Assembly: GCA_947632555.1 (NCBI GenBank)
Contig: CANRPU010000003.1
Span: 1-64,000, forward strand
DNA from: an uncultured Lachnospiraceae bacterium
Lineage (GTDB): Bacteria > Bacillota > Clostridia > Lachnospirales > Lachnospiraceae
Direction: 5' to 3'
DNA: 64,000 nt
Position 1 is the stretch's first letter. Each line of letters begins with the position of its first letter. The translations under genes and the position numbers were made by a program. Under the pieces are notes generated by a model. That model did no database searches, had not been told where the DNA came from, and was given only the letters and a program-made list of their open reading frames with translations. Below are positions 1 to 64,000 of the stretch, piece by piece.

Positions 1-121
1 CAGGAAACATTATACAAGTTTTAAAAAGTAAATGCACTATTATTGCAAAAAAGAGAAGTTAGTTTTTTATTTTACAATTTTTTGAAAAGTCGTAAAAACT
101 ATAAAAATTTAGGTTTTTAGC

Positions 122-150
122 TTGCGTATCAGAATCTCCTGTGTTATAAT
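122..150 (+). promoter_or_regulatory. Promoter of tRNA-Trp
   Basis: A -35 hexamer TTGCGT (122-127) and a perfect -10 TATAAT (145-150) are separated by 17 bases, about 50 bases before the tRNA. The first 120 bases of the window are AT-rich and show no gene that I can support. Confidence 0.75.
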
Positions 151-201
151 AAAACTCGCTGATGTGGAAGGAAGCTGTTTTGCCGGCTTTCCCACGCGTA
201 C

Positions 202-272
202 AGGGGAATAGTACAGCGGTAGTGCGGCGGTCTCCAAAACCGTAAACGGGAGTTCGATCCTCTCTTCCCCTG
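202..272 (+). tRNA. tRNA-Trp (anticodon CCA)
   Basis: The sequence folds into a full cloverleaf. The acceptor stem AGGGGAA (202-208) pairs with TTCCCCT (265-271), the anticodon stem is 227-231 with 239-243, the anticodon CCA is at 234-236, and the T stem GGGAG/CTCTC encloses TTCGATC. The discriminator is G272. The 3' CCA is not encoded, so it must be added by a nucleotidyltransferase. It has its own promoter and is followed at once by a terminator. Confidence 0.95.
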
Positions 273-280
273 CGAAAAAA

Positions 281-304
281 AGCCCGATGAGATCGGGCTT
301 TTTT
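281..304 (+). terminator. Rho-independent terminator after tRNA-Trp
   Basis: An 8-bp stem AGCCCGAT (281-288) / ATCGGGCT (292-299) with a GAG loop is followed by a T run and preceded by an A run. Because both flanks carry homopolymers it can also work on the minus strand, ending the symporter gene that converges from the right. Confidence 0.9.
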
Positions 305-316
305 GCTGCGCGGGTT

Positions 317-1834
317 TTAGTTGTTTTCCGCTTTGAGAGCTTCTTCCTGCTCTTTTTGGATATCCTCAAAGAAGGACAGCATAGGTTTCAGATCGGTTTC
401 GTTTTTGTCCTTCTTCAATTTACGCCGGGTGTAATTGTTGGTAATGGCGATGACGGTACCGGAAAGGGTGAGCACGCCGATCAGGTTGGGGATCGCCATC
501 AGGCCGTTAAAGGTATCGGAAAGGTTGATGGCCAGATCCGCGTTCAGCGTGGAACCTGCCAGTATGACCGCCAGAAATACCACCTTGTAGAAGATGGTGG
601 ATTTGGTCCCGAATAAGAACTCCCAAGCCTTGGTGCCGTAGAAACTCCAGCCCAGCACTGTGGAAAAGGCAAAGAGGGTAACGGCAATGGCGATGAAGAT
701 ACCGCCGAAGGTACCGAAGCTCTTGTGGAAGGCTTCCGCCGCCAGCGCCAGATTGGTGCTGCCGCTGATGGAAGCGCCGGTATGCAGATCCACAACGCCG
801 CTGGTCAGGATGACCAGAGCGGTCAGGGTGCAGACGATGATGGTGTCCACAAATACTTCAAAGATACCCCACAGTCCCTGGGTAACGGGTTCTTTTACAT
901 TGGAAGCGGAGTGGACCATAACGGAAGAACCCAGACCTGCTTCGTTGGAGAACACGCCGCGCTTAAAGCCCCAGGTAATGGCCTGTTTGATCACATAGCC
1001 GCCCACGCCGCCGGCAGCGGCTTCCAGGCTGAACGCGTTGGTGAAGATGGAAGCGAACGCGGGTCCTACCATATTGATATTCATGATCACAATGACGAGC
1101 GCGCCTACAATGTAGAAGATCGCCATAAAAGGCACGATCCTCTCATTGGCCTTGGCGATACGGGTGATGCCGCCGATAATGACCAAAGCGGCCACGATCA
1201 CCAGAAGGGACCCCAGGATCAGGGAATCATACAGGGCGCTGCCGGTAATGGAAAATACGGTCAGTACGCTTTCCTTGATGGAAACCACCTGTCCCATGTT
1301 GCCGATGCCGAAAGAGGCCATAACGGCGAAGACGGAAAAAAGAACAGCCAGGATTTTGCCGATCTGCCTGCAGTGCTTTTTGGAACCCAGACCGTCCCGC
1401 AGATAGTACATGGCGCCTCCGCTCCATTCGCCTTTGGAATTGCGGCGGCGGAAGAAGATGCCCAGCACATTTTCGGAGTAATTGGTCATCATGCCTACGA
1501 TGGCCGCGATCCACATCCAGAATACGGCTCCGGGGCCGCCCATGGTAATGGCGTAGGCGATACCGGAAATGTTGCCGGTGCCGATGGTAGCGGAAAGAGC
1601 GGTACAGAGAGCCTGGAATTGGGAAATGGAATGTTTGTCATCGCTCTTCAGGATGTCTTTTTTCCTAAACAGGCTGCCGATGGTTTCCTTCATCCAGTGC
1701 CCGAAATGGGAAAACTGGAAGAATTTGGTGGTTACGGTCATGATGATACCGGTGCCGATCAGTAAAATCAGCGCGGGAACGCCCCAGACCACATTGTTGA
1801 CGGCGCTGTTGACCTTTTCAATCATCTCTAACAT
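317..1834 (-). CDS. Alanine/glycine:cation symporter (AGCS family)
   Basis: This 505-residue integral membrane protein belongs to the AgcS/AlsT family of sodium-coupled alanine or glycine importers. Hydrophobic segments run through nearly the whole length. Family features include the N-terminal run with VPALILLIGTGI, the stretch GTGNISGIAYAITMGGPGA near residue 100, and FSNEAGLGSS near residue 290. The C terminus is a charged cytoplasmic tail. The start ATG is preceded by GGAGG at good spacing, and a separate promoter lies upstream. The gene is monocistronic and converges on the tRNA terminator. Substrate preference cannot be read from the sequence. Confidence 0.93.
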   Translation of the reverse strand: MLEMIEKVNSAVNNVVWGVPALILLIGTGIIMTVTTKFFQFSHFGHWMKETIGSLFRKKDILKSDDKHSISQFQALCTALSATIGTGNISGIAYAITMGGPGAVFWMWIAAIVGMMTNYSENVLGIFFRRRNSKGEWSGGAMYYLRDGLGSKKHCRQIGKILAVLFSVFAVMASFGIGNMGQVVSIKESVLTVFSITGSALYDSLILGSLLVIVAALVIIGGITRIAKANERIVPFMAIFYIVGALVIVIMNINMVGPAFASIFTNAFSLEAAAGGVGGYVIKQAITWGFKRGVFSNEAGLGSSVMVHSASNVKEPVTQGLWGIFEVFVDTIIVCTLTALVILTSGVVDLHTGASISGSTNLALAAEAFHKSFGTFGGIFIAIAVTLFAFSTVLGWSFYGTKAWEFLFGTKSTIFYKVVFLAVILAGSTLNADLAINLSDTFNGLMAIPNLIGVLTLSGTVIAITNNYTRRKLKKDKNETDLKPMLSFFEDIQKEQEEALKAENN

Positions 1835-1863
1835 TTCATAATGCCTCCTCTGGTATTTCTTGA

Positions 1864-1883
1864 CGTTGTAACACGGTACAACG
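1864..1883 (-). promoter_or_regulatory. Inverted repeat in the leader of the AGCS gene
   Basis: CGTTGTA (1864-1870) and TACAACG (1877-1883) form a perfect 7-bp inverted repeat with a 6-base spacer. It falls just downstream of the predicted transcription start, a usual place for a repressor operator; it could also be a small RNA hairpin. No regulator is identified. Confidence 0.4.
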
Positions 1884-1902
1884 GTAAAGTGATAACAAAG
1901 GT

Positions 1903-1931
1903 ATTTTAAACGATAATCTCCATACAGTCAA
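1903..1931 (-). promoter_or_regulatory. Promoter of the AGCS symporter gene
   Basis: On the minus strand TTGACT (1931-1926) and TAAAAT (1908-1903) are 17 bases apart, which places the transcript start near 1896 and leaves a leader of about 60 bases. Confidence 0.7.
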
Positions 1932-1961
1932 TGAAAAGTTTACAAAATGCTCAGAAAAAGT

Positions 1962-2606
1962 TTATAATAGTTTTAGAAACGCCAGGAGCAGCAGTATGAT
2001 GCCGCTGATCCACGCCGCGTTAAAAGGCAGGCTCTTCGCGGCCCGGGTTCCCAGTGTGACGCCCAGAAACAGGGCGGCGGCTTCCACGATCAGGGAGCAG
2101 AAAAAAAGCGCCAGAGAACCGGCGGCCCCGTCCAGAGCGGCACCGAAACCCACCGCGCAGCCGTCCAGGGAGAGGGCGGCTGCCAGTGAAGCCGCTTCTT
2201 TCGGGGAAATGGTCTTGGAATGGTCCAGGTCGGCCGCCTGAGGGTCGGCGTAGAGGCTTAAGACAAACCGGAAACTGCAGAAAGAAAAATGAAAATTACT
2301 GCTGATGGCGCCGTATCTGTGGATCAGTGTCTTGGCCAGACCGTCCAGGAGTTTGACAATGCCAAGCAGCAGCAGAATGACAAAGCTGAGGGCCGTGGTA
2401 AGCCCCGGAGGGATCCGGCTCCCCAGCAGGGCGCCCACGATAAGGGCCGCTCCCAGCGTCAGGCTGCATATGGCATCTATGATGAACGCGGAAGCCCATG
2501 GAATACGGATATTGTTCATTCCGTAGGAAAAACCGGCTACAAATACATCCAGAGAAAGCGCCACGGAAAGAAAGAGCGCTTCCGTAAAGACAGAAAATAG
2601 CTGCAA
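1962..2606 (-). CDS. ytaF: Sporulation membrane protein YtaF (MntP-like fold)
   Basis: This 214-residue multi-pass membrane protein resembles YtaF, a sporulation-associated member of the MntP/manganese-efflux superfamily. It shows two related halves, each with an acidic residue in a membrane helix: SLDVFVAGFSYGMNNI near residue 20 and SLDGCAVGFGAALDG near residue 147. The repeated S-L-D motif is typical of the family. The start is a TTG with AGGA about ten bases upstream; no in-frame ATG fits. It is transcribed divergently from the cysteine-cluster protein. A role in sporulation is inferred from the family name, and direct metal transport has not been shown here. Confidence 0.85.
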   Translation of the reverse strand: MQLFSVFTEALFLSVALSLDVFVAGFSYGMNNIRIPWASAFIIDAICSLTLGAALIVGALLGSRIPPGLTTALSFVILLLLGIVKLLDGLAKTLIHRYGAISSNFHFSFCSFRFVLSLYADPQAADLDHSKTISPKEAASLAAALSLDGCAVGFGAALDGAAGSLALFFCSLIVEAAALFLGVTLGTRAAKSLPFNAAWISGIILLLLAFLKLL

Positions 2607-2673
2607 GAATATCGCATCCTGTTTTTATTTTTTACTTGCATAATATTCAGATGAGCGAAAGGAAGTGCAGAAC

Positions 2674-3306
2674 ATGAAACTGTACGGACAAAACGATATG
2701 GTGAGGGTGGGCTGCCATGACTGCATGGGCTGTTCCCAATGCTGCAGGGGCATGGGGGACACCGTTCTTCTGGATGCCTACGATGTGTACAGGCTGACGG
2801 GCAGACTGGGATGCGGGTTTGAAACCCTGCTGGAAAGCTGCGTGGAGCTGCACGTGGAGGAGGGGCTGCTTCTGCCCAATCTGCGGATGGAGGAGGACAG
2901 CGGCTGCTGCGTATTCTTAAAGGAAGGACGCTGCGTCATCCATGAGGACAGGCCGGGACTGTGCAGGGCTTTTCCGCTGGGACGCAGCTATGAGGACGGG
3001 AAACTGGGATATTTTCTGCTGGAAGACTGTCCGCGGGAAAACAAGACCAAGGTCAAGGTGGAAAAATGGATCGGTATCCCGCAGGCAGAGGCCTATCAGG
3101 ATTTTCTGGTAAGCTGGCACTATCTGGTAAAGGACATAAAGGCCTGTACCGCCAGGCTCTGCGCAGAGGATTCCTCTCAGGAGCGGCTGAAGGAATGCAG
3201 CCTGCTGTTTTTGCGCATCTTTTTCCTGCGCGGTTATCATGAGGAAGAGCAGGATTTCTTCACCCAGTACAGCGCGCGGCTGAAAGAATTCAGGCGGCTC
3301 CTGTAA
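2674..3306 (+). CDS. YkgJ-family cysteine-cluster protein
   Basis: The 210-residue product carries the zinc- or iron-chelating cysteine cluster of the YkgJ family: CHDCMGCSQCCRGMG close to the N terminus, CCVFLKEGRCVIHEDRPGLC in the middle, and a cysteine in LLEDCPRE. Proteins of this family are thought to bind a metal or iron-sulfur cluster, but their reaction is not established. The ATG at 2674 was preferred over the GTG at 2665, because AAAGGA lies ten bases before the ATG and touches the GTG. A short gap with no clear terminator separates it from the deacetylase downstream. Confidence 0.85.
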   Translation: MKLYGQNDMVRVGCHDCMGCSQCCRGMGDTVLLDAYDVYRLTGRLGCGFETLLESCVELHVEEGLLLPNLRMEEDSGCCVFLKEGRCVIHEDRPGLCRAFPLGRSYEDGKLGYFLLEDCPRENKTKVKVEKWIGIPQAEAYQDFLVSWHYLVKDIKACTARLCAEDSSQERLKECSLLFLRIFFLRGYHEEEQDFFTQYSARLKEFRRLL

Positions 3307-3362
3307 ACAGAAGGCGCGGGAAAGGTACTTATTATTATATTAGTTAGAGAAAGGAGTGCTTT

Positions 3363-4064
3363 ATGAGCAAAGCTGTTTTAACGATTGATGATATCGCGTC
3401 CGCCAACACGCCGGCCATTGTGGATTATCTGTGTGAAAAACGGATCCCGGTGATCCTGTTCGCGGTGGGAGAAAATGTGGAGAAGCATTATCAGGAGGCC
3501 CTGTACGCGCTGCGAAAGGGGATGGTGATAGGGAATCACAGTTATTCTCATCCGGAATTTTCTTCTTTGTCCCTGCGGGAGGGGATCGCCGAAATTGAAA
3601 AAAACGAGGCGCTTTTGGACACGCTCTACGCGGATGCCGGCGTGCCCAGGCTCTGCAGGCCTTTCCGCTTTCCCTATGGGGACAAGGGAGGCGCGAACAA
3701 GGAGGCGCTGCAGGCTTATTTGAAAGAACGGGGATTTGACAAGGTGGACGATTCCGGGATCAAAGGGGCCTGGTATGAGGCGCAGAACCAGTACGGGGAT
3801 GTGGACACCCTCTGGACCTTTGATTTCGGGGAATGGCAGATACGGAAAGGAGCGGCTTTTACCGCGGAGGACGTGCTGCGGCGGATGCACGAAGCGCATC
3901 CTGGCTACGGGGAAGCGCTGTTTGAAGAGAAAAGCAGTCATATCCTGCTTCTGCACGCTCATGACGAAACGGAGGCAGAGGTGCCGGGATATTACCGGAT
4001 CTTTCTGGAGGAAGCCATGGCCGGCGGAGTGGAATTTGAGGCGCCCCGCTTCCTCAGACTGTAG
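3363..4064 (+). CDS. Polysaccharide deacetylase family protein (NodB domain)
   Basis: This 233-residue protein is a NodB-type carbohydrate esterase 4 member. The aspartate pair appears as TIDDIAS at residues 6-12, the metal-binding histidines as GNHSYSHPEF near residue 59, and the later motifs as RPFRFPYGDKGG near residue 99 and LLLHAHDE near the C terminus. Such enzymes remove N- or O-acetyl groups from cell-wall or other glycans. There is no signal peptide, so an intracellular substrate or an atypical role is possible. The start has AAAGGAG seven bases upstream. A hairpin terminator follows the gene. Confidence 0.87.
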   Translation: MSKAVLTIDDIASANTPAIVDYLCEKRIPVILFAVGENVEKHYQEALYALRKGMVIGNHSYSHPEFSSLSLREGIAEIEKNEALLDTLYADAGVPRLCRPFRFPYGDKGGANKEALQAYLKERGFDKVDDSGIKGAWYEAQNQYGDVDTLWTFDFGEWQIRKGAAFTAEDVLRRMHEAHPGYGEALFEEKSSHILLLHAHDETEAEVPGYYRIFLEEAMAGGVEFEAPRFLRL

Positions 4065-4080
4065 AAAAGGACGCAATCAA

Positions 4081-4110
4081 AAGCCCTGTCGGGGGAAACC
4101 GGCAGGGCTT
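4081..4110 (+). terminator. Terminator-like hairpin after the deacetylase gene
   Basis: A 12-bp stem AAGCCCTGTCGG / CCGGCAGGGCTT closes a 6-base loop. The following T run is short, so termination strength is uncertain. Confidence 0.65.
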
Positions 4111-4321
4111 TCGATTGTGTAAAAGGGGAATTTCCGGAATTGCTAATTAGCAGACCTGACTTCTCAATCAGGACACTTACAGCATACAATAGGACAAGCG
4201 TTAAATCTATAACAATATTGCATTGAAATAACATTATATTAGCGAAAAATGTAAAAACCCGTTCCAATCTTAGGATTTTTTATACATTTTGAAAAGACTT
4301 ACTGTACTTTTTAAAAAAATA
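4111..4321. other. AT-rich intergenic region with a 12-bp palindrome
   Basis: This gap has no supported gene. It holds a perfect palindrome TGCTAATTAGCA (4141-4152) and a small hairpin CCTGA/TCAGG just after it, followed by about 130 bases of AT-rich DNA. The palindrome could be an operator, for example for the TetR-type regulator encoded downstream, but it lies about 170 bases before the promoter. Confidence 0.4.
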
Positions 4322-4330
4322 TGGTACAAT
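4322..4330 (+). promoter_or_regulatory. Extended -10 promoter of the unknown gene and tetR
   Basis: TGG directly precedes TACAAT (4325-4330), giving an extended -10 element. No good -35 hexamer is visible at the usual distance, which fits an extended -10 promoter. Confidence 0.6.
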
Positions 4331-4368
4331 AAAACTACATGAGTGTCATATTATGGGGGTAGTTGTTT

Positions 4369-4833
4369 TTGGAACAGGATATAGAATACAGGCGACAATT
4401 AATGGAGGGCTACCGGAAAGAGGTGGAACCGCTGTTTCGGTATCTGCCCTGGCTGGAAGAGAAGCGCGGGAAGAGCGTGAGTTCCAACTATGAGAACGAC
4501 AGGCTGCGCTCCGTATCGTTTCCCGTGTATGACGGCACCCTGATGAGCTTTGTCAGGCAGGTGCAGAAAAGTACTCTGACGGACAGGAATTACGTCTATA
4601 CATATTACCGCTGCGGCATCAAGAGTACGGAGGATGAGCACAGGCTGATAGGGGAAGTGACCATCAGAAATGTGGAAGTACTGACTGCCATACTGTCTAA
4701 TTATATCTGCGGCGGTATGACAAAGGGCTGGCTGTGGCCGAAAGCGGTGGAAGAGGGGATTTTTCTGGAGATCCTCTTAAAATTCAAAGAGCTGTTTACC
4801 AAATGGGACCAGCCGTTCGGAGTACAGGAGTAG
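4369..4833 (+). CDS. Conserved hypothetical protein, about 154 residues
   Basis: I do not recognise this family. The protein is soluble, with no signal peptide or membrane segment, and is rich in aromatic and charged residues (YRRQLMEGYRKEVEPLF, FPVYDGTLMSFVRQV, YTYYRCGI). It begins at a TTG; of two nearby in-frame TTG codons (4363 and 4369) the second is favoured, because GGGGG ends nine bases before it. The stop is only three bases before the tetR start, so the two are almost certainly co-transcribed and may be functionally linked. Confidence 0.75.
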   Translation: MEQDIEYRRQLMEGYRKEVEPLFRYLPWLEEKRGKSVSSNYENDRLRSVSFPVYDGTLMSFVRQVQKSTLTDRNYVYTYYRCGIKSTEDEHRLIGEVTIRNVEVLTAILSNYICGGMTKGWLWPKAVEEGIFLEILLKFKELFTKWDQPFGVQE

Positions 4834-4836
4834 GGT

Positions 4837-5424
4837 ATGGGCGAAAAGTCATTGCAAAAGAAAAGGTTTATTTTGGAAACCGCGAGAAAAGTGTTTATGG
4901 AGAAGGGCTACAAGAACGTTACCATGAAGGATATCGTGGAAGCGTGCGAGATCAGCCGGGGGGGATTGTATCTGTACTTTGGCAGTACGGCGGAGATCTT
5001 CATGGAAGTACTGCGCATGGAAACGGAAGAAGCGGACGATGTTTTTTCCGACAGCATTACGGAAGATGCCACCGTGGCGGATATCCTGATGCTGTTTTTA
5101 AAGGAGCAGAAGAGGGAACTGCTGCGTAAACGGAACAATCTGACCGTAGCCACTTACGAGTATTATTTCGGCGAGGCCGTACCCAAAAAGGACAATATTC
5201 TGAAACATCGGTTTGACGCGGCGGTGAAGATCATCGAGAAGCTGTTGGAGGCCGGTGTGGAAAACGGCGAGTTTTATTGCGAGGACTGTCACGGAATGGC
5301 GCGCAATATTATGTTTGTGCTGGAAGGCCTCAAGATTTCCGCGCATACCGTGGGCGTGACGGAAGATATGGTGGATGAGGAACTGATCTTTATTCTGCGT
5401 GAGCTTGGAATCGAAGACGAATAG
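4837..5424 (+). CDS. TetR/AcrR family transcriptional regulator
   Basis: The 195-residue product has a TetR-type N-terminal DNA-binding domain. Residues 1-60 contain ILETARKVFMEKGYKNVTMK, then DIVEACEISRGGLYLYF, the usual helix-turn-helix with its aromatic end. The remaining two thirds form the helical ligand-binding and dimerisation domain. It follows the unknown gene by three bases. The gene order suggests it controls its own operon, perhaps through a palindrome upstream. The ligand is unknown. A hairpin with a short T run follows the stop codon. Confidence 0.92.
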   Translation: MGEKSLQKKRFILETARKVFMEKGYKNVTMKDIVEACEISRGGLYLYFGSTAEIFMEVLRMETEEADDVFSDSITEDATVADILMLFLKEQKRELLRKRNNLTVATYEYYFGEAVPKKDNILKHRFDAAVKIIEKLLEAGVENGEFYCEDCHGMARNIMFVLEGLKISAHTVGVTEDMVDEELIFILRELGIEDE

Positions 5425-5436
5425 GCAGCAGGCAAG

Positions 5437-5469
5437 ATGCTTCAGGTACGCGTGTCCTGAGGCATTTTC
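5437..5469 (+). terminator. Probable terminator after tetR
   Basis: ATGCTTCAGG (5437-5446) pairs with CCTGAGGCAT (5456-5465) with one G-T wobble, followed by TTTT. It separates the regulator gene from purL. Confidence 0.6.
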
Positions 5470-5536
5470 CCGGCATAGGAGATTTTTTCCGGGCATGTCA
5501 CAAAACGATGCGCGCGGCGCGTATATGGAGGATGTT

Positions 5537-8500
5537 ATGGGAAACGTAAAACGTATCTATGTAGAAAAAAAGCCCCCCTTCGCGGTGAAGGAGAAGGAAC
5601 TGCTGGAGGAACTGAGGAATTACCTCGGGATCGGAGGCATTAAGCGGGTGCGCGTGTTCATCCGCTATGATGTGGAAAATATTTCCGAAGAGGTGTTTGA
5701 GAAAGCGTGCAGGACCGTGTTTTCCGAGCCGCCTGTGGACGAACTGTACCGGGAGCATATTGATCTGCTTCCGGGGGAAAGGGTGTTCAGCGTGGAATAT
5801 CTGCCCGGCCAGTTTGACCAGCGCGCGGATTCCGCGGTGCAGTGCGTGAAGTTTTTAAAAGAGGACGAGGATCCCATTATCCGGACCGCCGTGACCTATG
5901 TGGTGGGCGGCAGCGTATCCGATGAGGAGTTTGCCAGGATCAAGGCGTACTGCATCAATCCGGTGGATTCCCGTGAAACCGATATGATCAAGCCGGATAC
6001 GCTGGTGACGGCTTTTGAGGAACCCGCGGATGTCAAGGTCTTTACGGGATTTTCCTCCATGCCGGAGGAAGAGCTGCGGGATCTGTATGATTCTCTGGGA
6101 CTGGCCATGACTTTCCAGGATTTCAGGCATATTCAGAACTATTTTGCCGGCGAGGAGCATCGGGATCCCACCATGACGGAGATCAGGGTGTTGGATACTT
6201 ACTGGTCCGACCACTGCCGTCATACCACGTTTTCCACGGAGCTAACAAAGGTGGAATTTGGAGAAGGATATTACAGGGAGCCGCTGGAAACCACTTACCA
6301 GAGCTATCTGGATACCAGGGAGGAGATCTTCGCGGGAAGGAAAGACAAATTTGTCTGTCTGATGGACCTGGCTCTGATGGCCATGCGCAAGCTGAAAAAA
6401 GACGGGAAGCTGGAAGATATGGAGCAGTCGGATGAGATCAACGCCTGCTCGGTAGTGGTTCCCGTGGAAATGGATTACGGCGATGAGAAAGTGACGGAAG
6501 AGTGGCTGGTGTTCTTTAAAAACGAAACCCACAACCACCCTACGGAGATAGAGCCCTTCGGCGGCGCCGCTACCTGTCTGGGCGGCGCGATCAGAGATCC
6601 TCTTTCCGGAAGAGGTTACGTATATCAGGCCATGCGTGTCACCGGCGCGGCGGACCCTACGGTGCCCGTATCGGAAACGCTGCACGGGAAGCTGTCCCAG
6701 AAGAAACTGGTCAGGGGCGCGGCGGCAGGATATTCTTCCTATGGCAACCAGATCGGGCTTGCCACCGGCTACGTCAAGGAGATCTACCATCCTGACTATG
6801 TGGCGAAGCGTATGGAGATTGGCGCCGTAATGGGCGCTGCCCCCAGAAAAAACGTGATCCGGGAAACTTCGGATCCCGGCGATATCATCATCCTGCTGGG
6901 AGGACGGACCGGACGTGACGGCTGCGGCGGCGCTACCGGCTCTTCCAAGGTGCATACGGATACTTCCATTGAAACCTGCGGCGCTGAAGTGCAGAAGGGC
7001 AACGCGCCTACGGAACGTAAGATCCAGAGGCTTTTCCGCAGGGAAGAGGTCAGCCGCCTGATCAAGAAGTGCAATGATTTCGGTGCGGGGGGCGTGTCCG
7101 TGGCCATCGGCGAGCTGGCGGACGGCCTGACGGTGGATCTGGATAAGGTACCCAAGAAATACGCCGGTCTGGACGGTACGGAACTGGCCATCTCCGAATC
7201 CCAGGAGCGGATGGCAGTGGTAGTGGCGCCCAAAGACGTGGATGCTTTCCTGGGATACGCCGCGGAGGAGAACCTGGAGGCGGTGCCCGTCGCGGAAGTA
7301 ACGAAGGAGCCCCGTCTGGTGCTGAACTGGAGGGGAAAGGACATAGTGAATCTTTCCAGGGCCTTTCTGGATACCAACGGCGCGCATCAGGAAACGGCGG
7401 TCAAGGTGGATATTCCCTCCCGGGAGGATAATTATCTGAATAAAACAGCGGTTCCCGCCGTGGAAGCCAAACTGGAGGAAAAGGATATAAAGGGCGCGTG
7501 GCTGGCGCTTCTGGCCGATCTGAACGTCTGCTCCCAGAAGGGACTGGTGGAAATGTTTGATTCTTCCATCGGCGCGGCCAGCGTACTGATGCCCTACGGC
7601 GGCAGATACCAGCTGACGGAAACCCAGACCATGGTGGCCAAACTGCCCGTGCTGCGGGGAAGTACGGATACCGTTACCATGATGAGCTGCGGTTTTGATC
7701 CTTATCTTTCTTCCTGGAGCCCTTATCACGGCGCGGTTTACGCCGTAGTGGAATCCATGGCGAAGATTGTGGCTTCCGGCGGAGATTACAGAAAGATCCG
7801 TTTTACTTTTCAGGAATATTTCCGGCGCATGACCTCGGATCCCCATAGATGGAGCCAGCCGTTTTCGGCTCTTCTGGGCGCTTATGACGCGCAGATCGGG
7901 TTTGGTCTGCCATCCATCGGCGGGAAGGATTCCATGTCCGGTACTTTCAATGACATTGACGTGCCGCCCACGCTGGTTTCCTTTGCCGTGGACGTGGCGG
8001 AATGCGGGGATATCATTACCCCCGAATTAAAGCGGGCAGGCAGCAGGCTGGTGCGCTTTAAGATCGAAAAAGACGATTACGATGTGCCTGTTTACGAAAA
8101 GGTAATGGAACTGTATGACACGGTAGCGGATCTGATCCGTAAAAAGGTCATCCTCTCCGCCTACGCGCTGGACAGCAGAGGTCTGGCGGCCGCGATCTCC
8201 AAAATGGCCTTTGGCAACAAACTGGGTGTCAGGATACAGGAAGACCTGCAGGAGAGTGTGCTGTTTGAAAACGCCCTGGGTGATATTGTGGCGGAAGTGG
8301 CCGCGGATAAAACGGAAATGCTGGCGGAAACGGACTGCATGATGGTGGGTACGGTGACGGAAGAGGCCGCGTTTGTTTTCGGCGGCATGACGCTGCCCAT
8401 GGAGGAAGCGCTGGCGGCATGGGAGGGAACCCTGGAAAAGGTATTCCCCACCAAAGCGGAGAAGGATACCTCTCCGGTGGAAAGTCCGGTATTTCAGACG

Positions 8501-9331
8501 GATACCGTCTATGTATGCAGAAACAAGGTGGCGAAGCCCACCGTGTTTATTCCCGTATTTCCCGGGACCAACTGCGAGTACGACAGCACCAGAGCGTTTG
8601 AGAGAGCGGGAGCCAGGGTCATTACCCGCGTATTTAAGAACCTGTCAGCGGAAGACATCCGCTCTTCGGTGGAGGAATTTGAAAAAGCGATCGGACAGGC
8701 GCAGATCATTATGTTCCCGGGCGGTTTCTCGGCAGGTGACGAACCGGACGGTTCCGCCAAATTCTTTGCCACTGCCTTTCAGAACGCCCGCATGAAGGAA
8801 GCCGTACAGAAGCTTCTTCAGGAGAGGGACGGACTGGCGCTGGGCATCTGCAACGGCTTCCAGGCCCTCATCAAGCTGGGGCTGGTACCTTTCGGAGAGA
8901 TCACGGGACAGAATGAAACTTCGCCCACCCTGACGTTCAATACCATCAACCGCCATATATCCAGAATGGTCTATACCAAGGTGGTATCCGATAAGTCCCC
9001 CTGGCTGCGGAAAGCGCGGGCCGGCGCCGTTTACTGTACGCCGGCTTCTCATGGGGAAGGCCGCTTTGTCGCGAATGAAGAGTGGCTGGATAAGCTGTTC
9101 GCGAACGGGCAGGTAGCCACCCAGTATGTGGATATCGACGGAAACGCTTCCATGGATGAGGAATGGAACGTGAACGGTTCCTACCGCGCCGTGGAAGGAA
9201 TCACTTCGCCGGACGGAAGGTGCTTTGGCAAGATGGCCCATGTGGAAAGACGGGATACCGCGGTGGCGGTCAATATCTACGGCGAGCAGGATATGAAGAT
9301 CTTTGAGAGCGGCGTGGACTACTTCCGGTAA
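5537..9331 (+). CDS. purL: Phosphoribosylformylglycinamidine synthase, single-chain
   Basis: This 1264-residue enzyme converts formylglycinamide ribonucleotide, glutamine and ATP to the formylglycinamidine form in purine synthesis. It is the large fused type: an N-terminal PurS-like region, two AIRS-type synthase halves (WSDHCRHTTF near residue 220, FKNETHNHP near 325, and SIGGKDSMSG near 800), and a C-terminal class I glutamine amidotransferase with FPGTNCEYDS, GICNGFQAL holding the catalytic cysteine, and a PASHGEGRF histidine motif. The open frame extends upstream, but GGAGG five bases before the ATG at 5537 sets the start. The purine permease follows, and no purine riboswitch is visible upstream. 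Confidence 0.96.
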   Translation: MGNVKRIYVEKKPPFAVKEKELLEELRNYLGIGGIKRVRVFIRYDVENISEEVFEKACRTVFSEPPVDELYREHIDLLPGERVFSVEYLPGQFDQRADSAVQCVKFLKEDEDPIIRTAVTYVVGGSVSDEEFARIKAYCINPVDSRETDMIKPDTLVTAFEEPADVKVFTGFSSMPEEELRDLYDSLGLAMTFQDFRHIQNYFAGEEHRDPTMTEIRVLDTYWSDHCRHTTFSTELTKVEFGEGYYREPLETTYQSYLDTREEIFAGRKDKFVCLMDLALMAMRKLKKDGKLEDMEQSDEINACSVVVPVEMDYGDEKVTEEWLVFFKNETHNHPTEIEPFGGAATCLGGAIRDPLSGRGYVYQAMRVTGAADPTVPVSETLHGKLSQKKLVRGAAAGYSSYGNQIGLATGYVKEIYHPDYVAKRMEIGAVMGAAPRKNVIRETSDPGDIIILLGGRTGRDGCGGATGSSKVHTDTSIETCGAEVQKGNAPTERKIQRLFRREEVSRLIKKCNDFGAGGVSVAIGELADGLTVDLDKVPKKYAGLDGTELAISESQERMAVVVAPKDVDAFLGYAAEENLEAVPVAEVTKEPRLVLNWRGKDIVNLSRAFLDTNGAHQETAVKVDIPSREDNYLNKTAVPAVEAKLEEKDIKGAWLALLADLNVCSQKGLVEMFDSSIGAASVLMPYGGRYQLTETQTMVAKLPVLRGSTDTVTMMSCGFDPYLSSWSPYHGAVYAVVESMAKIVASGGDYRKIRFTFQEYFRRMTSDPHRWSQPFSALLGAYDAQIGFGLPSIGGKDSMSGTFNDIDVPPTLVSFAVDVAECGDIITPELKRAGSRLVRFKIEKDDYDVPVYEKVMELYDTVADLIRKKVILSAYALDSRGLAAAISKMAFGNKLGVRIQEDLQESVLFENALGDIVAEVAADKTEMLAETDCMMVGTVTEEAAFVFGGMTLPMEEALAAWEGTLEKVFPTKAEKDTSPVESPVFQTDTVYVCRNKVAKPTVFIPVFPGTNCEYDSTRAFERAGARVITRVFKNLSAEDIRSSVEEFEKAIGQAQIIMFPGGFSAGDEPDGSAKFFATAFQNARMKEAVQKLLQERDGLALGICNGFQALIKLGLVPFGEITGQNETSPTLTFNTINRHISRMVYTKVVSDKSPWLRKARAGAVYCTPASHGEGRFVANEEWLDKLFANGQVATQYVDIDGNASMDEEWNVNGSYRAVEGITSPDGRCFGKMAHVERRDTAVAVNIYGEQDMKIFESGVDYFR

Positions 9332-9381
9332 ACGGAGGTCCGCCCCGCGGCTTAAAAGATAAAAAGGAAGGAGATAGTGAT

Positions 9382-10824
9382 ATGGAAAAATTTTTTAAAC
9401 TGAAGGAGAACAACACGACGCTGCGCGCGGAGATCGCGGCGGGTCTGACGACCTTTTTCGCCATGGCCTATATCGTGTTTGTCAATCCCAATCAGGTAGC
9501 GGCCAACGGTGCTGCCGGCTGGCTGGCTGAAGCGGGCGCCGATGCGGCGGCTCTGGGGAAGATCTGGAACTCGGTATATGTGGCTTCCCTGCTGGGAGCC
9601 ATTATCGCCACGCTGCTGATGGCGCTGGTAGCGAAGCTGCCTTTCGCCCTGGCCTGCGGTATGGGACTGAACGCGTTCTTCTGTACCTGTTTTATATCCG
9701 GCGCGTTTTTTAACGGCGTGGACGTGATCGAAGGATATCATTCCGGCGTTGTGATCATCTTTATTTCCGGTCTGGTATTTCTGTTTTTGTCCCTGACGGG
9801 ACTGCGTTCCTACATCGCCAAGGCTATGCCGGACTGCCTGAAAAAGGCGATCCCCGCCGGAATCGGTCTGTTTATTGCCTTCGTGGGCTTTCAGAACGCC
9901 GGCATTATCCAGGCCAATCCCTATACCCTGGTGCAGTTCGTGGACATTAAGGGAGCCATCGCGAACGGAACGTTTAAGGAAACCGCGCTGCCTGCCATTG
10001 TGGCCCTGATCGGCCTTCTGATCATCGGCGTTCTGGGAAAACTGAAAGTAAAAGGCAACGTGATCCTGGGCATCATCATTTCCACGGTAGTTTATTATGT
10101 ACTGGAAGGCACGGTGCCCGGTTTTGACCTGGGCAATATCGGCCAGTCTTTTAAAGATTTCGGCGAGATCGGCATTACCGGTCTGTTCCATGCTTCCGCG
10201 TGGAAGAACGCTTTTACCGGTCCTCATATCGGCGGCATTTTCAACGCCGTTATGCTGATCATCACTTTCTGCCTGGTAGATATGTTCGATACGCTGGGCA
10301 CTCTGTACGGCGCGGCGTCCCAGGCCAATATGCTGGATAAAAACGGAGATCCCGTGAGAGTTAATCAGGCTATGCTCTGCGATTCCATCGGAACCGTGGC
10401 AGGCGCCGTTATGGGTACCTCCACTGTCACCACTTTTGTGGAATCCTCCGCTGGCGTGGCGGAAGGCGGACGTACCGGTCTGACCAGCATTGTCACTACG
10501 GTCTGCTTTGCCGTGTGCCTGTTCCTGAGCCCGTTAGCGAATATCGTGCCCTCCGCGGCTACGGCTTCCGCTCTGATCTATGTGGGCGTGCTGATGGTAA
10601 AGAGCTTCGCGAAAGTGGATATGGAGGATCTTCGCTCCGCCATTCCCGCGTTTGTGGCGCTGATCATGATGCCTCTGACCTATTCTATCGCCAACGGTAT
10701 CGGACTTGGCGCGATCACCTATGTGGTCATGACGCTCTGCACCGGTAAATATAAGAAGAACGACATTGTAGTGACCGTTATCGCGCTGCTGTTCCTGCTG
10801 AAATTTATCTTTGTCACAATGTAA
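9382..10824 (+). CDS. NCS2-family purine permease (AzgA/PbuG-like)
   Basis: The 480-residue protein is a multi-spanning nucleobase transporter of the NCS2 family, AzgA/PbuG branch, which imports adenine, guanine or hypoxanthine with protons. Visible family features are LRAEIAAGLTTFFAMAYIVF at the N terminus, ACGMGLNAFF near residue 95, DMFDTLGTLYG near 297 and the glycine-rich GTSTVTTFVESSAGVAEGGR near 345. It begins 50 bases after purL with a strong GAAGGAGA ribosome binding site, so purine synthesis and uptake are probably co-expressed. A strong terminator follows. Confidence 0.93.
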   Translation: MEKFFKLKENNTTLRAEIAAGLTTFFAMAYIVFVNPNQVAANGAAGWLAEAGADAAALGKIWNSVYVASLLGAIIATLLMALVAKLPFALACGMGLNAFFCTCFISGAFFNGVDVIEGYHSGVVIIFISGLVFLFLSLTGLRSYIAKAMPDCLKKAIPAGIGLFIAFVGFQNAGIIQANPYTLVQFVDIKGAIANGTFKETALPAIVALIGLLIIGVLGKLKVKGNVILGIIISTVVYYVLEGTVPGFDLGNIGQSFKDFGEIGITGLFHASAWKNAFTGPHIGGIFNAVMLIITFCLVDMFDTLGTLYGAASQANMLDKNGDPVRVNQAMLCDSIGTVAGAVMGTSTVTTFVESSAGVAEGGRTGLTSIVTTVCFAVCLFLSPLANIVPSAATASALIYVGVLMVKSFAKVDMEDLRSAIPAFVALIMMPLTYSIANGIGLGAITYVVMTLCTGKYKKNDIVVTVIALLFLLKFIFVTM

Positions 10825-10867
10825 CCACGCTGCGACGCGCAAACGGTAAGATACATAAGATCCGGGG

Positions 10868-10906
10868 AGGCCCCAGGAGCCGGGAAAAGGTTCTTGGGGC
10901 CTTTTT
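10868..10906 (+). terminator. Strong terminator of the purL-permease unit
   Basis: A 14-bp stem (10868-10881 with 10889-10902, two G-T wobbles) is followed by five T residues. Confidence 0.88.
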
Positions 10907-10946
10907 GACAGCCGCGCGGTGAAAATTTTGAAAAGAAAAAAGGAGT

Positions 10947-10974
10947 TTGACAGGCCGCGGCGAATAAGTAAGAT
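10947..10974 (+). promoter_or_regulatory. Promoter of the dgt-dnaG-sigA operon
   Basis: A consensus -35 TTGACA (10947-10952) and TAAGAT (10969-10974) stand 16 bases apart, immediately upstream of dgt. This is the only clear promoter before the next six genes. Confidence 0.65.
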
Positions 10975-11001
10975 AGAGAGTATTTTCGGAAAGGAGCCGC
11001 C

Positions 11002-12006
11002 ATGACGATCAGGGAACAGCTGGAGCAGTGGGAAAAGGAATATCTGAGTCCTTTCGCCGCTCTGAGCATGAACTCCAAAGGCAGGGAACGGGAGGAGGAG
11101 CAGTGTGATATCCGGCCCGTGTTCCAGCGGGACAGGGACAGGATCCTCCATTGCAAATCGTTTCGGAGGCTGAAGGACAAAACTCAGGTATTTCTGACGC
11201 CGGAGGGGGACCATTACCGCACCCGGCTGACCCATACCCTGGAAGTTTCCCAGAATGCCCGCACCATTGCCAAGGCGCTGCGGATGAACGAAGATCTGGT
11301 GGAGGCCATCGCACTGGGACACGACCTGGGGCACACTCCCTTCGGACATGCGGGAGAACGGGCTTTGAACCGGGTATGCCCCTATGGATTTGAACACAAT
11401 GTACAGGGCGTGAGGACCGTGGAAAAGCTGGAAAAGGGCGGACAGGGACTGAACCTGACCGCGGAGGTCAGGGACGGCATCCTGAATCACCAGACGGCGG
11501 GGAATCCTTCCACGCTGGAGGGAAAGATCGTAAAATTTTCGGACAAGATCGCCTATATCCATCATGATATGGACGATGCCATCCGGGCGGGGATCCTGAC
11601 GGAAGCGGATATTCCCAGGGAGATCGGGGATGTGATCGGCTATACCACCGGGGAGAGGCTGGATCATTTTATCCATGATATCGTGACCACCAGCGCCGAC
11701 AGCGGCGATATCAGAATGTCACCGCCGGTAGAGGAAGCCATGCGGAAACTGCGGCAGTTCATGTTTGAGCGGGTATATAAAAATCCCGAGGCCAAAAGCG
11801 AAGAGGGAAAAGCGGAACAGCTGATGGAAACGCTGTATGAGCATTATCTGCGGCATATTGATGTGCTGCCGCCGGATATGCTGCGCATGATAGAGCGCGG
11901 GGAACCCAGGGAGAAGATCGTCTGCGATTATGTGGGAGCCATGACGGACCGTTTCGCCATTGCGACCTACGAAGAGCTTTACATACCCAAGTCCTGGCAC
12001 GGTTAG
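11002..12006 (+). CDS. dgt: Deoxyguanosinetriphosphate triphosphohydrolase-like protein
   Basis: The 334-residue protein is an HD-superfamily dNTP triphosphohydrolase. The metal-binding histidines and aspartates appear as RTRLTHTLEVSQ near residue 73 and GHDLGHTPFGHAGE near residue 110, with DKIAYIHHDMDDA further on. Family members split dNTPs into the nucleoside and tripolyphosphate and help to balance nucleotide pools. It opens an operon with dnaG and the primary sigma factor, an arrangement common in Clostridia that links nucleotide supply to replication. Its length fits the short, non-enterobacterial branch, whose preferred nucleotide is less certain than in E. coli Dgt. Confidence 0.92.
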   Translation: MTIREQLEQWEKEYLSPFAALSMNSKGREREEEQCDIRPVFQRDRDRILHCKSFRRLKDKTQVFLTPEGDHYRTRLTHTLEVSQNARTIAKALRMNEDLVEAIALGHDLGHTPFGHAGERALNRVCPYGFEHNVQGVRTVEKLEKGGQGLNLTAEVRDGILNHQTAGNPSTLEGKIVKFSDKIAYIHHDMDDAIRAGILTEADIPREIGDVIGYTTGERLDHFIHDIVTTSADSGDIRMSPPVEEAMRKLRQFMFERVYKNPEAKSEEGKAEQLMETLYEHYLRHIDVLPPDMLRMIERGEPREKIVCDYVGAMTDRFAIATYEELYIPKSWHG

Positions 12007-12033
12007 GGGGAGCTTGGGAACAGAGGTATCAGA

Positions 12034-13806
12034 ATGTATTATCCGGAAGAACTGATAGAAGAGATCAGAATGAAAAACGATATAGTGGATGTGGTTTCCG
12101 GCTATGTAAAGCTGCAGAAGAAGGGTTCCAGTTATTTTGGGCTCTGCCCGTTCCACAACGAGAAATCCCCGTCGTTTTCCGTATCCGGTTCCAAGCAGAT
12201 GTACTACTGTTTTGGCTGCGGAGCGGGCGGGAATGTCTTTACCTTTGTGATGAACTATGAAAATTATACCTTTGGGGAAGCTGTTAAGCTCCTGGCCTCC
12301 AGGGCGGGGGTGGCCCTGCCCGAAATGGAATATTCGGCGGAGATGAAGCGGCGGGAGAATCACAGGGCCAGGCTGCTGGAGGTCAACAAAGAAGCGGCGA
12401 AGTATTTTTATTATCAGCTCCGGGCAAAGCAGGGAGAAGCGGGATACCGCTATCTCACCGGACGGCAGCTGACGGAAGAAACCATGAAGAAGTTCGGCCT
12501 GGGCTTTGCCGGCAAGACCGGCAGCGACCTGTCGCGGTACATGAAGCAGAAGGGTTATGAGGACAAGCTTCTGCAGGAAGCGGGGCTGGCCGGTTATGAT
12601 GAAAGAAGCGGCATGCGGGATAAATTCTGGAACAGGGTGATGTTTCCCATTCAGGATATCAACCACAGGGTCATAGGCTTCGGGGGCCGGGTCATGGGAG
12701 AGGGAAAACCCAAATACTTAAATTCACCGGAAACCCCCGTTTTTGATAAGAGCAGGAATCTGTACGGTTTGAATTTCGCCAGAACGGCCAGGGCGGGAAA
12801 TATCATCCTGTGCGAGGGCTATATGGACGTGATCGCCATGCATCAGGCGGGCTTTACCCAGGCGGTAGCGTCGCTGGGGACCGCTTTTACCTCCGGCCAG
12901 GCCGGTCTGTTAAAGCGCTATACGGACAAGGTGCTTCTGGCGTACGACAGCGACGGGGCGGGAGTGACCGCCGCACTGCGCGCCATCGGCATTCTCCGGG
13001 AGGCCGGGCTGACGGGTAAGGTCATAGATATGCGTCCCTGCAAGGACCCGGACGAGTTTATCAAAAAGTTCGGAAAGGAAGCCTATCAGGAGAGGATCGA
13101 CAATGCCGAGAACAGCTTTTTCTTTGAGATACGGATGCTGGAGCGGGATTATGATCTGAACGACCCGGAAAGCAAGACCGGGTTTTACAAGGAGATCGCC
13201 CGCAGGCTCTGCGGCTTTGAGATAGAAGTGGAGCGGGAAAATTATCTGGAGGCCGTGGCGGAAAAATACCATATCGGATTTGAGAATCTGCGCAGGCTGG
13301 TGAATACCTACGCGGCACGGACCGGGCTGGTAAAACCGGCGGAGCGCCCTAAGAGCGGTCTGGCGAAAAAAGATCCTCCGGAGGAAAGCGGCAGGCGGGT
13401 ACAGCGGATGCTGCTGACATGGCTGGCGGATGAGCCGGGCGCTTATAAAAAGGCGGCGGCTTTCATCGACGCGTCGGATTTTACGGACGGGCTCTACCGG
13501 AGAGTGGCGGAAAAGCTGTTCGCGGATCTGGAAGCGGGGATCTACAATCCGGCCGGGATCATCAGCATGTTTGAGGAGGAAGAGGAGCAGCGGGAAGCCG
13601 CGGCCCTGTTCAATACCAAGGTAGAGGCCATAGAAACGAAGCAGGAAAGGGAAAGGGCCTTTCATGATATTCTGTATGCGGTAAAGAAGAACAGTTACGA
13701 GTACTATTCCGGTAAGCTGGGAAGTGACGTGCAGGCGCTGAATCAGGTGATCGCGGGCAAAAAGGCCCTGGAAGAACTTGGGAAAACGCATATTTCCCTG
13801 GATTGA
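12034..13806 (+). CDS. dnaG: DNA primase
   Basis: The 590-residue primase makes RNA primers at the replication fork. It has an N-terminal CHC2 zinc finger ([13 protein letters not shown] at 37-49 and [11 protein letters not shown] after it), the catalytic core ([19 protein letters not shown] near 205), and a TOPRIM domain with ILCEGYMDV near 255 and LAYDSDGAG near 305. The C-terminal part is the variable helicase-interaction region. It sits between dgt and sigA, a classical macromolecular synthesis operon without rpsU. Confidence 0.96.
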
Positions 13807-13844
13807 GGTTATACTACTACTACGTTTTGAAAGGATGGACCAAA

Positions 13845-14954
13845 ATGGACGAAAACACGCAAGCAAGGTTTGAGGAGAAGATCAAGGAACTCCTCGCCGT
13901 TGCCAAGAAGAAAAAGAATGTGCTGGAATATCAGGAGGTCAGCGACTTCTTTACCGATATGCAGCTGGAAGAGGAACAGTTCGATAAGATCCTGGAAGTG
14001 CTGGAGCAGAACAATGTGGATGTGCTGCGGATCACGGAAGAAGACGATGAAGTGGAGGACGCGGAGATCCTGATGATGGAGGAGGAAGATGTGGAGAACA
14101 TCGACCTCTCCGTACCGGACGGCATCAGCATTGAGGACCCGGTCAGGATGTATTTGAAGGAGATCGGCAAGGTGCCGCTTTTGTCAGCGGAGGAAGAGAT
14201 CGAACTGGCCAAGAGAATGGAGATCGGGGATCAGGAGGCCAAAAAAAGACTGGCAGAAGCCAATCTGCGTCTGGTGGTGAGCATAGCCAAACGCTACGTG
14301 GGACGGGGCATGCTGTTTTTGGATCTGATCCAGGAAGGAAACCTGGGACTGATCAAGGCCGTAGAGAAATTTGACTACAGGAAAGGGTATAAGTTTTCCA
14401 CCTATGCTACCTGGTGGATCAGACAGGCCATTACAAGGGCCATTGCCGATCAGGCCAGGACCATCCGGATACCGGTGCATATGGTGGAAACCATCAATAA
14501 ACTGATCCGCGTCAGCCGTCAGCTGCTGCAGGAACTGGGACGGGAGCCGTCACCGGAGGAGATCGCGGAAGAGATGAACATGCCGGTGGACAGGGTGCGG
14601 GAAATCCTCAAGATCAGCCAGGAGCCCGTATCGCTGGAAACCCCTATCGGAGAAGAGGAGGACAGCCACCTGGGCGATTTTATCCAGGATGACAATGTAC
14701 CGGTGCCGGCGGACGCCGCGGCGTTTACTTTGCTAAAGGAACAGCTGGTGGAAGTGCTGGGGACCTTGACGGAGAGGGAACAGAAGGTGCTGCGCCTGCG
14801 CTTCGGGCTGGATGACGGCAGAGCCCGCACGCTGGAGGAAGTGGGCAAGGAGTTTTCCGTCACCCGTGAGCGTATCCGGCAGATCGAGGCAAAGGCGCTG
14901 CGAAAGCTGAGGCATCCCAGCAGAAGCAGGAAACTGAAAGATTATCTGGATTAG
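13845..14954 (+). CDS. rpoD: Primary RNA polymerase sigma factor (SigA/RpoD)
   Basis: This 369-residue housekeeping sigma factor directs RNA polymerase to the -35/-10 promoters seen throughout this window. A short region 1.1 is followed by an acidic linker, region 1.2 ([11 protein letters not shown] near 100), region 2 with [19 protein letters not shown] and the -10 recognition helix [19 protein letters not shown], region 3, and region 4.2 with [20 protein letters not shown]. The ATG at 13845 is preferred over an upstream in-frame codon that overlaps dnaG, because AAGGATGG lies just before it. Confidence 0.97.
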
Positions 14955-14962
14955 GATAGGCC

Positions 14963-15694
14963 ATGGAACTGTCGAAAAGATTGCGGGCACTGGCGGATAT
15001 GGTAACGGCGGGGAACCGGGTGGCGGATATCGGCTGCGATCACGGTTTTGTGTCCATTTACCTCTGTGAGAGAAAGATCGCGCCCGGAGCGTACGCCATG
15101 GATGTGCGGGAAGGGCCGCTGCGAAGGGCGCAGGAACATATTGCGGCTTATGGAATGACGGATTACATAGAAACCAGACTTTCGGACGGATTGAAGGGAC
15201 TTGAGGCCGGAGAAGCGGAAACCGTGCTCTGCGCCGGAATGGGGGGCAGGCTGATGGCGTCCATTTTATCGGAGAGCCTCCCGAAGGTCATGAAGACAAA
15301 GGAGCTGATCCTGCAGCCCCAGTCGGAGCTGGCCTATTTCAGATGCTTTCTGAGAGAACACCGGATAGCGGTAACGGAAGAAGATCTGATAAAAGAGGAC
15401 GGTAAGTTCTATCCCATGATGAAGGCGCTGCCGGGCGAAGGCGCCGCGGAGCCGCCGGTCTTTGACGGGAACGGACTGTTTCAGGGGGAGGAAGCGCTCA
15501 GGGTTTCCGACAGATACGGACCGCTGCTTCTGCGGCGGAAACATCCGCTGATGGAAGAATATCTGAAAAGGCTGCGGAATAAGGATCAAAAGATACTTTC
15601 TTCCCTGCCCCGGGAGGGACGGGAGGAAAGAAGGGCACAGATAGAGCAGGAGCTTTCGGATATGGAGAAATGCCTTTTGTGGCTGGCAGAGTAA
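14963..15694 (+). CDS. trmK: tRNA (adenine22-N1)-methyltransferase TrmK
   Basis: The 243-residue protein is an S-adenosylmethionine-dependent methyltransferase of the TrmK/YqfN family, which methylates N1 of adenine 22 in tRNA. The cofactor-binding motif is VADIGCDHGFVSIYL near residue 19, and AETVLCAGMGGRLM near 88 is the other family hallmark. It begins eight bases after sigA and is followed by the Nif3-like gene, the same order (sigA-trmK-yqfO) as in Bacillus and many clostridia. The neighbourhood therefore supports the assignment. Confidence 0.9.
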   Translation: MELSKRLRALADMVTAGNRVADIGCDHGFVSIYLCERKIAPGAYAMDVREGPLRRAQEHIAAYGMTDYIETRLSDGLKGLEAGEAETVLCAGMGGRLMASILSESLPKVMKTKELILQPQSELAYFRCFLREHRIAVTEEDLIKEDGKFYPMMKALPGEGAAEPPVFDGNGLFQGEEALRVSDRYGPLLLRRKHPLMEEYLKRLRNKDQKILSSLPREGREERRAQIEQELSDMEKCLLWLAE

Positions 15695-15705
15695 GGGGGA
15701 AGCTT

Positions 15706-16488
15706 ATGAAATGTACGGAGATCATCCGGCGGCTGGAGGTACTGGCGCCGCCCAGATTCGCGCAGGAGTGGGACAACACGGGACTTCTGGCCGGAAGGAG
15801 CAACAAGGAGATCCGCAAGGTTTATCTGGCGGTGGACGCCACGGATGAGATAGTGGAGGACGCCATTGAGCTGGAAGCGGACCTGCTCCTGACACACCAT
15901 CCGCTGATCTTCAAGCCTTTAAAAGCGGTGACGGAGGAGAATTTTATAAGCCGCCGGGTGCTGCGGCTGCTGCAGGCGGATATGTGCTGTTATGCCATGC
16001 ATACCAATTTCGACGTGATGGGAATGGCGGATGCCGCGGCGGACGAATTGATGCTGCGGAACAGACAGGTCCTGCAGGTAACCTGCGAAGACGAGATCTC
16101 CAAAGAGGGGATCGGCCGATACGGCAGGCTGCCCAGAGTGATGACGCTGTCCGAGTGCGCGCTGTATGTCCGGGAGGTGTTCCGTCTGCCGGCAGTACGG
16201 GTATACGGGGAACTGGAGGGCTCTGTAGAGATCGCGGCGGTTTCTCCGGGTTCCGGCTCCCACATGGGAGAATACGCCCTGCAGGCGGGAGTGGACGTGC
16301 TGATCACGGGAGATATCGACCATCATACGGGAATCGACCTGGCGGCCCGGAACATAGCCGTGATCGACGCGGGACATTACGGCCTGGAAAAGATCTTCGT
16401 ACCGTATATGAAGGACTATTTTTCAAGGAATATGCCGGAATTGCGGATAGAATGCGCGCCGGAAAAAAGTCCGTACGCTGTGCTTTAG
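15706..16488 (+). CDS. Nif3-like dinuclear metal centre protein (YqfO family)
   Basis: This 260-residue protein belongs to the Nif3/YqfO (GTP cyclohydrolase I type 2-like) family, which forms ring-shaped hexamers with two metal ions per subunit. Metal ligands can be seen in LLTHHPLIF near residue 64, MHTNFD near 100 and DAGHYGLEK near 220. It is the short form, lacking the inserted CutA-like domain of YqfO. The biochemical role is still unclear. The ATG at 15706 is chosen over an upstream in-frame codon inside trmK because AAGGGGGAAG precedes it. Its partner trmK is a conserved neighbour. Confidence 0.9.
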   Translation: MKCTEIIRRLEVLAPPRFAQEWDNTGLLAGRSNKEIRKVYLAVDATDEIVEDAIELEADLLLTHHPLIFKPLKAVTEENFISRRVLRLLQADMCCYAMHTNFDVMGMADAAADELMLRNRQVLQVTCEDEISKEGIGRYGRLPRVMTLSECALYVREVFRLPAVRVYGELEGSVEIAAVSPGSGSHMGEYALQAGVDVLITGDIDHHTGIDLAARNIAVIDAGHYGLEKIFVPYMKDYFSRNMPELRIECAPEKSPYAVL

Positions 16489-16499
16489 GAGGAGAGAGT

Positions 16500-18152
16500 A
16501 TGGTCACACTGACAATAGAGGGGAAAGAAAGGCAGTACCCGAAAGGCATCACCTATGAGGAGGTCGTGGCGGAGTATCAGCCTGCCTATGACGATCAGAT
16601 CGCGCTGGTGGCGGTCAACGGCAAGATCAGGGAGCTGTTTAAGAAAGCCGTCAGGGACGGCGTGGTGGAATTTTTTACCCTGAAGGACAACATCGGCAGC
16701 AAGGCCTATATCCGTACGGCCATCATGATGCTGTTAAAAGCGGTGCATGACGTGGCGGGGCCTGCCGAGGCCCAGGGATGCAGGGTGGAGTTTACCGTGG
16801 GGAACGGCTACTATATCCACACGGGAAACCTGCAGGTGACGAAGGAACTGACGGCCCGGCTGAAAGCGCGGATGGAGGAACTGACGGAGGAAAAGATGCC
16901 TCTGTTAAAACGGTCGGTGCCCCTGGAGGACGCCATGGCGCTGTTTCGGGAAAAGGGTATGCGGGACAAGGAAAAGCTTTTCCGCTACAGACGGAGCTCT
17001 TACGTCAATATTTATGAGATGGAAGGGTATTACGATTATTACTATGGGTTTATGCTGCCCAACGCGGGATATGTAAAATATTATGATCTGATCCCGTATT
17101 CGGACGGCCTTATGCTGCTGCTGCCGGATAAGAAAGAACCTTTCAGGGTAGAAGAGATGCCGGAGAGAAAGCTTTTGTTCCGGACGCTGAAGGAAGCCGA
17201 GAGCTGGGGCGAAAAGGTCAATATCACCACGGTGGGGGATCTGAACGACCAGATATGCAGGGGCAGCATCAGCGACATGATCCTGGTGCAGGAAGCGGAG
17301 CAGGAGCGGAAGATAGGAGAGATCGCCAAGGATATCGTAAAGCGGGGGAACGTAAAATTCGTTATGATCGCGGGACCTTCTTCCTCCGGCAAGACCAGTT
17401 TTTCCCACAGGCTTTCCATTCAGCTCCGCACCCAGGGGCTGAAACCCCATCCCATCGCGCTGGACGATTATTTCGTGGACAGGGAATTTACGCCCAGGGA
17501 TGAAAACGGAGATTACAATTTTGAATGTCTGGAAGCCATAGACGTGGAGAAGTTCAATCAGGACATGTGCGCTCTGCTGGCGGGAGAAACGGTGGAAATG
17601 CCCACTTTTAATTTTAAGATCGGCAGACGGGAGTACAAGGGAAATACTCTGAAACTGGAGGCGGACGATATCCTGGTGATCGAGGGGATACACGGGCTGA
17701 ACGAAAAAATGTCCTACGCGCTGCCCTCGGAGAGCAAATACCGGGTGTATATCAGTGCGCTTACCAGCCTGAATATCGACGAGCACAACCGGATCCCGAC
17801 CACCGATGTGCGACTGCTGCGCCGCATGATACGGGATGCCAGGACCAGAGGTTCTTCCGCCCGGCGGACCATACAGATGTGGCCCTCCGTCAGACGGGGG
17901 GAAGAAGAAAATATCTTCCCTTTTCAGGAGGATGCGGACGCCATGTTCAATTCGGCCCTGATCTATGAACTGGCCGTTCTGAAACAGTTCGCGGAACCGC
18001 TGTTATTCGGGATTGAAAAAGATCAGCCGGAATATTACGAAGCCAAACGGCTTTTAAAATTTCTGGAATATTTTCTGGGGGTCAGCAGCGAAAACCTGCC
18101 CCATAACTCTATCTGCAGGGAATTTGTAGGAGGCAGCTGTTTTAACGTATAA
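16500..18152 (+). CDS. Uridine-kinase-like nucleoside kinase with TGS domain
   Basis: The 550-residue protein joins an N-terminal TGS domain (about residues 1-60) and a threonyl-tRNA-synthetase-like second domain (about 60-240) to a P-loop kinase. The kinase part carries GPSSSGKTSF near residue 290 and IALDDYFVDR near 320, as in uridine/cytidine kinases and phosphoribulokinase. The tRNA-synthetase-like region has no catalytic domain. Proteins with this architecture are common in Firmicutes and are annotated as nucleoside kinases, but the substrate has rarely been tested. The start follows a strong AGGAGGAGA site twelve bases after the Nif3-like gene. Confidence 0.85.
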   Translation: MVTLTIEGKERQYPKGITYEEVVAEYQPAYDDQIALVAVNGKIRELFKKAVRDGVVEFFTLKDNIGSKAYIRTAIMMLLKAVHDVAGPAEAQGCRVEFTVGNGYYIHTGNLQVTKELTARLKARMEELTEEKMPLLKRSVPLEDAMALFREKGMRDKEKLFRYRRSSYVNIYEMEGYYDYYYGFMLPNAGYVKYYDLIPYSDGLMLLLPDKKEPFRVEEMPERKLLFRTLKEAESWGEKVNITTVGDLNDQICRGSISDMILVQEAEQERKIGEIAKDIVKRGNVKFVMIAGPSSSGKTSFSHRLSIQLRTQGLKPHPIALDDYFVDREFTPRDENGDYNFECLEAIDVEKFNQDMCALLAGETVEMPTFNFKIGRREYKGNTLKLEADDILVIEGIHGLNEKMSYALPSESKYRVYISALTSLNIDEHNRIPTTDVRLLRRMIRDARTRGSSARRTIQMWPSVRRGEEENIFPFQEDADAMFNSALIYELAVLKQFAEPLLFGIEKDQPEYYEAKRLLKFLEYFLGVSSENLPHNSICREFVGGSCFNV

Positions 18153-18174
18153 TACGAAAAATGAGGAAGATGCC

Positions 18175-20340
18175 ATGGAACTGAACGAAAACCGGGAACT
18201 GCTGGAGAACTACAGAAAGGAAGCGGAAGAGCTGGTTTCTAAGATGACGCTGGAGGAAAAAGTGTCCCAGACGCTTTACCGCGCGCCGGCTGTGGAGAGG
18301 CTGGGGATCCCAGCCTATAACTGGTGGAACGAGGCCCTGCACGGTGTAGCCAGAGCGGGTACCGCCACTGTGTTTCCCCAGGCCATATGCCTGGCGGCAG
18401 CTTTTGATGAGGATTTTATGGAAACTGTGGCGGAAGCCGTTTCCACCGAAGGCAGAGCCAAATTCAATATGCAGCAGCGCCACGGGGACAGGGATATCTA
18501 TAAGGGGCTGACCTTCTGGGCGCCCAATATCAATATTTTCCGGGATCCCAGATGGGGCAGGGGGCAGGAAACTTTCGGCGAAGATCCCTATCTGACTTCC
18601 CGGCTGGGAGTACGCTTTGTGAAGGGCCTGCAGGGGCATGACGAAAAATACCTGAAGGCGGCGGCCTGCGCCAAGCATTTCGCGGTGCACAGCGGGCCGG
18701 AGAGCCTGCGCCATTCTTTTGACGCCAGGGTATCCAGGCAGGATCTGTATGAAACGTATCTTCCCGCTTTTAAAGCCTGCGTGAAGGAGGGGCATGTGGA
18801 AGCGGTCATGGGCGCCTACAACAGGACCAACGGCGCGCCCTGCTGCGGAAACCGCGCCCTGCTTCTGGACATTCTCCGGGGCGAGTGGGGCTTCCGGGGG
18901 CATGTGGTGTCGGACTGCTGGGCCATCAAGGATTTCCACGAAGGACATGGGGTGACGGAAACGGCGGTGGAATCTGCCGCTATGGCTATGAACAACGGCT
19001 GTGATCTGAACTGCGGGGATCTGTTTGCCAACCTGCTGACCGCGGTGCGGGACGGCAGAGTGGAGGAAAAACGGCTGGACGAGGCGCTGATCTCGCTCTT
19101 TACCACCAGGATCAAACTGGGGATCCTGAAAGAAAAAGAGAAGAATCCTTTTGACGAGATCCCCTATTCCGTGGTGGATTCCGAAGCCATGCGCGATCTG
19201 AGCGCGGAAGCGGCCAGACGGGGCGCTGTACTGTTAAAGAATGAGGGCGGATTGCTGCCCCTGGATAAACGGAAATATAAGACCGTGGGTGTGATCGGGC
19301 CCAATGCCGACAGCCGCAGGGCCCTGGTGGGCAACTATGAGGGAACCGCTTCCCGTTACGTGACCGTGCTGGAAGGACTGCAGGATTATCTGGACGGCCA
19401 GTGCAGAGTGCTGTATTCCCAGGGCTGCGCCATCAGTGAAGGAAGAGAGCCCGGCCTGAGGACCGGCAGGGAGCGTCTGGCGGAAGTAAAGGAGGTCTGC
19501 GCTCTCAGCGATATTGTGATAGCCTGTATGGGGCTGGATGCGGAACTGGAAGGCGAAGAGGGAGATACGGGCAACGAATTTCCGGGTGGGGATAAACCGA
19601 ATCTGGAACTGCCCGGCGCGCAGGAAGAGGTTCTTCGCGTGATCGCGGAAAGCGGAAAACCCGTCGTGCTGGTATTGCTCTCCGGCAGCGCGCTGGCCGT
19701 GAATTTCGCGCAGGAACATATTCCCGCCATCTTACAGGGCTGGTACTGCGGCGCGCAGGGAGGACGGGCGATCGCCGAGCTGCTGTTCGGAGAGGCCAAT
19801 CCCCAGGGCAGGCTGCCCGTTACTTTCTATAAGAGCGCGGAAGAACTCCCGGCGTTTACGGACTACTCCATGGAAAACAGAACCTACCGCTATATGAAGC
19901 AGGACGCGCTCTATCCGTTTGGGTACGGACTTTCCTATACGGACTATACCTATACCGATGCCGCACTCTCTTCGGAGGAGATCGGGCAGGATGGGGTTGA
20001 AGTGTCCGTTACGGTGGAAAATACAGGGGATATGGCAGGTACGGAAACCGTGCAGGCATACGTGAAGGTTCTGCCGAAGCAGGCGGTTTCCCATGTGCCC
20101 AACGCGCAGTTAAAGGGAATCTGTAAATGCGCGCTGAAGCCGGGAGAAAAGAAGAAGGTACATATCCGGCTGCCGAAAGAAGCCTTTGGTCTTTACGATA
20201 CGGAAGGCAGATTCATGCTGTATGAAGGAGAGTACCACGTGTACGTGGGCGGTCAGGGACCGGACAGGCGCAGCGCGGAACTTACGGGCAAAACGGTGGC
20301 AAAGCTGCGGGCGTTTTCCCGGACAGATCAGCCTTTCTGA
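18175..20340 (+). CDS. Glycoside hydrolase family 3 beta-glycosidase (xylosidase-like)
   Basis: This 721-residue enzyme has the full GH3 layout: an (alpha/beta)8 barrel, an alpha/beta sandwich, and a C-terminal fibronectin III-like domain (from about residue 600). The probable catalytic nucleophile is Asp247 in VVSDCWAIKDF; this SDCWAI variant is common in the beta-xylosidase and related branch. KHFAVHSGPE near residue 165 binds sugar. No signal peptide is present, so it probably acts on imported oligosaccharides in the cytoplasm. The 3' end overlaps the converging ptsI gene by 59 bases. The exact sugar specificity is inferred only. Confidence 0.92.
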   Translation: MELNENRELLENYRKEAEELVSKMTLEEKVSQTLYRAPAVERLGIPAYNWWNEALHGVARAGTATVFPQAICLAAAFDEDFMETVAEAVSTEGRAKFNMQQRHGDRDIYKGLTFWAPNINIFRDPRWGRGQETFGEDPYLTSRLGVRFVKGLQGHDEKYLKAAACAKHFAVHSGPESLRHSFDARVSRQDLYETYLPAFKACVKEGHVEAVMGAYNRTNGAPCCGNRALLLDILRGEWGFRGHVVSDCWAIKDFHEGHGVTETAVESAAMAMNNGCDLNCGDLFANLLTAVRDGRVEEKRLDEALISLFTTRIKLGILKEKEKNPFDEIPYSVVDSEAMRDLSAEAARRGAVLLKNEGGLLPLDKRKYKTVGVIGPNADSRRALVGNYEGTASRYVTVLEGLQDYLDGQCRVLYSQGCAISEGREPGLRTGRERLAEVKEVCALSDIVIACMGLDAELEGEEGDTGNEFPGGDKPNLELPGAQEEVLRVIAESGKPVVLVLLSGSALAVNFAQEHIPAILQGWYCGAQGGRAIAELLFGEANPQGRLPVTFYKSAEELPAFTDYSMENRTYRYMKQDALYPFGYGLSYTDYTYTDAALSSEEIGQDGVEVSVTVENTGDMAGTETVQAYVKVLPKQAVSHVPNAQLKGICKCALKPGEKKKVHIRLPKEAFGLYDTEGRFMLYEGEYHVYVGGQGPDRRSAELTGKTVAKLRAFSRTDQPF

Positions 20341-21949
20341 CGGCCTGTCTGACCTTCAGAACATAGGAAGGCGATACGGAGAGCTCGTCAATGCCCATTC
20401 GCAGAAAAGTTTCGGTCAGGGTAGTGTCGGCGGCCAGTTCACCGCAGATGCCGATCCGGGCGCCGTGTCTGTGCGCGTTGTCCGCGCTCATCCTGATCAG
20501 CCGCAGAACGGCTTTATGGTGGGGATCCACAAACTGCTCGATATCCGGATTCTGCCTGTCGCAGGCAAGAGTATACTGGATCAGGTCGTTGGTCCCCACG
20601 CTGAAAAAATCCACCATCTCCGCCAGCTCGTCGCTGATCAGCGCAGCCGCCGGAGTTTCTATCATGATGCCGAGTTCTACCGTTTCCGAGTACGGGACGG
20701 ACCCGGCTTTTAATTCCGATCTGACCTCCGCGCAGATCTGAAGGATCCGGTGAAGTTCGGAAACGCTGGTGATCATGGGAAACATAATACCCAGATTTCC
20801 GTAGAGCGAAGCTCTGTAAAGAGCCCGCAGCTGCGTCCTGAAAATGTCGGGGCGGGTAAGGCAGATCCTGATGGCGCGATATCCCAGAGCGGGGTTTTCT
20901 TCCTTTTTGAGATGAAAATAATCTGCCTGCTTGTCGGCGCCTATGTCGAGAGTTCTGATGATGACCTTTTTGCCGCCCATACGTTCCAGAACCTGTCTGT
21001 ACGCGGTAAACTGCTGTTCCTCCGAGGGAAAATCCCTGCTTTCCAGATAGAGAAACTCACTTCTAAAAAGCCCGATGCCCCCGGCATCGTTTTCCAGGGC
21101 TTCCTCTGCCTGGTCAACGCTTCCGATATTGGCGAAGATATCTATTGTGGTACCGTCCGCGGTAACGTTTGCCTTTCCTTTCAGTTCCCGCAGAAGGCGC
21201 TGTTCCGCTTCTTCCCTGCGCTGCTTTTCCCGAAATCGTTCCAGAGTATCCCTGTCCGGGTCAAGGAAGACCTCGCCTGTAAACCCGTCCACGATGGCTT
21301 CCGCGCCGTCTTTTACGGCGGACCAAAAAGCCTCTCCCACGCCGACCACAGCAGGAATATTCATGCTCCGGGCCAGAATGGCGGTGTGAGAGTTGACGGA
21401 ACCCTGTACCGTTATGAAGGCCAGTATCTTTTCCTTATCCAGGGATACCGTTTCACTGGGAGAAAGGTCGAGGGCGCAGAGGATGCTCTTTTCCTTCAGA
21501 GGCTGTCCGTCGGGGTCCTCACCCAGCAGATTGGAGATGATCCTGTGGGAGATATCCCGTACATCCGCTCCGCGCGCTTTCAGGCAGGGGTCATCCGAGC
21601 GGGAAAACAATTCCGCGAAACGCTCCGCGGTCTGGAACACGGCGTATTCCGCGCCGTTTTTTTCCGCCGTGATCATATCCCGGACGGAACGGTTGTAAGC
21701 CTCGTCATCCAGTATCATGCGGTGGGCTTCAAAAATGGCGGCGCAGGATTCGTCCGCTTCCCGCAAAGCTGTTTCATAAATCCGGGCCAGCTGTCCGGCG
21801 GCGGCTTCTTTGGCCTGCTCAAAACGGCGGATCTCCTTTTCGGGATCGTCGATGCGGACACGCCGCACCCGGGCAGTCTGTTTTTTCAAAATAGATATTT
21901 TTCCAATGGCGATCGCGCCGTAAACGCCTTTTCCCGTAAATTGATCCAT
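20282..21949 (-). CDS. ptsI: Phosphotransferase system enzyme I
   Basis: Enzyme I takes phosphate from phosphoenolpyruvate and passes it to HPr, powering PTS sugar uptake. The 555-residue protein has the phospho-accepting His188 in SVNSHTAILARS, PEP-binding motifs GGIGLFRSEFLYL and FFSVGTNDLIQY, and the C-terminal active cysteine in GICGELAAD. The start is taken at MDQFTGKG, giving a normal family length; the open frame extends further upstream into fruK. The last 15 or so residues run past the usual end and are encoded antisense to the GH3 gene. It lies 43 bases after fruK. No HPr or sugar-specific PTS component is in this window. Confidence 0.94.
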   Translation of the reverse strand: MDQFTGKGVYGAIAIGKISILKKQTARVRRVRIDDPEKEIRRFEQAKEAAAGQLARIYETALREADESCAAIFEAHRMILDDEAYNRSVRDMITAEKNGAEYAVFQTAERFAELFSRSDDPCLKARGADVRDISHRIISNLLGEDPDGQPLKEKSILCALDLSPSETVSLDKEKILAFITVQGSVNSHTAILARSMNIPAVVGVGEAFWSAVKDGAEAIVDGFTGEVFLDPDRDTLERFREKQRREEAEQRLLRELKGKANVTADGTTIDIFANIGSVDQAEEALENDAGGIGLFRSEFLYLESRDFPSEEQQFTAYRQVLERMGGKKVIIRTLDIGADKQADYFHLKKEENPALGYRAIRICLTRPDIFRTQLRALYRASLYGNLGIMFPMITSVSELHRILQICAEVRSELKAGSVPYSETVELGIMIETPAAALISDELAEMVDFFSVGTNDLIQYTLACDRQNPDIEQFVDPHHKAVLRLIRMSADNAHRHGARIGICGELAADTTLTETFLRMGIDELSVSPSYVLKVRQAVRKADLSGKTPAALPPFCP

Positions 21950-21992
21950 ACGGCAGTACCTCCGAATCCTGTGAAGCTGTTCACGCTTTTGC

Positions 21993-22892
21993 TCAAAGCT
22001 GCTGCAGCAGACTGAAAATATCATCCTTCCGGGCCAGGCCGTCACAAAAGGCCGTGGCGCCTCCCGCGGCGGTTCCAAGCTTCAGGGCGTAGGCGTAATC
22101 TCCCTCCAGGGAACCCGCGATAAATCCGGCTACCATGGAATCGCCGGCTCCCACGGAATTTTTTACCGTTCCCCGGCACGCGCCGCAGGTATGGAGCTTT
22201 CCGTTTTCGTCCAGGAGCAGGGCGCCGTCCCCGGCCATGGAAACAAGCACGTTGCGTGCGCCCATTTCCTGCAGCCTGGCCGCGTGCCCGGCGATCTCCT
22301 CTGTTGTCCGCAGGGCGGAGCCGCATATTTCTTCCAGTTCCTCCCGGTTGGGCTTGATGAGAAACGGCCGGTATGGCAGCGTATTCAGGAGCAGGTCCTT
22401 CGTGGCGTCCACCACGGCCCTGACTTGTTTCCCGGAAAGCCGTTCCAGAATTTTTTCATAGGTATCCGCGGGCATATCCGGGGGAATGCTGCCCGCCAAA
22501 ACGATGATATCCCCCCGGGTCAGAGCGTCCAGTTTGGCGAAAAACGCGTTCAGGGAGCCGCTGTCGATATGGGGGCCCCGGCCGTTTAATTCGGTTTCCG
22601 ACCGCGATCTTATCTTTACGTTGATGCGGGAAAAACCCTGGTCAAGACGGATAAAATCCGTTTCGATCCCCTGTCCGGCGATCCCCCGTTCAATAGCATC
22701 GCCGGTAAAGCCGGCGATGAACCCCAGGGCTTTAGAGGGGATATCCAGTTCTTTCAGGACCACGGAAACATTGATCCCTTTGCCGCCGAAGCGGATCGTT
22801 TCCCCGCTGGCGCGATTGGTCCGGCCGATCTGTATTTCATCGGTCAGGACTACGTAATCAACGGCGGGATTGAAGGTCACTGTATAGATCAT
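21993..22892 (-). CDS. fruK: 1-phosphofructokinase (PfkB family)
   Basis: The 299-residue protein belongs to the PfkB sugar-kinase family in the FruK/LacC branch, which phosphorylates fructose 1-phosphate (or tagatose 6-phosphate). It begins with MIYTVTFNPAVDYVV, has the substrate-binding FGGKGINVSVVLKEL near residue 36, and the catalytic GAGDSMVAGFI near 250. The next gene is ptsI, which suggests PTS-delivered fructose, because that route yields fructose 1-phosphate. No fruA or DeoR-type regulator is next to it. An AAGGAG site precedes the ATG. Confidence 0.9.
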   Translation of the reverse strand: MIYTVTFNPAVDYVVLTDEIQIGRTNRASGETIRFGGKGINVSVVLKELDIPSKALGFIAGFTGDAIERGIAGQGIETDFIRLDQGFSRINVKIRSRSETELNGRGPHIDSGSLNAFFAKLDALTRGDIIVLAGSIPPDMPADTYEKILERLSGKQVRAVVDATKDLLLNTLPYRPFLIKPNREELEEICGSALRTTEEIAGHAARLQEMGARNVLVSMAGDGALLLDENGKLHTCGACRGTVKNSVGAGDSMVAGFIAGSLEGDYAYALKLGTAAGGATAFCDGLARKDDIFSLLQQL

Positions 22893-22996
22893 GACGTATC
22901 TCCTTTTTGGAATTACCGGCCCCGGATAAAACGGCTGTACTTAAGATTATGGTATCATATCGGCGGGGAAAGGGCAATATTCATTCAGATTGTGTA

Positions 22997-23024
22997 TTCA
23001 CAAAATAAGAAAATGTGTTACAAT
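22997..23024 (+). promoter_or_regulatory. Promoter of the MFS transporter gene
   Basis: TTCACA (22997-23002) and TACAAT (23019-23024) are 16 bases apart, and TGT directly before the -10 makes it an extended -10 element. The region is shared with the divergent fruK gene. Confidence 0.6.
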
Positions 23025-23069
23025 GTATATTCAGAGCCTGAAGGCGGATCAATACGGAGAAAAAGGACA

Positions 23070-24257
23070 ATGGAAAACAGAAAAAAATACGGAAAAACCC
23101 TGCTGGCCTGCTATCTGGGCTTTGCGGTTCAGGCAATCTGCGCCAATTTTTTGCCCCTGCTGTTTTTGACGTTTCATGATACCTATGGGATATCCTTCGG
23201 CAGTCTGGCATGGCTGTCCACCGGCTTTTTCCTGACCCAGCTGGTGATAGATCTGATCTGCGCGCGGACGGTGGATAAGATCGGTTACAGAAAATGCATA
23301 GTAGCCGCGGAATTTCTGTCCGGCGCGGGACTGGCGGGACTGGCCGTGCTGCCGGATCTGCTGCCGTCACCGTTTTTGGGGATCCTGCTCTGCGTACTCG
23401 TGTACGCGGTGGGAAGCGGGCTGACGGAAGTTCTGGGAAGTCCCATCATAGAAGCGTGTCCCTTTGAGAATAAGGAAGGTATGATGAGTCTGCTCCATTC
23501 TTTCTACTGCTGGGGCTGCGTCGGCGTAATAGCGGGGTCCACTCTCTTTTTTGCCCTGTTCGGGATCGGAAACTGGCGGATCCTGGCTGTGATATGGGCG
23601 CTGATACCCCTGTACAATATCTGTAACTTTATTTCCTGTCCCATGGAAGACCTGATAAAAGAAGGGGAGAGCATGACCATGGGGCAGCTGCTTAAGACCA
23701 GGATCTTCTGGCTTTTGATCCTGCTCATGGTATGCGCCGGTTCATCGGAGCTTGCCATGGCGCAGTGGGCCTCCGCTTTTGCGGAATCCGCCCTGCACGT
23801 GTCCAAGGCTATGGGAGATCTGGCCGGGCCCTGCGGATTTGCCGTGTGCATGGGGATCAGCCGCGTGCTGTACGGAAAATTCGGCGGCAGGGTGGATCTG
23901 ACCGCTTTTATGGCGGCTTCCGGAATCCTCTGTCTGTGCTGTTATCTGCTGGCGGGCCTGGCGGAGATACCGCTGTTTGGACTGCTGGGCTGCGCGGTCT
24001 GCGGTTTTTCGGTGGGCATTATGTGGCCGGGCTCCATCAGCATATCTTCCCGGATCCTGCCCAGGGGCGGTACGGCGATGTTCGCGCTGCTGGCGCTGGC
24101 GGGAGATCTGGGCGGAGCAGTGGGCCCTGCCATCGTAGGGAACGTGTCCCAGGCGGCCGGAGAGAATCTCCGGGCGGGAGTGCTGGCGGGCCTGGGATTT
24201 CCTGTCATACTGGCGCTCTGCGCGTTTTTGTTGCGAAAAAAGTACAAAACAGAATAA
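23070..24257 (+). CDS. Major facilitator superfamily transporter
   Basis: This 395-residue protein shows about twelve hydrophobic segments in two halves with a central hydrophilic loop (MEDLIKEGESMTMGQLL). The loop after the second helix, DKIGYRKC, fits the MFS signature. Overall character resembles the sugar-permease-like branch (FucP/YbjJ-like), but the substrate cannot be read. The start at 23070 is used because the longer open frame begins upstream of the promoter. The gene ends just before the RNase P RNA promoter. It is divergent from fruK-ptsI, though no functional link is proven. Confidence 0.87.
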   Translation: MENRKKYGKTLLACYLGFAVQAICANFLPLLFLTFHDTYGISFGSLAWLSTGFFLTQLVIDLICARTVDKIGYRKCIVAAEFLSGAGLAGLAVLPDLLPSPFLGILLCVLVYAVGSGLTEVLGSPIIEACPFENKEGMMSLLHSFYCWGCVGVIAGSTLFFALFGIGNWRILAVIWALIPLYNICNFISCPMEDLIKEGESMTMGQLLKTRIFWLLILLMVCAGSSELAMAQWASAFAESALHVSKAMGDLAGPCGFAVCMGISRVLYGKFGGRVDLTAFMAASGILCLCCYLLAGLAEIPLFGLLGCAVCGFSVGIMWPGSISISSRILPRGGTAMFALLALAGDLGGAVGPAIVGNVSQAAGENLRAGVLAGLGFPVILALCAFLLRKKYKTE

Positions 24258-24265
24258 AGGATAGC

Positions 24266-24294
24266 TTGGCAGAAACGGAAATTAGTGATAGAAT
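24266..24294 (+). promoter_or_regulatory. Promoter of RNase P RNA
   Basis: TTGGCA (24266-24271) and TAGAAT (24289-24294) are 17 bases apart, with the RNA starting about 20 bases later. Confidence 0.7.
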
Positions 24295-24316
24295 GACAGT
24301 GCGAAAGTTATTTGCC

Positions 24317-24662
24317 GATAAGTAGGATAAATAATCGCGGCCACGCAGGTGGGTGAGGAAAGTCCGGGCTTCACAGGGCAGGATGCCGGATAACGTCCGG
24401 TGGAGGTGACTCCAAGGCCAGTGCAACAGAAATATACCGCCGTTTTCCCGCGCGGAAAACGGTAAGGGTGGAAAGGCAGTGTAAAAGACTACCGTCCGGC
24501 CGGTAACGGCCGGAGCCATGTAAACCCCATCCGAAGCAAGACCATATGAGGACAACAGGCTGGCCCGGCCTGTCTTCAGGTAGGTCGCCGGAGGCTGCCG
24601 GCAACGGCAGTCCTAGACAGATGATTATTCAAGACAGAACCCGGCTTATCGTCCTGCTTATC
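24317..24662 (+). ncRNA. rnpB: RNase P RNA (M1 RNA)
   Basis: This is the catalytic RNA of ribonuclease P, which trims tRNA 5' ends. The ends pair as helix P1 (GATAAG..AGGA at the 5' side with TCCT..CTTATC at the 3' side). The conserved core GGTGAGGAAAGTCCGGGC lies near 24352, and the matching conserved block CCATATGAGGACAACAGGC appears near 24541. The 5' border is set by P1, so the primary transcript may begin a few bases earlier. It has its own promoter and a strong terminator. Confidence 0.95.
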
Positions 24663-24664
24663 GT

Positions 24665-24710
24665 AAGTTCGGTAAAATTGACTGAAAAGTGGATTTTACC
24701 GGACTTTTTT
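24665..24710 (+). terminator. Terminator of rnpB
   Basis: A 14-bp stem AAGTTCGGTAAAAT (24665-24678) / ATTTTACCGGACTT (24693-24706) with one wobble pair is followed by a T run. Confidence 0.88.
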
Positions 24711-24739
24711 CAGAAATCACAGAAAGAAGGCGGTTTATC

Positions 24740-25309
24740 ATGAAAAGGATGCGGTGTGCGGCTGCGGTGCTGACAGTATGCCTTTTCAGCGGCTGCGGCT
24801 CTCGGACGGACGAGGGAGCGCAGCCGCAGATCTATGAATTACAGCAGCAGATAGCTGAACTGCAGCAGCAGATAGCCTCGCAGCAGGAGGCTTCTCCGTC
24901 TGGGAGCGCCGGCGCCGGAGGGAACGGGCAGGTCGCGGATCAGGCCGAAGGAACCGGCGGCAATGGCGGCGGACAGGAACAGGACGCGGCGCCTCTGCAG
25001 AGTTCGCCCGCGCAGGAAGGCTATACGCTGAGCGACCTCAGCGATATGGTGGACGCCTACGTGACAAAGGCCGAGTCGGCGGAAGCCGGGAGCGCGGCGG
25101 ATCTGGAGGAGTTTTTTGAGCTCAGGCAGGAAGCCATGGAACTGGAAAGGGAACTGGACTGGTATGAGGATGATATGGAGAAGCTCTACCGGGACGGCAG
25201 CCTGCCGGCGGATGAGTACAAAAAGCTGGAGAGGGAGCTGGATCTGCTGGAGGATAAGCTGGATGACGCGGAGGACAGGCTGGAATATATCTTCGGAATC
25301 GATGACTGA
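24740..25309 (+). CDS. Putative lipoprotein with coiled-coil regions
   Basis: The 189-residue product starts with a lipoprotein signal: basic MKRMR, a hydrophobic run, and a lipobox ending in SGC at Cys19. It is followed by a glutamine-rich coiled coil (YELQQQIAELQQQIA), a glycine-rich linker, and a second acidic coiled coil near the C terminus (MELERELDWYEDDME). I cannot assign a function. A phenylalanine at -3 of the lipobox is unusual but allowed. There is no clear promoter between the rnpB terminator and this gene, so it may depend on read-through. Confidence 0.75.
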   Translation: MKRMRCAAAVLTVCLFSGCGSRTDEGAQPQIYELQQQIAELQQQIASQQEASPSGSAGAGGNGQVADQAEGTGGNGGGQEQDAAPLQSSPAQEGYTLSDLSDMVDAYVTKAESAEAGSAADLEEFFELRQEAMELERELDWYEDDMEKLYRDGSLPADEYKKLERELDLLEDKLDDAEDRLEYIFGIDD

Positions 25310-25380
25310 GTCTGGGTTTCCGGTCACGGAAAGTATTTTCGGATAAACGAGCGGACAATATCAATACAGGAGGTTTTACA

Positions 25381-26499
25381 ATGACAAAGATAGATATTTT
25401 TTCAGGTTTTTTAGGAGCGGGCAAGACCACTCTGATCAAGAAATTATTAAAAGAGGCGCTGGCGGATACGAAGGTGGTGCTGATCGAAAACGAGTTTGGA
25501 GAAATCGGCATTGACGGCGGATTTTTAAAAGAATCCGGCATTGAGATCAAGGAAATGAATTCCGGCTGTATCTGCTGTTCGCTGGTGGGCGATTTCGGTA
25601 CTTCCTTAAAAGAGGTGCTGGCTGCCTACGCGCCGGAGCGGATACTGATAGAGCCGTCCGGCGTGGGAAAACTTTCCGACGTCATCCGGGCGGTGGAGAA
25701 TGTGGCGGCTGACACCGAGGTACAGGTCAACAGCGCGGTAGCCGTGGTGGACGCCGGCAAATGCAGGATGTACATGAAGAACTTCGGAGAATTTTTCTGC
25801 AACCAGATAGCCTATGCGGGCACTATCGTGCTGAGCCGGACCGCGGGCATGAGTCCGGAGAAGCTGGAAAACTGTATTTCCATGCTGCGGGAATATAATA
25901 AGGACGCGGTGATCATAACCACTCCCTGGGAGGAACTGCAGGGCGCCGATATGTTAAAGACCATGGAAGGCGCCGATAAGCTGGAGGATATGATAAAAGA
26001 ACTGATGGCGGGCGCCGCTCATGATCATGAGCACGAGCATGATCACGAGCATGACCATCATCATGACCATGAGCATGATCATGAGCATGACCATGAGCAT
26101 GAGCACGAGCATGAGCATGACCATGAATACGACCACGAGCATGACCATGAGCACGAGCATGACCACGACCATGAACATGACCATCATCATGACCACGACC
26201 ACGGTCATCATCACCACCATGCGGATGAAGTGTTCTCCAGCTGGGGCAGGGAAACGCCGGCGGCTTATACGGAGGAGGAACTGCGGAACCTGTTGAAGGA
26301 ACTGGACAGCGGCGAATACGGCATCATCCTGCGGGCAAAGGGCATGCTGCCCGCGCCGGAAGGAGAATGGATCTATTTTGACTATGTACCCGGAGAGAGC
26401 GATGTGCGCAGGGGCAAAGCCCAGGTTACGGGAAAACTCTGCGTGATCGGATCCGAATTGAAAGAAGAGAAGCTGGAAGCATTGTTTGGAAGGAATTAA
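25381..26499 (+). CDS. CobW/COG0523-family G3E GTPase with a His-rich segment
   Basis: This 372-residue protein is a G3E-family P-loop GTPase of the CobW/COG0523 group, which delivers metals, often zinc, to target proteins. The P-loop is GFLGAGKTTL at 9-18, followed by ENEFGEIGIDGG and the metal-binding CxCC motif in NSGCICCSL near residue 60. The guanine-specificity motif is degenerate (LSRTAG). Residues 214-280 are a remarkable histidine-aspartate-glutamate tract with 37 histidines in 67 residues, probably a metal reservoir. The CobW C-terminal domain follows. It begins a run of four tightly packed genes that includes a ZIP transporter. Confidence 0.92.
   Translation: MTKIDIFSGFLGAGKTTLIKKLLKEALADTKVVLIENEFGEIGIDGGFLKESGIEIKEMNSGCICCSLVGDFGTSLKEVLAAYAPERILIEPSGVGKLSDVIRAVENVAADTEVQVNSAVAVVDAGKCRMYMKNFGEFFCNQIAYAGTIVLSRTAGMSPEKLENCISMLREYNKDAVIITTPWEELQGADMLKTMEGADKLEDMIKELMAGAAHDHEHEHDHEHDHHHDHEHDHEHDHEHEHEHEHDHEYDHEHDHEHEHDHDHEHDHHHDHDHGHHHHHADEVFSSWGRETPAAYTEEELRNLLKELDSGEYGIILRAKGMLPAPEGEWIYFDYVPGESDVRRGKAQVTGKLCVIGSELKEEKLEALFGRN
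26020..26220 (+). repeat. His-Asp/Glu coding repeat inside the G3E GTPase gene
   Basis: The DNA is an imperfect array of six-base units of the form CATGAC, CATGAG or CACGAG, coding alternating His-Asp and His-Glu, and ending in GHHHHH. Such a tract is prone to slippage, so its length may vary between strains. Confidence 0.85.
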
Positions 26500-26505
26500 G
26501 CGAAT

Positions 26506-27435
26506 ATGAAAGCGGTCTATATCATCAACGGATTTCTGGAGAGCGGAAAAACCGAATTTATTTCCTATACGCTGGCGCAGCCGTATTTTCAGCTGCGTGG
26601 AAAGACCCTGATCCTTTTATGTGAAGAAGGCGAGAAAGAGTACGACGCGGAGCTGCTGAGAAGAAGCCGTTCCGTGGTAGAGGTGATCGAGGAGGAAGGG
26701 GATTTTACGCCCAATCATCTGATCGAGCTGGAAAAGAAGCACAGGCCGGAGCGCATTATCATAGAATATAACGGAATGTGGAATTTTAAGAACATGAAGC
26801 TGCCGTGGCACTGGAAAGTAGAACAGCAGATCACTACCATCGACGGCTCCACCTTTCCCATGTATTACACCAATATGCGTTCTCTTCTGGCGGAAATGAT
26901 ACGGAATTCGGAAATGATCATCTTCAACCGCTGCGACGGGATCTCCGATCTGAGCAGTTATAAACGGAATGTGAAAGCGGTGAATCCCAGGGCGGAGATC
27001 ATTTTTGAGGATTCCAACGGCGAGATCAATGAAATTATGGAGGACGATCTGCCTTATGACCTGAAGGCGGAAGTACTTACCCTGGACGATTACGGATACG
27101 GGATCTGGTATCTGGACAGCATGGATCATCTGGAAAGATATGAGGGAAAGACGGTAGAGTTTGTGGCGATGGTGCTTCTGCCGGAGAGCTTTCCCAGGGG
27201 ATATTTTGTGCCGGGACGCATGGCCATGACCTGCTGCGCGGACGATATGGCCTTTCTGGGTTATGCCTGTGAGTACGCGGATACGGAAAAGCTGAGTCAG
27301 AAAGAATGGGTAAAAGTGCGGGCCAGGGTGGCCAGGGAATACTGGGAGGACTATGGGGGCGAGGGGCCTGTTCTGCACGCGCTCAGCGTGGAGAAGACAA
27401 AGGCGCCAAAAAATGAAGTGATCAGTTTTAACTAG
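26506..27435 (+). CDS. G3E GTPase fused to a YcgQ-like (DUF1980) C-terminal domain
   Basis: The 309-residue protein starts with a G3E GTPase domain: P-loop NGFLESGKTEF at 7-17 and a recognisable NRCD guanine motif near residue 144. The CxCC metal motif found in its neighbour is missing. From about residue 215 the sequence changes to a domain resembling the C-terminal part of YcgQ/DUF1980 proteins (VEFVAMVLLPESFPRGYF, MAMTCCADDMAFLGYACEY, a late tryptophan in EWVKV). The gene follows the His-rich GTPase by six bases and precedes a ZIP transporter by eight. A role in metal handling is inferred from context. Confidence 0.82.
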   Translation: MKAVYIINGFLESGKTEFISYTLAQPYFQLRGKTLILLCEEGEKEYDAELLRRSRSVVEVIEEEGDFTPNHLIELEKKHRPERIIIEYNGMWNFKNMKLPWHWKVEQQITTIDGSTFPMYYTNMRSLLAEMIRNSEMIIFNRCDGISDLSSYKRNVKAVNPRAEIIFEDSNGEINEIMEDDLPYDLKAEVLTLDDYGYGIWYLDSMDHLERYEGKTVEFVAMVLLPESFPRGYFVPGRMAMTCCADDMAFLGYACEYADTEKLSQKEWVKVRARVAREYWEDYGGEGPVLHALSVEKTKAPKNEVISFN

Positions 27436-27443
27436 GAGGTCGT

Positions 27444-28232
27444 ATGAGAGTAATACCGCTGGCGCTGGAAGGTACGGGTTTTGCCTGGCTCATGACTACG
27501 CTGGGCGCAGCCGTGGTCTTTTTCTTCAGAAAGGAAATGAAGGAATCCGTGCATAAAGCTTTTTTGGGATTTGCCGCCGGCGTCATGATCGCCGCCAGCG
27601 TGTGGTCCCTGTTGATTCCTGCCATTGACCAGGCAGAAGAAAGGGGCGGCATCGGCTGGCTGCCCGCCGCGGGCGGTTTTGTTTTAGGCGCCTGCTTTCT
27701 GCTGTTGATGGATAAACTGATCCCCCATCTGCATGTGGGGGAAGAGAAAGCGGAAGGGCCGAGAACCTCCCTGCACAGAACGACTTTGATGGTGTTTGCC
27801 GTAACACTGCACAATATTCCGGAAGGAATGGCCATGGGGCTGGCTTTTGCCAACGCGGCCCTGGAAGGGGGAGGTGGCGCCTATGCGGCGGCCTTCGCGC
27901 TGGCGGTGGGTATCGGCGTACAGAATTTCCCGGAGGGAGCGGCGATCTCCCTGCCGCTGAGGCGGGAGGGAACTCCGGCGGGAAGGGCGTTTTTCTGCGG
28001 CTGCATGTCCGGTATTGTAGAGCCGCTGTTCGGTGTGCTCACGGTATTGCTGGCCGCCGTGCTGGTGCCCTATATGCCCTGGCTCTTGTCCTTCGCGGCC
28101 GGGGCCATGATCTATGTGGTAGTGGAAGAACTGATCCCGGAAGCGCATCTGGGAGAACATTCCCACGCGGGTACCATGGGTGTGCTGGCCGGTTTTTTGC
28201 TGATGATGATACTGGATGTGGCTCTGGGGTAG
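27444..28232 (+). CDS. ZIP-family metal transporter
   Basis: This 262-residue membrane protein belongs to the ZIP family (GufA/ZupT type), which brings zinc or related divalent metals into the cytoplasm. The signature metal-site helices are HNIPEGMAMGLAFA near residue 126 and QNFPEGAAISLPL near 157, and a cytoplasmic loop contains HLHVGEE. About eight hydrophobic segments are present. AGGAGG directly precedes the start. It is packed between two metal-related GTPases and ylmH, so the operon probably couples uptake to intracellular delivery of a metal. Confidence 0.92.
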   Translation: MRVIPLALEGTGFAWLMTTLGAAVVFFFRKEMKESVHKAFLGFAAGVMIAASVWSLLIPAIDQAEERGGIGWLPAAGGFVLGACFLLLMDKLIPHLHVGEEKAEGPRTSLHRTTLMVFAVTLHNIPEGMAMGLAFANAALEGGGGAYAAAFALAVGIGVQNFPEGAAISLPLRREGTPAGRAFFCGCMSGIVEPLFGVLTVLLAAVLVPYMPWLLSFAAGAMIYVVVEELIPEAHLGEHSHAGTMGVLAGFLLMMILDVALG

Positions 28233-28235
28233 CGT

Positions 28236-29006
28236 ATGGCGTTAAATTCGGAAAAAGAAACACAGCAGCTGCAGAAGCGGCTGCGGGATTTGGCGGAGAA
28301 ATCTTATCGTCAGAATGTCTATACTTTCAGCGGTTTTCTGGGACTGGCGGAACTGGATGTTTATTACAGGATGGAGAAGGAGCTTTTGTTTTCCCATCCT
28401 GCTTTGTTTGGCGGAGATGACAGAGCGGAGCGGCTTATGATCCGTTTCGGCTCGCCGGAGGAATGGGGTTATGAGGAGGACTATCCCATAGCCTGCCTGC
28501 ATGTGGCGCCTCTTCTGGCAAAGTTTTCGGAGGATCTTACCCACAGGGATTTTCTGGGGGCGCTGATGCATCTGGGAATCGAGAGAAGCTGCATCGGGGA
28601 TATCAGGACAGGGGACCGGGAAGGGTATTTGTACTGCATTGGCTCCATGGCGGATTTTATCTGCGGGAATCTGACGCAGATCAAGCATACGCGCGTATTC
28701 TGCGAAAAAGTGGAAAAAGCGGGGTATACGGAGAAAGACGGGCCGGAAGTAAAAGAAATCCTGGTAAATTCCCTGCGGCTGGACGGCTGCCTGTCCAAGC
28801 TCTACCAGATCTCCAGAAATGAAAGCCTGGCGCTGTTTACGGGCGCCAGGGTTTATGTAGATGGCCGCCTGGTAGAAAATAACAGTCGTAATTTAAAACC
28901 GGGCGAAACCGTCAATGTCAGAGGATACGGAAAATTTGTATTTCTGGGCGTCAAATACGAAACCAAAAAGGGCAGGCTCTGTCTGGAAGCGGAGGTATAC
29001 CGCTGA
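28236..29006 (+). CDS. S4-domain RNA-binding protein, YlmH family
   Basis: The 256-residue protein matches the YlmH family, found beside division genes in many Firmicutes. It has an N-terminal helical region, a central domain (PLLAKFSEDLTHRDFLGALM, GIERSCIGDI) and a C-terminal S4 RNA-binding domain (SLRLDGCLSKLYQISR, then VYVDGRLVEN and LKPGETVNVRGYGKF). YlmH-type proteins act in ribosome quality control, in the same process as RqcH, which is encoded at 40.3 kb here. It begins three bases after the ZIP gene. The link to the metal operon may be only positional. Confidence 0.87.
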   Translation: MALNSEKETQQLQKRLRDLAEKSYRQNVYTFSGFLGLAELDVYYRMEKELLFSHPALFGGDDRAERLMIRFGSPEEWGYEEDYPIACLHVAPLLAKFSEDLTHRDFLGALMHLGIERSCIGDIRTGDREGYLYCIGSMADFICGNLTQIKHTRVFCEKVEKAGYTEKDGPEVKEILVNSLRLDGCLSKLYQISRNESLALFTGARVYVDGRLVENNSRNLKPGETVNVRGYGKFVFLGVKYETKKGRLCLEAEVYR

Positions 29007-29024
29007 GCCCGGCGGAGGCGCGGT

Positions 29025-29459
29025 CTATTTAAAAACCGGGCTGGCCTTTTCTTCACAGTATTTGCAGCGGTAAATCTCTTTTTCCTCATCGGCGAGCACG
29101 AAGATGTGGGGAAGCTCCTGCTCTATGGAGGTGATACAGCGGGGATTTCTGCATCGGATCACATTTTTGATCATTTTGGGAAGTACCAGTTCTTTTTTGT
29201 CTACGATCTCGCCGTCCTTGATCACATTGACGGTAATGTTGTGGTCGATGAATGCCAGTACGTCCAGGTCCAGCTGGTTGATGTCGCATTCCACTTTCAG
29301 GATGTCTTTCTTTCCCATTTTTTCACTGCGGGCGTTTTTGATGATGGCTACTGTACAGTCCAGTTTGCCAAGCTGCAGATGCTCGTAAATATCCATGCTC
29401 TTTCCGGCTTTGATGTGATCCAGTACAAAGCCTTCCTCAATTTTTCCTACGTTTAACAT
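29025..29459 (-). CDS. pyrI: Aspartate carbamoyltransferase regulatory subunit
   Basis: PyrI binds nucleotide effectors and holds the catalytic trimers of aspartate carbamoyltransferase together. The 144-residue protein has the N-terminal allosteric domain and a C-terminal zinc domain with four cysteines in CRNPRC and CKYC. It follows pyrB by 22 bases. Its 3' end lies 18 bases from the end of ylmH on the other strand. Confidence 0.95.
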   Translation of the reverse strand: MLNVGKIEEGFVLDHIKAGKSMDIYEHLQLGKLDCTVAIIKNARSEKMGKKDILKVECDINQLDLDVLAFIDHNITVNVIKDGEIVDKKELVLPKMIKNVIRCRNPRCITSIEQELPHIFVLADEEKEIYRCKYCEEKASPVFK

Positions 29460-29481
29460 AGCTGCCTCCCATTCTGCCGCT

Positions 29482-30414
29482 TTAGCGGCTCTCTGTTTCG
29501 TCCACTTTGATCTGCAGTAAGGTCAGGATCAGGGCCATACGGACATATACGCCGTACTGGGCCTGTTTAAAATATACCGCTCTGGGATCTTCGTCCACTT
29601 CTACGGAAATCTCGTTGACCCTTGGCAGAGGATGGAGCACCAGCATATCTTTTCTGGCCAGTTCCATTTTGGCGGCGTCCAGGATATAGAAATCTTTCAG
29701 ACGAACGTAGTCCTCCTCGTTAAAGAAGCGCTCCTTCTGTACCCTGGTCATATAGAGCAGGTCCAGAGAAGGCATGACGTTTTCCAGGCGGATGACTTCT
29801 TCATAGGGGACCTGTTTCTCTTTGAGCATATCGGTAATGTAGTCCGGCACCCGCAGTTCTTCGGGGGAGATGAAGATAAAACGGATATTGGGGTAGCGGA
29901 CCAGCGCGTGTATCAGGGAGTGGACGGTGCGTCCGAATTTGAGGTCACCGCACAGGCCGATGGTCAGATTGTCCAGCCGTCCTTTCAGGCTGCGTATGGT
30001 GAGCAGGTCGGTCAAAGTCTGGGTGGGATGCTGGTGGCCGCCGTCCCCGGCGTTGATGACGGGGATACCGGATTTTTCCGCCGCTACCATGGGAGCGCCC
30101 TCTTTGGGATGCCGCATGGCGCAGATATCGGCGTAGCAGGAGATAATACGGATGGTGTCGGATACGCTTTCTCCCTTCGCGGCGGAGGAACTGGCCGCAT
30201 CGGAAAAGCCCAGAACTTTTCCGCCTAAGTGCAGCATGGCGGATTCAAAGCTCAGGCGGGTACGGGTACTGGGTTCATAGAAGCAGGTTGCCAGTATCCT
30301 GCCGTCGCAGGCGTGGGCGTATTTCGCGGGGTGCTGTTCGATATCCCCTGCCAGCGTGAAGAGTGTTTCCAGTTCTTCCGGAGTGAAATCCAGCGGGCTC
30401 ATTAAGTGTTTCAT
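29482..30414 (-). CDS. pyrB: Aspartate carbamoyltransferase catalytic subunit
   Basis: The 310-residue enzyme condenses carbamoyl phosphate and aspartate to carbamoyl aspartate, the committed step of pyrimidine synthesis. Active-site motifs are [13 protein letters not shown] near residue 51, the lysine loop in [31 protein letters not shown] near 130, and HPLPRVNEI near 263. The start is set at MKHLMSP, with AGAGGA seven bases upstream; the open frame continues upstream without a good site. The order pyrB-pyrI is usual for clostridia. No attenuator or PyrR-binding structure is obvious in the short upstream gap. Confidence 0.95.
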
Positions 30415-30482
30415 AGATTCCTCTTTTCTGCGCCGCCCTAAAGGGAGCCGCCGCGGCGCGGTGCGGCCATGAAAACTCAAAA

Positions 30483-30511
30483 AAATCGAAGAGAAAAAAT
30501 CTCTTCGATTT
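30483..30511 (-). terminator. Terminator of the nitroreductase gene
   Basis: A perfect 12-bp stem AAATCGAAGAGA / TCTCTTCGATTT with a 5-base loop is followed, on the minus strand, by a run of T. It also separates the gene from pyrB downstream. Confidence 0.85.
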
Positions 30512-30515
30512 CATG

Positions 30516-31055
30516 TTACATATAGGAAAGTAACTCCTCCACGGATTTCCGCTTGGGAGCTGCAGGCTCTTCAGCCGGATAGCCGATGGGAATGAGAGCG
30601 CCCAGTTCCCTGTCTTCAGGGAGGCGCAAAAGAGAAGCAGCCTCAGCCTCGTCAAAAATACCCATAATGACGGTGCCAAGTCCCTGCGCGTACGCGGCCA
30701 GGCAGAAAGCCTCGCAGGCGGCGCCGGTATCAAACATCTGCCAGCCGCCCTCCTTGGGAGTGCTGAAGGAACCGTCTTTCTCAAAGCCGCTGCGGTTTTT
30801 GATGAAAGTAACCGCGATCAGCATGGGCGCGTTTTTGATGATCTCACCGTTTCTCGCGTAGCCGGAGGTGCATTCCGACGCGATCTTGTCTTTCAGTTCC
30901 CCTTCCAGCGCGATATAGCGCACGATCTGAGTGTTTTTCCAGCTGGGAGCAAAAGACGCGGCCTCTACGACGGAAGCGAGCACTTCGCGCGTTACCGGCC
31001 TGTCCGCAAACCGGCGTATACTTCTGCGTCCCCGGATACATTCGTCAGCTGTCAT
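30516..31055 (-). CDS. Nitroreductase family protein
   Basis: This 179-residue protein is a small FMN-dependent nitroreductase. It opens with the usual IRGRRSIRRFADRPVTREVL, and FAPSWKNTQIVR around residue 35 and the glycine-containing AQGLGTVIMGIFDE near 127 fit the fold. The true substrate is not predictable. It is shorter than typical nitroreductases (about 200) but complete. It has its own terminator and a leader with AGGA at the start, so it is probably monocistronic. Confidence 0.88.
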   Translation of the reverse strand: MTADECIRGRRSIRRFADRPVTREVLASVVEAASFAPSWKNTQIVRYIALEGELKDKIASECTSGYARNGEIIKNAPMLIAVTFIKNRSGFEKDGSFSTPKEGGWQMFDTGAACEAFCLAAYAQGLGTVIMGIFDEAEAASLLRLPEDRELGALIPIGYPAEEPAAPKRKSVEELLSYM

Positions 31056-31186
31056 GGAAATCCTCCTTTATGCTTTCTGCATTGCTAAAAGTATATCACA
31101 ACACGGTGAAAGTTTCAATGAAAAAAGTTGTAGCGGTCTTCTTTTGAATGTTTTCACGCCGCCGGGAAAAGGGATTGGAATAGCGC

Positions 31187-31215
31187 TTGCATAATGGACA
31201 GGATTCCATTATAAT
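31187..31215 (+). promoter_or_regulatory. Promoter of the PH-domain protein gene
   Basis: TTGCAT (31187-31192) and a perfect TATAAT (31210-31215) are 17 bases apart. Its position rules out the upstream in-frame start codon at 31187. Confidence 0.75.
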
Positions 31216-31243
31216 AAGAAAAAACGAGAAGGGGATGGATCAC

Positions 31244-31642
31244 ATGGCAAAGGAAGCGGATAAAGACGTAATATTTGAAGAAAGAAAGAGATGGCTGTTT
31301 TTGGGACTGCCCTTTACCTTTACCAAGTATATTATCAAAGATGATATACTGACCGTGAATCAGGGATTTTTGCGAAAAGTGGAAAATGACTGCTATATGT
31401 ATAAGATCCAGGACGTGGAGCATACGGCGGGACTGATGGAGAGAATATGCGGTCTGGGAAGCGTGATCTGTTATACGGGAGATACTACGCACCCCAAGCT
31501 GGTATTGACGCATATCAAGCGTTCCAAGGAGATCAAAAATTATATACTGGAGGCGTCCGAGGCAGCCCGTATCAGACGGCGCACCCTCAACACGCTGGAT
31601 ATCGGAACCGGTGAGATGGAAGACATGGACGATCCGGTATAA
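31244..31642 (+). CDS. Small bacterial PH-domain protein
   Basis: The 132-residue protein resembles bacterial pleckstrin-homology (bPH2) proteins: KRWLFLGLPFTFTKYIIKDD, then a turn with ILTVNQGFLRKVENDCYMYKI, and repeated beta-strand patterns through VICYTGDTTHPKLVLTHI. It has no membrane segment. The ATG at 31244 is preferred to that at 31235, because GAAGGGG touches the earlier codon. Function is unknown. It converges on the small membrane protein gene. Confidence 0.78.
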   Translation: MAKEADKDVIFEERKRWLFLGLPFTFTKYIIKDDILTVNQGFLRKVENDCYMYKIQDVEHTAGLMERICGLGSVICYTGDTTHPKLVLTHIKRSKEIKNYILEASEAARIRRRTLNTLDIGTGEMEDMDDPV

Positions 31643-31671
31643 TGACTGCGGCGGCGCGGGACGGTGGTAGA

Positions 31672-32076
31672 TTACCCCCATCCTTCGTTTTCTTTAAAGA
31701 GCCGCTCGAACAGAAGGCCGGCAAAGAACCAGCAGGGCAGGTAGTCCAGACGGATGAGCCTGTCGATATGCCAGCGGGAACGGCTGTAATCCCAGGGACA
31801 CAGATTTTTTCTGGACAGCAGTTTACCGCTGATATATTCTCCCGTAAAGATGAGAGAGGCGTAAGCCAGTCCCCGTACAACGGGGCTTTTGTCTTTTAAC
31901 AGGCGGTAGACCGGCGCCAGAAAGCAGGCGCATCCGTAAATGGGAAACATCCAGACGGAAGTATTCCCTTTGAGGGTGAATCTGCGTCTTCGGAAGGAAT
32001 CCAGAGAAGTAAACAGGATCTCCATACACCAGCCTAAGATGCCGCAGTGGATAAAATTGTGAATCCATTTTTTCAT
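31672..32076 (-). CDS. Small membrane protein, putative ABC-transporter type (CmpB-like)
   Basis: The roughly 134-residue protein begins MKKWIHNFIHCGILGWCMEI and has several hydrophobic segments, with MFPIYGCACFLAPVYRLL, a second hydrophobic stretch, NLCPWDYS and a final membrane helix. These features resemble the short version of the CmpB-like putative ABC transporter family, proteins of unknown function widespread in Lachnospiraceae. The start is uncertain: the longer frame overlaps folC, and the chosen ATG has no strong ribosome binding site. It is transcribed divergently from folC. Confidence 0.6.
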   Translation of the reverse strand: MKKWIHNFIHCGILGWCMEILFTSLDSFRRRRFTLKGNTSVWMFPIYGCACFLAPVYRLLKDKSPVVRGLAYASLIFTGEYISGKLLSRKNLCPWDYSRSRWHIDRLIRLDYLPCWFFAGLLFERLFKENEGWG

Positions 32077-32112
32077 AAGAAGAAGTATGAGCAAAAAAGA
32101 GGAAATTATACC

Positions 32113-33414
32113 ATGAATTATCAGGAAACTTTGGCCTATATGGAATCCCTGCGGGAACTTGGGGTTGTGCCGGGACTTTCCGGCATAGAAGCGCTCTGCC
32201 GGGAACTGGGCAATCCGCAGGAGGCTCTTTCCTTTGTGCATATCGCGGGCACCAACGGGAAAGGTTCCGTACTGGCTTATGTGTCTACCGTTTTAAAATG
32301 CGCCGGTTACAGAGTGGGACGCTATGTTTCCCCCGCCGTTTTCCATGACAGGGAAATGATACAGGTGAACGGAAAGGCTGTTTCCAGAGAAGAGCTGTGC
32401 GCCTGTATGGAAGCGGTGAAGGGGGCCTGTGAAAGGGTGGCCGCGGGAGGGCAGCCCAATCCCACGCTTTTTGAAGCGGAAACGGCCGCGGCTTTTTTGT
32501 ATTTTAAGGAAAAGAAGTGTGATATAGTAGTCCTGGAAACCGGAATGGGCGGCAGGGAAGATGCCACCAATCTGATCCGGAATACCAAAGCGGCGGTGCT
32601 GACGCCCATAAGCATGGACCATACGGGGTTTCTGGGAAAAACGCTGAGGAAGATCGCGTATCATAAGGCCGGGATCATTAAAAACGGCTGTTATGTTATA
32701 ACGGCGCCCCAGGAGCCGGAGGCCATGGAGGTCATTGCGGAGGAAGCGGAGGAAAAGGGCTGCGCGCTGACGGTGGCGGAAAGTGTGTCGAAACTCCGCA
32801 GCGGGCTGGAGAAGCAGAAATTTTCCTATACGGATGCTTCCGGCAGGAAATATGCCGATCTGGAGATTACCCTGGGGGGAAGATATCAGGCGGAGAACGC
32901 GGCTCTGGCGGTAGAAGTCATAGGCAGGCTGAGCGAACAGGGGTTTCCCGTGAAAGAAAGCGCGCTGCGGCGGGGACTGCGCGATACGGTATGGCCGGGA
33001 CGGTTTGAGATCCTGGGAAAAAGGCCTCTGCTTGTCATAGATGGGGCCCACAATGAAGACGCGGCCAAAAAACTTGCGGATTCCGTGCGGTTTTATTTTA
33101 CAAACAAGAGAATTATCTATATAATGGGAATGTTGAGAGATAAGGAATACGAAAAAGTCATCGCGCGGACCTGCGCGTACGCGGATCAGATCATCACGCT
33201 GACACCGCCGGGGAATCCGAGAGCTCTCTCCGCGCTGGAACTGGCCGAAACGGCGTCGGGATACCATCCCCGCGTGACGGTGGCGGGGAGCGTGGAGGAA
33301 GCCCTGGAAATGGCTTATCTGCTGGCGGGGCGGGAGGACGTGATCCTGGCTTTCGGCTCCCTTTCTTATCTGGGGCGTCTGAAACGGGTCGCGCGAAGCA
33401 GGCTGAAGAAATAA
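32113..33414 (+). CDS. folC: Folylpolyglutamate / dihydrofolate synthase
   Basis: This 433-residue Mur-ligase-type enzyme adds glutamate to dihydropteroate and to folates. It has the ATP-binding [15 protein letters not shown] near residue 40, [14 protein letters not shown] near 142, [11 protein letters not shown] near 171 and the C-terminal [12 protein letters not shown] near 312. It opens a folate operon whose other members follow closely. The ATG at 32113 has AGAGGA upstream; the longer frame lacks a site and overlaps the divergent gene. Confidence 0.94.
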
Positions 33415-33449
33415 TCGGAAAGGAATGCCGATGCGGCGGGGAGAATAAA

Positions 33450-34004
33450 GTGGACAAGAAAAAGATAGAAGCCGGAGTCAGGCTGATCCTGGAGGGTATC
33501 GGAGAGGATACGGACAGAGAGGGGCTGCGGGAAACGCCGGAGCGCGTAGCCAGGATGTATGAGGAGATCCTGGACGGTATGGGCAAGGATGCGGGAGAGC
33601 ATCTGCGGAAGACCTTCGCGGAAGCGGACAGTGAGATGGTACTGGAAAAAAACATTGCCTTCTATTCCACCTGCGAACATCATCTGATGCCCTTTTACGG
33701 ACAGGTGCACATTGCCTATGTACCGGACGGCAGAGTGGTGGGCCTGAGCAAGCTGGCCAGGACGGTGGAAGTGTACGCCGCCAGGCTGCAGCTTCAGGAA
33801 CGGATGACGGAGCAGATCGCGGAGGCGGTTATGCGGTATCTGGCGCCGAAGGGCGTTATGGTGATGGTGGAAGCGGAACATATGTGCATGAGTATGCGGG
33901 GAGTGAAAAAAGCGGGAAGCAAAACCGTAACGCTGGCAAAAAAAGGCGCTTTTGCGCAAAAGCCGGAGCTGCGGGAAGAGTTTTTCCGATTGCTTCGGGG
34001 ATAA
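33450..34004 (+). CDS. folE: GTP cyclohydrolase I
   Basis: FolE turns GTP into dihydroneopterin triphosphate, the first step of folate synthesis. The 184-residue protein has [20 protein letters not shown] with the zinc cysteine and histidines, the [13 protein letters not shown] stretch, and the second cysteine within EHMCMSMRG. It starts at GTG with GGGGAG upstream. The next gene, for an HD-domain protein, starts five bases after the stop. Confidence 0.95.
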
Positions 34005-34008
34005 AATA

Positions 34009-34491
34009 ATGGATAGAGTAAATAAAATATTAAATCATGATTTATTTATTGAACATATGAAGAAAAATGAGGCGGCAGAGGCGGAAAGGAGCTTCTGCCG
34101 CCATAATATGGCGCATTTGCTGGATGTGGCCCGCATCGCTACGATACTGGATCTGGAGGAAGGGCTGGCTATTCCCAGGGACGTGGTGTACGCGGCCGCG
34201 CTCCTGCATGATATTGGCAGACATGTACAGTACGAGGACGGAACGCCTCACGAGCAGGCGGGCGTAAAGATCGCGCCCGCCATTCTGCGCGGCTGCGGGT
34301 ATGACGATAAAGAAACGGATGTTATTGTAACAGCCATAGGACTGCACAGAAACGCGGAAATTGAGAAAGATCATGATCTAAACGGCATTTTGTACCGGGC
34401 GGATAAGGCCAGCAGGCCCTGCTTCGCGTGCAGGATGGAAAAGAACTGCGACTGGAAACGGAAAAAGAAAAATTTTTCCATCCGTTATTAG
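34009..34491 (+). CDS. HD-domain hydrolase within the folate operon
   Basis: The 160-residue protein has an HD-type metal phosphohydrolase fold: a histidine pair in CRHNMAHLLDV (His32, His36), the HD pair in ALLHDIGRH (His67-Asp68), and a later histidine in TPHEQAG. It is inserted between folE and folP with spacings of five and nine bases, so it is surely co-transcribed. The pathway needs a pyrophosphatase to act on dihydroneopterin triphosphate before folB, and none of the other genes here supplies it. A role in that step is inference. The ATG at 34009 is used because the longer frame runs into folE. Confidence 0.82.
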   Translation: MDRVNKILNHDLFIEHMKKNEAAEAERSFCRHNMAHLLDVARIATILDLEEGLAIPRDVVYAAALLHDIGRHVQYEDGTPHEQAGVKIAPAILRGCGYDDKETDVIVTAIGLHRNAEIEKDHDLNGILYRADKASRPCFACRMEKNCDWKRKKKNFSIRY

Positions 34492-34500
34492 GAGAAACTT

Positions 34501-35313
34501 ATGCGGATAGGCGGCAGGGAATTTCTGACAAAGGAAAAAACTTACGTGATGGGCATCCTGAACGTGACGCCGGATTCCTTTTCCGACGGGGGAAGGTGGA
34601 AGGGAGTGGACGGGGCTCTTTTCCGCGTGGAGGAAATGCTCACGGAAGGGATGGATATACTGGATATCGGCGGGGAGTCCACAAGACCCGGATATACTCC
34701 CGTTTCCCCCGGGGAGGAAATAGCCCGGACGGCGCCTGTGATCGAGGCGGTCAAGGCCCGTTTTGACGTTCCGGTATCTCTGGATACCTGTAAAAGCGCG
34801 GTGGCGGCTGCCGGGATAGCGGCGGGCGCGGATCTGATCAACGACATATGGGGATTGAAGAAAGACGAAGGAATGGCGGCGCTGATAGCGGAAAGCGGAC
34901 TGCCGTGCTGTCTGATGCACAACCGGAAAAAGCCGGATTATACGGAGCTTCTCGCGGACGTGGCCGGGGATCTGGAAGAAAGTCTTGCCCTGGCGGACAG
35001 AGCGGGGATCCGGCGGGACAGGATCGTGCTGGATACGGGGATAGGATTTGGAAAGGATTATGAACAGAATCTGCGGATACTCCGCAGTCAGGAATATTTT
35101 CTCCGGCTGGGCTGCCCCCTGCTCCTGGGAGCCAGCAGAAAATCCGTTATCGGGCTGGCCCTGCGGCTGCCCGTGGAAGAAAGACTGGAAGGAACGCTGG
35201 CCACGACGGTGATGGCTGTGATGCAGGGCTGTTCCTTCGTGCGGGTGCACGATGTCAGGGAAAACGTCAGGGCCGTGAAAATGGCGGAGGCTGTTCTGGG
35301 AAGGAGCCGTTAA
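34501..35313 (+). CDS. folP: Dihydropteroate synthase
   Basis: FolP joins p-aminobenzoate to the pterin pyrophosphate and is the sulfonamide target. The 270-residue TIM-barrel protein has GILNVTPDSFSDGG near residue 17, DIGGESTRPGYTPVS near 54, NDIWGLK near 113, and ASRKSVIG near 214. Length is normal. Between it and folBK lies a strong AAGGAGG site. Confidence 0.95.
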   Translation: MRIGGREFLTKEKTYVMGILNVTPDSFSDGGRWKGVDGALFRVEEMLTEGMDILDIGGESTRPGYTPVSPGEEIARTAPVIEAVKARFDVPVSLDTCKSAVAAAGIAAGADLINDIWGLKKDEGMAALIAESGLPCCLMHNRKKPDYTELLADVAGDLEESLALADRAGIRRDRIVLDTGIGFGKDYEQNLRILRSQEYFLRLGCPLLLGASRKSVIGLALRLPVEERLEGTLATTVMAVMQGCSFVRVHDVRENVRAVKMAEAVLGRSR

Positions 35314-35323
35314 GGAGGTAACG

Positions 35324-36151
35324 ATGGACGAGATCAGGATTGACAATCTGGAAATTTTTGCGCATCACGGGGTATTCCCCGAAGAAAAGGAGCGGGGGCA
35401 GTATTTTTATGTCAACTTGGTGCTGTATACGGATCTGCGCCTGGCGGGGAAACGGGACGATCTGAAGCTTTCCACCGATTACGGCGATGTAAGTCTTTTT
35501 CTGGAACAACAGCTGACCGGCCGTACCTTTGATCTGATCGAAGCGGCGGCGGAAGCGGCGGCGGAAGCAATCCTTCTGCGTTATCCTCTGGTACGGGAGC
35601 TGGAGCTGGAACTGCGCAAGCCAAGCGCGCCCATTCCCATGCGGTTTGATTCTGTTTCGGTGAAACTGCGCAGGGGCTGGCATCAGGCCTATATCGCTTT
35701 CGGCTCTAATCTGGGGGACCGGCGGGCCTATATCGACAATGCCATAAAAGCCTTAAAAGAAGATGAGCGGAACAGGGTGGAAAAGGTGAGCGCCATTCTG
35801 GAAACCAGGCCCTACGGCGGAGTGGAACAGGGCGATTTCCTGAACGGGGTGCTGAAGCTGGATACGCTTTATACGCCGGGAGAACTGCTGGATAAACTGC
35901 ATGAACTGGAGCAGGAGGCCGGAAGGGAGAGAACGATACGCTGGGGCCCCAGAACGCTGGATCTGGATATCCTTCTTTATGACAGGCTGGTGTACGAAGA
36001 CAAAGATCTGATACTGCCGCATCCGGATATGCAGAATCGGGATTTTGTCCTGCGTCCCATGGCGGAACTGGCGCCCTGGCTGCGGCATCCTCTGCTGGGA
36101 AAGACCATGAAGGAGCTTTTAGAGGAATGTCCGTCCCCACTCCCCGCATGA
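35324..36151 (+). CDS. folBK: Dihydroneopterin aldolase / HPPK fusion
   Basis: This 275-residue protein joins two consecutive folate enzymes. Residues 1-115 are FolB (IFAHHGVFPEEKERGQ, with TDYGDVSLFLEQ and the lysine-bearing KPSAPIPMRFDSV region). Residues 120-275 are FolK, 6-hydroxymethyl-dihydropterin pyrophosphokinase (YIAFGSNLGDRRAYI, ETRPYGGVEQGDFLN, RWGPRTLDLDILLY and HPDMQNRDFVLRPM). Such fusions are found across clostridia and streptococci. It closes the operon. No strong terminator is seen after it. Confidence 0.94.
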   Translation: MDEIRIDNLEIFAHHGVFPEEKERGQYFYVNLVLYTDLRLAGKRDDLKLSTDYGDVSLFLEQQLTGRTFDLIEAAAEAAAEAILLRYPLVRELELELRKPSAPIPMRFDSVSVKLRRGWHQAYIAFGSNLGDRRAYIDNAIKALKEDERNRVEKVSAILETRPYGGVEQGDFLNGVLKLDTLYTPGELLDKLHELEQEAGRERTIRWGPRTLDLDILLYDRLVYEDKDLILPHPDMQNRDFVLRPMAELAPWLRHPLLGKTMKELLEECPSPLPA

Positions 36152-36229
36152 CGATTTTACGAAAATAGAAAAGAAAAATGTTGAAAGATTCAGAAAAATC
36201 TTCTGTGCCCTAAATATAAAACTTTGCAT

Positions 36230-36273
36230 CTGTCAAATAACGCAACAACTCAAAAACTGTCGAAATAACGCAA
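36230..36273 (+). promoter_or_regulatory. Paired 0A-box-like direct repeats upstream of the Spo0A-type gene
   Basis: CTGTCAAATAACGCAA (36230-36245) and CTGTCGAAATAACGCAA (36257-36273) are near-identical repeats that start 27 bases apart. The second contains TGTCGAA (36258-36264), a perfect match to the 0A-box consensus; the first has TGTCAAA, one base off. They lie about 70-110 bases before the promoter of a gene whose product has a Spo0A-type DNA-binding domain. Confidence 0.6.
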
Positions 36274-36326
36274 AAAATATCACCTGTATTCTTTCAATTT
36301 TTTAATTTGACTGAATTTGTAGAATA

Positions 36327-36356
36327 TTTGCGACGTATATGGGTTGAAGTCGCAAA
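36327..36356 (+). promoter_or_regulatory. Perfect inverted repeat over the promoter of the Spo0A-type gene
   Basis: TTTGCGAC (36327-36334) and GTCGCAAA (36349-36356) are exact inverted copies separated by 14 bases. The right arm overlaps the -35 region and the start of the spacer, so bound protein would be expected to block RNA polymerase. Confidence 0.55.
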
Positions 36357-36373
36357 CTCTATCGCATTATAAT
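36344..36373 (+). promoter_or_regulatory. Promoter of the Spo0A-type gene
   Basis: TTGAAG (36344-36349) and a perfect TATAAT (36368-36373) are 18 bases apart; a GGAGG site and the ATG follow about 30 bases later. Confidence 0.65.
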
Positions 36374-36412
36374 AAGTGTGACAGAGTTTTGTAGATTGAT
36401 GGAGGTTTTTTG

Positions 36413-36934
36413 ATGGAACAGTTGAATATTCTTACCACAAAAGACAATGAAAGGCTGTATAAAATAATCGGACAACTGATGAGTTCCGACAAAGAATTTC
36501 AGATAATGATCACGGTGCCTTCCGAGAAAAAAGAAACTGTGAAGAAAAATACCGTCGAAGAGGCAGTAAAGAAAGTACAGGAAAGAGATCTGGAACAGGA
36601 TGTGACGGATATGATACATGAGATCGGCGTGCCTGCGCATATTAAGGGATACCAGTACCTGCGGGAGTCCATTATGATGGCGGTGGAGGACAACAGTATG
36701 CTGAGCTCCATTACCAAGGTCCTCTATCCCACCATTGCCAAGAAATTCCAGACAACGCCCAGCCGCGTGGAAAGGGCGATCCGCCACGCCATCGAAGTGG
36801 CCTGGAGCAGGGGAAGGATGGAAACGCTGGATGCGCTGTTCGGCTATACCATCAATACGGGCAAGGGGAAACCTACCAATTCCGAGTTTATAGCGCTGAT
36901 CGCGGACAGGATCCGATTGAAATACCGAAATTAA
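36413..36934 (+). CDS. Receiver-less Spo0A-type DNA-binding regulator
   Basis: The 173-residue protein lacks the phospho-receiver domain of Spo0A. Residues 1-60 are a charged region of unknown function, and from about 65 to the end it matches the Spo0A C-terminal domain closely: [34 protein letters not shown], the recognition helix region [20 protein letters not shown], and [16 protein letters not shown]. It should therefore bind 0A-box DNA without needing phosphorylation. GGAGG lies before the ATG at 36413. The upstream region has 0A-box-like repeats, suggesting self-control or control by Spo0A. The next gene is glycogen synthase, with its own promoter. Confidence 0.9.
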
Positions 36935-36937
36935 GAC

Positions 36938-36966
36938 TTTCAAATAACCCTTTCATGATGTATAAT
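36938..36966 (+). promoter_or_regulatory. Possible promoter of glgA
   Basis: A perfect TATAAT (36961-36966) lies 17 bases after a weak -35 TTTCAA (36938-36943), between the regulator and glgA. Confidence 0.5.
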
Positions 36967-37002
36967 ATAAGAAATACGAAATAGGAACGGGAGGAGTTTT
37001 CC

Positions 37003-38448
37003 ATGAAGAAAGTTCTTTTTGTTGCATCCGAAGGGGTACCTTTTATCAAGACCGGGGGACTGGCGGACGTGGTTGGTTCTCTGCCAAAGTGTCTGGATAA
37101 GGCATATTACGACGTAAGAGTCATGCTGCCGCGCTATACCTGCATGAAACCGGAAATGCAGGAAAAGCTCAGCTATGTGACGCATTTTTATATGGATTTT
37201 AACTGGAAGGAAGAATACGTTGGGATTCTGGAAGCCGAGGTGGAAGGGATCAAGTATTACTTTGTTGACAACGAGCAGTATTTCAGCGGGTTTAAGCCTT
37301 ACGGCGATAACGTGCTCTTTGAGATCGAGAAGTACACCTTTTTTTCCAAGGCCGCGCTTTCGGCCCTGCCTCTTCTGGATTTTCAGCCGGATATCGTACA
37401 TTGCCATGACTGGCAGACGGGACTGGTGCCCGTATACTTAAAAGAACGTTTCAGGGGCAATCCTTTCTTCTGGAGCATGAAATCCATCATGACCATCCAC
37501 AACCTGAAGTTTCAGGGCAGATGGGATGTAAAGACCGTAAAGGAGATCACGGGCCTGCCGGATTATTATTTTACGCCGGATAAGCTGGAATGCTACAAGG
37601 ACGCCAACCTGCTGAAGGGAGGGCTGGTATTCGCGGATGCCATTACCACCGTCAGCAGCACCTACGCGGAAGAGATCAAGACGGACTTTTACGGCGAGGG
37701 ACTTAACGGCCTGCTGGTCGCAAGGTCCAATGACCTGCGCGGCATTGTCAACGGGATCGACTATGAGGAATTTAACCCAGCTACGGACAAACACATTCCT
37801 TTTCCCTATGACGCGGTAAATTTCCGCAAGGAAAAGGTAAAGAACAAACGCGCTCTGCAGAAAGAACTGAATCTGACGCAGGATGACAGAAAGATGATGA
37901 TAGGCGTGATCTCCCGACTTACCGACCAGAAGGGCTTTGACCTGATCGCCTATGTGATGGATGAACTCTGTCAGGACGATGTCCAGATCGTTATCCTGGG
38001 TACGGGCGAGGAGCGTTATGAAAATATGTTCCGGCATTTTGACTGGAAGTATGGGGATAAGGTATCCGCCAATATTTTCTATTCCGACGATCTCTCCCAT
38101 AAGATTTACGCGGCCTGCGACGCGTTTCTGATGCCTTCCCTGTTCGAGCCCTGCGGTTTGAGCCAGCTCATGGCGCTGCGCTACGGCAGTGTGCCCATTG
38201 TCCGGGAAACGGGAGGCCTTAAGGATACCGTGCAGCCGTACAATGAATATGAGAATACCGGAACCGGCTTCTCGTTTGCCAACTACAACGCGCATGAAAT
38301 GTTAAGGACCATCCGCTACGCGGAGCAGGTATATTACGACAGAAAAAGAGAATGGAACAAGATCGTGGACCGCGGTATGGCAGCCGATTTCTCCTGGCAT
38401 GTTTCCGCAGGCAAATATCAGGAGATGTATGACTGGCTGATAGGCTGA
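37003..38448 (+). CDS. glgA: Glycogen synthase
   Basis: GlgA extends alpha-1,4-glucan from ADP-glucose. The 481-residue GT5 enzyme has the N-terminal substrate motif IKTGGLADVVGSLPK at 15-29, PDIVHCHDWQTGLVP near 130, ISRLTDQKGFDLI near 302, and the C-terminal PSLFEPCGLSQLMALRYGS near 382 with its EPCGL motif. None of the other glg genes is present here, so it stands apart from a full glycogen operon. Its neighbour is an orphan Spo0A-type regulator, and many clostridia store glycogen-like granulose before sporulating. Confidence 0.95.
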   Translation: MKKVLFVASEGVPFIKTGGLADVVGSLPKCLDKAYYDVRVMLPRYTCMKPEMQEKLSYVTHFYMDFNWKEEYVGILEAEVEGIKYYFVDNEQYFSGFKPYGDNVLFEIEKYTFFSKAALSALPLLDFQPDIVHCHDWQTGLVPVYLKERFRGNPFFWSMKSIMTIHNLKFQGRWDVKTVKEITGLPDYYFTPDKLECYKDANLLKGGLVFADAITTVSSTYAEEIKTDFYGEGLNGLLVARSNDLRGIVNGIDYEEFNPATDKHIPFPYDAVNFRKEKVKNKRALQKELNLTQDDRKMMIGVISRLTDQKGFDLIAYVMDELCQDDVQIVILGTGEERYENMFRHFDWKYGDKVSANIFYSDDLSHKIYAACDAFLMPSLFEPCGLSQLMALRYGSVPIVRETGGLKDTVQPYNEYENTGTGFSFANYNAHEMLRTIRYAEQVYYDRKREWNKIVDRGMAADFSWHVSAGKYQEMYDWLIG

Positions 38449-38467
38449 GTTCCGGACAGGTTTTAAA

Positions 38468-40246
38468 ATGAGCAAGAGCGGTAAAAAAGACGGATTTATC
38501 ATACAGGCGGGGATACTGGCGGCGGCCGGTATCCTCTGCAGGATCATAGGACTCCTTTACAGGAGTCCTTTAACTGCTGTGATCGGGGACGAAGGTAACG
38601 GGTATTACCAGTCGGCCTTCAATATTTATACCATGGTTCTTTTGATCTCCTCCTACAGTATCCCCTCCGCGATCTCCAAGGTCATTGCACAGAAACTTTC
38701 CGTGCGGGATTATATTAATGCCCACAGGGTATTTCTCTGCGCCATCTGGTATGTGCTGGTAGTGGGCGGCCTGGCCAGTCTGGTGCTTTTTTTCGGCGCC
38801 GGGCTTTTTGATAAGGGACCGGCGGTGCAGGTCATCCGCATCTTCGCGCCCACCGTATTTCTTTACGGCCTGCTGGGGGTTTTGCGCGGATACTTTCAGG
38901 CGCACGGGACCATGGTGCAGACCTCCGTTTCCCAGATCCTGGAACAGCTGCTCAACGCCGTGGTCAGTGTGGGAGCGGCCTATCTTCTCATCCTGCTTCT
39001 GCTCTCCACCACGGACAGGTATACCCTGAATGAAGACCATTCTGTCAGCCTGGGAGATACGGTGGTGGCGCAGACGGCGGAAACGCGGACGGACGAGGAA
39101 GGGGAGCCGGTGTATGTCCTGAGCGCAAAGCAGCAGGAATGGAATACCCGGCATGCCGCTTACGGGGCCATGGGCAGCGCCCTGGGAACCGGTTCCGGCG
39201 TGGCGGCGGCGCTGCTGTTTATGTGGGGCGTATACCGCCTGAATCGGAATACCATAAGAAGCCGGATAGAGAGGGATACCCACCAGGAAGAAAGTTACCG
39301 GGATATTTTTAAGACCATCAGCGGTGTGATCGTTCCCTTTATCTTAAGTACTGCCGTCTACAACCTCAGCACCGTGGTAAATCAGAGTATCTATAAGTGG
39401 ATCTGTTATCTGCAGCGGGGAATGAGCGATGCGGAAACCTCTACCCGCTACGGTATTTTTTCCGGAAAAGCCGTGGTGATCTCCAATATCCCCATTGCCC
39501 TTTCTTCCGCCATGTCCTCCGCGGTCCTGCCGTCCATTGCCGCAAAGATCGGGCAGGGGGATCTGGAGGGCGCGAAGGAAAAGACGGCTCAGGCCGTAAA
39601 GACTACCATGTTCATCGCCATTCCGGCGGCAGTGGGGATCGGCGTGCTGTCCAGGCCTATTACCTGGCTCCTTTTCAGACAGAGATCTTCTGTGGATACG
39701 GCGGCGAAGCTGCTGACGGCTTTAGCCGCTTCCGTGGTGTTTTACTGCCTGTCCACACTGACCAATTCGGTGCTCCAGGGGATCGGCAGGGTCAAGGTGC
39801 CGGTGCATAACGCGGCGGCGGCCCTCTGCCTGCAGACAGTGGTGGTAGGGGCGCTTTTGACCTTTACCGGACTGGATCTATACGCGCTGGTGCTGGCCAT
39901 GCTGCTCTATTCCGGTTCCATGTGCGTGTTCAACCAGCTTTCCATCCGCAAATACCTGGGTTACAGACAGGAAATCTTCCGGACCTTCTGTATTCCGCTG
40001 ATCTCGTCCGGGTTTATGGGAGTGACGGCGTTTTTGACGCATTGGGCGCTGGCCGCTCTTCTGGGCGGAGAAGAGTATCCCTCCCTGCTCCATAACGCGC
40101 TGGCGCTTTTCCCGGCGGTGATAGCAGGCTGCCTGGTGTATTTTGTAATGGAAATCGCGCTGAAGGGCATTACGGAAGAAGAACTGGCCGCTCTGCCGAA
40201 GGGAAGGACACTGGTAAAGCTGGCCAAAAGGTGCCGGCTGTTGTAA
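38468..40246 (+). CDS. SpoVB-like polysaccharide/lipid flippase (first copy)
   Basis: The 592-residue protein is a MATE/MOP-superfamily flippase of the SpoVB/MurJ-related type, with about fourteen membrane segments. It begins GFIIQAGILAAAGILCRIIG and includes GNGYYQSAFNIYTMVLLIS and TVFLYGLLGVLRGYFQAHG. An inserted hydrophilic loop of about 60 residues (around residues 185-235) lies between membrane helices and is not usual for SpoVB. Such proteins move lipid-linked cell-wall or spore-cortex precursors. A second, shorter copy is at 58986-60335 on the other strand. It begins 20 bases after glgA. Confidence 0.87.
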   Translation: MSKSGKKDGFIIQAGILAAAGILCRIIGLLYRSPLTAVIGDEGNGYYQSAFNIYTMVLLISSYSIPSAISKVIAQKLSVRDYINAHRVFLCAIWYVLVVGGLASLVLFFGAGLFDKGPAVQVIRIFAPTVFLYGLLGVLRGYFQAHGTMVQTSVSQILEQLLNAVVSVGAAYLLILLLLSTTDRYTLNEDHSVSLGDTVVAQTAETRTDEEGEPVYVLSAKQQEWNTRHAAYGAMGSALGTGSGVAAALLFMWGVYRLNRNTIRSRIERDTHQEESYRDIFKTISGVIVPFILSTAVYNLSTVVNQSIYKWICYLQRGMSDAETSTRYGIFSGKAVVISNIPIALSSAMSSAVLPSIAAKIGQGDLEGAKEKTAQAVKTTMFIAIPAAVGIGVLSRPITWLLFRQRSSVDTAAKLLTALAASVVFYCLSTLTNSVLQGIGRVKVPVHNAAAALCLQTVVVGALLTFTGLDLYALVLAMLLYSGSMCVFNQLSIRKYLGYRQEIFRTFCIPLISSGFMGVTAFLTHWALAALLGGEEYPSLLHNALALFPAVIAGCLVYFVMEIALKGITEEELAALPKGRTLVKLAKRCRLL

Positions 40247-40271
40247 GACAGGGCGCGGGAAGGAAGAGATC

Positions 40272-42008
40272 ATGGCTTTTGACGGGATTACCATAGCCAA
40301 TCTGGTAAAAGAATTGCGGGATACGCTGGCAGGCGGACGGATCGTGAAGATTGTCCAGCCGGAGCCGGACGAGCTGCTGCTTACAATAAAGGGCAAAGAA
40401 GGACAGCGGAGGCTGTTTCTGTCCGCGGATGCTTCCCTGCCCCTGATATATCTGACCGATTCAGGCAAACCGGCTCCCATGACGGCGCCGGCTTTCTGTA
40501 TGCTCTTGAGAAAGCATCTGCAGAACGGCAGGATCACGGACATAACGCAGCCTTCTCTGGAGCGCGTTGTGCGGATCCATGTGGAACATCTGAATGAAAT
40601 GGGAGATCTGTGCCGGAAGAAGCTGATCGTGGAAATTATGGGTAAGCACAGCAATATTATTTTCTGTGATGACGAAGACAGGATCGTGGACAGCATCAAG
40701 CGTGTGTCGGGAATGGTCAGCTCCGTGCGGGAGGTCCTTCCGGGAAAGCCTTATTTTATCGCGGATACCACCCATAAGCAGAACCCTTTTGAAGCGGAAG
40801 AGGAGGACTTTATCCACAAAATCAGGCAGGCCCATATGCCGGTGTTTAAGGCCATCTATACGGCTTATACGGGATTTTCCCCCGTCATGGCCCAGGAAAT
40901 TTGCTGCCGGGCGGATGTGGACGGGGATATGTCCGCCTCTGCCCTGTCTGAGGAGGATGCGCGGCGCCTCTATAACGTGTTCGCGCAGCTGCTCCTGGCA
41001 GTGAAGGAAGGCCGCTTTTCCCCCAATATTGTTTACGAAGCGGGAAAGCCGGCGGAGTTCGCCTCATTTCCGCTGACTTTGTACGGGAAGGAAGCGAGCA
41101 CACCCTATGCCTCCGTTTCCGAAATGCTGGAGCGCTATTACGCCGAGCGGAACGCGCTGAACCGGATACGGCAGAAATCGGCCGACCTGCGGAAGATCGT
41201 GCAGACCGCCCTGGAGCGGAACGTCAAGAAGTACGATCTGCAGCTGCGGCAGCTGGAGGATACGAAAAAAAGAGAGGACTACCGGATCTACGGAGAACTG
41301 CTCCACGCTTACGGATATGGGATAGAGCAGGGCGCGGAATCTTTTGAGGCGCTGAATTATTATACGGGGGAAACGGTGTCGGTTCCTTTGGATCCGCAGC
41401 TTTCCCCGGGGGAAAACGCCAAAAGGTATTTTGAGAAATACGGAAAACTGAAACGGACCCACGATGCGCTGGTGGACCTGACGGCGGAGGTAAAGGAAGA
41501 AATCCGGCATTTGGAGTCCGTGAACACGGCTCTGGACATGGCGGCGGAGGAGGAAGACCTGCTGCAGATCAAGGAGGAGCTTGTGGAAAGCGGCTATATC
41601 CGCCGGAAGGGTAACACCGGAAAAACAAAGATCGTCAGCAGGCCCCTGCATTACGTCAGCAGCGACGGCTACGATATCTATGTGGGCAAAAACAATCTCC
41701 AGAATGACGAGCTGACCTTTAAGTTCGCCGTGGGAGGGGACTGGTGGTTCCACGCCAAGGGCTGTGCCGGTTCCCATGTGATAGTCAGGACCAGAGCCGG
41801 AGAAGAAATGCCGGATACCACCTTTGAAGATGCCGCCAGACTGGCGGCCTACTATTCCTCCGGCAGGCAGCAGGATAAGGTGGAAGTGGATTATGTCCAG
41901 CGAAAGCACGTGAAAAAGCCGGCTGGGGCGAAGCCGGGATTTGTGGTGTATTACACCAATTTCTCCATGACCATAGATACGGACATATCCGGGATCAGAA
42001 AGATTTAA
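40272..42008 (+). CDS. rqcH: NFACT family protein (RqcH, ribosome quality control)
   Basis: This 578-residue protein has the N-terminal NFACT-N domain (MAFDGITIANLVKELRDTL, KHSNIIFCD), a central coiled-coil region (residues about 290-430), and the C-terminal NFACT-R domain (YDIYVGKNNLQNDELTF, WWFHAKGCAGSHVIVR, VEVDYVQRKHVKKPAGAKPG). RqcH binds stalled large ribosomal subunits and adds alanine tails with alanyl-tRNA. Older names call it a fibronectin-binding protein. It is followed by the yicC unit with its own promoter. Confidence 0.92.
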   Translation: MAFDGITIANLVKELRDTLAGGRIVKIVQPEPDELLLTIKGKEGQRRLFLSADASLPLIYLTDSGKPAPMTAPAFCMLLRKHLQNGRITDITQPSLERVVRIHVEHLNEMGDLCRKKLIVEIMGKHSNIIFCDDEDRIVDSIKRVSGMVSSVREVLPGKPYFIADTTHKQNPFEAEEEDFIHKIRQAHMPVFKAIYTAYTGFSPVMAQEICCRADVDGDMSASALSEEDARRLYNVFAQLLLAVKEGRFSPNIVYEAGKPAEFASFPLTLYGKEASTPYASVSEMLERYYAERNALNRIRQKSADLRKIVQTALERNVKKYDLQLRQLEDTKKREDYRIYGELLHAYGYGIEQGAESFEALNYYTGETVSVPLDPQLSPGENAKRYFEKYGKLKRTHDALVDLTAEVKEEIRHLESVNTALDMAAEEEDLLQIKEELVESGYIRRKGNTGKTKIVSRPLHYVSSDGYDIYVGKNNLQNDELTFKFAVGGDWWFHAKGCAGSHVIVRTRAGEEMPDTTFEDAARLAAYYSSGRQQDKVEVDYVQRKHVKKPAGAKPGFVVYYTNFSMTIDTDISGIRKI

Positions 42009-42056
42009 AACGAAGATCCGGACCGGAACGGGATGCGCGTTTCGGGTTCGGAATCC

Positions 42057-42085
42057 TTGACGGGGCACAGAGTTTTTACTATAAT
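42057..42085 (+). promoter_or_regulatory. Promoter of the yicC-remA-gmk-rpoZ operon
   Basis: TTGACG (42057-42062) and a perfect TATAAT (42080-42085) are 17 bases apart. A short hairpin GTCCGC/GCGGAC (42123-42140) lies in the leader. Confidence 0.78.
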
Positions 42086-42154
42086 AAATACAAAATAAAT
42101 ACCATGCAGGCGCAGAGGGAAGGTCCGCCCTGAAGCGGACGGATAGGAGCACGA

Positions 42155-43033
42155 ATGATCAAGAGCATGACCGGCTTTGGCAGATGTGAGCTGACGGAGG
42201 GAAAACGCAAGATCACTGTGGAAATGAAATCCGTAAACCACAGATATCTGGATGTCAATATCAAGCTGCCCAAGAAACTGAACTTTTTTGAGTCCGCGGT
42301 CCGCGGAGAGTTAAAAAATTACATTCAGCGCGGAAAAGTGGATTTATTTGTTTTCTATGAAGATTTTTCCGAAGGCGCGGGCTGCGTGAAATATCATAAA
42401 GAAATTGCGGCGGAATACCTGAAATATTTCAGGCAGATGGCGGAAGAATTCGGGCTGGAAGAGGACGCGAGAGTATCCACGCTGGCCCGCTGCCCCGAAG
42501 TCTTTACCATGGAAGAGAGTGAAGAAGACGAGGAGGAGTTGTGGAAACTGCTGCAGAAAGCGCTGAGCCGGGCGGCCTGTTCCTTTGTGGAAGCCCGCGA
42601 AAAAGAAGGGGAGAATCTGAAAGAGGATCTGCTGCGGAAACTGGACACCATCCTTTCCCATGTGGATTTTGTGGCCGGGCGTTCTCCGCAGATCGTGGAA
42701 GAATACCGGGAAAGGCTTTTGACCAAGGTCCGGGAACTGCTGGAAGACAGGCAGGTGGATGAGGGAAGGATACTGACCGAAGTGGTGATCTTCGCGGATA
42801 AGATCTGCGTCGATGAAGAGCTGGTGCGGCTGCGCAGCCATGTGGAAGCTGTCAGGACGGCCTTGCGGGAGGGCGGCAGCGTAGGCAGAAAGCTGGACTT
42901 TATCGTGCAGGAGATGAACCGGGAGTCCAACACCATTCTGAGCAAGACCACGGATCTGGAAATCTCCAATCACGCCATTGAACTGAAAACGGAAATCGAA
43001 AAAGTGCGGGAACAGATCCAGAATATCGAATAA
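42155..43033 (+). CDS. YicC/YloC family endoribonuclease
   Basis: The 292-residue protein matches the YicC family: N-terminal [12 protein letters not shown] and [16 protein letters not shown], and C-terminal [20 protein letters not shown] with [18 protein letters not shown]. Family members are endoribonucleases that affect small-RNA and stationary-phase gene control. The order yicC-remA-gmk-rpoZ is well conserved in Firmicutes, which supports the call. Length is normal. Confidence 0.92.
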
Positions 43034-43047
43034 GAGGAAGAGATGCC

Positions 43048-43317
43048 ATGGACAAACTGATCCATATCGGCTTTGGCAATATCGTGAATACAGGCAAGAT
43101 CATCGCTATCGTAAGTCCCGACTCCGCGCCGGTCAAACGCATGGTGCAGAAGGCCAGGGAAGACGGCATGGTCATTGACGCCACGCAGGGGCGCAGGACC
43201 AAAGCGGTGCTGGTCATGGAAAACAGCCAGATCGTGCTGTCGGCGCTGCTGCCGGAAACCATTGCGGGGCGGGCTAAGATCACCGGATGTCCGGAGGAGG
43301 AAGAGGCAGATGAATGA
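43048..43317 (+). CDS. remA: RemA (DUF370) regulatory protein
   Basis: The 89-residue protein is a RemA/DUF370 member, a DNA-binding regulator of matrix and osmoprotection genes in Bacillus. Family features are the start [20 protein letters not shown], the basic stretch [10 protein letters not shown], and [14 protein letters not shown]. Its stop overlaps the gmk start by eight bases, showing translational coupling. Which genes it controls here is unknown. Confidence 0.93.
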
Positions 43318-43939
43318 GGGCATATTGATCGTGATTTCCGGCTTTTCCGGCGCGGGCAAGGGAACGCTGGTAAAGGAACTGCTCAGGACCTATGACAATT
43401 ACGCGCTGTCCATATCCATGACTACCAGGGCTCCCAGAGCGGGAGAAACGGACGGCAGGGAATATTTTTTCACTTCCAGAGAAGTTTTTGAAGAAAAGAT
43501 TGCACAAAACGGATTAATAGAGTATGCTGAATATTGCGGTAACTATTACGGGACACCCAGGGACTATGTGGAACGGCAGCTGGCGGACGGGAAGGACGTG
43601 ATCCTGGAAATCGAGATCCAGGGCATGCGCAAAGTCCGGCGGATGTTTCCCAAAATGCTTCCTCTTTTTGTAACGCCGCCCAGTGCCGCCGAGTTGAAAC
43701 AGCGGCTGCGGGGCAGGGGAACGGAGAGCCCGGAAGCGATCGCCGGAAGACTTTCCGCCGCGGTCAGGGAAGCGGAAGGAATCGGTGATTATGAGTACCT
43801 GGTCATCAATGACGATCTGCGGGACTGTGTCCGGAGAGTGCATTCTCTTGTACAGGCCGCGAAGCAGGCGCCTTTTCGAAATGAAGGATTTATCAACCGT
43901 ATCGGAGAAGAATTAAGGATATTGTCGAAAGGAGAATAA
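43310..43939 (+). CDS. gmk: Guanylate kinase
   Basis: Gmk converts GMP to GDP with ATP. The 209-residue protein starts at [11 protein letters not shown], has the P-loop [32 protein letters not shown] for GMP binding, and [14 protein letters not shown] further on. The longer open frame upstream is in the wrong frame for remA and is not used. rpoZ follows after three bases. Confidence 0.95.
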
Positions 43940-43942
43940 TAT

Positions 43943-44182
43943 ATGTTACATCCATCTTATACCGATCTGATGAAAGTCGTAAACGCCGGTGTGGAGGACG
44001 GAGAAGAGCCGGTAGTCAGCAGCCGTTACTCCATCGTGATGGCTACTTCCAAAAGAGCCAGACAGATCATTGCCGGAGATGAGCCGCTGATCGAGAACAG
44101 CGCCGGCAAAAAGCCGCTTTCCGTAGCGGTGGAGGAACTGAACGAAGGCAAGATCAGGATCATCAATGATGAAGAAGAATAA
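43943..44182 (+). CDS. rpoZ: RNA polymerase omega subunit
   Basis: Omega helps to assemble and stabilise RNA polymerase. The 79-residue protein has the core signature VVSSRYSIVMATSKRARQI and a KPLSVAVEELNEGKI segment. It lies directly after gmk, the standard location. A hairpin with a short T run follows. Confidence 0.93.
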   Translation: MLHPSYTDLMKVVNAGVEDGEEPVVSSRYSIVMATSKRARQIIAGDEPLIENSAGKKPLSVAVEELNEGKIRIINDEEE

Positions 44183-44201
44183 CGGCAGGCGGATTGGCTG
44201 G

Positions 44202-44235
44202 AAAGAGAAAGACCGGAAGCGGGATTTCTCTTTTT
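44202..44235 (+). terminator. Possible terminator after rpoZ
   Basis: AAAGAGAAA (44202-44210) pairs with TTTCTCTTT (44225-44233) and is followed by T residues. The stem is AT-rich with a 14-base loop, so the call is weak. Confidence 0.45.
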
Positions 44236-44272
44236 AGCATGGAGCCCGGTATGGAAGAGAGGATTCCCTGTG

Positions 44273-45610
44273 ATGAAGGTATTGTTTATTTCCCTGGGAT
44301 GTGACAAAAATCTGGTGGATACGGAAATGATGCTGGGGATGCTGGCGGACAGGGGATTTACCTTTACGGACGCGGAGGAGGAAGCCGAAGCGGTCATTGT
44401 CAATACCTGCTGCTTTATCGGAGATGCGAAAGAGGAAAGCATCCGTACCCTGCTGGAGATGGCCGAACGAAAAAAGAGCGGACAGATAAAGGCGCTGATC
44501 GCGGCCGGATGTCTGGCGGAACGCTATCGGGAGGAGATTCAGAAAGAGATTCCGGAAGTGGACGCCATTGTGGGTACTATGGCCATAGATGAGGCGGCGG
44601 ATGCTCTGGAAGAGGTCCTGGCGGGAGCCGGGCGCAATCATTACCGGGATATCAACGCGGCGCCCGTTTACGGGAAAAGGCGGCTGGTCACGACCGGGGG
44701 ACACTATGCTTACCTGAAGATCGCGGAGGGCTGTGACAAGCGCTGTACTTACTGCGTTATCCCCAAAGTGAGAGGGAGCTACCGTTCCGTGCCCATGGAG
44801 AGCCTGGAGCGGGAAGCGGAAACACTGGCGGAAGGCGGCGTAAAGGAACTGATCCTGGTAGCGCAGGAAACTACCCTTTACGGCATGGACCTCTATGGCA
44901 GAAAGTGTCTTCCCGAACTGCTGAAACGTCTGGCGGCGGTGGAGGGGATCTGCTGGATCCGGATCTTATACTGTTATCCCGAGGAAATTACGGACGAACT
45001 GATAGAAGTGATCAAGCAGGAGCCTAAGATCTGCCATTATCTGGACATTCCCATACAGCACGCGTCAGACAGTGTACTGAAGCGTATGGGCAGGCGTACC
45101 GACAGGGCCGGGCTGGAACGGGTGGTGGGCAGATTGCGGGAAGCGGTCCCGGATATCTGTCTGAGGACCACGCTGATCACGGGATTTCCGGGAGAAACCG
45201 GAGAGGACTTTCAGGAACTGCTGGATTTTGTGGCAAAAACCAGGTTTGACAGGCTGGGAGTCTTTCCCTATTCCAGAGAGGAAGATACGCCGGCGGCGTC
45301 CATGAAGGGCCAGATAAGGGAGTCCGTCAAGAAAAAGAGGCGGGACGCGGTGATGGCGCTCCAGCAGAAGATCGCTTTTGAAAAGGCGGCGGATATGGTG
45401 GGCCGCGTGCTGACGGTCATGGTGGAAGGCAGGATTGCCGGGGAAGACGTTTATGTAACACGTACTTATAAGGATGCGCCCGATGTGGACGGATATCTGT
45501 TTTTAAGTACCGCGGCGGAACTGATGACGGGAGATTTTGTGAAGGTCCTGGTCACGGGTTCCAGTGAATATGATCTGACAGGAGAGATTTATCATGAACT
45601 TACCGAATAA
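44273..45610 (+). CDS. rimO: Ribosomal protein S12 methylthiotransferase
   Basis: RimO adds a methylthio group to an aspartate of ribosomal protein S12 by radical S-adenosylmethionine chemistry. The 445-residue protein has the N-terminal UPF0004 domain (LFISLGCDKNLVDTE, IVNTCCFIGDAKEES), the radical SAM motif CDKRCTYC near residue 151, and a C-terminal TRAM domain (VLTVMVEGRIAGEDVYVTRT). A GTG at 44270 directly precedes the ATG; either could be used, and GAGGA fits both. It overlaps pgsA by 17 bases. Confidence 0.94.
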   Translation: MKVLFISLGCDKNLVDTEMMLGMLADRGFTFTDAEEEAEAVIVNTCCFIGDAKEESIRTLLEMAERKKSGQIKALIAAGCLAERYREEIQKEIPEVDAIVGTMAIDEAADALEEVLAGAGRNHYRDINAAPVYGKRRLVTTGGHYAYLKIAEGCDKRCTYCVIPKVRGSYRSVPMESLEREAETLAEGGVKELILVAQETTLYGMDLYGRKCLPELLKRLAAVEGICWIRILYCYPEEITDELIEVIKQEPKICHYLDIPIQHASDSVLKRMGRRTDRAGLERVVGRLREAVPDICLRTTLITGFPGETGEDFQELLDFVAKTRFDRLGVFPYSREEDTPAASMKGQIRESVKKKRRDAVMALQQKIAFEKAADMVGRVLTVMVEGRIAGEDVYVTRTYKDAPDVDGYLFLSTAAELMTGDFVKVLVTGSSEYDLTGEIYHELTE

Positions 45611-46187
45611 ACTGACTGTGTTCAGAATGATATTGATACTGCCCTTTGTGCTGCTGCTTTTGGGCGGATACCATGAGTGGGGCTGGTTTACCGCGGTTTT
45701 CGGCGGCGTGATGGAGTATACGGACTATATGGCGCTGGCCGTTTTTATCATAGCCAGCCTGACGGATATGCTGGACGGTAAAATAGCCCGAAAATACAAT
45801 TTGATCACCAATTTTGGCAAATTCATGGATCCGCTGGCGGACAAGCTGCTGGTCTGCTCGGCCATGATCTGTCTGGTGGAGATGAGAAGGCTGGCCGCCT
45901 GGATCGTGATCGTCATTATCAGCAGGGAATTTATCATCAGCGGTTTCAGGCTGGTGGCGGCGGACAAGGGCGTGGTGATCGCGGCAGGATACTGGGGAAA
46001 ATTAAAGACAGTGTTTCAGATGGTCATGATCTGCCTGCTGATATTAAATAACGGTCGTTTTTTGTCGGGGAATACGCTGTTTGAGATTCTGACCGGCGTG
46101 GTGACAGGGATCGCCCTGGTTCTTACGGTGGTTTCCCTGATAGATTATATCTGGAAAAATAAGGGTGTTATGACGGAGGAAATATGA
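45594..46187 (+). CDS. pgsA: Phosphatidylglycerophosphate synthase
   Basis: PgsA joins glycerol 3-phosphate to CDP-diacylglycerol, the committed step of phosphatidylglycerol synthesis. The 197-residue membrane protein begins MNLPNKLTVFRM and carries the CDP-alcohol phosphotransferase motif with its spaced acidic residues in SLTDMLDGKIARKYNLIT and FGKFMDPLADKLL. The order rimO-pgsA-cinA-recA is conserved in Clostridia. It overlaps cinA by four bases. Confidence 0.95.
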   Translation: MNLPNKLTVFRMILILPFVLLLLGGYHEWGWFTAVFGGVMEYTDYMALAVFIIASLTDMLDGKIARKYNLITNFGKFMDPLADKLLVCSAMICLVEMRRLAAWIVIVIISREFIISGFRLVAADKGVVIAAGYWGKLKTVFQMVMICLLILNNGRFLSGNTLFEILTGVVTGIALVLTVVSLIDYIWKNKGVMTEEI

Positions 46188-47467
46188 CGGTAGAGATCAT
46201 CTGCGTAGGCACGGAGCTTTTGCTGGGAAATATCGTGAATACAAATGCCGCTTTTCTGGCGGAGCAGTGTGCCGGGCTGGGACTTTCCTGTTATTATCAG
46301 ACCGTTGTAGGGGACAATCGGGAAAGACTGCTGGATGCGGTAAAAAAAGGACTGGCGCGTTCCGATATCCTGCTGCTTTCGGGAGGACTGGGTCCCACAA
46401 AGGACGATCTGACCAAGGAAACCGTGGCGGAGGCGCTGGGCCTTCCCCTGGAAGAAGACGCTTCCTCCCGGAAACTGATCGCGGACTATTTCGCCGCGCG
46501 GGGAATGACGCCCGCGGAAAGCAACTGGAAACAGGCTCTGATCCCAAAGGGGGCCCAGTGCATCGAAAATAAAAACGGCACCGCGCCGGGAGTAGGGATC
46601 TGCCGGGACGGCCGCTATGTATTTCTCATGCCGGGGCCGCCCAATGAATTGAAACCCATGTTCACGGAAAGCGTTATGCCCTTTTTAAGGACGCTGGGAC
46701 AGGAGATCATCGAATCCGTGACTGTGAAAATAGTGGGCATCGGAGAGAGCGCGGCGGAGGCCATGGTGGCGGATCTGATGGAAAACCAGAGCAACCCCAC
46801 GCTGGCACCTTACGCCAAGACGGGAGAAGTGCATTTTAGGATCACCGCCAAAGCGGAAAGCCGGGAAGCGGCTGCGGCGCTGATAGCGCCCGTGGAAAAG
46901 GAACTGGAAGCCCGTTTCGGCCGGCACATCTATACTGTCAGGGCGGAGGTCACCCTGGAGCAGGCTCTGGTCGAGCTTTTGCTGGGGAGAGGATATACCA
47001 TGACTACGGCGGAATCCTGTACGGGAGGTATGGTAGCTGCCAGGATAGTGAATGTGCCGGGAGCTTCCCAGGTGTTCAGGGCCGGTTTTGTGACCTATGC
47101 CAATGAAGCCAAGGCCGGGCTCCTCGGCGTAAAAGAAGATACGCTGAGGACCTTTGGGGCCGTAAGCAGCCAAACCGCGGAAGAAATGGCCAGGGGGGCG
47201 GCGCGGGCCGCGGGAGCGGATACGGCGGTATCCGTGACGGGGATCGCGGGTCCTGACGGCGGAACGGCCGAAAAGCCGGTGGGATTGGTGTATATCGGCG
47301 TTTATGTACGCGGACAGGTCTGGACAGCGGAGTGCCGTTTCAGCGGGAACCGGGCTAAAATAAGGGAAAGCGCGGCGGCGGCAGCGCTGGTGGAGTTTAG
47401 AAAGAGAATTTTGGAATATCAGGCAAAAGAAGGAGAGAAAGCAGATGGAAGAGAACAGCAGATTTGA
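46184..47467 (+). CDS. cinA: CinA: nicotinamide-nucleotide amidase / competence-damage protein
   Basis: The 427-residue protein joins an N-terminal MoeA-like domain (EIICVGTELLLGNIVNTNAA, LSGGLGPTKDDLTKE, FLMPGPPNELKPMF) to a C-terminal amidase domain with TTAESCTGGMVAARIVNVPG and VTGIAGPDGGTAEKP. CinA recycles NMN to nicotinate mononucleotide and is often co-expressed with recA. Here a further gene comes between them, overlapping cinA by 23 bases, so cinA may share its transcript. Confidence 0.94.
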   Translation: MTVEIICVGTELLLGNIVNTNAAFLAEQCAGLGLSCYYQTVVGDNRERLLDAVKKGLARSDILLLSGGLGPTKDDLTKETVAEALGLPLEEDASSRKLIADYFAARGMTPAESNWKQALIPKGAQCIENKNGTAPGVGICRDGRYVFLMPGPPNELKPMFTESVMPFLRTLGQEIIESVTVKIVGIGESAAEAMVADLMENQSNPTLAPYAKTGEVHFRITAKAESREAAAALIAPVEKELEARFGRHIYTVRAEVTLEQALVELLLGRGYTMTTAESCTGGMVAARIVNVPGASQVFRAGFVTYANEAKAGLLGVKEDTLRTFGAVSSQTAEEMARGAARAAGADTAVSVTGIAGPDGGTAEKPVGLVYIGVYVRGQVWTAECRFSGNRAKIRESAAAAALVEFRKRILEYQAKEGEKADGREQQI

Positions 47468-49043
47468 TTTCTGCCCAAAGTGCGGCGCGTTGGCAAAGGA
47501 CGGTGTCTGTCAGAGCTGCGGCTATCAGAATCCTGCATATACGGTTCCGGTACAGGAGCAGGCCGCTTTCGTTTCGGGGAACGGGCCCTCCATGTCCGCG
47601 GACGGGAACCGGAGCGGAACGGAAGAGCAGCTTCAGTCCGCGCAGACCGCGCAGTTTCAGCCGGGAAATCCGCCCCAGGGGCAGCAGCAGCCCCTGCAGG
47701 ACCAGGCGTACTACGGGCAGAATCAGGGATATTACGGCTCACAGGGGTATTACAATCCCCAGGGATACGGCGGGGCGCAGGGATACTATGGACAGCCCGG
47801 CGGTCAGCCCCAGCCGGCCGATCAGCAGATGAACCAGGTGGCGGGCCAGCAGATGAATCAGCAGATGAACCAGCCGGCGGGCCAGCAGATAAATCCGCAG
47901 ATAAATCAAGCGGCGGGCCAGCAGATAAATCCGCAGATGAATCAGACGGCCGCGCAGGGATACTATTATAACCCGCAGTCCGCCCAGGGATATTATTACG
48001 CGCCCCAGGCCGGCCAGCCTTACGGCGGATACGCCTCTCCCGTGCCGCTTCCGGCTGCGGAAAACAAGACGAAAAAAGGGACCGTGGCGCTGCTGGTCGT
48101 TCTGGGGGTGGTGCTCCTGGCAGTGCTGATCCTGATCCTGGTGGGGCTCTATCGTGTTTTTGGCGGTAACGATCAAGAGGAAAGCGACTGGACCCGGGAA
48201 CAGGAAGAGGAGTGGGACGATCCCCAGGACGAGGATTTCACGGAAAACTGGCTGAACGAGGAACAGGATGAAGCTCAGGAAAATGGCACGGAGGGTCAGC
48301 AGGAAAGCGGAACTTACGAGTATACCTATGAGCATGACAGTTTTGATTCCACACAGGAGAATTGGGACGAACCGGGGCAGGATGAAAGCATACCCTATTA
48401 TTCGGGCCCTTATAACGCGCTGCGGGACGATCTGTCGTATCAGGTAAATTTCGTAACGGAAACATTCTACGCCAAGGAATCCAACGCGATACTGATAGAA
48501 GCGGATTATCCGCAGCTTTCCGGAGATATTCCCAATGTGGACGGCATAAACCGGCATCTGCGCCAGGAATATGAATTTTATCAGGAAACCTTTGAGCAAA
48601 AGTTCATGCCGCTGCTCAGCGGTCCTGACGATTATTATCTGTGCGTGGAGGACTGCTATGTGACCTACATGGACGAAGAAATCCTGAGTATCGTATGTAA
48701 GGAAACCATCTATATGTGTCTGAATGAGGAACCGCTCTCCATACTTCATTTTAACTGCTATAATCTGGACGTAAAAACGGGTGAGCTGATAGAGAATACG
48801 GAGCTGCTCAATGTGGACGAAGCGTTTGTGGCAACCCTCAGAGAGCGGGAAAGGGAAGAGAACACGGATATCGTGCTGGATATGTATACGGACGAAGAAA
48901 TCCTGGAAATGCTGCGGGACAGAGATACGCTGGTGCTGTTCTACACGCCCATGGGAATAGAGGTGGGATTTAATCTGGATCAGAGAGTGATCTATTTTAT
49001 GTATGAGGATTACGAACAGTATCTGAACGAGGGAGCTTTATAA
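47445..49043 (+). CDS. Zinc-ribbon, Gln/Asn-rich, single-pass membrane protein with a DUF3298-like domain
   Basis: The 532-residue protein has four parts. Residues 1-35 form a zinc ribbon (FCPKCGALAKDGVCQSCGYQ). Residues about 60-205 are low-complexity, rich in Gln, Gly, Tyr and Asn, with repeats of the form GQQMNQ, GQQINP and QGYY. A single membrane helix follows (VALLVVLGVVLLAVLILILV, about 212-235), then an acidic linker. The C-terminal domain, after about residue 320, resembles the DUF3298/RsiV-type extracytoplasmic domain. The layout suggests a membrane sensor or assembly protein with the zinc ribbon inside. Function is unknown. It begins inside the end of cinA. Confidence 0.82.
   Translation: MEENSRFDFCPKCGALAKDGVCQSCGYQNPAYTVPVQEQAAFVSGNGPSMSADGNRSGTEEQLQSAQTAQFQPGNPPQGQQQPLQDQAYYGQNQGYYGSQGYYNPQGYGGAQGYYGQPGGQPQPADQQMNQVAGQQMNQQMNQPAGQQINPQINQAAGQQINPQMNQTAAQGYYYNPQSAQGYYYAPQAGQPYGGYASPVPLPAAENKTKKGTVALLVVLGVVLLAVLILILVGLYRVFGGNDQEESDWTREQEEEWDDPQDEDFTENWLNEEQDEAQENGTEGQQESGTYEYTYEHDSFDSTQENWDEPGQDESIPYYSGPYNALRDDLSYQVNFVTETFYAKESNAILIEADYPQLSGDIPNVDGINRHLRQEYEFYQETFEQKFMPLLSGPDDYYLCVEDCYVTYMDEEILSIVCKETIYMCLNEEPLSILHFNCYNLDVKTGELIENTELLNVDEAFVATLREREREENTDIVLDMYTDEEILEMLRDRDTLVLFYTPMGIEVGFNLDQRVIYFMYEDYEQYLNEGAL
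47815..47945 (+). repeat. Gln/Asn coding repeats in the zinc-ribbon protein gene
   Basis: Imperfect units coding GQQMNQ, GQQINPQINQ and GQQINPQMNQ sit inside the long low-complexity stretch. They lack the regular spacing of a CRISPR array and stay in frame. Confidence 0.65.
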
Positions 49044-49050
49044 ATCCGTT

Positions 49051-49214
49051 CCGCGCGGGCAGGGCGCTCTGTGCCCTGCTTGCGCGGAGGCGGTCAATAT
49101 GGTATAATGATTCTGCTGACGCAGAATCCATGCCGGATGCGCCGGCATGGCACCGCTTCGCGGCGCATTATACCTGTGAGCCACCGCTTGAAAAGTAAAT
49201 GCCGCTTACGCGGC
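49051..49214. repeat. Cluster of palindromes with a cloverleaf-like fold
   Basis: Five hairpins fill this gap. A 16-bp stem with wobble pairs runs 49051-49087. Then GGTATAATG (49101-49109) pairs with CATTATACC (49166-49174) and encloses three hairpins: ATTCTGC/GCAGAAT, CCATGCCGG/CCGGCATGG (128-136 with 142-150 after 49000) and CCGC/GCGG. A fifth, GCCGC/GCGGC, is at 49201-49214. The outer stem contains TATAAT preceded by TGG, an extended -10 that recurs at 49234-49242. It may be a structured RNA, a miniature mobile element or an intergenic repeat. No long T run follows, so simple termination does not explain it. Confidence 0.6.
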
Positions 49215-49244
49215 GCTTCCTTTTCTGCGCTCGTGGTATAATAT

Positions 49245-49376
49245 TTATGTTTCTATTTGGATCAACACATATCTGGGTATATTCAGGCATTTCGCCATTT
49301 TTTCCAAAGTCGTGTTGAGAACAGTCAAAGAATGCCGGCTGATCTGTAAAATGCGGCCGGCGGAGAGGGGGGATGC
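49245..49376 (-). pseudogene. Remnant of an XRE-type helix-turn-helix regulator
   Basis: Read on the minus strand, the frame gives SAGRILQISRHSLTVLNT then TLEKMAKCLNIPRYVL and a stop codon. This closely resembles the second half of an XRE helix-turn-helix domain (recognition helix, then TLEKIAKxLNIP). The frame is closed upstream by a stop and has no start codon, so only a fragment survives. The remaining DNA up to the recA promoter holds nothing else I can support. Confidence 0.5.
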
Positions 49377-49424
49377 CTATGAGGGTGGTTTATTGGACTT
49401 ATCCCATGTTACACTAAAAAAGAA

Positions 49425-49453
49425 TTGACAAAACAGAACAAATGTTTTATTCT
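49425..49453 (+). promoter_or_regulatory. recA promoter
   Basis: A perfect -35 TTGACA (49425-49430) and TATTCT (49448-49453) are 17 bases apart. A LexA-box-like sequence lies in the spacer. Confidence 0.78.
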
Positions 49454-49475
49454 GGTAAAAACAGAACATTTGTTC
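49436..49475 (+). promoter_or_regulatory. Two LexA (SOS) boxes at recA
   Basis: GAACAAATGTTT (49436-49447) lies between -35 and -10, and GAACATTTGTTC (49464-49475), a perfect inverted repeat matching the Gram-positive SOS consensus, lies just after the predicted start of transcription. Their centres are 28 bases apart. Binding at either would block recA. Confidence 0.82.
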
Positions 49476-49493
49476 TCTAAAGGAGATAAGAAT

Positions 49494-50567
49494 ATGGAAA
49501 GAGATGAGAAATTAAAAGCATTGGATGCGGCGCTGGTGCAGATCGAGAAGCAGTACGGAAAGGGAGCCGTGATGAAGCTGGGAGATCCCTCCGTTCAGAT
49601 GAATGTAGAAACCATTCCCACAGGTTCCCTGAGCCTGGATATAGCGCTGGGGCTGGGAGGGATCCCAAGAGGAAGGATCGTGGAAATATACGGACCCGAG
49701 TCCAGCGGTAAGACCACCGTCACCCTCCATATGATCGCGGAGGTGCAGAAGCGGGGCGGCATTGCCGGTTTCATAGACGCGGAACACGCGCTGGATCCCG
49801 TATATGCCAGGAATATAGGCGTGGATATTGATAATCTGTATATTTCCCAGCCGGACAGCGGAGAGCAGGCGCTGGAGATTACGGAAACCATGGTGCGGTC
49901 CGGAGCGGTGGATATCATTGTAGTCGATTCCGTGGCGGCGCTGGTTCCCAAAGCGGAGATCGAAGGCGATATGGGTGACAGCCATGTGGGGCTGCAGGCC
50001 CGCCTGATGTCCCAGGCGCTGCGCAAGCTGACCTCCGTGATCAGCAAATCCAACTGTACCGTGATCTTTATTAATCAGCTTCGGGAAAAGGTGGGCATCA
50101 TGTTCGGCAATCCCGAAACCACCACAGGCGGCCGGGCGCTTAAATTCTATGCTTCCGTGCGGCTGGATGTGCGCCGCATTGAATCCCTGAAGCAGGGCGG
50201 CGAGGTAATAGGCAACCGGACCAGGGTAAAAGTAGTCAAGAATAAGATCGCGCCACCGTTTAAGGAAGCGGAATTTGATATCATGTTCGGGAAAGGCATC
50301 TCCGGTGTGGGGGATATTCTGGACCTGGCAGCGGAGAACGGCATTATCAATAAATCCGGCGCGTGGTTTGCCTATGAGGGCAATAAGATCGGACAGGGCA
50401 GAGAAAACGCCAAACAGTACTTAAAAGATAATCCGGAGGTATGCGCCGAAGTGGAACGTAAGGTCAGGGAACATTTCGGCCTGCGTACGGAAGAGGCTTC
50501 TGCCCCGGAGGCGCCGAAACCGGCAGAGAAAAAATCCAGGGAAAACGGGACTGAAGGCAGCGTATGA
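49494..50567 (+). CDS. recA: Recombinase RecA
   Basis: RecA forms filaments on single-stranded DNA, drives strand exchange and triggers LexA self-cleavage. The 357-residue protein has the P-loop GPESSGKTT at 67-75, the glutamate in [25 protein letters not shown], and loop L2 [26 protein letters not shown] stands before the ATG at 49494; an in-frame TTG further up lies on the -35 box and cannot be the start. recX overlaps its stop codon. Confidence 0.97.
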
Positions 50568-51172
50568 TGGTCACGGAGATTCAGGAGATCTCTTCTTCCC
50601 GAGTGAAAGTGTCCACGGATACGGGAGAGGAGTTTACTCTGTACAAAGGCGAGCTGCGCAGATATGGATTAAAGGCAGGCGATGAGCTTTCCCCGGAATT
50701 TTGTGAAGAATTTCTGGGGAAAGTGCTGGTCAAACGCGCCAGGCTGCGCTGTTTAAATCTTCTTAAATCCAGGGATTATACCGCGGCGCAGATGAAGAGA
50801 AAGCTGCTTCAGGGAGGTTATTCGGAGAAAACCGCGGAGGAAGCGGTGGCTTATGCCGCTTCCTTTTCCTACATTGACGATCTGCGTTACGCGCAGAACT
50901 TTATTCATTATAATCAGGAGCGCAAAAGCAGAAAGAGGATCGACAGCGACCTTTCGGCCAGAGGCGTTTCCAGGGAGATCCTGGAGGAGGCGTGGCGGCG
51001 GTGGGAAGAAGAGGGTAACAGGCAGGACGAAGAGGTCCTGATTGAGGCTCTGCTTGCCAAAAAGCATTTTCAAGCTGCCTCAGCCGATGACGGAGAAAGG
51101 CGCCGGATGTACGGATTTTTGCTGCGAAAAGGCTTTTCATCAGAAAAAATACGAAAGTTTTTGTTCCCATAA
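50564..51172 (+). CDS. recX: Regulatory protein RecX
   Basis: RecX binds RecA filaments and limits them. The 202-residue protein shows three-helix repeats, with [20 protein letters not shown] then KRKLLQGGY, and [14 protein letters not shown] followed by [18 protein letters not shown]. It starts in an ATGATG that overlaps the recA stop, so the two are translationally coupled and share SOS control. Confidence 0.92.
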
Positions 51173-51205
51173 TGAAAAAAATCGGCAGCGTCAGTTTACT
51201 TGTGC

Positions 51206-51280
51206 TTGACATAACTATCATTTTATTTTAAAATTTAACTGTTGTAAAATGCTTTAGGATGTTTACATACATTCTATAAT
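51206..51280 (+). promoter_or_regulatory. Two promoters of rny
   Basis: The first has TTGACA (51206-51211) and TAAAAT (51229-51234), 17 bases apart. A second, weaker one has TTTAGG (51253-51258) and a perfect TATAAT (51275-51280), 16 bases apart. A small hairpin CATAG/CTATG and GGCC/GGCC follow in the leader. Confidence 0.7.
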
Positions 51281-51356
51281 AGATTTGGCATAGTTTTTAA
51301 CTATGTTTTGGCCGGAAGGCCATGCACGAAAATTTAATAAGGAGGTGCTCCTGTAC

Positions 51357-52910
51357 ATGACATGGTTGTATGTTTTGGGAGCGGTAGTGGTCACGCTGAT
51401 CATCTCGATTCCGGTGACTTACGTCTACGCTACGAACCGACGGAAAAAATACGTCGAATCCAAGCTGGGCGATGCGGACACCAAGGCAAGAGAGATTATC
51501 GATGAAGCTTTGAAGACTGCTGAAGTCAAGAAACGCGAGGCGCTGCTTGAGGTCAAGGAAGAGTCCATTCGCACCAAGAATGAGCTGGACAAGGAAATCA
51601 AGGAACGCAGAGCCGAAGCGCAGCGCTATGAGCGGAGGGTTCAGCAGAAGGAAGAGAACATCGACAAGAAAGCGGATGCTATCGAACGCAAAGAAGCAAG
51701 TCTGGCGCAGCGGGAAGAGTCCTTGAACAGGATGAAAGACGAAGTGTCCAAACTGAACGAGCAGCGGGTACAGGAACTGGAGAGAATTTCCGGATTAACC
51801 TCTGAACAAGCAAAAGAGTATTTGTTGAAAATTGTTGAAGATGAAGTGAAGCATGAAACGGCCGTGATGATCAAGGAAATGGAGAGTCGGGCCAAGGAGG
51901 AAGCGGACAAGAAAGCGAAGGAGTACGTGGTAAACGCCATTCAGAGATGCGCAGCGGATCATGTTTCTGAAACCACGATTTCCGTAGTACAGCTTCCGAA
52001 TGATGAGATGAAAGGACGCATTATCGGAAGAGAGGGGCGCAACATCAGGACCCTGGAAACCATGACGGGTGTGGATCTGATCATTGATGATACCCCCGAA
52101 GCGGTAATTCTTTCCGGTTTTGATCCTATTCGTCGCGAAGTGGCGAGAATCGCGCTGGAAAAGCTGATCGTAGATGGGCGTATCCACCCTGCCAGGATTG
52201 AAGAAATGGTAGAGAAGGCGCAGAGGGAAGTAGAAGTAATGATCAAAGAAGAGGGTGAAGCCGCTACCCTGGAGGTAGGTGTACATGGCATTCATCCCGA
52301 GCTTGTAAGGTTGCTTGGCCGGATGAAGTTCAGGACCAGTTACGGGCAGAACGCGTTAAAGCATTCCATCGAAGTAGCGCAGCTGTCAGGACTACTGGCA
52401 GCGGAAATGGGACTGGATGTCCGTCTGGCAAAGCGAGCAGGTCTGCTGCATGATATCGGGAAAGCCGTAGATCATGAAATGGAAGGTTCCCATATCCAGC
52501 TGGGCGCTGAGCTCTGCAGAAAGTATAAGGAGAATGCGGTTGTTATCAACGCAGTCGAATCCCACCACGGTGACGTGGAAGCTACATCCCTGATCGCATG
52601 TATCGTACAAGCTGCCGATACAATATCCGCTGCAAGACCGGGCGCTAGAAGGGAAACATTGGAAACCTACACTAGCAGATTAAGACAATTAGAAGAAATC
52701 ACAAACAATTTCAAAGGTGTTGAAAAATCTTTTGCTATTCAGGCTGGTAGGGAAGTTCGCGTTATGGTAGTTCCTGAGCAGATTTCTGACGCTGACATGG
52801 TGGTAATGGCCAGAGATATTTCCAAGCAGATCGAGGCTGAACTGGAATATCCCGGACAGATTAAGGTCAATGTCATCCGTGAAAGCCGCGTAATCGACTA
52901 CGCTAAGTAA
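51357..52910 (+). CDS. rny: Ribonuclease Y
   Basis: RNase Y is the membrane-bound endonuclease that starts mRNA decay in many Firmicutes. The 517-residue protein has an N-terminal membrane helix ([20 protein letters not shown]), a long coiled coil (about residues 30-190), a KH RNA-binding domain ([17 protein letters not shown] near 215) and the catalytic HD domain ([18 protein letters not shown] near 360). The start is placed at MTWLYVLG with GGAGGTG nine bases upstream. A strong terminator follows. Confidence 0.96.
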
Positions 52911-52936
52911 TGTAAAGTAATGTAATAAGAATTTTA

Positions 52937-52980
52937 AAAGGCTGTTTACAAACCGAAAGACGGTTGTAGACAGCCTTTTT
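52937..52980 (+). terminator. Terminator of rny
   Basis: A stem of about 19 bp, AAAAGGCTGT.. with ..ACAGCCTTTTT and a single-base bulge, ends in a T run. Confidence 0.88.
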
Positions 52981-53100
52981 GCCGAAAATTCTCCGAAAAT
53001 GAAAAATGCCCCTTGTCTTACGCGATAGGTTATAGTAGAATGTACGAGATGACAAAATGTATGATTGTATACAATGATTCAATCTAAGGATGGTGGCAAG

Positions 53101-54384
53101 ATGAAATCGTATCAGGAAATGAACAGAGAAGAACTGACGGCGTTAAAAGCCGGGCTGGAAAAAGCTTATGAGGAAGTGAAGGCGAAAGGGTTAAAACTGG
53201 ATATGTCCAGAGGAAAGCCTTCTGTCAGCCAGCTGGATATGACGATGCCCATTATGGATGCGCTGGACAGCAGGAGCGTTTTGAAAACGGAAGCAGGAGC
53301 GGACTGCAGAAATTATGGTCTGATGGACGGCATTCCCGAAGCCAAAGCGCTGATGGGAGAGATGATGGGAGTGCCCGCGGACAAGGTGATCGTATGCGGA
53401 AACGCCTCTCTGACTATCATGTACGATACCATATCCCGCTCCGTAACCCACGGTGTCTGCGGCAGTACGCCCTGGTGCAGACTGGAAAAGGTGAAGTTTC
53501 TTTGTCCCGCTCCCGGTTATGACAGGCATTTTGCCGTTACCCAGCACTTTGGAATAGAAATGATCACCGTGCCCATGACGCCCACGGGACCGGATATGGA
53601 TATGGTGGAGAAATATGTAAATGAGGATGCTTCTGTAAAGGGAATCTGGTGTGTGCCCAAGTATTCCAATCCCCAGGGGATTACTTATTCCGATGAAACC
53701 GTAAGGCGTTTCGCGGCGCTGAAGCCGGCCGCGGAGGATTTCAGGATATTCTGGGACAACGCCTATGTGATCCATCATCTCTATGATGACAGGCAGGATG
53801 AACTGCTGGAAATTTTAAGCGAGTGCGAAAAAGCCGGCAATCCCGATATGGTCTATGAATTTGCTTCCACATCCAAGGTAAGCTTCGCGGGCGGAGGGAT
53901 CGCGGCGGTGGCGGCTTCCGAGAAGAACCTGGATTTTATACGGAAAACCCTGACGCTGCAGACCATTGGATTTGACAAGGTCAACCAGCTGCGTCATGTA
54001 AAATATTTTAAGGATCTGAATGGATTGAAGGCTCAGATGAAAAAACATGCGGACATCATGAGGCCTAAATTCCAGGCGGTATTGTCCACGCTGGATAAAG
54101 AACTTTCCGGACTTGGCATCGCGGAATGGACCAGGCCGAACGGCGGTTATTTTATCTCCTTTGAAGCCATGGAAGGCTGCGCGAAGCGCATTGTGGCGAA
54201 GTGTAAGGAAGCCGGCGTGGTGCTGACCGGCGCCGGCGCTACCTATCCTTACGGGAAGGATCCTAAGGATACCAATATCCGCATCGCGCCTTCTTTCCCC
54301 ACTCCGGAAGAAATGGCGCTGGCAGCGGAGCTCTTTGTACTGTGCGTGAAACTGGTCAGCGTGGAAAAACTGCTGGAAGCGTAA
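53101..54384 (+). CDS. PLP-dependent aminotransferase (aspartate aminotransferase-like)
   Basis: This 427-residue protein is a fold-type I aminotransferase of the group annotated as aspartate aminotransferase or MocR-like short forms. It shows the N-terminal KGLKLDMSRGKPS motif, NYGLMDGIPEAKALMGEM, the substrate-ring region PAPGYDRHFAV, WCVPKYSNPQGITYS, the cofactor aspartate in FWDNAYVIHHL, and the Schiff-base lysine in EFASTSKVSFAGGG. There is no GntR-type DNA-binding domain, so it is an enzyme and not a regulator. Start at ATG 53101 follows AAGGATGG. Substrates are not predictable beyond the family. Confidence 0.9.
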   Translation: MKSYQEMNREELTALKAGLEKAYEEVKAKGLKLDMSRGKPSVSQLDMTMPIMDALDSRSVLKTEAGADCRNYGLMDGIPEAKALMGEMMGVPADKVIVCGNASLTIMYDTISRSVTHGVCGSTPWCRLEKVKFLCPAPGYDRHFAVTQHFGIEMITVPMTPTGPDMDMVEKYVNEDASVKGIWCVPKYSNPQGITYSDETVRRFAALKPAAEDFRIFWDNAYVIHHLYDDRQDELLEILSECEKAGNPDMVYEFASTSKVSFAGGGIAAVAASEKNLDFIRKTLTLQTIGFDKVNQLRHVKYFKDLNGLKAQMKKHADIMRPKFQAVLSTLDKELSGLGIAEWTRPNGGYFISFEAMEGCAKRIVAKCKEAGVVLTGAGATYPYGKDPKDTNIRIAPSFPTPEEMALAAELFVLCVKLVSVEKLLEA

Positions 54385-54433
54385 GACAGGACATAAAATC
54401 GAAAAGCGCCGTCAGGCGCGGAAAAGAGGGAGT

Positions 54434-54976
54434 ATGGCGGAAGAATTTAAGCGTCTGAACAGGGAACTGGTACAGAAAGGCGCGATCATCGACTATTATC
54501 AGGATACGGTGCAGGTGCCTAACGGAAATATTGTAAAATGGGACTTCATAGGGCACAAGGGTGCCGCCGCGGTGGTTCCTGTCAGAGAGGACGGCAGGCT
54601 GCTGATGGTGCGTCAGTACAGGAACGCGCTGGACCGCTATACGCTGGAGGTGCCGGCGGGAGGGCTCAATTCCCCGGAGGAACCTACCAAAACCGCTGCC
54701 GCCAGAGAACTGGAGGAAGAAACGGGATACCGTTGCAGGGATCTGGAACTGCTTATCAGTATCCGCACAACGGTGGCTTTCTGCAACGAAAAGATAGACA
54801 TTTATGTGGCCAGAAACCTGGAAAAGGGGCATCAGCATTTGGACGAAGACGAGTTCATCAATGTGGAGGCCTGCACGGTGGAGGAACTGATGGATAAGAT
54901 CTACGACTGTACCATTCAGGATGCGAAGACGATCTGCGCCATTATGACTTATGCCCACAAGTATCTGGGAAAATAG
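54434..54976 (+). CDS. Nudix hydrolase, probable ADP-ribose pyrophosphatase
   Basis: The 180-residue protein has a complete Nudix box (G-L-N-S-P-E-E-P-T-K through ARELEEETGY) and precedes it with RQYRNALDRYTLEVPAGG, as in ADP-ribose pyrophosphatases (NudF type). It likely splits ADP-ribose to AMP and ribose phosphate. In many clostridia it precedes spoIIM and xerD, as here; a GAGGGAG site lies just before the ATG. Confidence 0.9.
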   Translation: MAEEFKRLNRELVQKGAIIDYYQDTVQVPNGNIVKWDFIGHKGAAAVVPVREDGRLLMVRQYRNALDRYTLEVPAGGLNSPEEPTKTAAARELEEETGYRCRDLELLISIRTTVAFCNEKIDIYVARNLEKGHQHLDEDEFINVEACTVEELMDKIYDCTIQDAKTICAIMTYAHKYLGK

Positions 54977-55047
54977 GAGGCCTGTCATAAAAACCTGCCG
55001 CTGCGACATAGAATAGTGCAGAACGGAAAACACGGAGGATACTGTGG

Positions 55048-55674
55048 ATGGGCAGGTGGGAACGATCAAGAACAAGGCGGGGGCGTATCCTGTCGGGAAT
55101 CATTTTACTGGGATTTCTGCTGGGACTTCTGCTGATGAACGCGGGAAAAAAAGTGTTGCTGGAAAATACGGGGCTGTTGAGCGAAAATATCCTGTACGCG
55201 GTAAAATACGCACCGGTGGACGGCAATGCTTTTTTTCTTTATGTACTGCAGAAACGGCTGGGTTGCGCGCTGATCTTAGCCGTGCTTTCCACCACATGGC
55301 TGGGGCTGGCCGCGGTCTGGACCTGCGCCGCGTGGCTGGGACTGTCTTTCGGTATGCTGGTCATGGCCTCTCTGCTCAGATACGGGCTGAAAGGGATCCT
55401 GCTGATAGCGGTGGGGATCTTTCCCCAGGCATTTGTATACTTTCCGGCGGCCATTCTGTTGCTGCGCTGGAGTTACGAATTCTGCCTTTCCATCTATTTC
55501 CCGGAAAAACTGCAGGACAGCGCGGCGCTGCATGAGGAAACCGGCTCCCGGCACGCGCTGCTGCGCCGGAAAGGCGTAACATTTCTCATGCTTCTTGGGG
55601 TTGTCATAATCGGCTGCGTTTTGGAAAGTTATGTAAACCCTACGCTGATGGGGAATATGTTAAAAATATTTTAA
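55048..55674 (+). CDS. spoIIM: Stage II sporulation protein M
   Basis: SpoIIM is part of the SpoIID-M-P complex that remodels septal peptidoglycan so that the mother cell engulfs the forespore. The 208-residue protein has about five membrane helices, including SGIILLGFLLGLLLMNAG, VLSTTWLGLAAVWTCAAWLG and VGIFPQAFVYFPAAILLL, and a short loop. The family and its place before xerD both support this. A GTG four bases upstream is an alternative start in another frame. No terminator is seen, but xerD has its own promoter. Confidence 0.9.
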   Translation: MGRWERSRTRRGRILSGIILLGFLLGLLLMNAGKKVLLENTGLLSENILYAVKYAPVDGNAFFLYVLQKRLGCALILAVLSTTWLGLAAVWTCAAWLGLSFGMLVMASLLRYGLKGILLIAVGIFPQAFVYFPAAILLLRWSYEFCLSIYFPEKLQDSAALHEETGSRHALLRRKGVTFLMLLGVVIIGCVLESYVNPTLMGNMLKIF

Positions 55675-55702
55675 ACTTGTTAAAAAACTTTTAAATTTTC
55701 AA

Positions 55703-55731
55703 TTGCTTTTTCTTCTCATTCTGCGTATAAT
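55703..55731 (+). promoter_or_regulatory. Promoter of xerD
   Basis: TTGCTT (55703-55708) and a perfect TATAAT (55726-55731) are 17 bases apart. Confidence 0.75.
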
Positions 55732-55816
55732 AAAATTCTGATGACAAAAAATCAGAGGGATCGGGCCGGAAATGCAAGATCGGTATTCCCGATGAGAAAA
55801 AGGAAATGGAAGTTTC

Positions 55817-56701
55817 ATGGAAAAAGAGATAGAGGCCTTTGTCAGTTATTTACATAATGTGAAGAAAAAGTCGGAAAATACGAGGATGTCCTATAAGCGG
55901 GATCTGTACAAGCTGAAAGGCTTTCTGGAAGAAGAAGGCATCAGCGAGGTACAGGATATTTCAGCGACCAATCTGAATTCCTACGTGCTCTATCTGGAAA
56001 GGAACCGTTTCGCGCCCTCCACCGTTTCCAGAAATATAGCGGCCATCAAGGCTTTTTATCTTTTTTTGCTGAGGGAGCACATCGTAGAGGAAGATGCCGC
56101 TGAGGGGCTCAAAGCGCCCAAGGTAGAAAAGAAGCTGCCGGAGATTTTGTCTGTGGCCGATGTGGAGAAACTGTTGTCCCAGCCTGCGGGCAGTACGCCC
56201 AAGGAATTACGGGACAAGGCCATGCTGGAACTTCTCTATGCCACAGGTATACGGGTATCCGAGCTGATCTCGTTAAAACTTGCGGACGTAAACCTGAAAA
56301 TGGGCTTTGTAGTCTGCAAAGACAACGGGCGGGAACGGGCGATCCCCTTTGGAAACACGGCCCGGAACGCGCTGCTCGCGTATCTGGAGCACGCCAGGGA
56401 GTCCATGATCTTATCCGACGATGAGGAGATCCTTTTTGTAAACTGCGCGGGAGGTCCCATGAGCCGGCAGGGCTTCTGGAAACTTTTAAAATCATATGCG
56501 GCCAAGGCGGGGATCCCTTACCAGATCACGCCCCATACCATACGGCATTCTTTTGCGGCTCATCTGGTGGAAAACGGCGCGGATCTGCGCAGTGTCCAGG
56601 AGATGCTGGGGCATTCCGACATCTCTACGACACAGATATACGCGGGGCGGACCCGCAACCGCATACGGGAAGTATATGCCAAGGCCCATCCGAGAGGATG
56701 A
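55817..56701 (+). CDS. xerD: Site-specific tyrosine recombinase XerD
   Basis: XerD resolves chromosome dimers at dif, together with a partner and FtsK/SpoIIIE-type translocases. The 294-residue protein has the N-terminal SAM-like DNA-binding domain and the catalytic set Arg146 (ATGIRVSEL), Lys168, His240 and Arg243 (TPHTIRHSFAAHL), His266 (MLGHSDIS) and Tyr275 (TQIYAG). The C-terminal YAKAHPRG is usual for Xer proteins. Its position after spoIIM is conserved, so I do not read it as a phage integrase. Confidence 0.94.
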   Translation: MEKEIEAFVSYLHNVKKKSENTRMSYKRDLYKLKGFLEEEGISEVQDISATNLNSYVLYLERNRFAPSTVSRNIAAIKAFYLFLLREHIVEEDAAEGLKAPKVEKKLPEILSVADVEKLLSQPAGSTPKELRDKAMLELLYATGIRVSELISLKLADVNLKMGFVVCKDNGRERAIPFGNTARNALLAYLEHARESMILSDDEEILFVNCAGGPMSRQGFWKLLKSYAAKAGIPYQITPHTIRHSFAAHLVENGADLRSVQEMLGHSDISTTQIYAGRTRNRIREVYAKAHPRG

Positions 56702-56754
56702 GCCTTTTTGATTTCGGGACAGAACAGCCAGAATATACGGATTAACGATAATGA

Positions 56755-56783
56755 TTGCACTGAGCCGTGCCTTCTGTTATAAT
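56755..56783 (+). promoter_or_regulatory. Promoter of the Rpn-family nuclease gene
   Basis: TTGCAC (56755-56760) and a perfect TATAAT (56778-56783) are 17 bases apart. It excludes the longest in-frame start, which lies upstream of this promoter. Confidence 0.72.
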
Positions 56784-56828
56784 AAAAAACAGGGAATCCG
56801 TCTATGCCATAGGATAAGGAGATATCAT

Positions 56829-57764
56829 ATGGCACAGAAAAAATTTCAAGAGTTACATTTAAAAGACGCGTTTCTGTTCGGCGCTGTTATGGAAGATGCG
56901 GAAATCTGCAGGCTGACGCTGCAGGTGCTTTTGAGCCGCAGAGTGGATAAGGTGACCGTGCATGTGGAGCATACTCTGCTGTATCATTCCGATTCCCGTG
57001 GGATCCGGCTGGATGTTTATGCCGTAGATGAAAGCGGGACCAATTACAATGTGGAAATGCAGAACCGCAATTATGGCAATCTGCCGTGGAGGAGCCGCTA
57101 TCATCAGGCGGGTATGGATATGACCTCTTTCCCCCAGGGAACAGATTTCCGGGAACTGAAACCTAACTATGTGATCTTTATTTGTACGTTTGATCCGTTC
57201 GGGGAAGGGCTTTACCGCTATACCTTTGAAAACCGGTGCCGGGAAAGGGACATACCTCTTGGTGACGAGGCGGTCAGGATCTTTCTGAACACAAAGGGAA
57301 AGAATGACAGCGAAGTACCCATGGAACTGGTACATTTTCTCCGTTATGTGGAAGAGAGTACCCCGGAGTGCGCCAGGAGCCTTCAGGATGCGACGGTGGA
57401 CCGGCTTCAGGCCAAGATAGCGGATCTGAAACGAAGCAGGAGCTGGGAGGGAAGGTATATGACGATTGAAGAGTGGGTGGAAGAGGAACTGGCGGAAGGC
57501 ATGCAGATAGCCAGAAGCGAAGGCCTGCGGAAAGGCCGGGAAGAAGGCCGTCAGGAAGGTTTGCAGGAAGGCCGCCAGGAAGGTCTGCAGGAAGGCCGCC
57601 AGGAAGGTCTGCAGGAAGGCCGTAAGGAGGGCCTGCAGGAAGGCCAGGACCGTCTGCTGAAACTCATGAACCAAATGCTGGAAGCGGGAGAAGGCGGTGA
57701 GCTGCGCAGGCTTTCCACGGAACCGGCGTTTTTACAGGAAATGTATCAAAAATATCATCTATAA
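56829..57764 (+). CDS. Rpn family recombination-promoting nuclease/putative transposase
   Basis: This 311-residue protein matches the PD-(D/E)XK nuclease family linked with transposases (Rpn/YhgA-like). It opens with KDAFLFGAVMEDAEICRL, then RLDVYAVDESGTNYNVEMQN holding the catalytic aspartate and glutamate, and RSRYHQAGMDM. The C-terminal third is a hydrophilic region with four near-identical eight-residue repeats of the form EGRQEGLQ (residues 239-270). Family members are nucleases that promote recA-independent recombination. A single copy sits here with its own promoter, and no inverted terminal repeats are seen. AAGGAG precedes the ATG at 56829. Confidence 0.9.
   Translation: MAQKKFQELHLKDAFLFGAVMEDAEICRLTLQVLLSRRVDKVTVHVEHTLLYHSDSRGIRLDVYAVDESGTNYNVEMQNRNYGNLPWRSRYHQAGMDMTSFPQGTDFRELKPNYVIFICTFDPFGEGLYRYTFENRCRERDIPLGDEAVRIFLNTKGKNDSEVPMELVHFLRYVEESTPECARSLQDATVDRLQAKIADLKRSRSWEGRYMTIEEWVEEELAEGMQIARSEGLRKGREEGRQEGLQEGRQEGLQEGRQEGLQEGRKEGLQEGQDRLLKLMNQMLEAGEGGELRRLSTEPAFLQEMYQKYHL
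57543..57638 (+). repeat. Four tandem 24-base repeats in the Rpn-family gene
   Basis: Four near-identical units starting GAAGGCCG (57543, 57567, 57591 and 57615) and ending TGCAG code EGRQEGLQ or EGRKEGLQ. A partial fifth copy follows. In-frame copy-number change by replication slippage is likely. Confidence 0.85.
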
Positions 57765-57876
57765 TTCTAAAAGCGGCACGCGCCGGTAAGGCGGATGCCG
57801 CGATCAGACATTCTGAAACACAAATCCAACTGATCATCATAATATTTTGACAATATGGCATGCGGATTCCCTGAGA

Positions 57877-58905
57877 TCATTCATACTCCGCGATATCGTA
57901 GATCAGACGTTCGCTGTCTTTCCAGCCTAAGCAGGGATCGGTAATGGATTTACCGTAAATGCCTTCTCCGATCTTTTGACAGCCTTCTTCCAGATAGCTT
58001 TCGATCATAACCCCCTTTACCAGACCGTGAATATCGGAACTCAGCTTTCTGCTGTGCATGACTTCCTTGACGATGCGTATCTGCTGCCGGAAGTCCTTAT
58101 TGGAGTTGGAGTGGTTCGCATCGATGATGCAGGCGGGATTTTTCAAATCCCTTTCATTATAAAGGGTCAGCAGCGTATTCAGGTCCTCATAGTGATAGTT
58201 CGGAAGGTTGCGCCCGTATTTGTTGGTCGCGCCCCGCAGTACGGTGTGAGCCAGCGCGTTGCCGGTGGTATGTACCTCCCAGCCTCTGTAAATGAAGGAA
58301 TGGGGATGCTGGGCCGCGTAAACGGAATTCAGCATCACGGAGAAGTCACCGCTGGTAGGATTCTTCATACCCGCGGGCACATCGAAGCCGCTGCAGGCAA
58401 GCCGATGCTGCTGGTCTTCCACGGAACGGGCTCCGATAGCCACATAGGAAAGGATATCGGATACGTAGTGCCAGTTTTCGGGATAGAGCATTTCGTCGGC
58501 GGCGGTGAGGCCGCTTTCCGACATGGCGCGGATCTGCATCTTCCGCATGGCGATCAGGCCCGCCAGAAAGTCAGGCTTCTTTTCCGGATCCGGCTGGGAC
58601 ACGATGCCTTTGTAGCCTTCGCCGGTAGTGCGGGGTTTATTGGTGTAGATGCGTGGGATCAGGACCAGCTTGTCCTTTACTTTTTCATGGATACCGGCCA
58701 GACGGTTGACGTATTCGCAGACGGAATCCTCACTGTCCGCGGAACAGGGACCGATGATGACCAGAAATTTGCCGCTTTTCCCCGTAAAGATATCCCGGAT
58801 CTCCGCATCCCGTTCTTTTTTCAATTCCGCCAGTTTTTCCGGCAGCGGAAACTGGGAACGGATCTCTTCCGGGGTCGGAAGCTTCTGTATAAATTCGTAA
58901 CTCAT
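57877..58905 (-). CDS. 3-deoxy-7-phosphoheptulonate synthase (AroF/G/H-type)
   Basis: This 342-residue enzyme condenses phosphoenolpyruvate and erythrose 4-phosphate in the first step of aromatic amino acid synthesis. It matches class I DAHP synthase: VIIGPCSADSEDSV near residue 49, RIYTNKPRTTGEGYKG near 84, GARSVEDQQHR near 160, CIIDANHSNSNKDFRQQ near 257. No N-terminal regulatory ACT domain is present. GGAGAAA precedes the ATG, and a promoter lies upstream, overlapping the end of the second flippase gene. Confidence 0.94.
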   Translation of the reverse strand: MSYEFIQKLPTPEEIRSQFPLPEKLAELKKERDAEIRDIFTGKSGKFLVIIGPCSADSEDSVCEYVNRLAGIHEKVKDKLVLIPRIYTNKPRTTGEGYKGIVSQPDPEKKPDFLAGLIAMRKMQIRAMSESGLTAADEMLYPENWHYVSDILSYVAIGARSVEDQQHRLACSGFDVPAGMKNPTSGDFSVMLNSVYAAQHPHSFIYRGWEVHTTGNALAHTVLRGATNKYGRNLPNYHYEDLNTLLTLYNERDLKNPACIIDANHSNSNKDFRQQIRIVKEVMHSRKLSSDIHGLVKGVMIESYLEEGCQKIGEGIYGKSITDPCLGWKDSERLIYDIAEYE

Positions 58906-58952
58906 AATTTTCTCCGTTTCTCTGAGGTTTTCATTTTGTCAAATCCGATTGC

Positions 58953-58981
58953 ATTATATAATAAAATCCGCGGAGAAGCAA
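58953..58981 (-). promoter_or_regulatory. Promoter of the DAHP synthase gene
   Basis: On the minus strand TTGCTT (58981-58976) and TATAAT (58958-58953) are 17 bases apart. The leader is about 40 bases, with no visible attenuator. Confidence 0.72.
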
Positions 58982-58985
58982 GTAT

Positions 58986-60335
58986 CTAACGTTTTCGCAG
59001 AAGGTGTTTTAAAAGTAAAAGATAACAGCAGGTGGTAAAGGCCTGGCTGAAGAGCAGTCCGGCGATGTAACTGTAAATGCCAAAGCGGGGCAGCAGAAAA
59101 AAGACAAAGAAAAGCCGGATGCAGAGAGAAGAAACACTGATGAAAAAGACGCCTATGGCGTTCCCCAGACCGTTTAAGATACCGGAAAGCGTGGTGCCCA
59201 GATACATGAAAGGGCAGAGCAGGCTGAGCACGCAGATGAAGTTCCCCGCCAGAGGACTTTGAAAAAGCAGTCTGCCCAGGGTACGACCGAAGCACAGAAA
59301 ACCCAGGGTGCAGGTACAGCCTAAGAGCAGGCAGGAATAAAGCGTTTTGCCCAGAGCGCGGCGGATAGCGGCCTGATTGCCGGCGGCGTCCGCTTCGGAA
59401 ACAATGGGCAGCAGCAGGACGGACATGGAACCGGTCAGCGCGTTGGGAAAGAAGATCAGCGGCAGGGCCATGCCGGTCAGTACGCCGTATATGCTGAGCG
59501 CGTCAGCGGGCGTATAACCGCAGGCCTGCAGACGGGAAGGGATGTACACGGCTTCCACGCTCTGCAGCAGGTTGATGACAATGCGGGTGACCGAAAGGGG
59601 AACGGCCAGGGAAAGCAGGTCCAGGACGAGCCGGAAACAGGAGGGAGAGCGCGGCGCGGGGGAAGACGAGGCCGGGCCGGAAGCGGACGAAACCGCCCGG
59701 TAATAGCGGAAGTACGCGCCCCCGATGGATACCAGCATGGCAAAAAACTCTCCCACGACCAGGCCGACAACCGCGACGTTGATGGAAGGAACGGTGCCGT
59801 ACCGGGCGGCGAGCCGGTGGGCGCTCCAGACACAGAAAACGCGGCAGAACTGCTCTAAAAGCTGCGTGACAGCCGGAAGGCCGGTCTTCCTGATGCCGTA
59901 ATAATAACCGTTGATGCAGGCATGTACGGCGCTTAATGGTATGGAAAGGGCAATGATGCGCAGCATGGAGGCGGTGCGCGCCTCCAGAAGAAAATGTACG
60001 GCGATCCATTCCGAAAAACGGATAATGCTGCCTGTACAGACGAAGGAAAGGCTTAGAGAAACCGCCAGTCCTGCCATGAGCACGCGGAAAGGAGATCTGG
60101 CGTTCCCGGAAGAGATCCCGCCCGCCACATATTTGGAAACGGCGGTCTGCAGGCCGGCGGCGGTGACGGAAAAGGAAAGGGCCAGAACGGGGTTGAGCAG
60201 CTGATAGACACCCATGCCCTCTTCCCCGAACAGGCGTGAGAGATAGATACGGTAAAAAAAGCCTATGATGCGGCTGATCAATCCGGTCATGGTCAGGATA
60301 ATGGTTCCGGTAATAAAAGGATTCTTTCTTTTCAT
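58986..60335 (-). CDS. SpoVB-like polysaccharide/lipid flippase (second copy)
   Basis: This 449-residue MOP-superfamily flippase begins GTIILTMTGLISRIIGFFYR and has RLFGEEGMGVYQLLNPVLAL and AVHACINGYYYGIRKTGLP. It is closer in length to typical SpoVB than the copy at 38468-40246, and lacks that copy's inserted loop. SpoVB acts in spore cortex formation, presumably by flipping a lipid-linked precursor; the exact role here is inferred. It shares its upstream region with nifS. Confidence 0.87.
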   Translation of the reverse strand: MKRKNPFITGTIILTMTGLISRIIGFFYRIYLSRLFGEEGMGVYQLLNPVLALSFSVTAAGLQTAVSKYVAGGISSGNARSPFRVLMAGLAVSLSLSFVCTGSIIRFSEWIAVHFLLEARTASMLRIIALSIPLSAVHACINGYYYGIRKTGLPAVTQLLEQFCRVFCVWSAHRLAARYGTVPSINVAVVGLVVGEFFAMLVSIGGAYFRYYRAVSSASGPASSSPAPRSPSCFRLVLDLLSLAVPLSVTRIVINLLQSVEAVYIPSRLQACGYTPADALSIYGVLTGMALPLIFFPNALTGSMSVLLLPIVSEADAAGNQAAIRRALGKTLYSCLLLGCTCTLGFLCFGRTLGRLLFQSPLAGNFICVLSLLCPFMYLGTTLSGILNGLGNAIGVFFISVSSLCIRLFFVFFLLPRFGIYSYIAGLLFSQAFTTCCYLLLLKHLLRKR

Positions 60336-60396
60336 AGGATAAGTATGCCGGAGAGAACCCGGCGGTATTTTTGATAAGTATATTCCGAGAGAGAGG

Positions 60397-60425
60397 TTGA
60401 CAGAACCCGCCGGCCGCGTTATAGT
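60397..60425 (+). promoter_or_regulatory. Promoter of the nifS-nifU-mnmA operon
   Basis: A perfect TTGACA (60397-60402) and TATAGT (60420-60425) are 17 bases apart. Confidence 0.8.
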
Positions 60426-60439
60426 GTATATATATTAAC

Positions 60440-60456
60440 CCTAGTGAAATACTAGG
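60440..60456 (+). promoter_or_regulatory. Inverted-repeat operator in the nifS leader
   Basis: A perfect inverted repeat CCTAGT (60440-60445) - GAAAT - ACTAGG (60451-60456) starts about eight bases after the predicted start of transcription. The position and form fit an operator for an Rrf2/IscR-type iron-sulfur regulator. The regulator gene is not in the window. Confidence 0.6.
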
Positions 60457-60481
60457 AAATGCAGGATAAGGAGGAAAGAGC

Positions 60482-61678
60482 ATGATATATCTGGACAACG
60501 CGGCAACCACAAAACCGGTGCCGGAGGCGGTGGAAGCCATGCTGCCATACCTGACGGAATATTACGGAAATCCAAGCTCCATCTATTCCTTTTCGGATAA
60601 AAGCAAGAATGTGATTCAGGATACCAGAGATTTTATCGCGGAGAGTCTGCACGCGAAAAGCGAAGAGATCTACTTTACCGCGGGAGGGAGCGAATCCGAT
60701 AACTGGGCGATCAAAGCCGCGGCGGAGGCCTGCGCTTCCAAAGGAAAACACATCATTACCAGCGGGATTGAGCATCACGCGGTGCTGCATACCTGCCAGT
60801 ATCTGGAAAAGCATGGCTATGAGGTTACTTATGTGGGGGTAGACGAAAACGGCATCCTCAATATGGAAGAGCTGAGGGCGGCAGTCAGGGAAGACACCAT
60901 CCTGATTTCCGTGATGTTTGCCAATAATGAGATCGGTACGATCCAGCCCGTCAGGGAAATCGGCGAACTGGCGAAAGAGAAAGGGATCCTGTTCCATACC
61001 GATGCGGTGCAGGCGTACGGTCAGATCCCCATAGATGTGGAGGAACTGCATATCGACATGCTTTCCGGCAGCGGCCATAAATTTCACGGCCCCAAGGGCA
61101 TCGGCTTTTTGTATATCCGCAAGGGCGTTAAGATCCGTTCCTTTATCCATGGCGGAGCCCAGGAAAGGGCCAGACGGGCAGGTACGGAAAATGTACCCGG
61201 GATCGCCGGCATGGGAGCGGCCGCGAAATATTCTTTCCGCGTCATGGAAGAAAAGATCAGAAAAGAAACGGCGCTCAGGGACTATCTCATAGACAGGGTG
61301 CTGTCGGAAATTCCTTATGTGCGGTTAAACGGGGACAGGAGCCAAAGACTGCCCGGCAACGCCAATTTCAGTTTCCGGTTTGTGGAAGGGGAATCCATGC
61401 TGATCCACCTGGACCAGAAGGGGATCTGCGCCTCCAGCGGAAGCGCCTGCACCTCCGGTTCTCTGGATCCGTCCCATGTGCTGCTGGCCATCGGGCTGCC
61501 CCATGAGATTGCCCACGGTTCTCTGCGTCTGACGCTTTCAGAGGAAACCACCAGAGAGGAATTGGACTACGTAGTGGATAATTTAAAGGAGATCGTTTCC
61601 TATATCAGAAATATGTCCCCGCTGTATGAGGATTTTGTAAAGGAACAGGGACGGAAGGAGTCGGAGCATGTACAGTGA
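60482..61678 (+). CDS. nifS: Cysteine desulfurase NifS
   Basis: NifS takes sulfur from cysteine through a PLP cofactor for iron-sulfur cluster and thio-tRNA synthesis. The 398-residue protein begins MIYLDNAATTKP, has SGIEHHAVLHTC near residue 97, the PLP lysine in GSGHKFHGPKGIGFLYI, and the sulfur-carrying cysteine in SSGSACTSGSL near 322. AAGGAGG precedes the ATG. Its stop overlaps nifU by 11 bases. Confidence 0.95.
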   Translation: MIYLDNAATTKPVPEAVEAMLPYLTEYYGNPSSIYSFSDKSKNVIQDTRDFIAESLHAKSEEIYFTAGGSESDNWAIKAAAEACASKGKHIITSGIEHHAVLHTCQYLEKHGYEVTYVGVDENGILNMEELRAAVREDTILISVMFANNEIGTIQPVREIGELAKEKGILFHTDAVQAYGQIPIDVEELHIDMLSGSGHKFHGPKGIGFLYIRKGVKIRSFIHGGAQERARRAGTENVPGIAGMGAAAKYSFRVMEEKIRKETALRDYLIDRVLSEIPYVRLNGDRSQRLPGNANFSFRFVEGESMLIHLDQKGICASSGSACTSGSLDPSHVLLAIGLPHEIAHGSLRLTLSEETTREELDYVVDNLKEIVSYIRNMSPLYEDFVKEQGRKESEHVQ

Positions 61679-62111
61679 AAAAGTAATGGATCATTTTAAC
61701 AATCCCCGCAATGTGGGAGAAATAGAAAACGCCAGCGGCGTAGGCACGGTGGGCAACGCCAAGTGCGGGGATATCATGAGGATCTATCTGGATATTGATG
61801 ATGAGGGTATCATCCGGGACTGCAAATTCAAGACATTCGGATGTGGCGCGGCGGTGGCCACCAGCAGTATGGCCACGGAACTGGTGAAAGGCAAAAGTAT
61901 CCAGGAGGCCATGCAGGTGACGAATAAAGCGGTGATGGAAGCGCTGGACGGCCTTCCGCCCGTAAAGGTGCACTGTTCCCTGCTGGCGGAAGAGGCCATT
62001 CACGCGGCGCTCTGGGACTACGCTCAGAAGCACGGGATCACCATTGAGGGGTTGAGCAGGCCCAAGTCCGATATTCATGAGGGCGAGGAAGCCGAAGAGG
62101 AAGACTATTAA
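61668..62111 (+). CDS. nifU: Iron-sulfur cluster scaffold protein NifU/IscU
   Basis: The 147-residue scaffold assembles iron-sulfur clusters from the sulfur of NifS. The three ligand cysteines are in NAKCGD near 35, FGCGAAVA near 61 and VKVHCSLLAEEAI near 104. It is the short scaffold form without the ferredoxin-like and Nfu domains of large NifU. mnmA follows after four bases; its ribosome binding site lies inside the end of this gene. Confidence 0.94.
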   Translation: MYSEKVMDHFNNPRNVGEIENASGVGTVGNAKCGDIMRIYLDIDDEGIIRDCKFKTFGCGAAVATSSMATELVKGKSIQEAMQVTNKAVMEALDGLPPVKVHCSLLAEEAIHAALWDYAQKHGITIEGLSRPKSDIHEGEEAEEEDY

Positions 62112-62115
62112 ATCT

Positions 62116-63192
62116 ATGGGCAGAAAAGTAGTAGTGGGAATGTCGGGCGGCGTGGATTCCTCCGTGGCGGCATATCTGTTAAAAGAGCAGGGGTATGAAG
62201 TGATAGGCGTGACCATGCGGATCTGGCAGGACGAGGAAGAACAGGCGCGTGCCGAAAACGGCGGCTGCTGCGGCAAAAGCGCGGTGGATGATGCCAGAAA
62301 GGTCGCTTTTGTTCTGGGGATCCCCTATTACGTGATGAATTTTAAGGATGAGTTTAAGCATCGGGTGATGGAGTATTTTACGGAAGAGTATCTGCGCGGC
62401 AGAACGCCCAATCCCTGTATAGCCTGCAACCGCTATGTCAAATGGGAGTCTTTACTGAAGCGCAGCCTGGAAATCGGCGCGGACTGTATCGCCACCGGCC
62501 ATTATGCCACCGTGGGCAGGCATCCGGGGGGAAGGCTCGCGGTAAAGAACGCCGTTACCGCGCGGAAGGACCAGACCTATGCCCTTTACAGCCTGACCCA
62601 GGAACAGCTGGCCCACACCCTGATGCCCATAGGAAGCTACACCAAAGAGGAAGTCCGCCGGATAGCGCGGGAAGCGGGGCTCCCGGTGGCGGAGAAGCCG
62701 GACAGTCAGGATATCTGCTTCGTGCCGGACGGGGATTACGCGGCTTTCCTGGAAAAAGAGGCGCCGGACAGGATCCCGCCGGAAGGTAATTTCGTAAATA
62801 CCGCGGGAGAAGTCCTGGGACGGCATAAGGGCATCACCCACTATACCGTAGGGCAGCGCCGGGGCCTGGGGCTTTCTCTGGGGCATCCGGTCTTTGTGGC
62901 GGAGATCCGTCCCGACACCAACGAAGTGGTGATCGGGGAAGACGCGGAGATCCGTACCACGGAAGTGTACTGCGATGACATCCGGTATATGGCCATGGAA
63001 GCGCTGGAACGGCCCAGGCGCGCGCTGGTGAAAATACGTTATGCCCATCAGGGGGAAAACGCGCTGTTAGAAAAAATGCCGGACGGCAGGGTGAAGCTCA
63101 CCTTTGACCGACCCGTAAGAGCGGCCACCCCGGGGCAGGCCGCGGTTTTCTATGAAGACGGCTGGGTGCTGGGCGGCGGCACCATTCTGTAA
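62116..63192 (+). CDS. mnmA: tRNA-specific 2-thiouridylase MnmA
   Basis: MnmA inserts sulfur at position 2 of the wobble uridine in Lys, Glu and Gln tRNAs. The 358-residue protein has the PP-loop VVVGMSGGVDSSVAAYLL, the catalytic cysteine in RTPNPCIACNRYVKW, the second in KPDSQDICFVPDGDY, and the C-terminal barrel. Being co-transcribed with nifS suggests that this desulfurase feeds it sulfur directly. Confidence 0.95.
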   Translation: MGRKVVVGMSGGVDSSVAAYLLKEQGYEVIGVTMRIWQDEEEQARAENGGCCGKSAVDDARKVAFVLGIPYYVMNFKDEFKHRVMEYFTEEYLRGRTPNPCIACNRYVKWESLLKRSLEIGADCIATGHYATVGRHPGGRLAVKNAVTARKDQTYALYSLTQEQLAHTLMPIGSYTKEEVRRIAREAGLPVAEKPDSQDICFVPDGDYAAFLEKEAPDRIPPEGNFVNTAGEVLGRHKGITHYTVGQRRGLGLSLGHPVFVAEIRPDTNEVVIGEDAEIRTTEVYCDDIRYMAMEALERPRRALVKIRYAHQGENALLEKMPDGRVKLTFDRPVRAATPGQAAVFYEDGWVLGGGTIL

Positions 63193-63216
63193 CGGCCCAG
63201 GAGCGGAAAGTCCGCC

Positions 63217-64000
63217 CTATATTTTATGAAATTCCGGGATGCGCTTTTCAAAAACACAGTAATAACGGAAACCGCATTCCTTTAATAATTCCGCTGCCCT
63301 GTCAAAATCCGCGGCCACGTCCTCCGCGCGGTGGGCGTCGGAGCCGACGGTGACGATCTCGCCGCCCAGCTCCCGGTAGCGCCTCAGCACGTCTATATGC
63401 GGGCTGGCCTGGGAAAGCCCCTTCCGCAGGCTGCCGGTGTTCAGTTCGATTCCCTTCTCTTTTTCCAGTATCAGCTCCAGCATGGTATCGAACAGATCCC
63501 GGTACTTTTCATAGGAATAGTCCCTGTCCTTATGCCGGCCGTAGCGCACTACATAATCCAGATGGCCGCACACGTCGAAGCAGCTGGATCTCTTCAGGTT
63601 GTCGATGACGGCCTGAAAGTATTCCCGGTAGGCTTCCTCGTCATCCCGGCCCTCGTAGTAGGCGGGGTAATAAGGGTCCCTGCCGTTTACTACGTGGACG
63701 GACCCGATGATAAAGTCAAACTCATATTCTCTGGCGTAAAGCGCCAGCTCTTTCTGCAGATGGGGCTGCAGACCCAGCTCCACTCCGAACAGGATCTTGA
63801 TCCTGTCCGCGTATTCCGCCTTGCGGAGGGCCAGGTCATAGAGAAAGGCATCCGTGTTTAAAGTAAAGAGATCCGCCGGAGTATCCTCCGATACGGGAAA
63901 ATCCATGTCCATATGTTCCGTAAGACAGATGTGGGTAAGCCCTCTGCCCAGGGCGGCCCGGATCAGGTTCTCCATGGGTTCTCTGCTGTCCCCGGAATAA
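63217..64000 (-). CDS. Histidinol-phosphatase, PHP family (N terminus off the window)
   Basis: The visible part, at least 261 residues, belongs to the HisJ/HisK branch of PHP-domain histidinol-phosphatases. The frame continues to the window edge: YSGDSREP lies directly before the first internal methionine, which is the usual context of the N-terminal metal motif (HxHxxYSxDS), so the true start is beyond 64000. Other metal ligands are in HICLTEHMD, GVELGLQP, GSVHVV, CGHLDYVVRYG and VTVGSDAHRAEDV. It converges on mnmA with a gap of 24 bases. Confidence 0.9.
   Translation of the reverse strand, partial: YSGDSREPMENLIRAALGRGLTHICLTEHMDMDFPVSEDTPADLFTLNTDAFLYDLALRKAEYADRIKILFGVELGLQPHLQKELALYAREYEFDFIIGSVHVVNGRDPYYPAYYEGRDDEEAYREYFQAVIDNLKRSSCFDVCGHLDYVVRYGRHKDRDYSYEKYRDLFDTMLELILEKEKGIELNTGSLRKGLSQASPHIDVLRRYRELGGEIVTVGSDAHRAEDVAADFDRAAELLKECGFRYYCVFEKRIPEFHKI

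Follow-up and report, generated by a model that had tools for sequence, protein, structure and literature searches.

The window, a stretch of 64,000 nucleotides from an uncultured Lachnospiraceae bacterium, carries a spo0A gene whose product combines an intact Spo0A DNA-binding domain with a much shortened N-terminus, set between a folB-folK fusion and glgA. The features of the locus are as follows.

35324 to 36151, plus strand: folB-folK fusion, upstream of the short spo0A.
36231 to 36273, plus strand: two direct repeats, one with a perfect TGTCGAA (36258-36264); not conserved in the clade of short spo0A genes.
36318 to 36324, plus strand: degenerate first box TGTAGAA, starting 11 bp ahead of the proximal element.
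36327 to 36356, no strand assigned: inverted repeat TTTGCGAC-N14-GTCGCAAA, overlapping the proximal element and the -35.
36329 to 36335, plus strand: promoter-proximal element TGCGACG, apparently from the second box of a tandem 0A operator.
36344 to 36373, plus strand: putative sigma-A promoter (TTGAAG at 36344-36349, an 18-bp spacer, TATAAT at 36368-36373).
36401 to 36405, plus strand: GGAGG, resembling a ribosome-binding site, ahead of the ATG at 36413.
36413 to 36934, plus strand: receiver-less spo0A, 173 aa, from the ATG at 36413 to a stop codon ending at 36934; matches NCBIfam spore_0_A.
36413 to 36520, plus strand: residues 1-36, likely remnant beta1-alpha1-beta2 of the lost receiver, with a near-invariant motif at its end (profile against shuffles, pN/pS).
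36521 to 36589, plus strand: residues 37-59, fast-evolving linker, with about 80 receiver residues missing at the join (alignment, pN/pS, pLDDT under 50 at residues 37-54).
36590 to 36931, plus strand: residues 60-173, complete Spo0A DNA-binding/trans-activation domain (PF08769, pN/pS, AlphaFold model, matches to 1fc3 and 1lq1).
36758 to 36808, plus strand: residues 116-132, recognition helix region, identical to that of the Spo0A domain in 1fc3.
37003 to 38448, plus strand: glgA, glycogen synthase, directly downstream of the short spo0A and its ancestral neighbour.

The identity of the C-terminal part is clear from several kinds of comparison. It matches the whole of the Spo0A_C model (PF08769; 157 bits, residues 64-167), and a profile of the clade finds the solved Spo0A DNA-binding domains 1fc3 (E 5e-59) and 1lq1 (E 2e-58). 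AlphaFold models the domain mostly with confidence (62-97 in 10-residue blocks from residue 61), and this model has the same two structures as its best matches, which places the protein in the Spo0A_C family and bears out the earlier note's statement that a 173-residue protein keeps the whole DNA-binding domain, recognition helix included. The full-protein model spore_0_A, NCBI's Spo0A equivalog model, is matched at 204.2 bits, barely above its cut-off of 200 and only over model positions 126-259 of 262. The recognition helix is identical and an operator-like element upstream is conserved; the short Spo0A may bind 0A boxes.

The gene also lies where a spo0A gene is expected. Upstream, the folB-folK fusion is accompanied by folP, and downstream, glgA adjoins spo0A at all 23 short loci L032-L054 and at 43 of the 57 loci L055-L111, nearly all of which carry full-length spo0A (the frame was called short in two, L081 and L109). 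The adjacency to glycogen synthase had been correctly noticed before; since it is ancestral and is also found at full-length loci, it does not point to any newly acquired connection with glycogen. The SpoIVB gene falls inside the fetched locus in 38 of 68 full-length spo0A loci and is on contig C8 in the window genome. Further downstream, a SpoVB/MurJ-like flippase gene (38468-40246) follows glgA and matches TIGR02900 at 158 bits, below the cut-off. Its glgA neighbour and its descent in both the GlgA and the DNA-binding-domain trees identify the window gene as the native spo0A of this genome, at the ancestral position beside glgA, and not as a stray copy.

The N-terminus had been described as a receiver replaced by 60 unrelated residues. 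Domain searches of the 173-residue protein indeed gave no match to a receiver domain, but the residues are not unrelated. A profile was made from the first 42 residues of 60 full-length Spo0A proteins (48 from named loci and 12 further ones; nine of 69 full-length proteins were without the DDN motif used for trimming and were left out of this profile and of the upstream sets) and applied to 40 short proteins (23 from named loci and 17 further ones, the window genome's included), which represent 37 distinct sequences. Their median score was 20.8 bits and their lowest 5.5 (L052), and 39 of the 40 scored above 9.2 bits, the best of 2,000 shuffles; in a control, a single one of 850 other ORF starts exceeded 8.0 bits (17.9, an ORF in L104). 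This result rules out that the N-terminus is new sequence. Full-length relatives start like MEKLNVAIADDNERMLxLLxxIIxxDxxLxVVG, and in the short proteins the first residue of the acidic pair is replaced (by K in 31 of 40) while the second is kept as D11 in all 40, as are F29, I31, I33 and V35. Residues 1-36 thus look like the first strand-helix-strand of the old receiver, the remainder of which, phospho-acceptor included, is missing. With respect to the residues that mark a Spo0A receiver (acceptor Asp, acidic pair, Thr/Ser and Lys), D11 of the acidic pair is what persists in the roughly 36 N-terminal residues left, and the short Spo0A is not a two-component response regulator in the sense of a protein with a phosphate-accepting receiver.

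In a codon comparison of the 40 genes, pN/pS is lowest in the DNA-binding domain (0.08), intermediate in the stub (0.20) and highest in the linker (0.75), values to be read as relative measures because synonymous sites are near saturation. The stub is under purifying selection and probably makes a protein contact, for example in dimerisation. The AlphaFold model of the N-terminus is poor (10-residue blocks at 55, 69, 67 and 56, then 36) and contains a single helix, and we therefore claim no fold for this segment.

The distribution of the short form was followed in a family sample of 200 Lachnospiraceae genomes at least 90% complete, in which each genus other than the window's is represented once. 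Spo0A_C was found in 136 of them; the main gene is short in 19, from 18 genera, which leaves 117 other genomes with Spo0A_C and 64 without it. The 18 short loci of this sample outside the window genome were read one by one: all 18 were without the receiver motifs searched for, 17 had glgA adjoining, and the stub could be recognised by eye in every case, with profile scores over the whole N-terminal frame above 9.2 bits in 15 and of 9.2 (at the limit), 6.9 and 4.2 in G088, G143 and G109, respectively. In a GlgA tree built from 25 short and 43 full-length loci (68 rows), from which most same-genus loci were left out, the short loci form one clade with an SH-aLRT of 100, sister to a full-length Spo0A group that includes Lacrimispora celerecrescens (joining branch 93), and a tree of the DNA-binding domain likewise recovers one short clade with a support of 99. 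Synteny, alignment and trees together support the view that the ancestor of the clade lost roughly 80 residues inside the receiver. The architecture is present clade-wide; a truncated copy without relatives of this architecture, which the earlier note had named as counting against its reading, is not what was found. All of this evidence is drawn from sequence, many of the genomes being MAGs, and since the members of the clade are not independent, the clade represents one event.

The region upstream of the gene gives a more nuanced picture than the near-identical repeats with a perfect 0A box that had been singled out there. Both repeats are present (TGTCAAATAACGCAA at 36231-36245 and TGTCGAAATAACGCAA at 36258-36273), as is the TGTCGAA, but their longest exact match is 11 nt, a length reached in 5 of 300 shuffles, and the arrangement is not conserved in the clade; it is a species-level feature, partly common to the closest relative, L032. 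The candidate of perfect TGTCGAA repeats as a conserved operator was dropped on the same grounds. Within 300 bp upstream, TGNCGAA occurs in 7 of 40 short genes, which is chance level (shuffles mean 6.9, max 12); of the 60 full-length spo0A genes, 43 have it (shuffles mean 8.4, max 15). What is conserved lies promoter-proximally, at 36318-36335, and not in the repeats.

The conserved pattern consists of [AG]CG[AG][CT][AG] and, at a fixed spacing downstream of it, a -35 and TATAAT. A version widened after inspection finds element and promoter in all 40 short genes (at most 2 in shuffles, mean 0.16), with the matches in L049, L050 and L054 unusually far upstream; earlier versions gave 34 of 40 and, when stricter, 33 of 40 short genes with 4 of 60 full-length ones. 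The widened pattern is also found in 14 of the 18 further short loci, in some of which the start is mis-set, in 7 of 60 full-length genes (shuffles max 3) and in 6 of 19 upstream regions of the paralogue described below. A simple loss of 0A autoregulation was considered at one stage and this view was revised, as five sister loci with full-length genes show TGTCGAA-N3-TGCGRYR at the very place of the element, a tandem phased by 10 bp of which the short clade keeps the proximal half with a degenerate distal half. Among 25 offsets, the two that fit TGTCGAA best in the short clade lie exactly one and two steps of 10 bp ahead of the element, where matches average only 2.7 and 3.3 of 7. The operator thus apparently reads as an old tandem 0A operator in which the proximal box has become fixed and the distal boxes have drifted.

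The remainder of the genome was searched for other Spo0A genes. In the window genome (2.57 Mb, 99% complete) the Spo0A_C search gave two genes, of 173 aa and, on contig C1, 125 aa, both without a receiver, and it found no full-length Spo0A elsewhere. The same holds broadly for its genus: among 37 genomes, the window's included, the main frame is short in 34 (open frames of 174-238 aa) and a second short match is found in 34, the three genomes without a short main frame being 63-81% complete, and G006, a single contig, has just the two short Spo0A genes. The sole long frame in the genus (273 aa) is in G018, a genome 80% complete in 530 contigs, and in our judgement it belongs to a stray contig, since the adjoining GlgA is set apart from every other one in the tree by a very long branch.

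A second Spo0A consisting of the DNA-binding domain only (frames of 125-193 aa) accompanies the short Spo0A in at least 18 of the 19 short genomes; among the matches listed for other genomes, only that of G197, a 108-aa fragment, is as short. The recognition helix of this clade paralogue, DQKVERAIRNAIE, differs from that of the short Spo0A, which makes it uncertain whether the two share sites. Its upstream regions (19 of 20 fetched loci) carry a TCGAC[AG] box 2 nt before the -10 in 9 of 19 cases (shuffles mean 0.002). In the window genome, the paralogue (L205, G000:C1:147342-153342) sits among glycosyltransferase and nucleotide-sugar genes. Outside the short genomes, G166 (L249, 195-aa frame) and G113 (L250, 181-aa frame) have receiver-less second copies beside a full-length Spo0A, that of G113 beginning with a receiver-like, strand-helix-like stub (IVIDDSEKLKELIKQLV), and receiver loss in paralogues has thus happened more than once.

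The sporulation genes looked for are largely retained together with the short form. At E 1e-40 or lower, SpoIIE is present in 18 of the 19 short genomes and in 113 of the 117 others with Spo0A_C, but in 3 of the 64 that lack Spo0A_C. SASP gave the same three counts, both markers occurring together in 17 of the 19 short genomes. The Fisher p for short versus Spo0A-less genomes is 3e-14, in a test that treats related genomes as independent. Within the genus, SpoIVB was found in 30 of 37 genomes, SpoIVA in 29 and, at E 1e-30, SpoIIE in 31, incomplete genomes included. The window genome has open frames for SpoIVA (499 aa), SpoIVB (462 aa), SpoIIAA, SpoIIAB, a SigF-like protein and a SASP of 66 aa; SpoIVA, SpoIVB and SpoIIAB score above their cut-offs, SpoIIAA and the SigF-like protein just under theirs, and SigG is a fragment cut by a contig end. 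Its SpoIIE is a 394-aa phosphatase part without the membrane part (G000:C7:60959-62032). An N-terminal membrane part is likewise absent from SpoIIE in many of the sampled Lachnospiraceae, the match starting at model position ~280-440 of 764; many genomes with full-length Spo0A are among these (match from model position ~280-320, frames of ~460-510 aa), so that we do not regard it as a peculiarity of the clade. No excess of 0A boxes was seen at spoIIA or spoIIE in short genomes or in full-length controls, with start calls that were rough.

Spo0E-like phosphatase acts on phosphorylated Spo0A. None of the 19 short genomes has a gene for it, against 29 of the 117 others with Spo0A_C (p 0.013, related genomes being counted as independent), and it is missing also from 88 of those 117. 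Two further observations concern individual genomes. In G088, the short spo0A (L248) and SpoIIE (G088:C78:8437-9333) each contain one in-frame TAG, whereas 473 codons of the adjoining glgA are free of nonsense codons; this points either to decay of sporulation in that genome or to errors in the calls. G093, G176 and G229 have SpoIIE and SASP despite giving no Spo0A_C match, G176 with a Spo0E-like gene as well, and they represent either assembly gaps or a further Spo0A-free case.

We think it fairly probable that the short Spo0A is a naturally occurring form that works without phosphorylation, under the control of its expression level and probably of a partner, and that it and its paralogue most likely still start sporulation or a programme derived from it. 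An ancestor that lost about 80 receiver residues would have been left with a strand-helix-strand stub, a loose linker and an intact DNA-binding domain. With the usual aspartate gone, the protein cannot accept phosphate at that position. By analogy with laboratory forms of Spo0A from Bacillus subtilis, its presence in the cell should be enough for binding to 0A-type sites. The phosphorylation-independent switch that the earlier note had proposed fits the absence of the usual phospho-acceptor, and it is upheld here at that level. Control would then be exerted through the amount of protein made, via the operator just upstream of the -35 that resembles the descendant of a tandem 0A operator, and the paralogue with its altered recognition helix would act as a second controlling protein. 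As the downstream sporulation genes have been kept, the pair would most likely still start sporulation, or a programme built from it. A bolder version of this reading has about an even chance in our view: a branch of gut Lachnospiraceae would sporulate, or run a derived programme, independently of Spo0A phosphorylation, two receiver-less Spo0A-type proteins cross-wired via rebuilt 0A operators having replaced the two-component input.

The most serious alternative, which we nevertheless consider unlikely, is that the clade no longer sporulates, the short Spo0A having been repurposed for stationary-phase or storage metabolism and the sporulation genes being leftovers or serving another cell process. 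The usual control was removed with the receiver, exact 0A boxes are at chance level at the short spo0A promoter, and G088 has its nonsense codons in spo0A and spoIIE. The SASP complement also points this way, with exactly one copy in each of the 18 short genomes that have SASP against two or more in 96 of 113 others. However, the retention of SpoIIE and SASP extends across 18 genera, at a level far above that of the Spo0A-less genomes, and SpoIVA and SpoIVB, for which we know of no use outside spores, are full-length in the window genome.

The conserved stub raises the improbable alternative of a split regulator, in which receiver function is supplied in trans by a protein docking on the remnant strand-helix-strand. 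Its low pN/pS, invariant strand-like motif and universal D11 are compatible with such docking, and the window genome encodes several stand-alone CheY-like receivers. A search with an alignment of Spo0A receivers argues against it: in five control genomes, true Spo0A receivers scored 143-180 bits and other receivers up to 88, whereas the best match in the window genome reached 79.8 bits, the level of an ordinary receiver. The candidate of a detached Spo0A receiver gene was accordingly rejected for this genome.

Competition with Spo0A at its sites, the other role suggested in the earlier note, is rejected for the window genome, which has no full-length Spo0A for the short one to block. A surviving version, in which the paralogue competes with the short Spo0A or is its target, would draw on the presence of two Spo0A-type DNA-binding proteins per genome and on the 0A-like box at nearly half of the paralogue promoters, but the paralogue's recognition helix is unlike that of the short Spo0A, and we hold even this version to be very improbable; the original idea might apply in G113 and G166, where full-length Spo0A and a receiver-less copy coexist. 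That the gene is a pseudogene, a truncated spo0A in the course of being lost, is strongly disfavoured: an internal deletion is a route of gene decay and G088 has a nonsense codon, but a single origin spread over 18 genera, the low pN/pS of domain and stub and a conserved promoter element speak against it.

Taken together, these observations favour a phosphorylation-independent Spo0A, and the clade may reach the decision to sporulate by a new route. In bacilli and clostridia alike, sporulation is described as being switched on by the phosphorylation of Spo0A (PMC3533761), and a clade with sporulation genes but without the receiver lets one test whether this input is dispensable and what replaces it. 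The short form also bears on surveys in which spore-formers are scored by tblastn matches to spo0A and other genes (PMC8340488), given that a match to spo0A is silent on the presence of the receiver. A survey of human-gut genomes reports Lachnospiraceae with a relatively complete sporulation set, some of which have lost spo0A (PMC11170972); in the part of that survey consulted, gene loss is spoken of and a shortened Spo0A is not mentioned. We found no description of a receiver-less spo0A in the literature searched, where subscription papers were thinly covered.

Compared with Spo0A proper, the short form has the orthologous spo0A-glgA locus, a complete DNA-binding domain, an identical recognition helix and an operator that looks derived from a 0A tandem; it differs in a receiver cut down to beta1-alpha1-beta2, with the signature residues gone except one acidic residue. 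The second copies in G113 and G166 similarly combine a Spo0A DNA-binding domain with the absence of a receiver, and in G113 with a strand-helix-like stub, but they are extras beside a full-length Spo0A and not the sole Spo0A. Atypical response regulators keep a receiver domain, whereas most of it is gone from the short Spo0A. Such regulators, among them those with aspartate-less receivers, are described as not being controlled by Asp phosphorylation (PMC4395418). Epulopiscium has likewise retained sporulation genes under altered control, reworked there for reproduction, but its Spo0A is reported to keep conserved residues of the phospho-acceptor domain (PMC3416734), unlike that of the clade.

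The closest parallels are the laboratory forms of B. subtilis Spo0A, namely Spo0A-Sad67 and the isolated C-terminal domain. In these, as in the clade's protein, receiver sequence has been removed, which should release the DNA-binding domain from control by phosphorylation; Sad67 lacks an internal segment of the receiver, and the isolated C-terminal domain is active in vitro. Sad67 has been termed constitutively active (PMC4689505, PMC6391423), and in B. subtilis it is described as turning on early genes while not giving efficient sporulation in rich medium by itself (PMC4689505). As a Sad67-like protein needs a further condition for efficient sporulation, a second input would be expected in the clade as well, for which the rebuilt promoter, the paralogue and the conserved stub are candidates. 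The clade's form differs from these laboratory proteins in being natural and fixed, with a larger deletion, a conserved stub and a second DNA-binding protein at its side.
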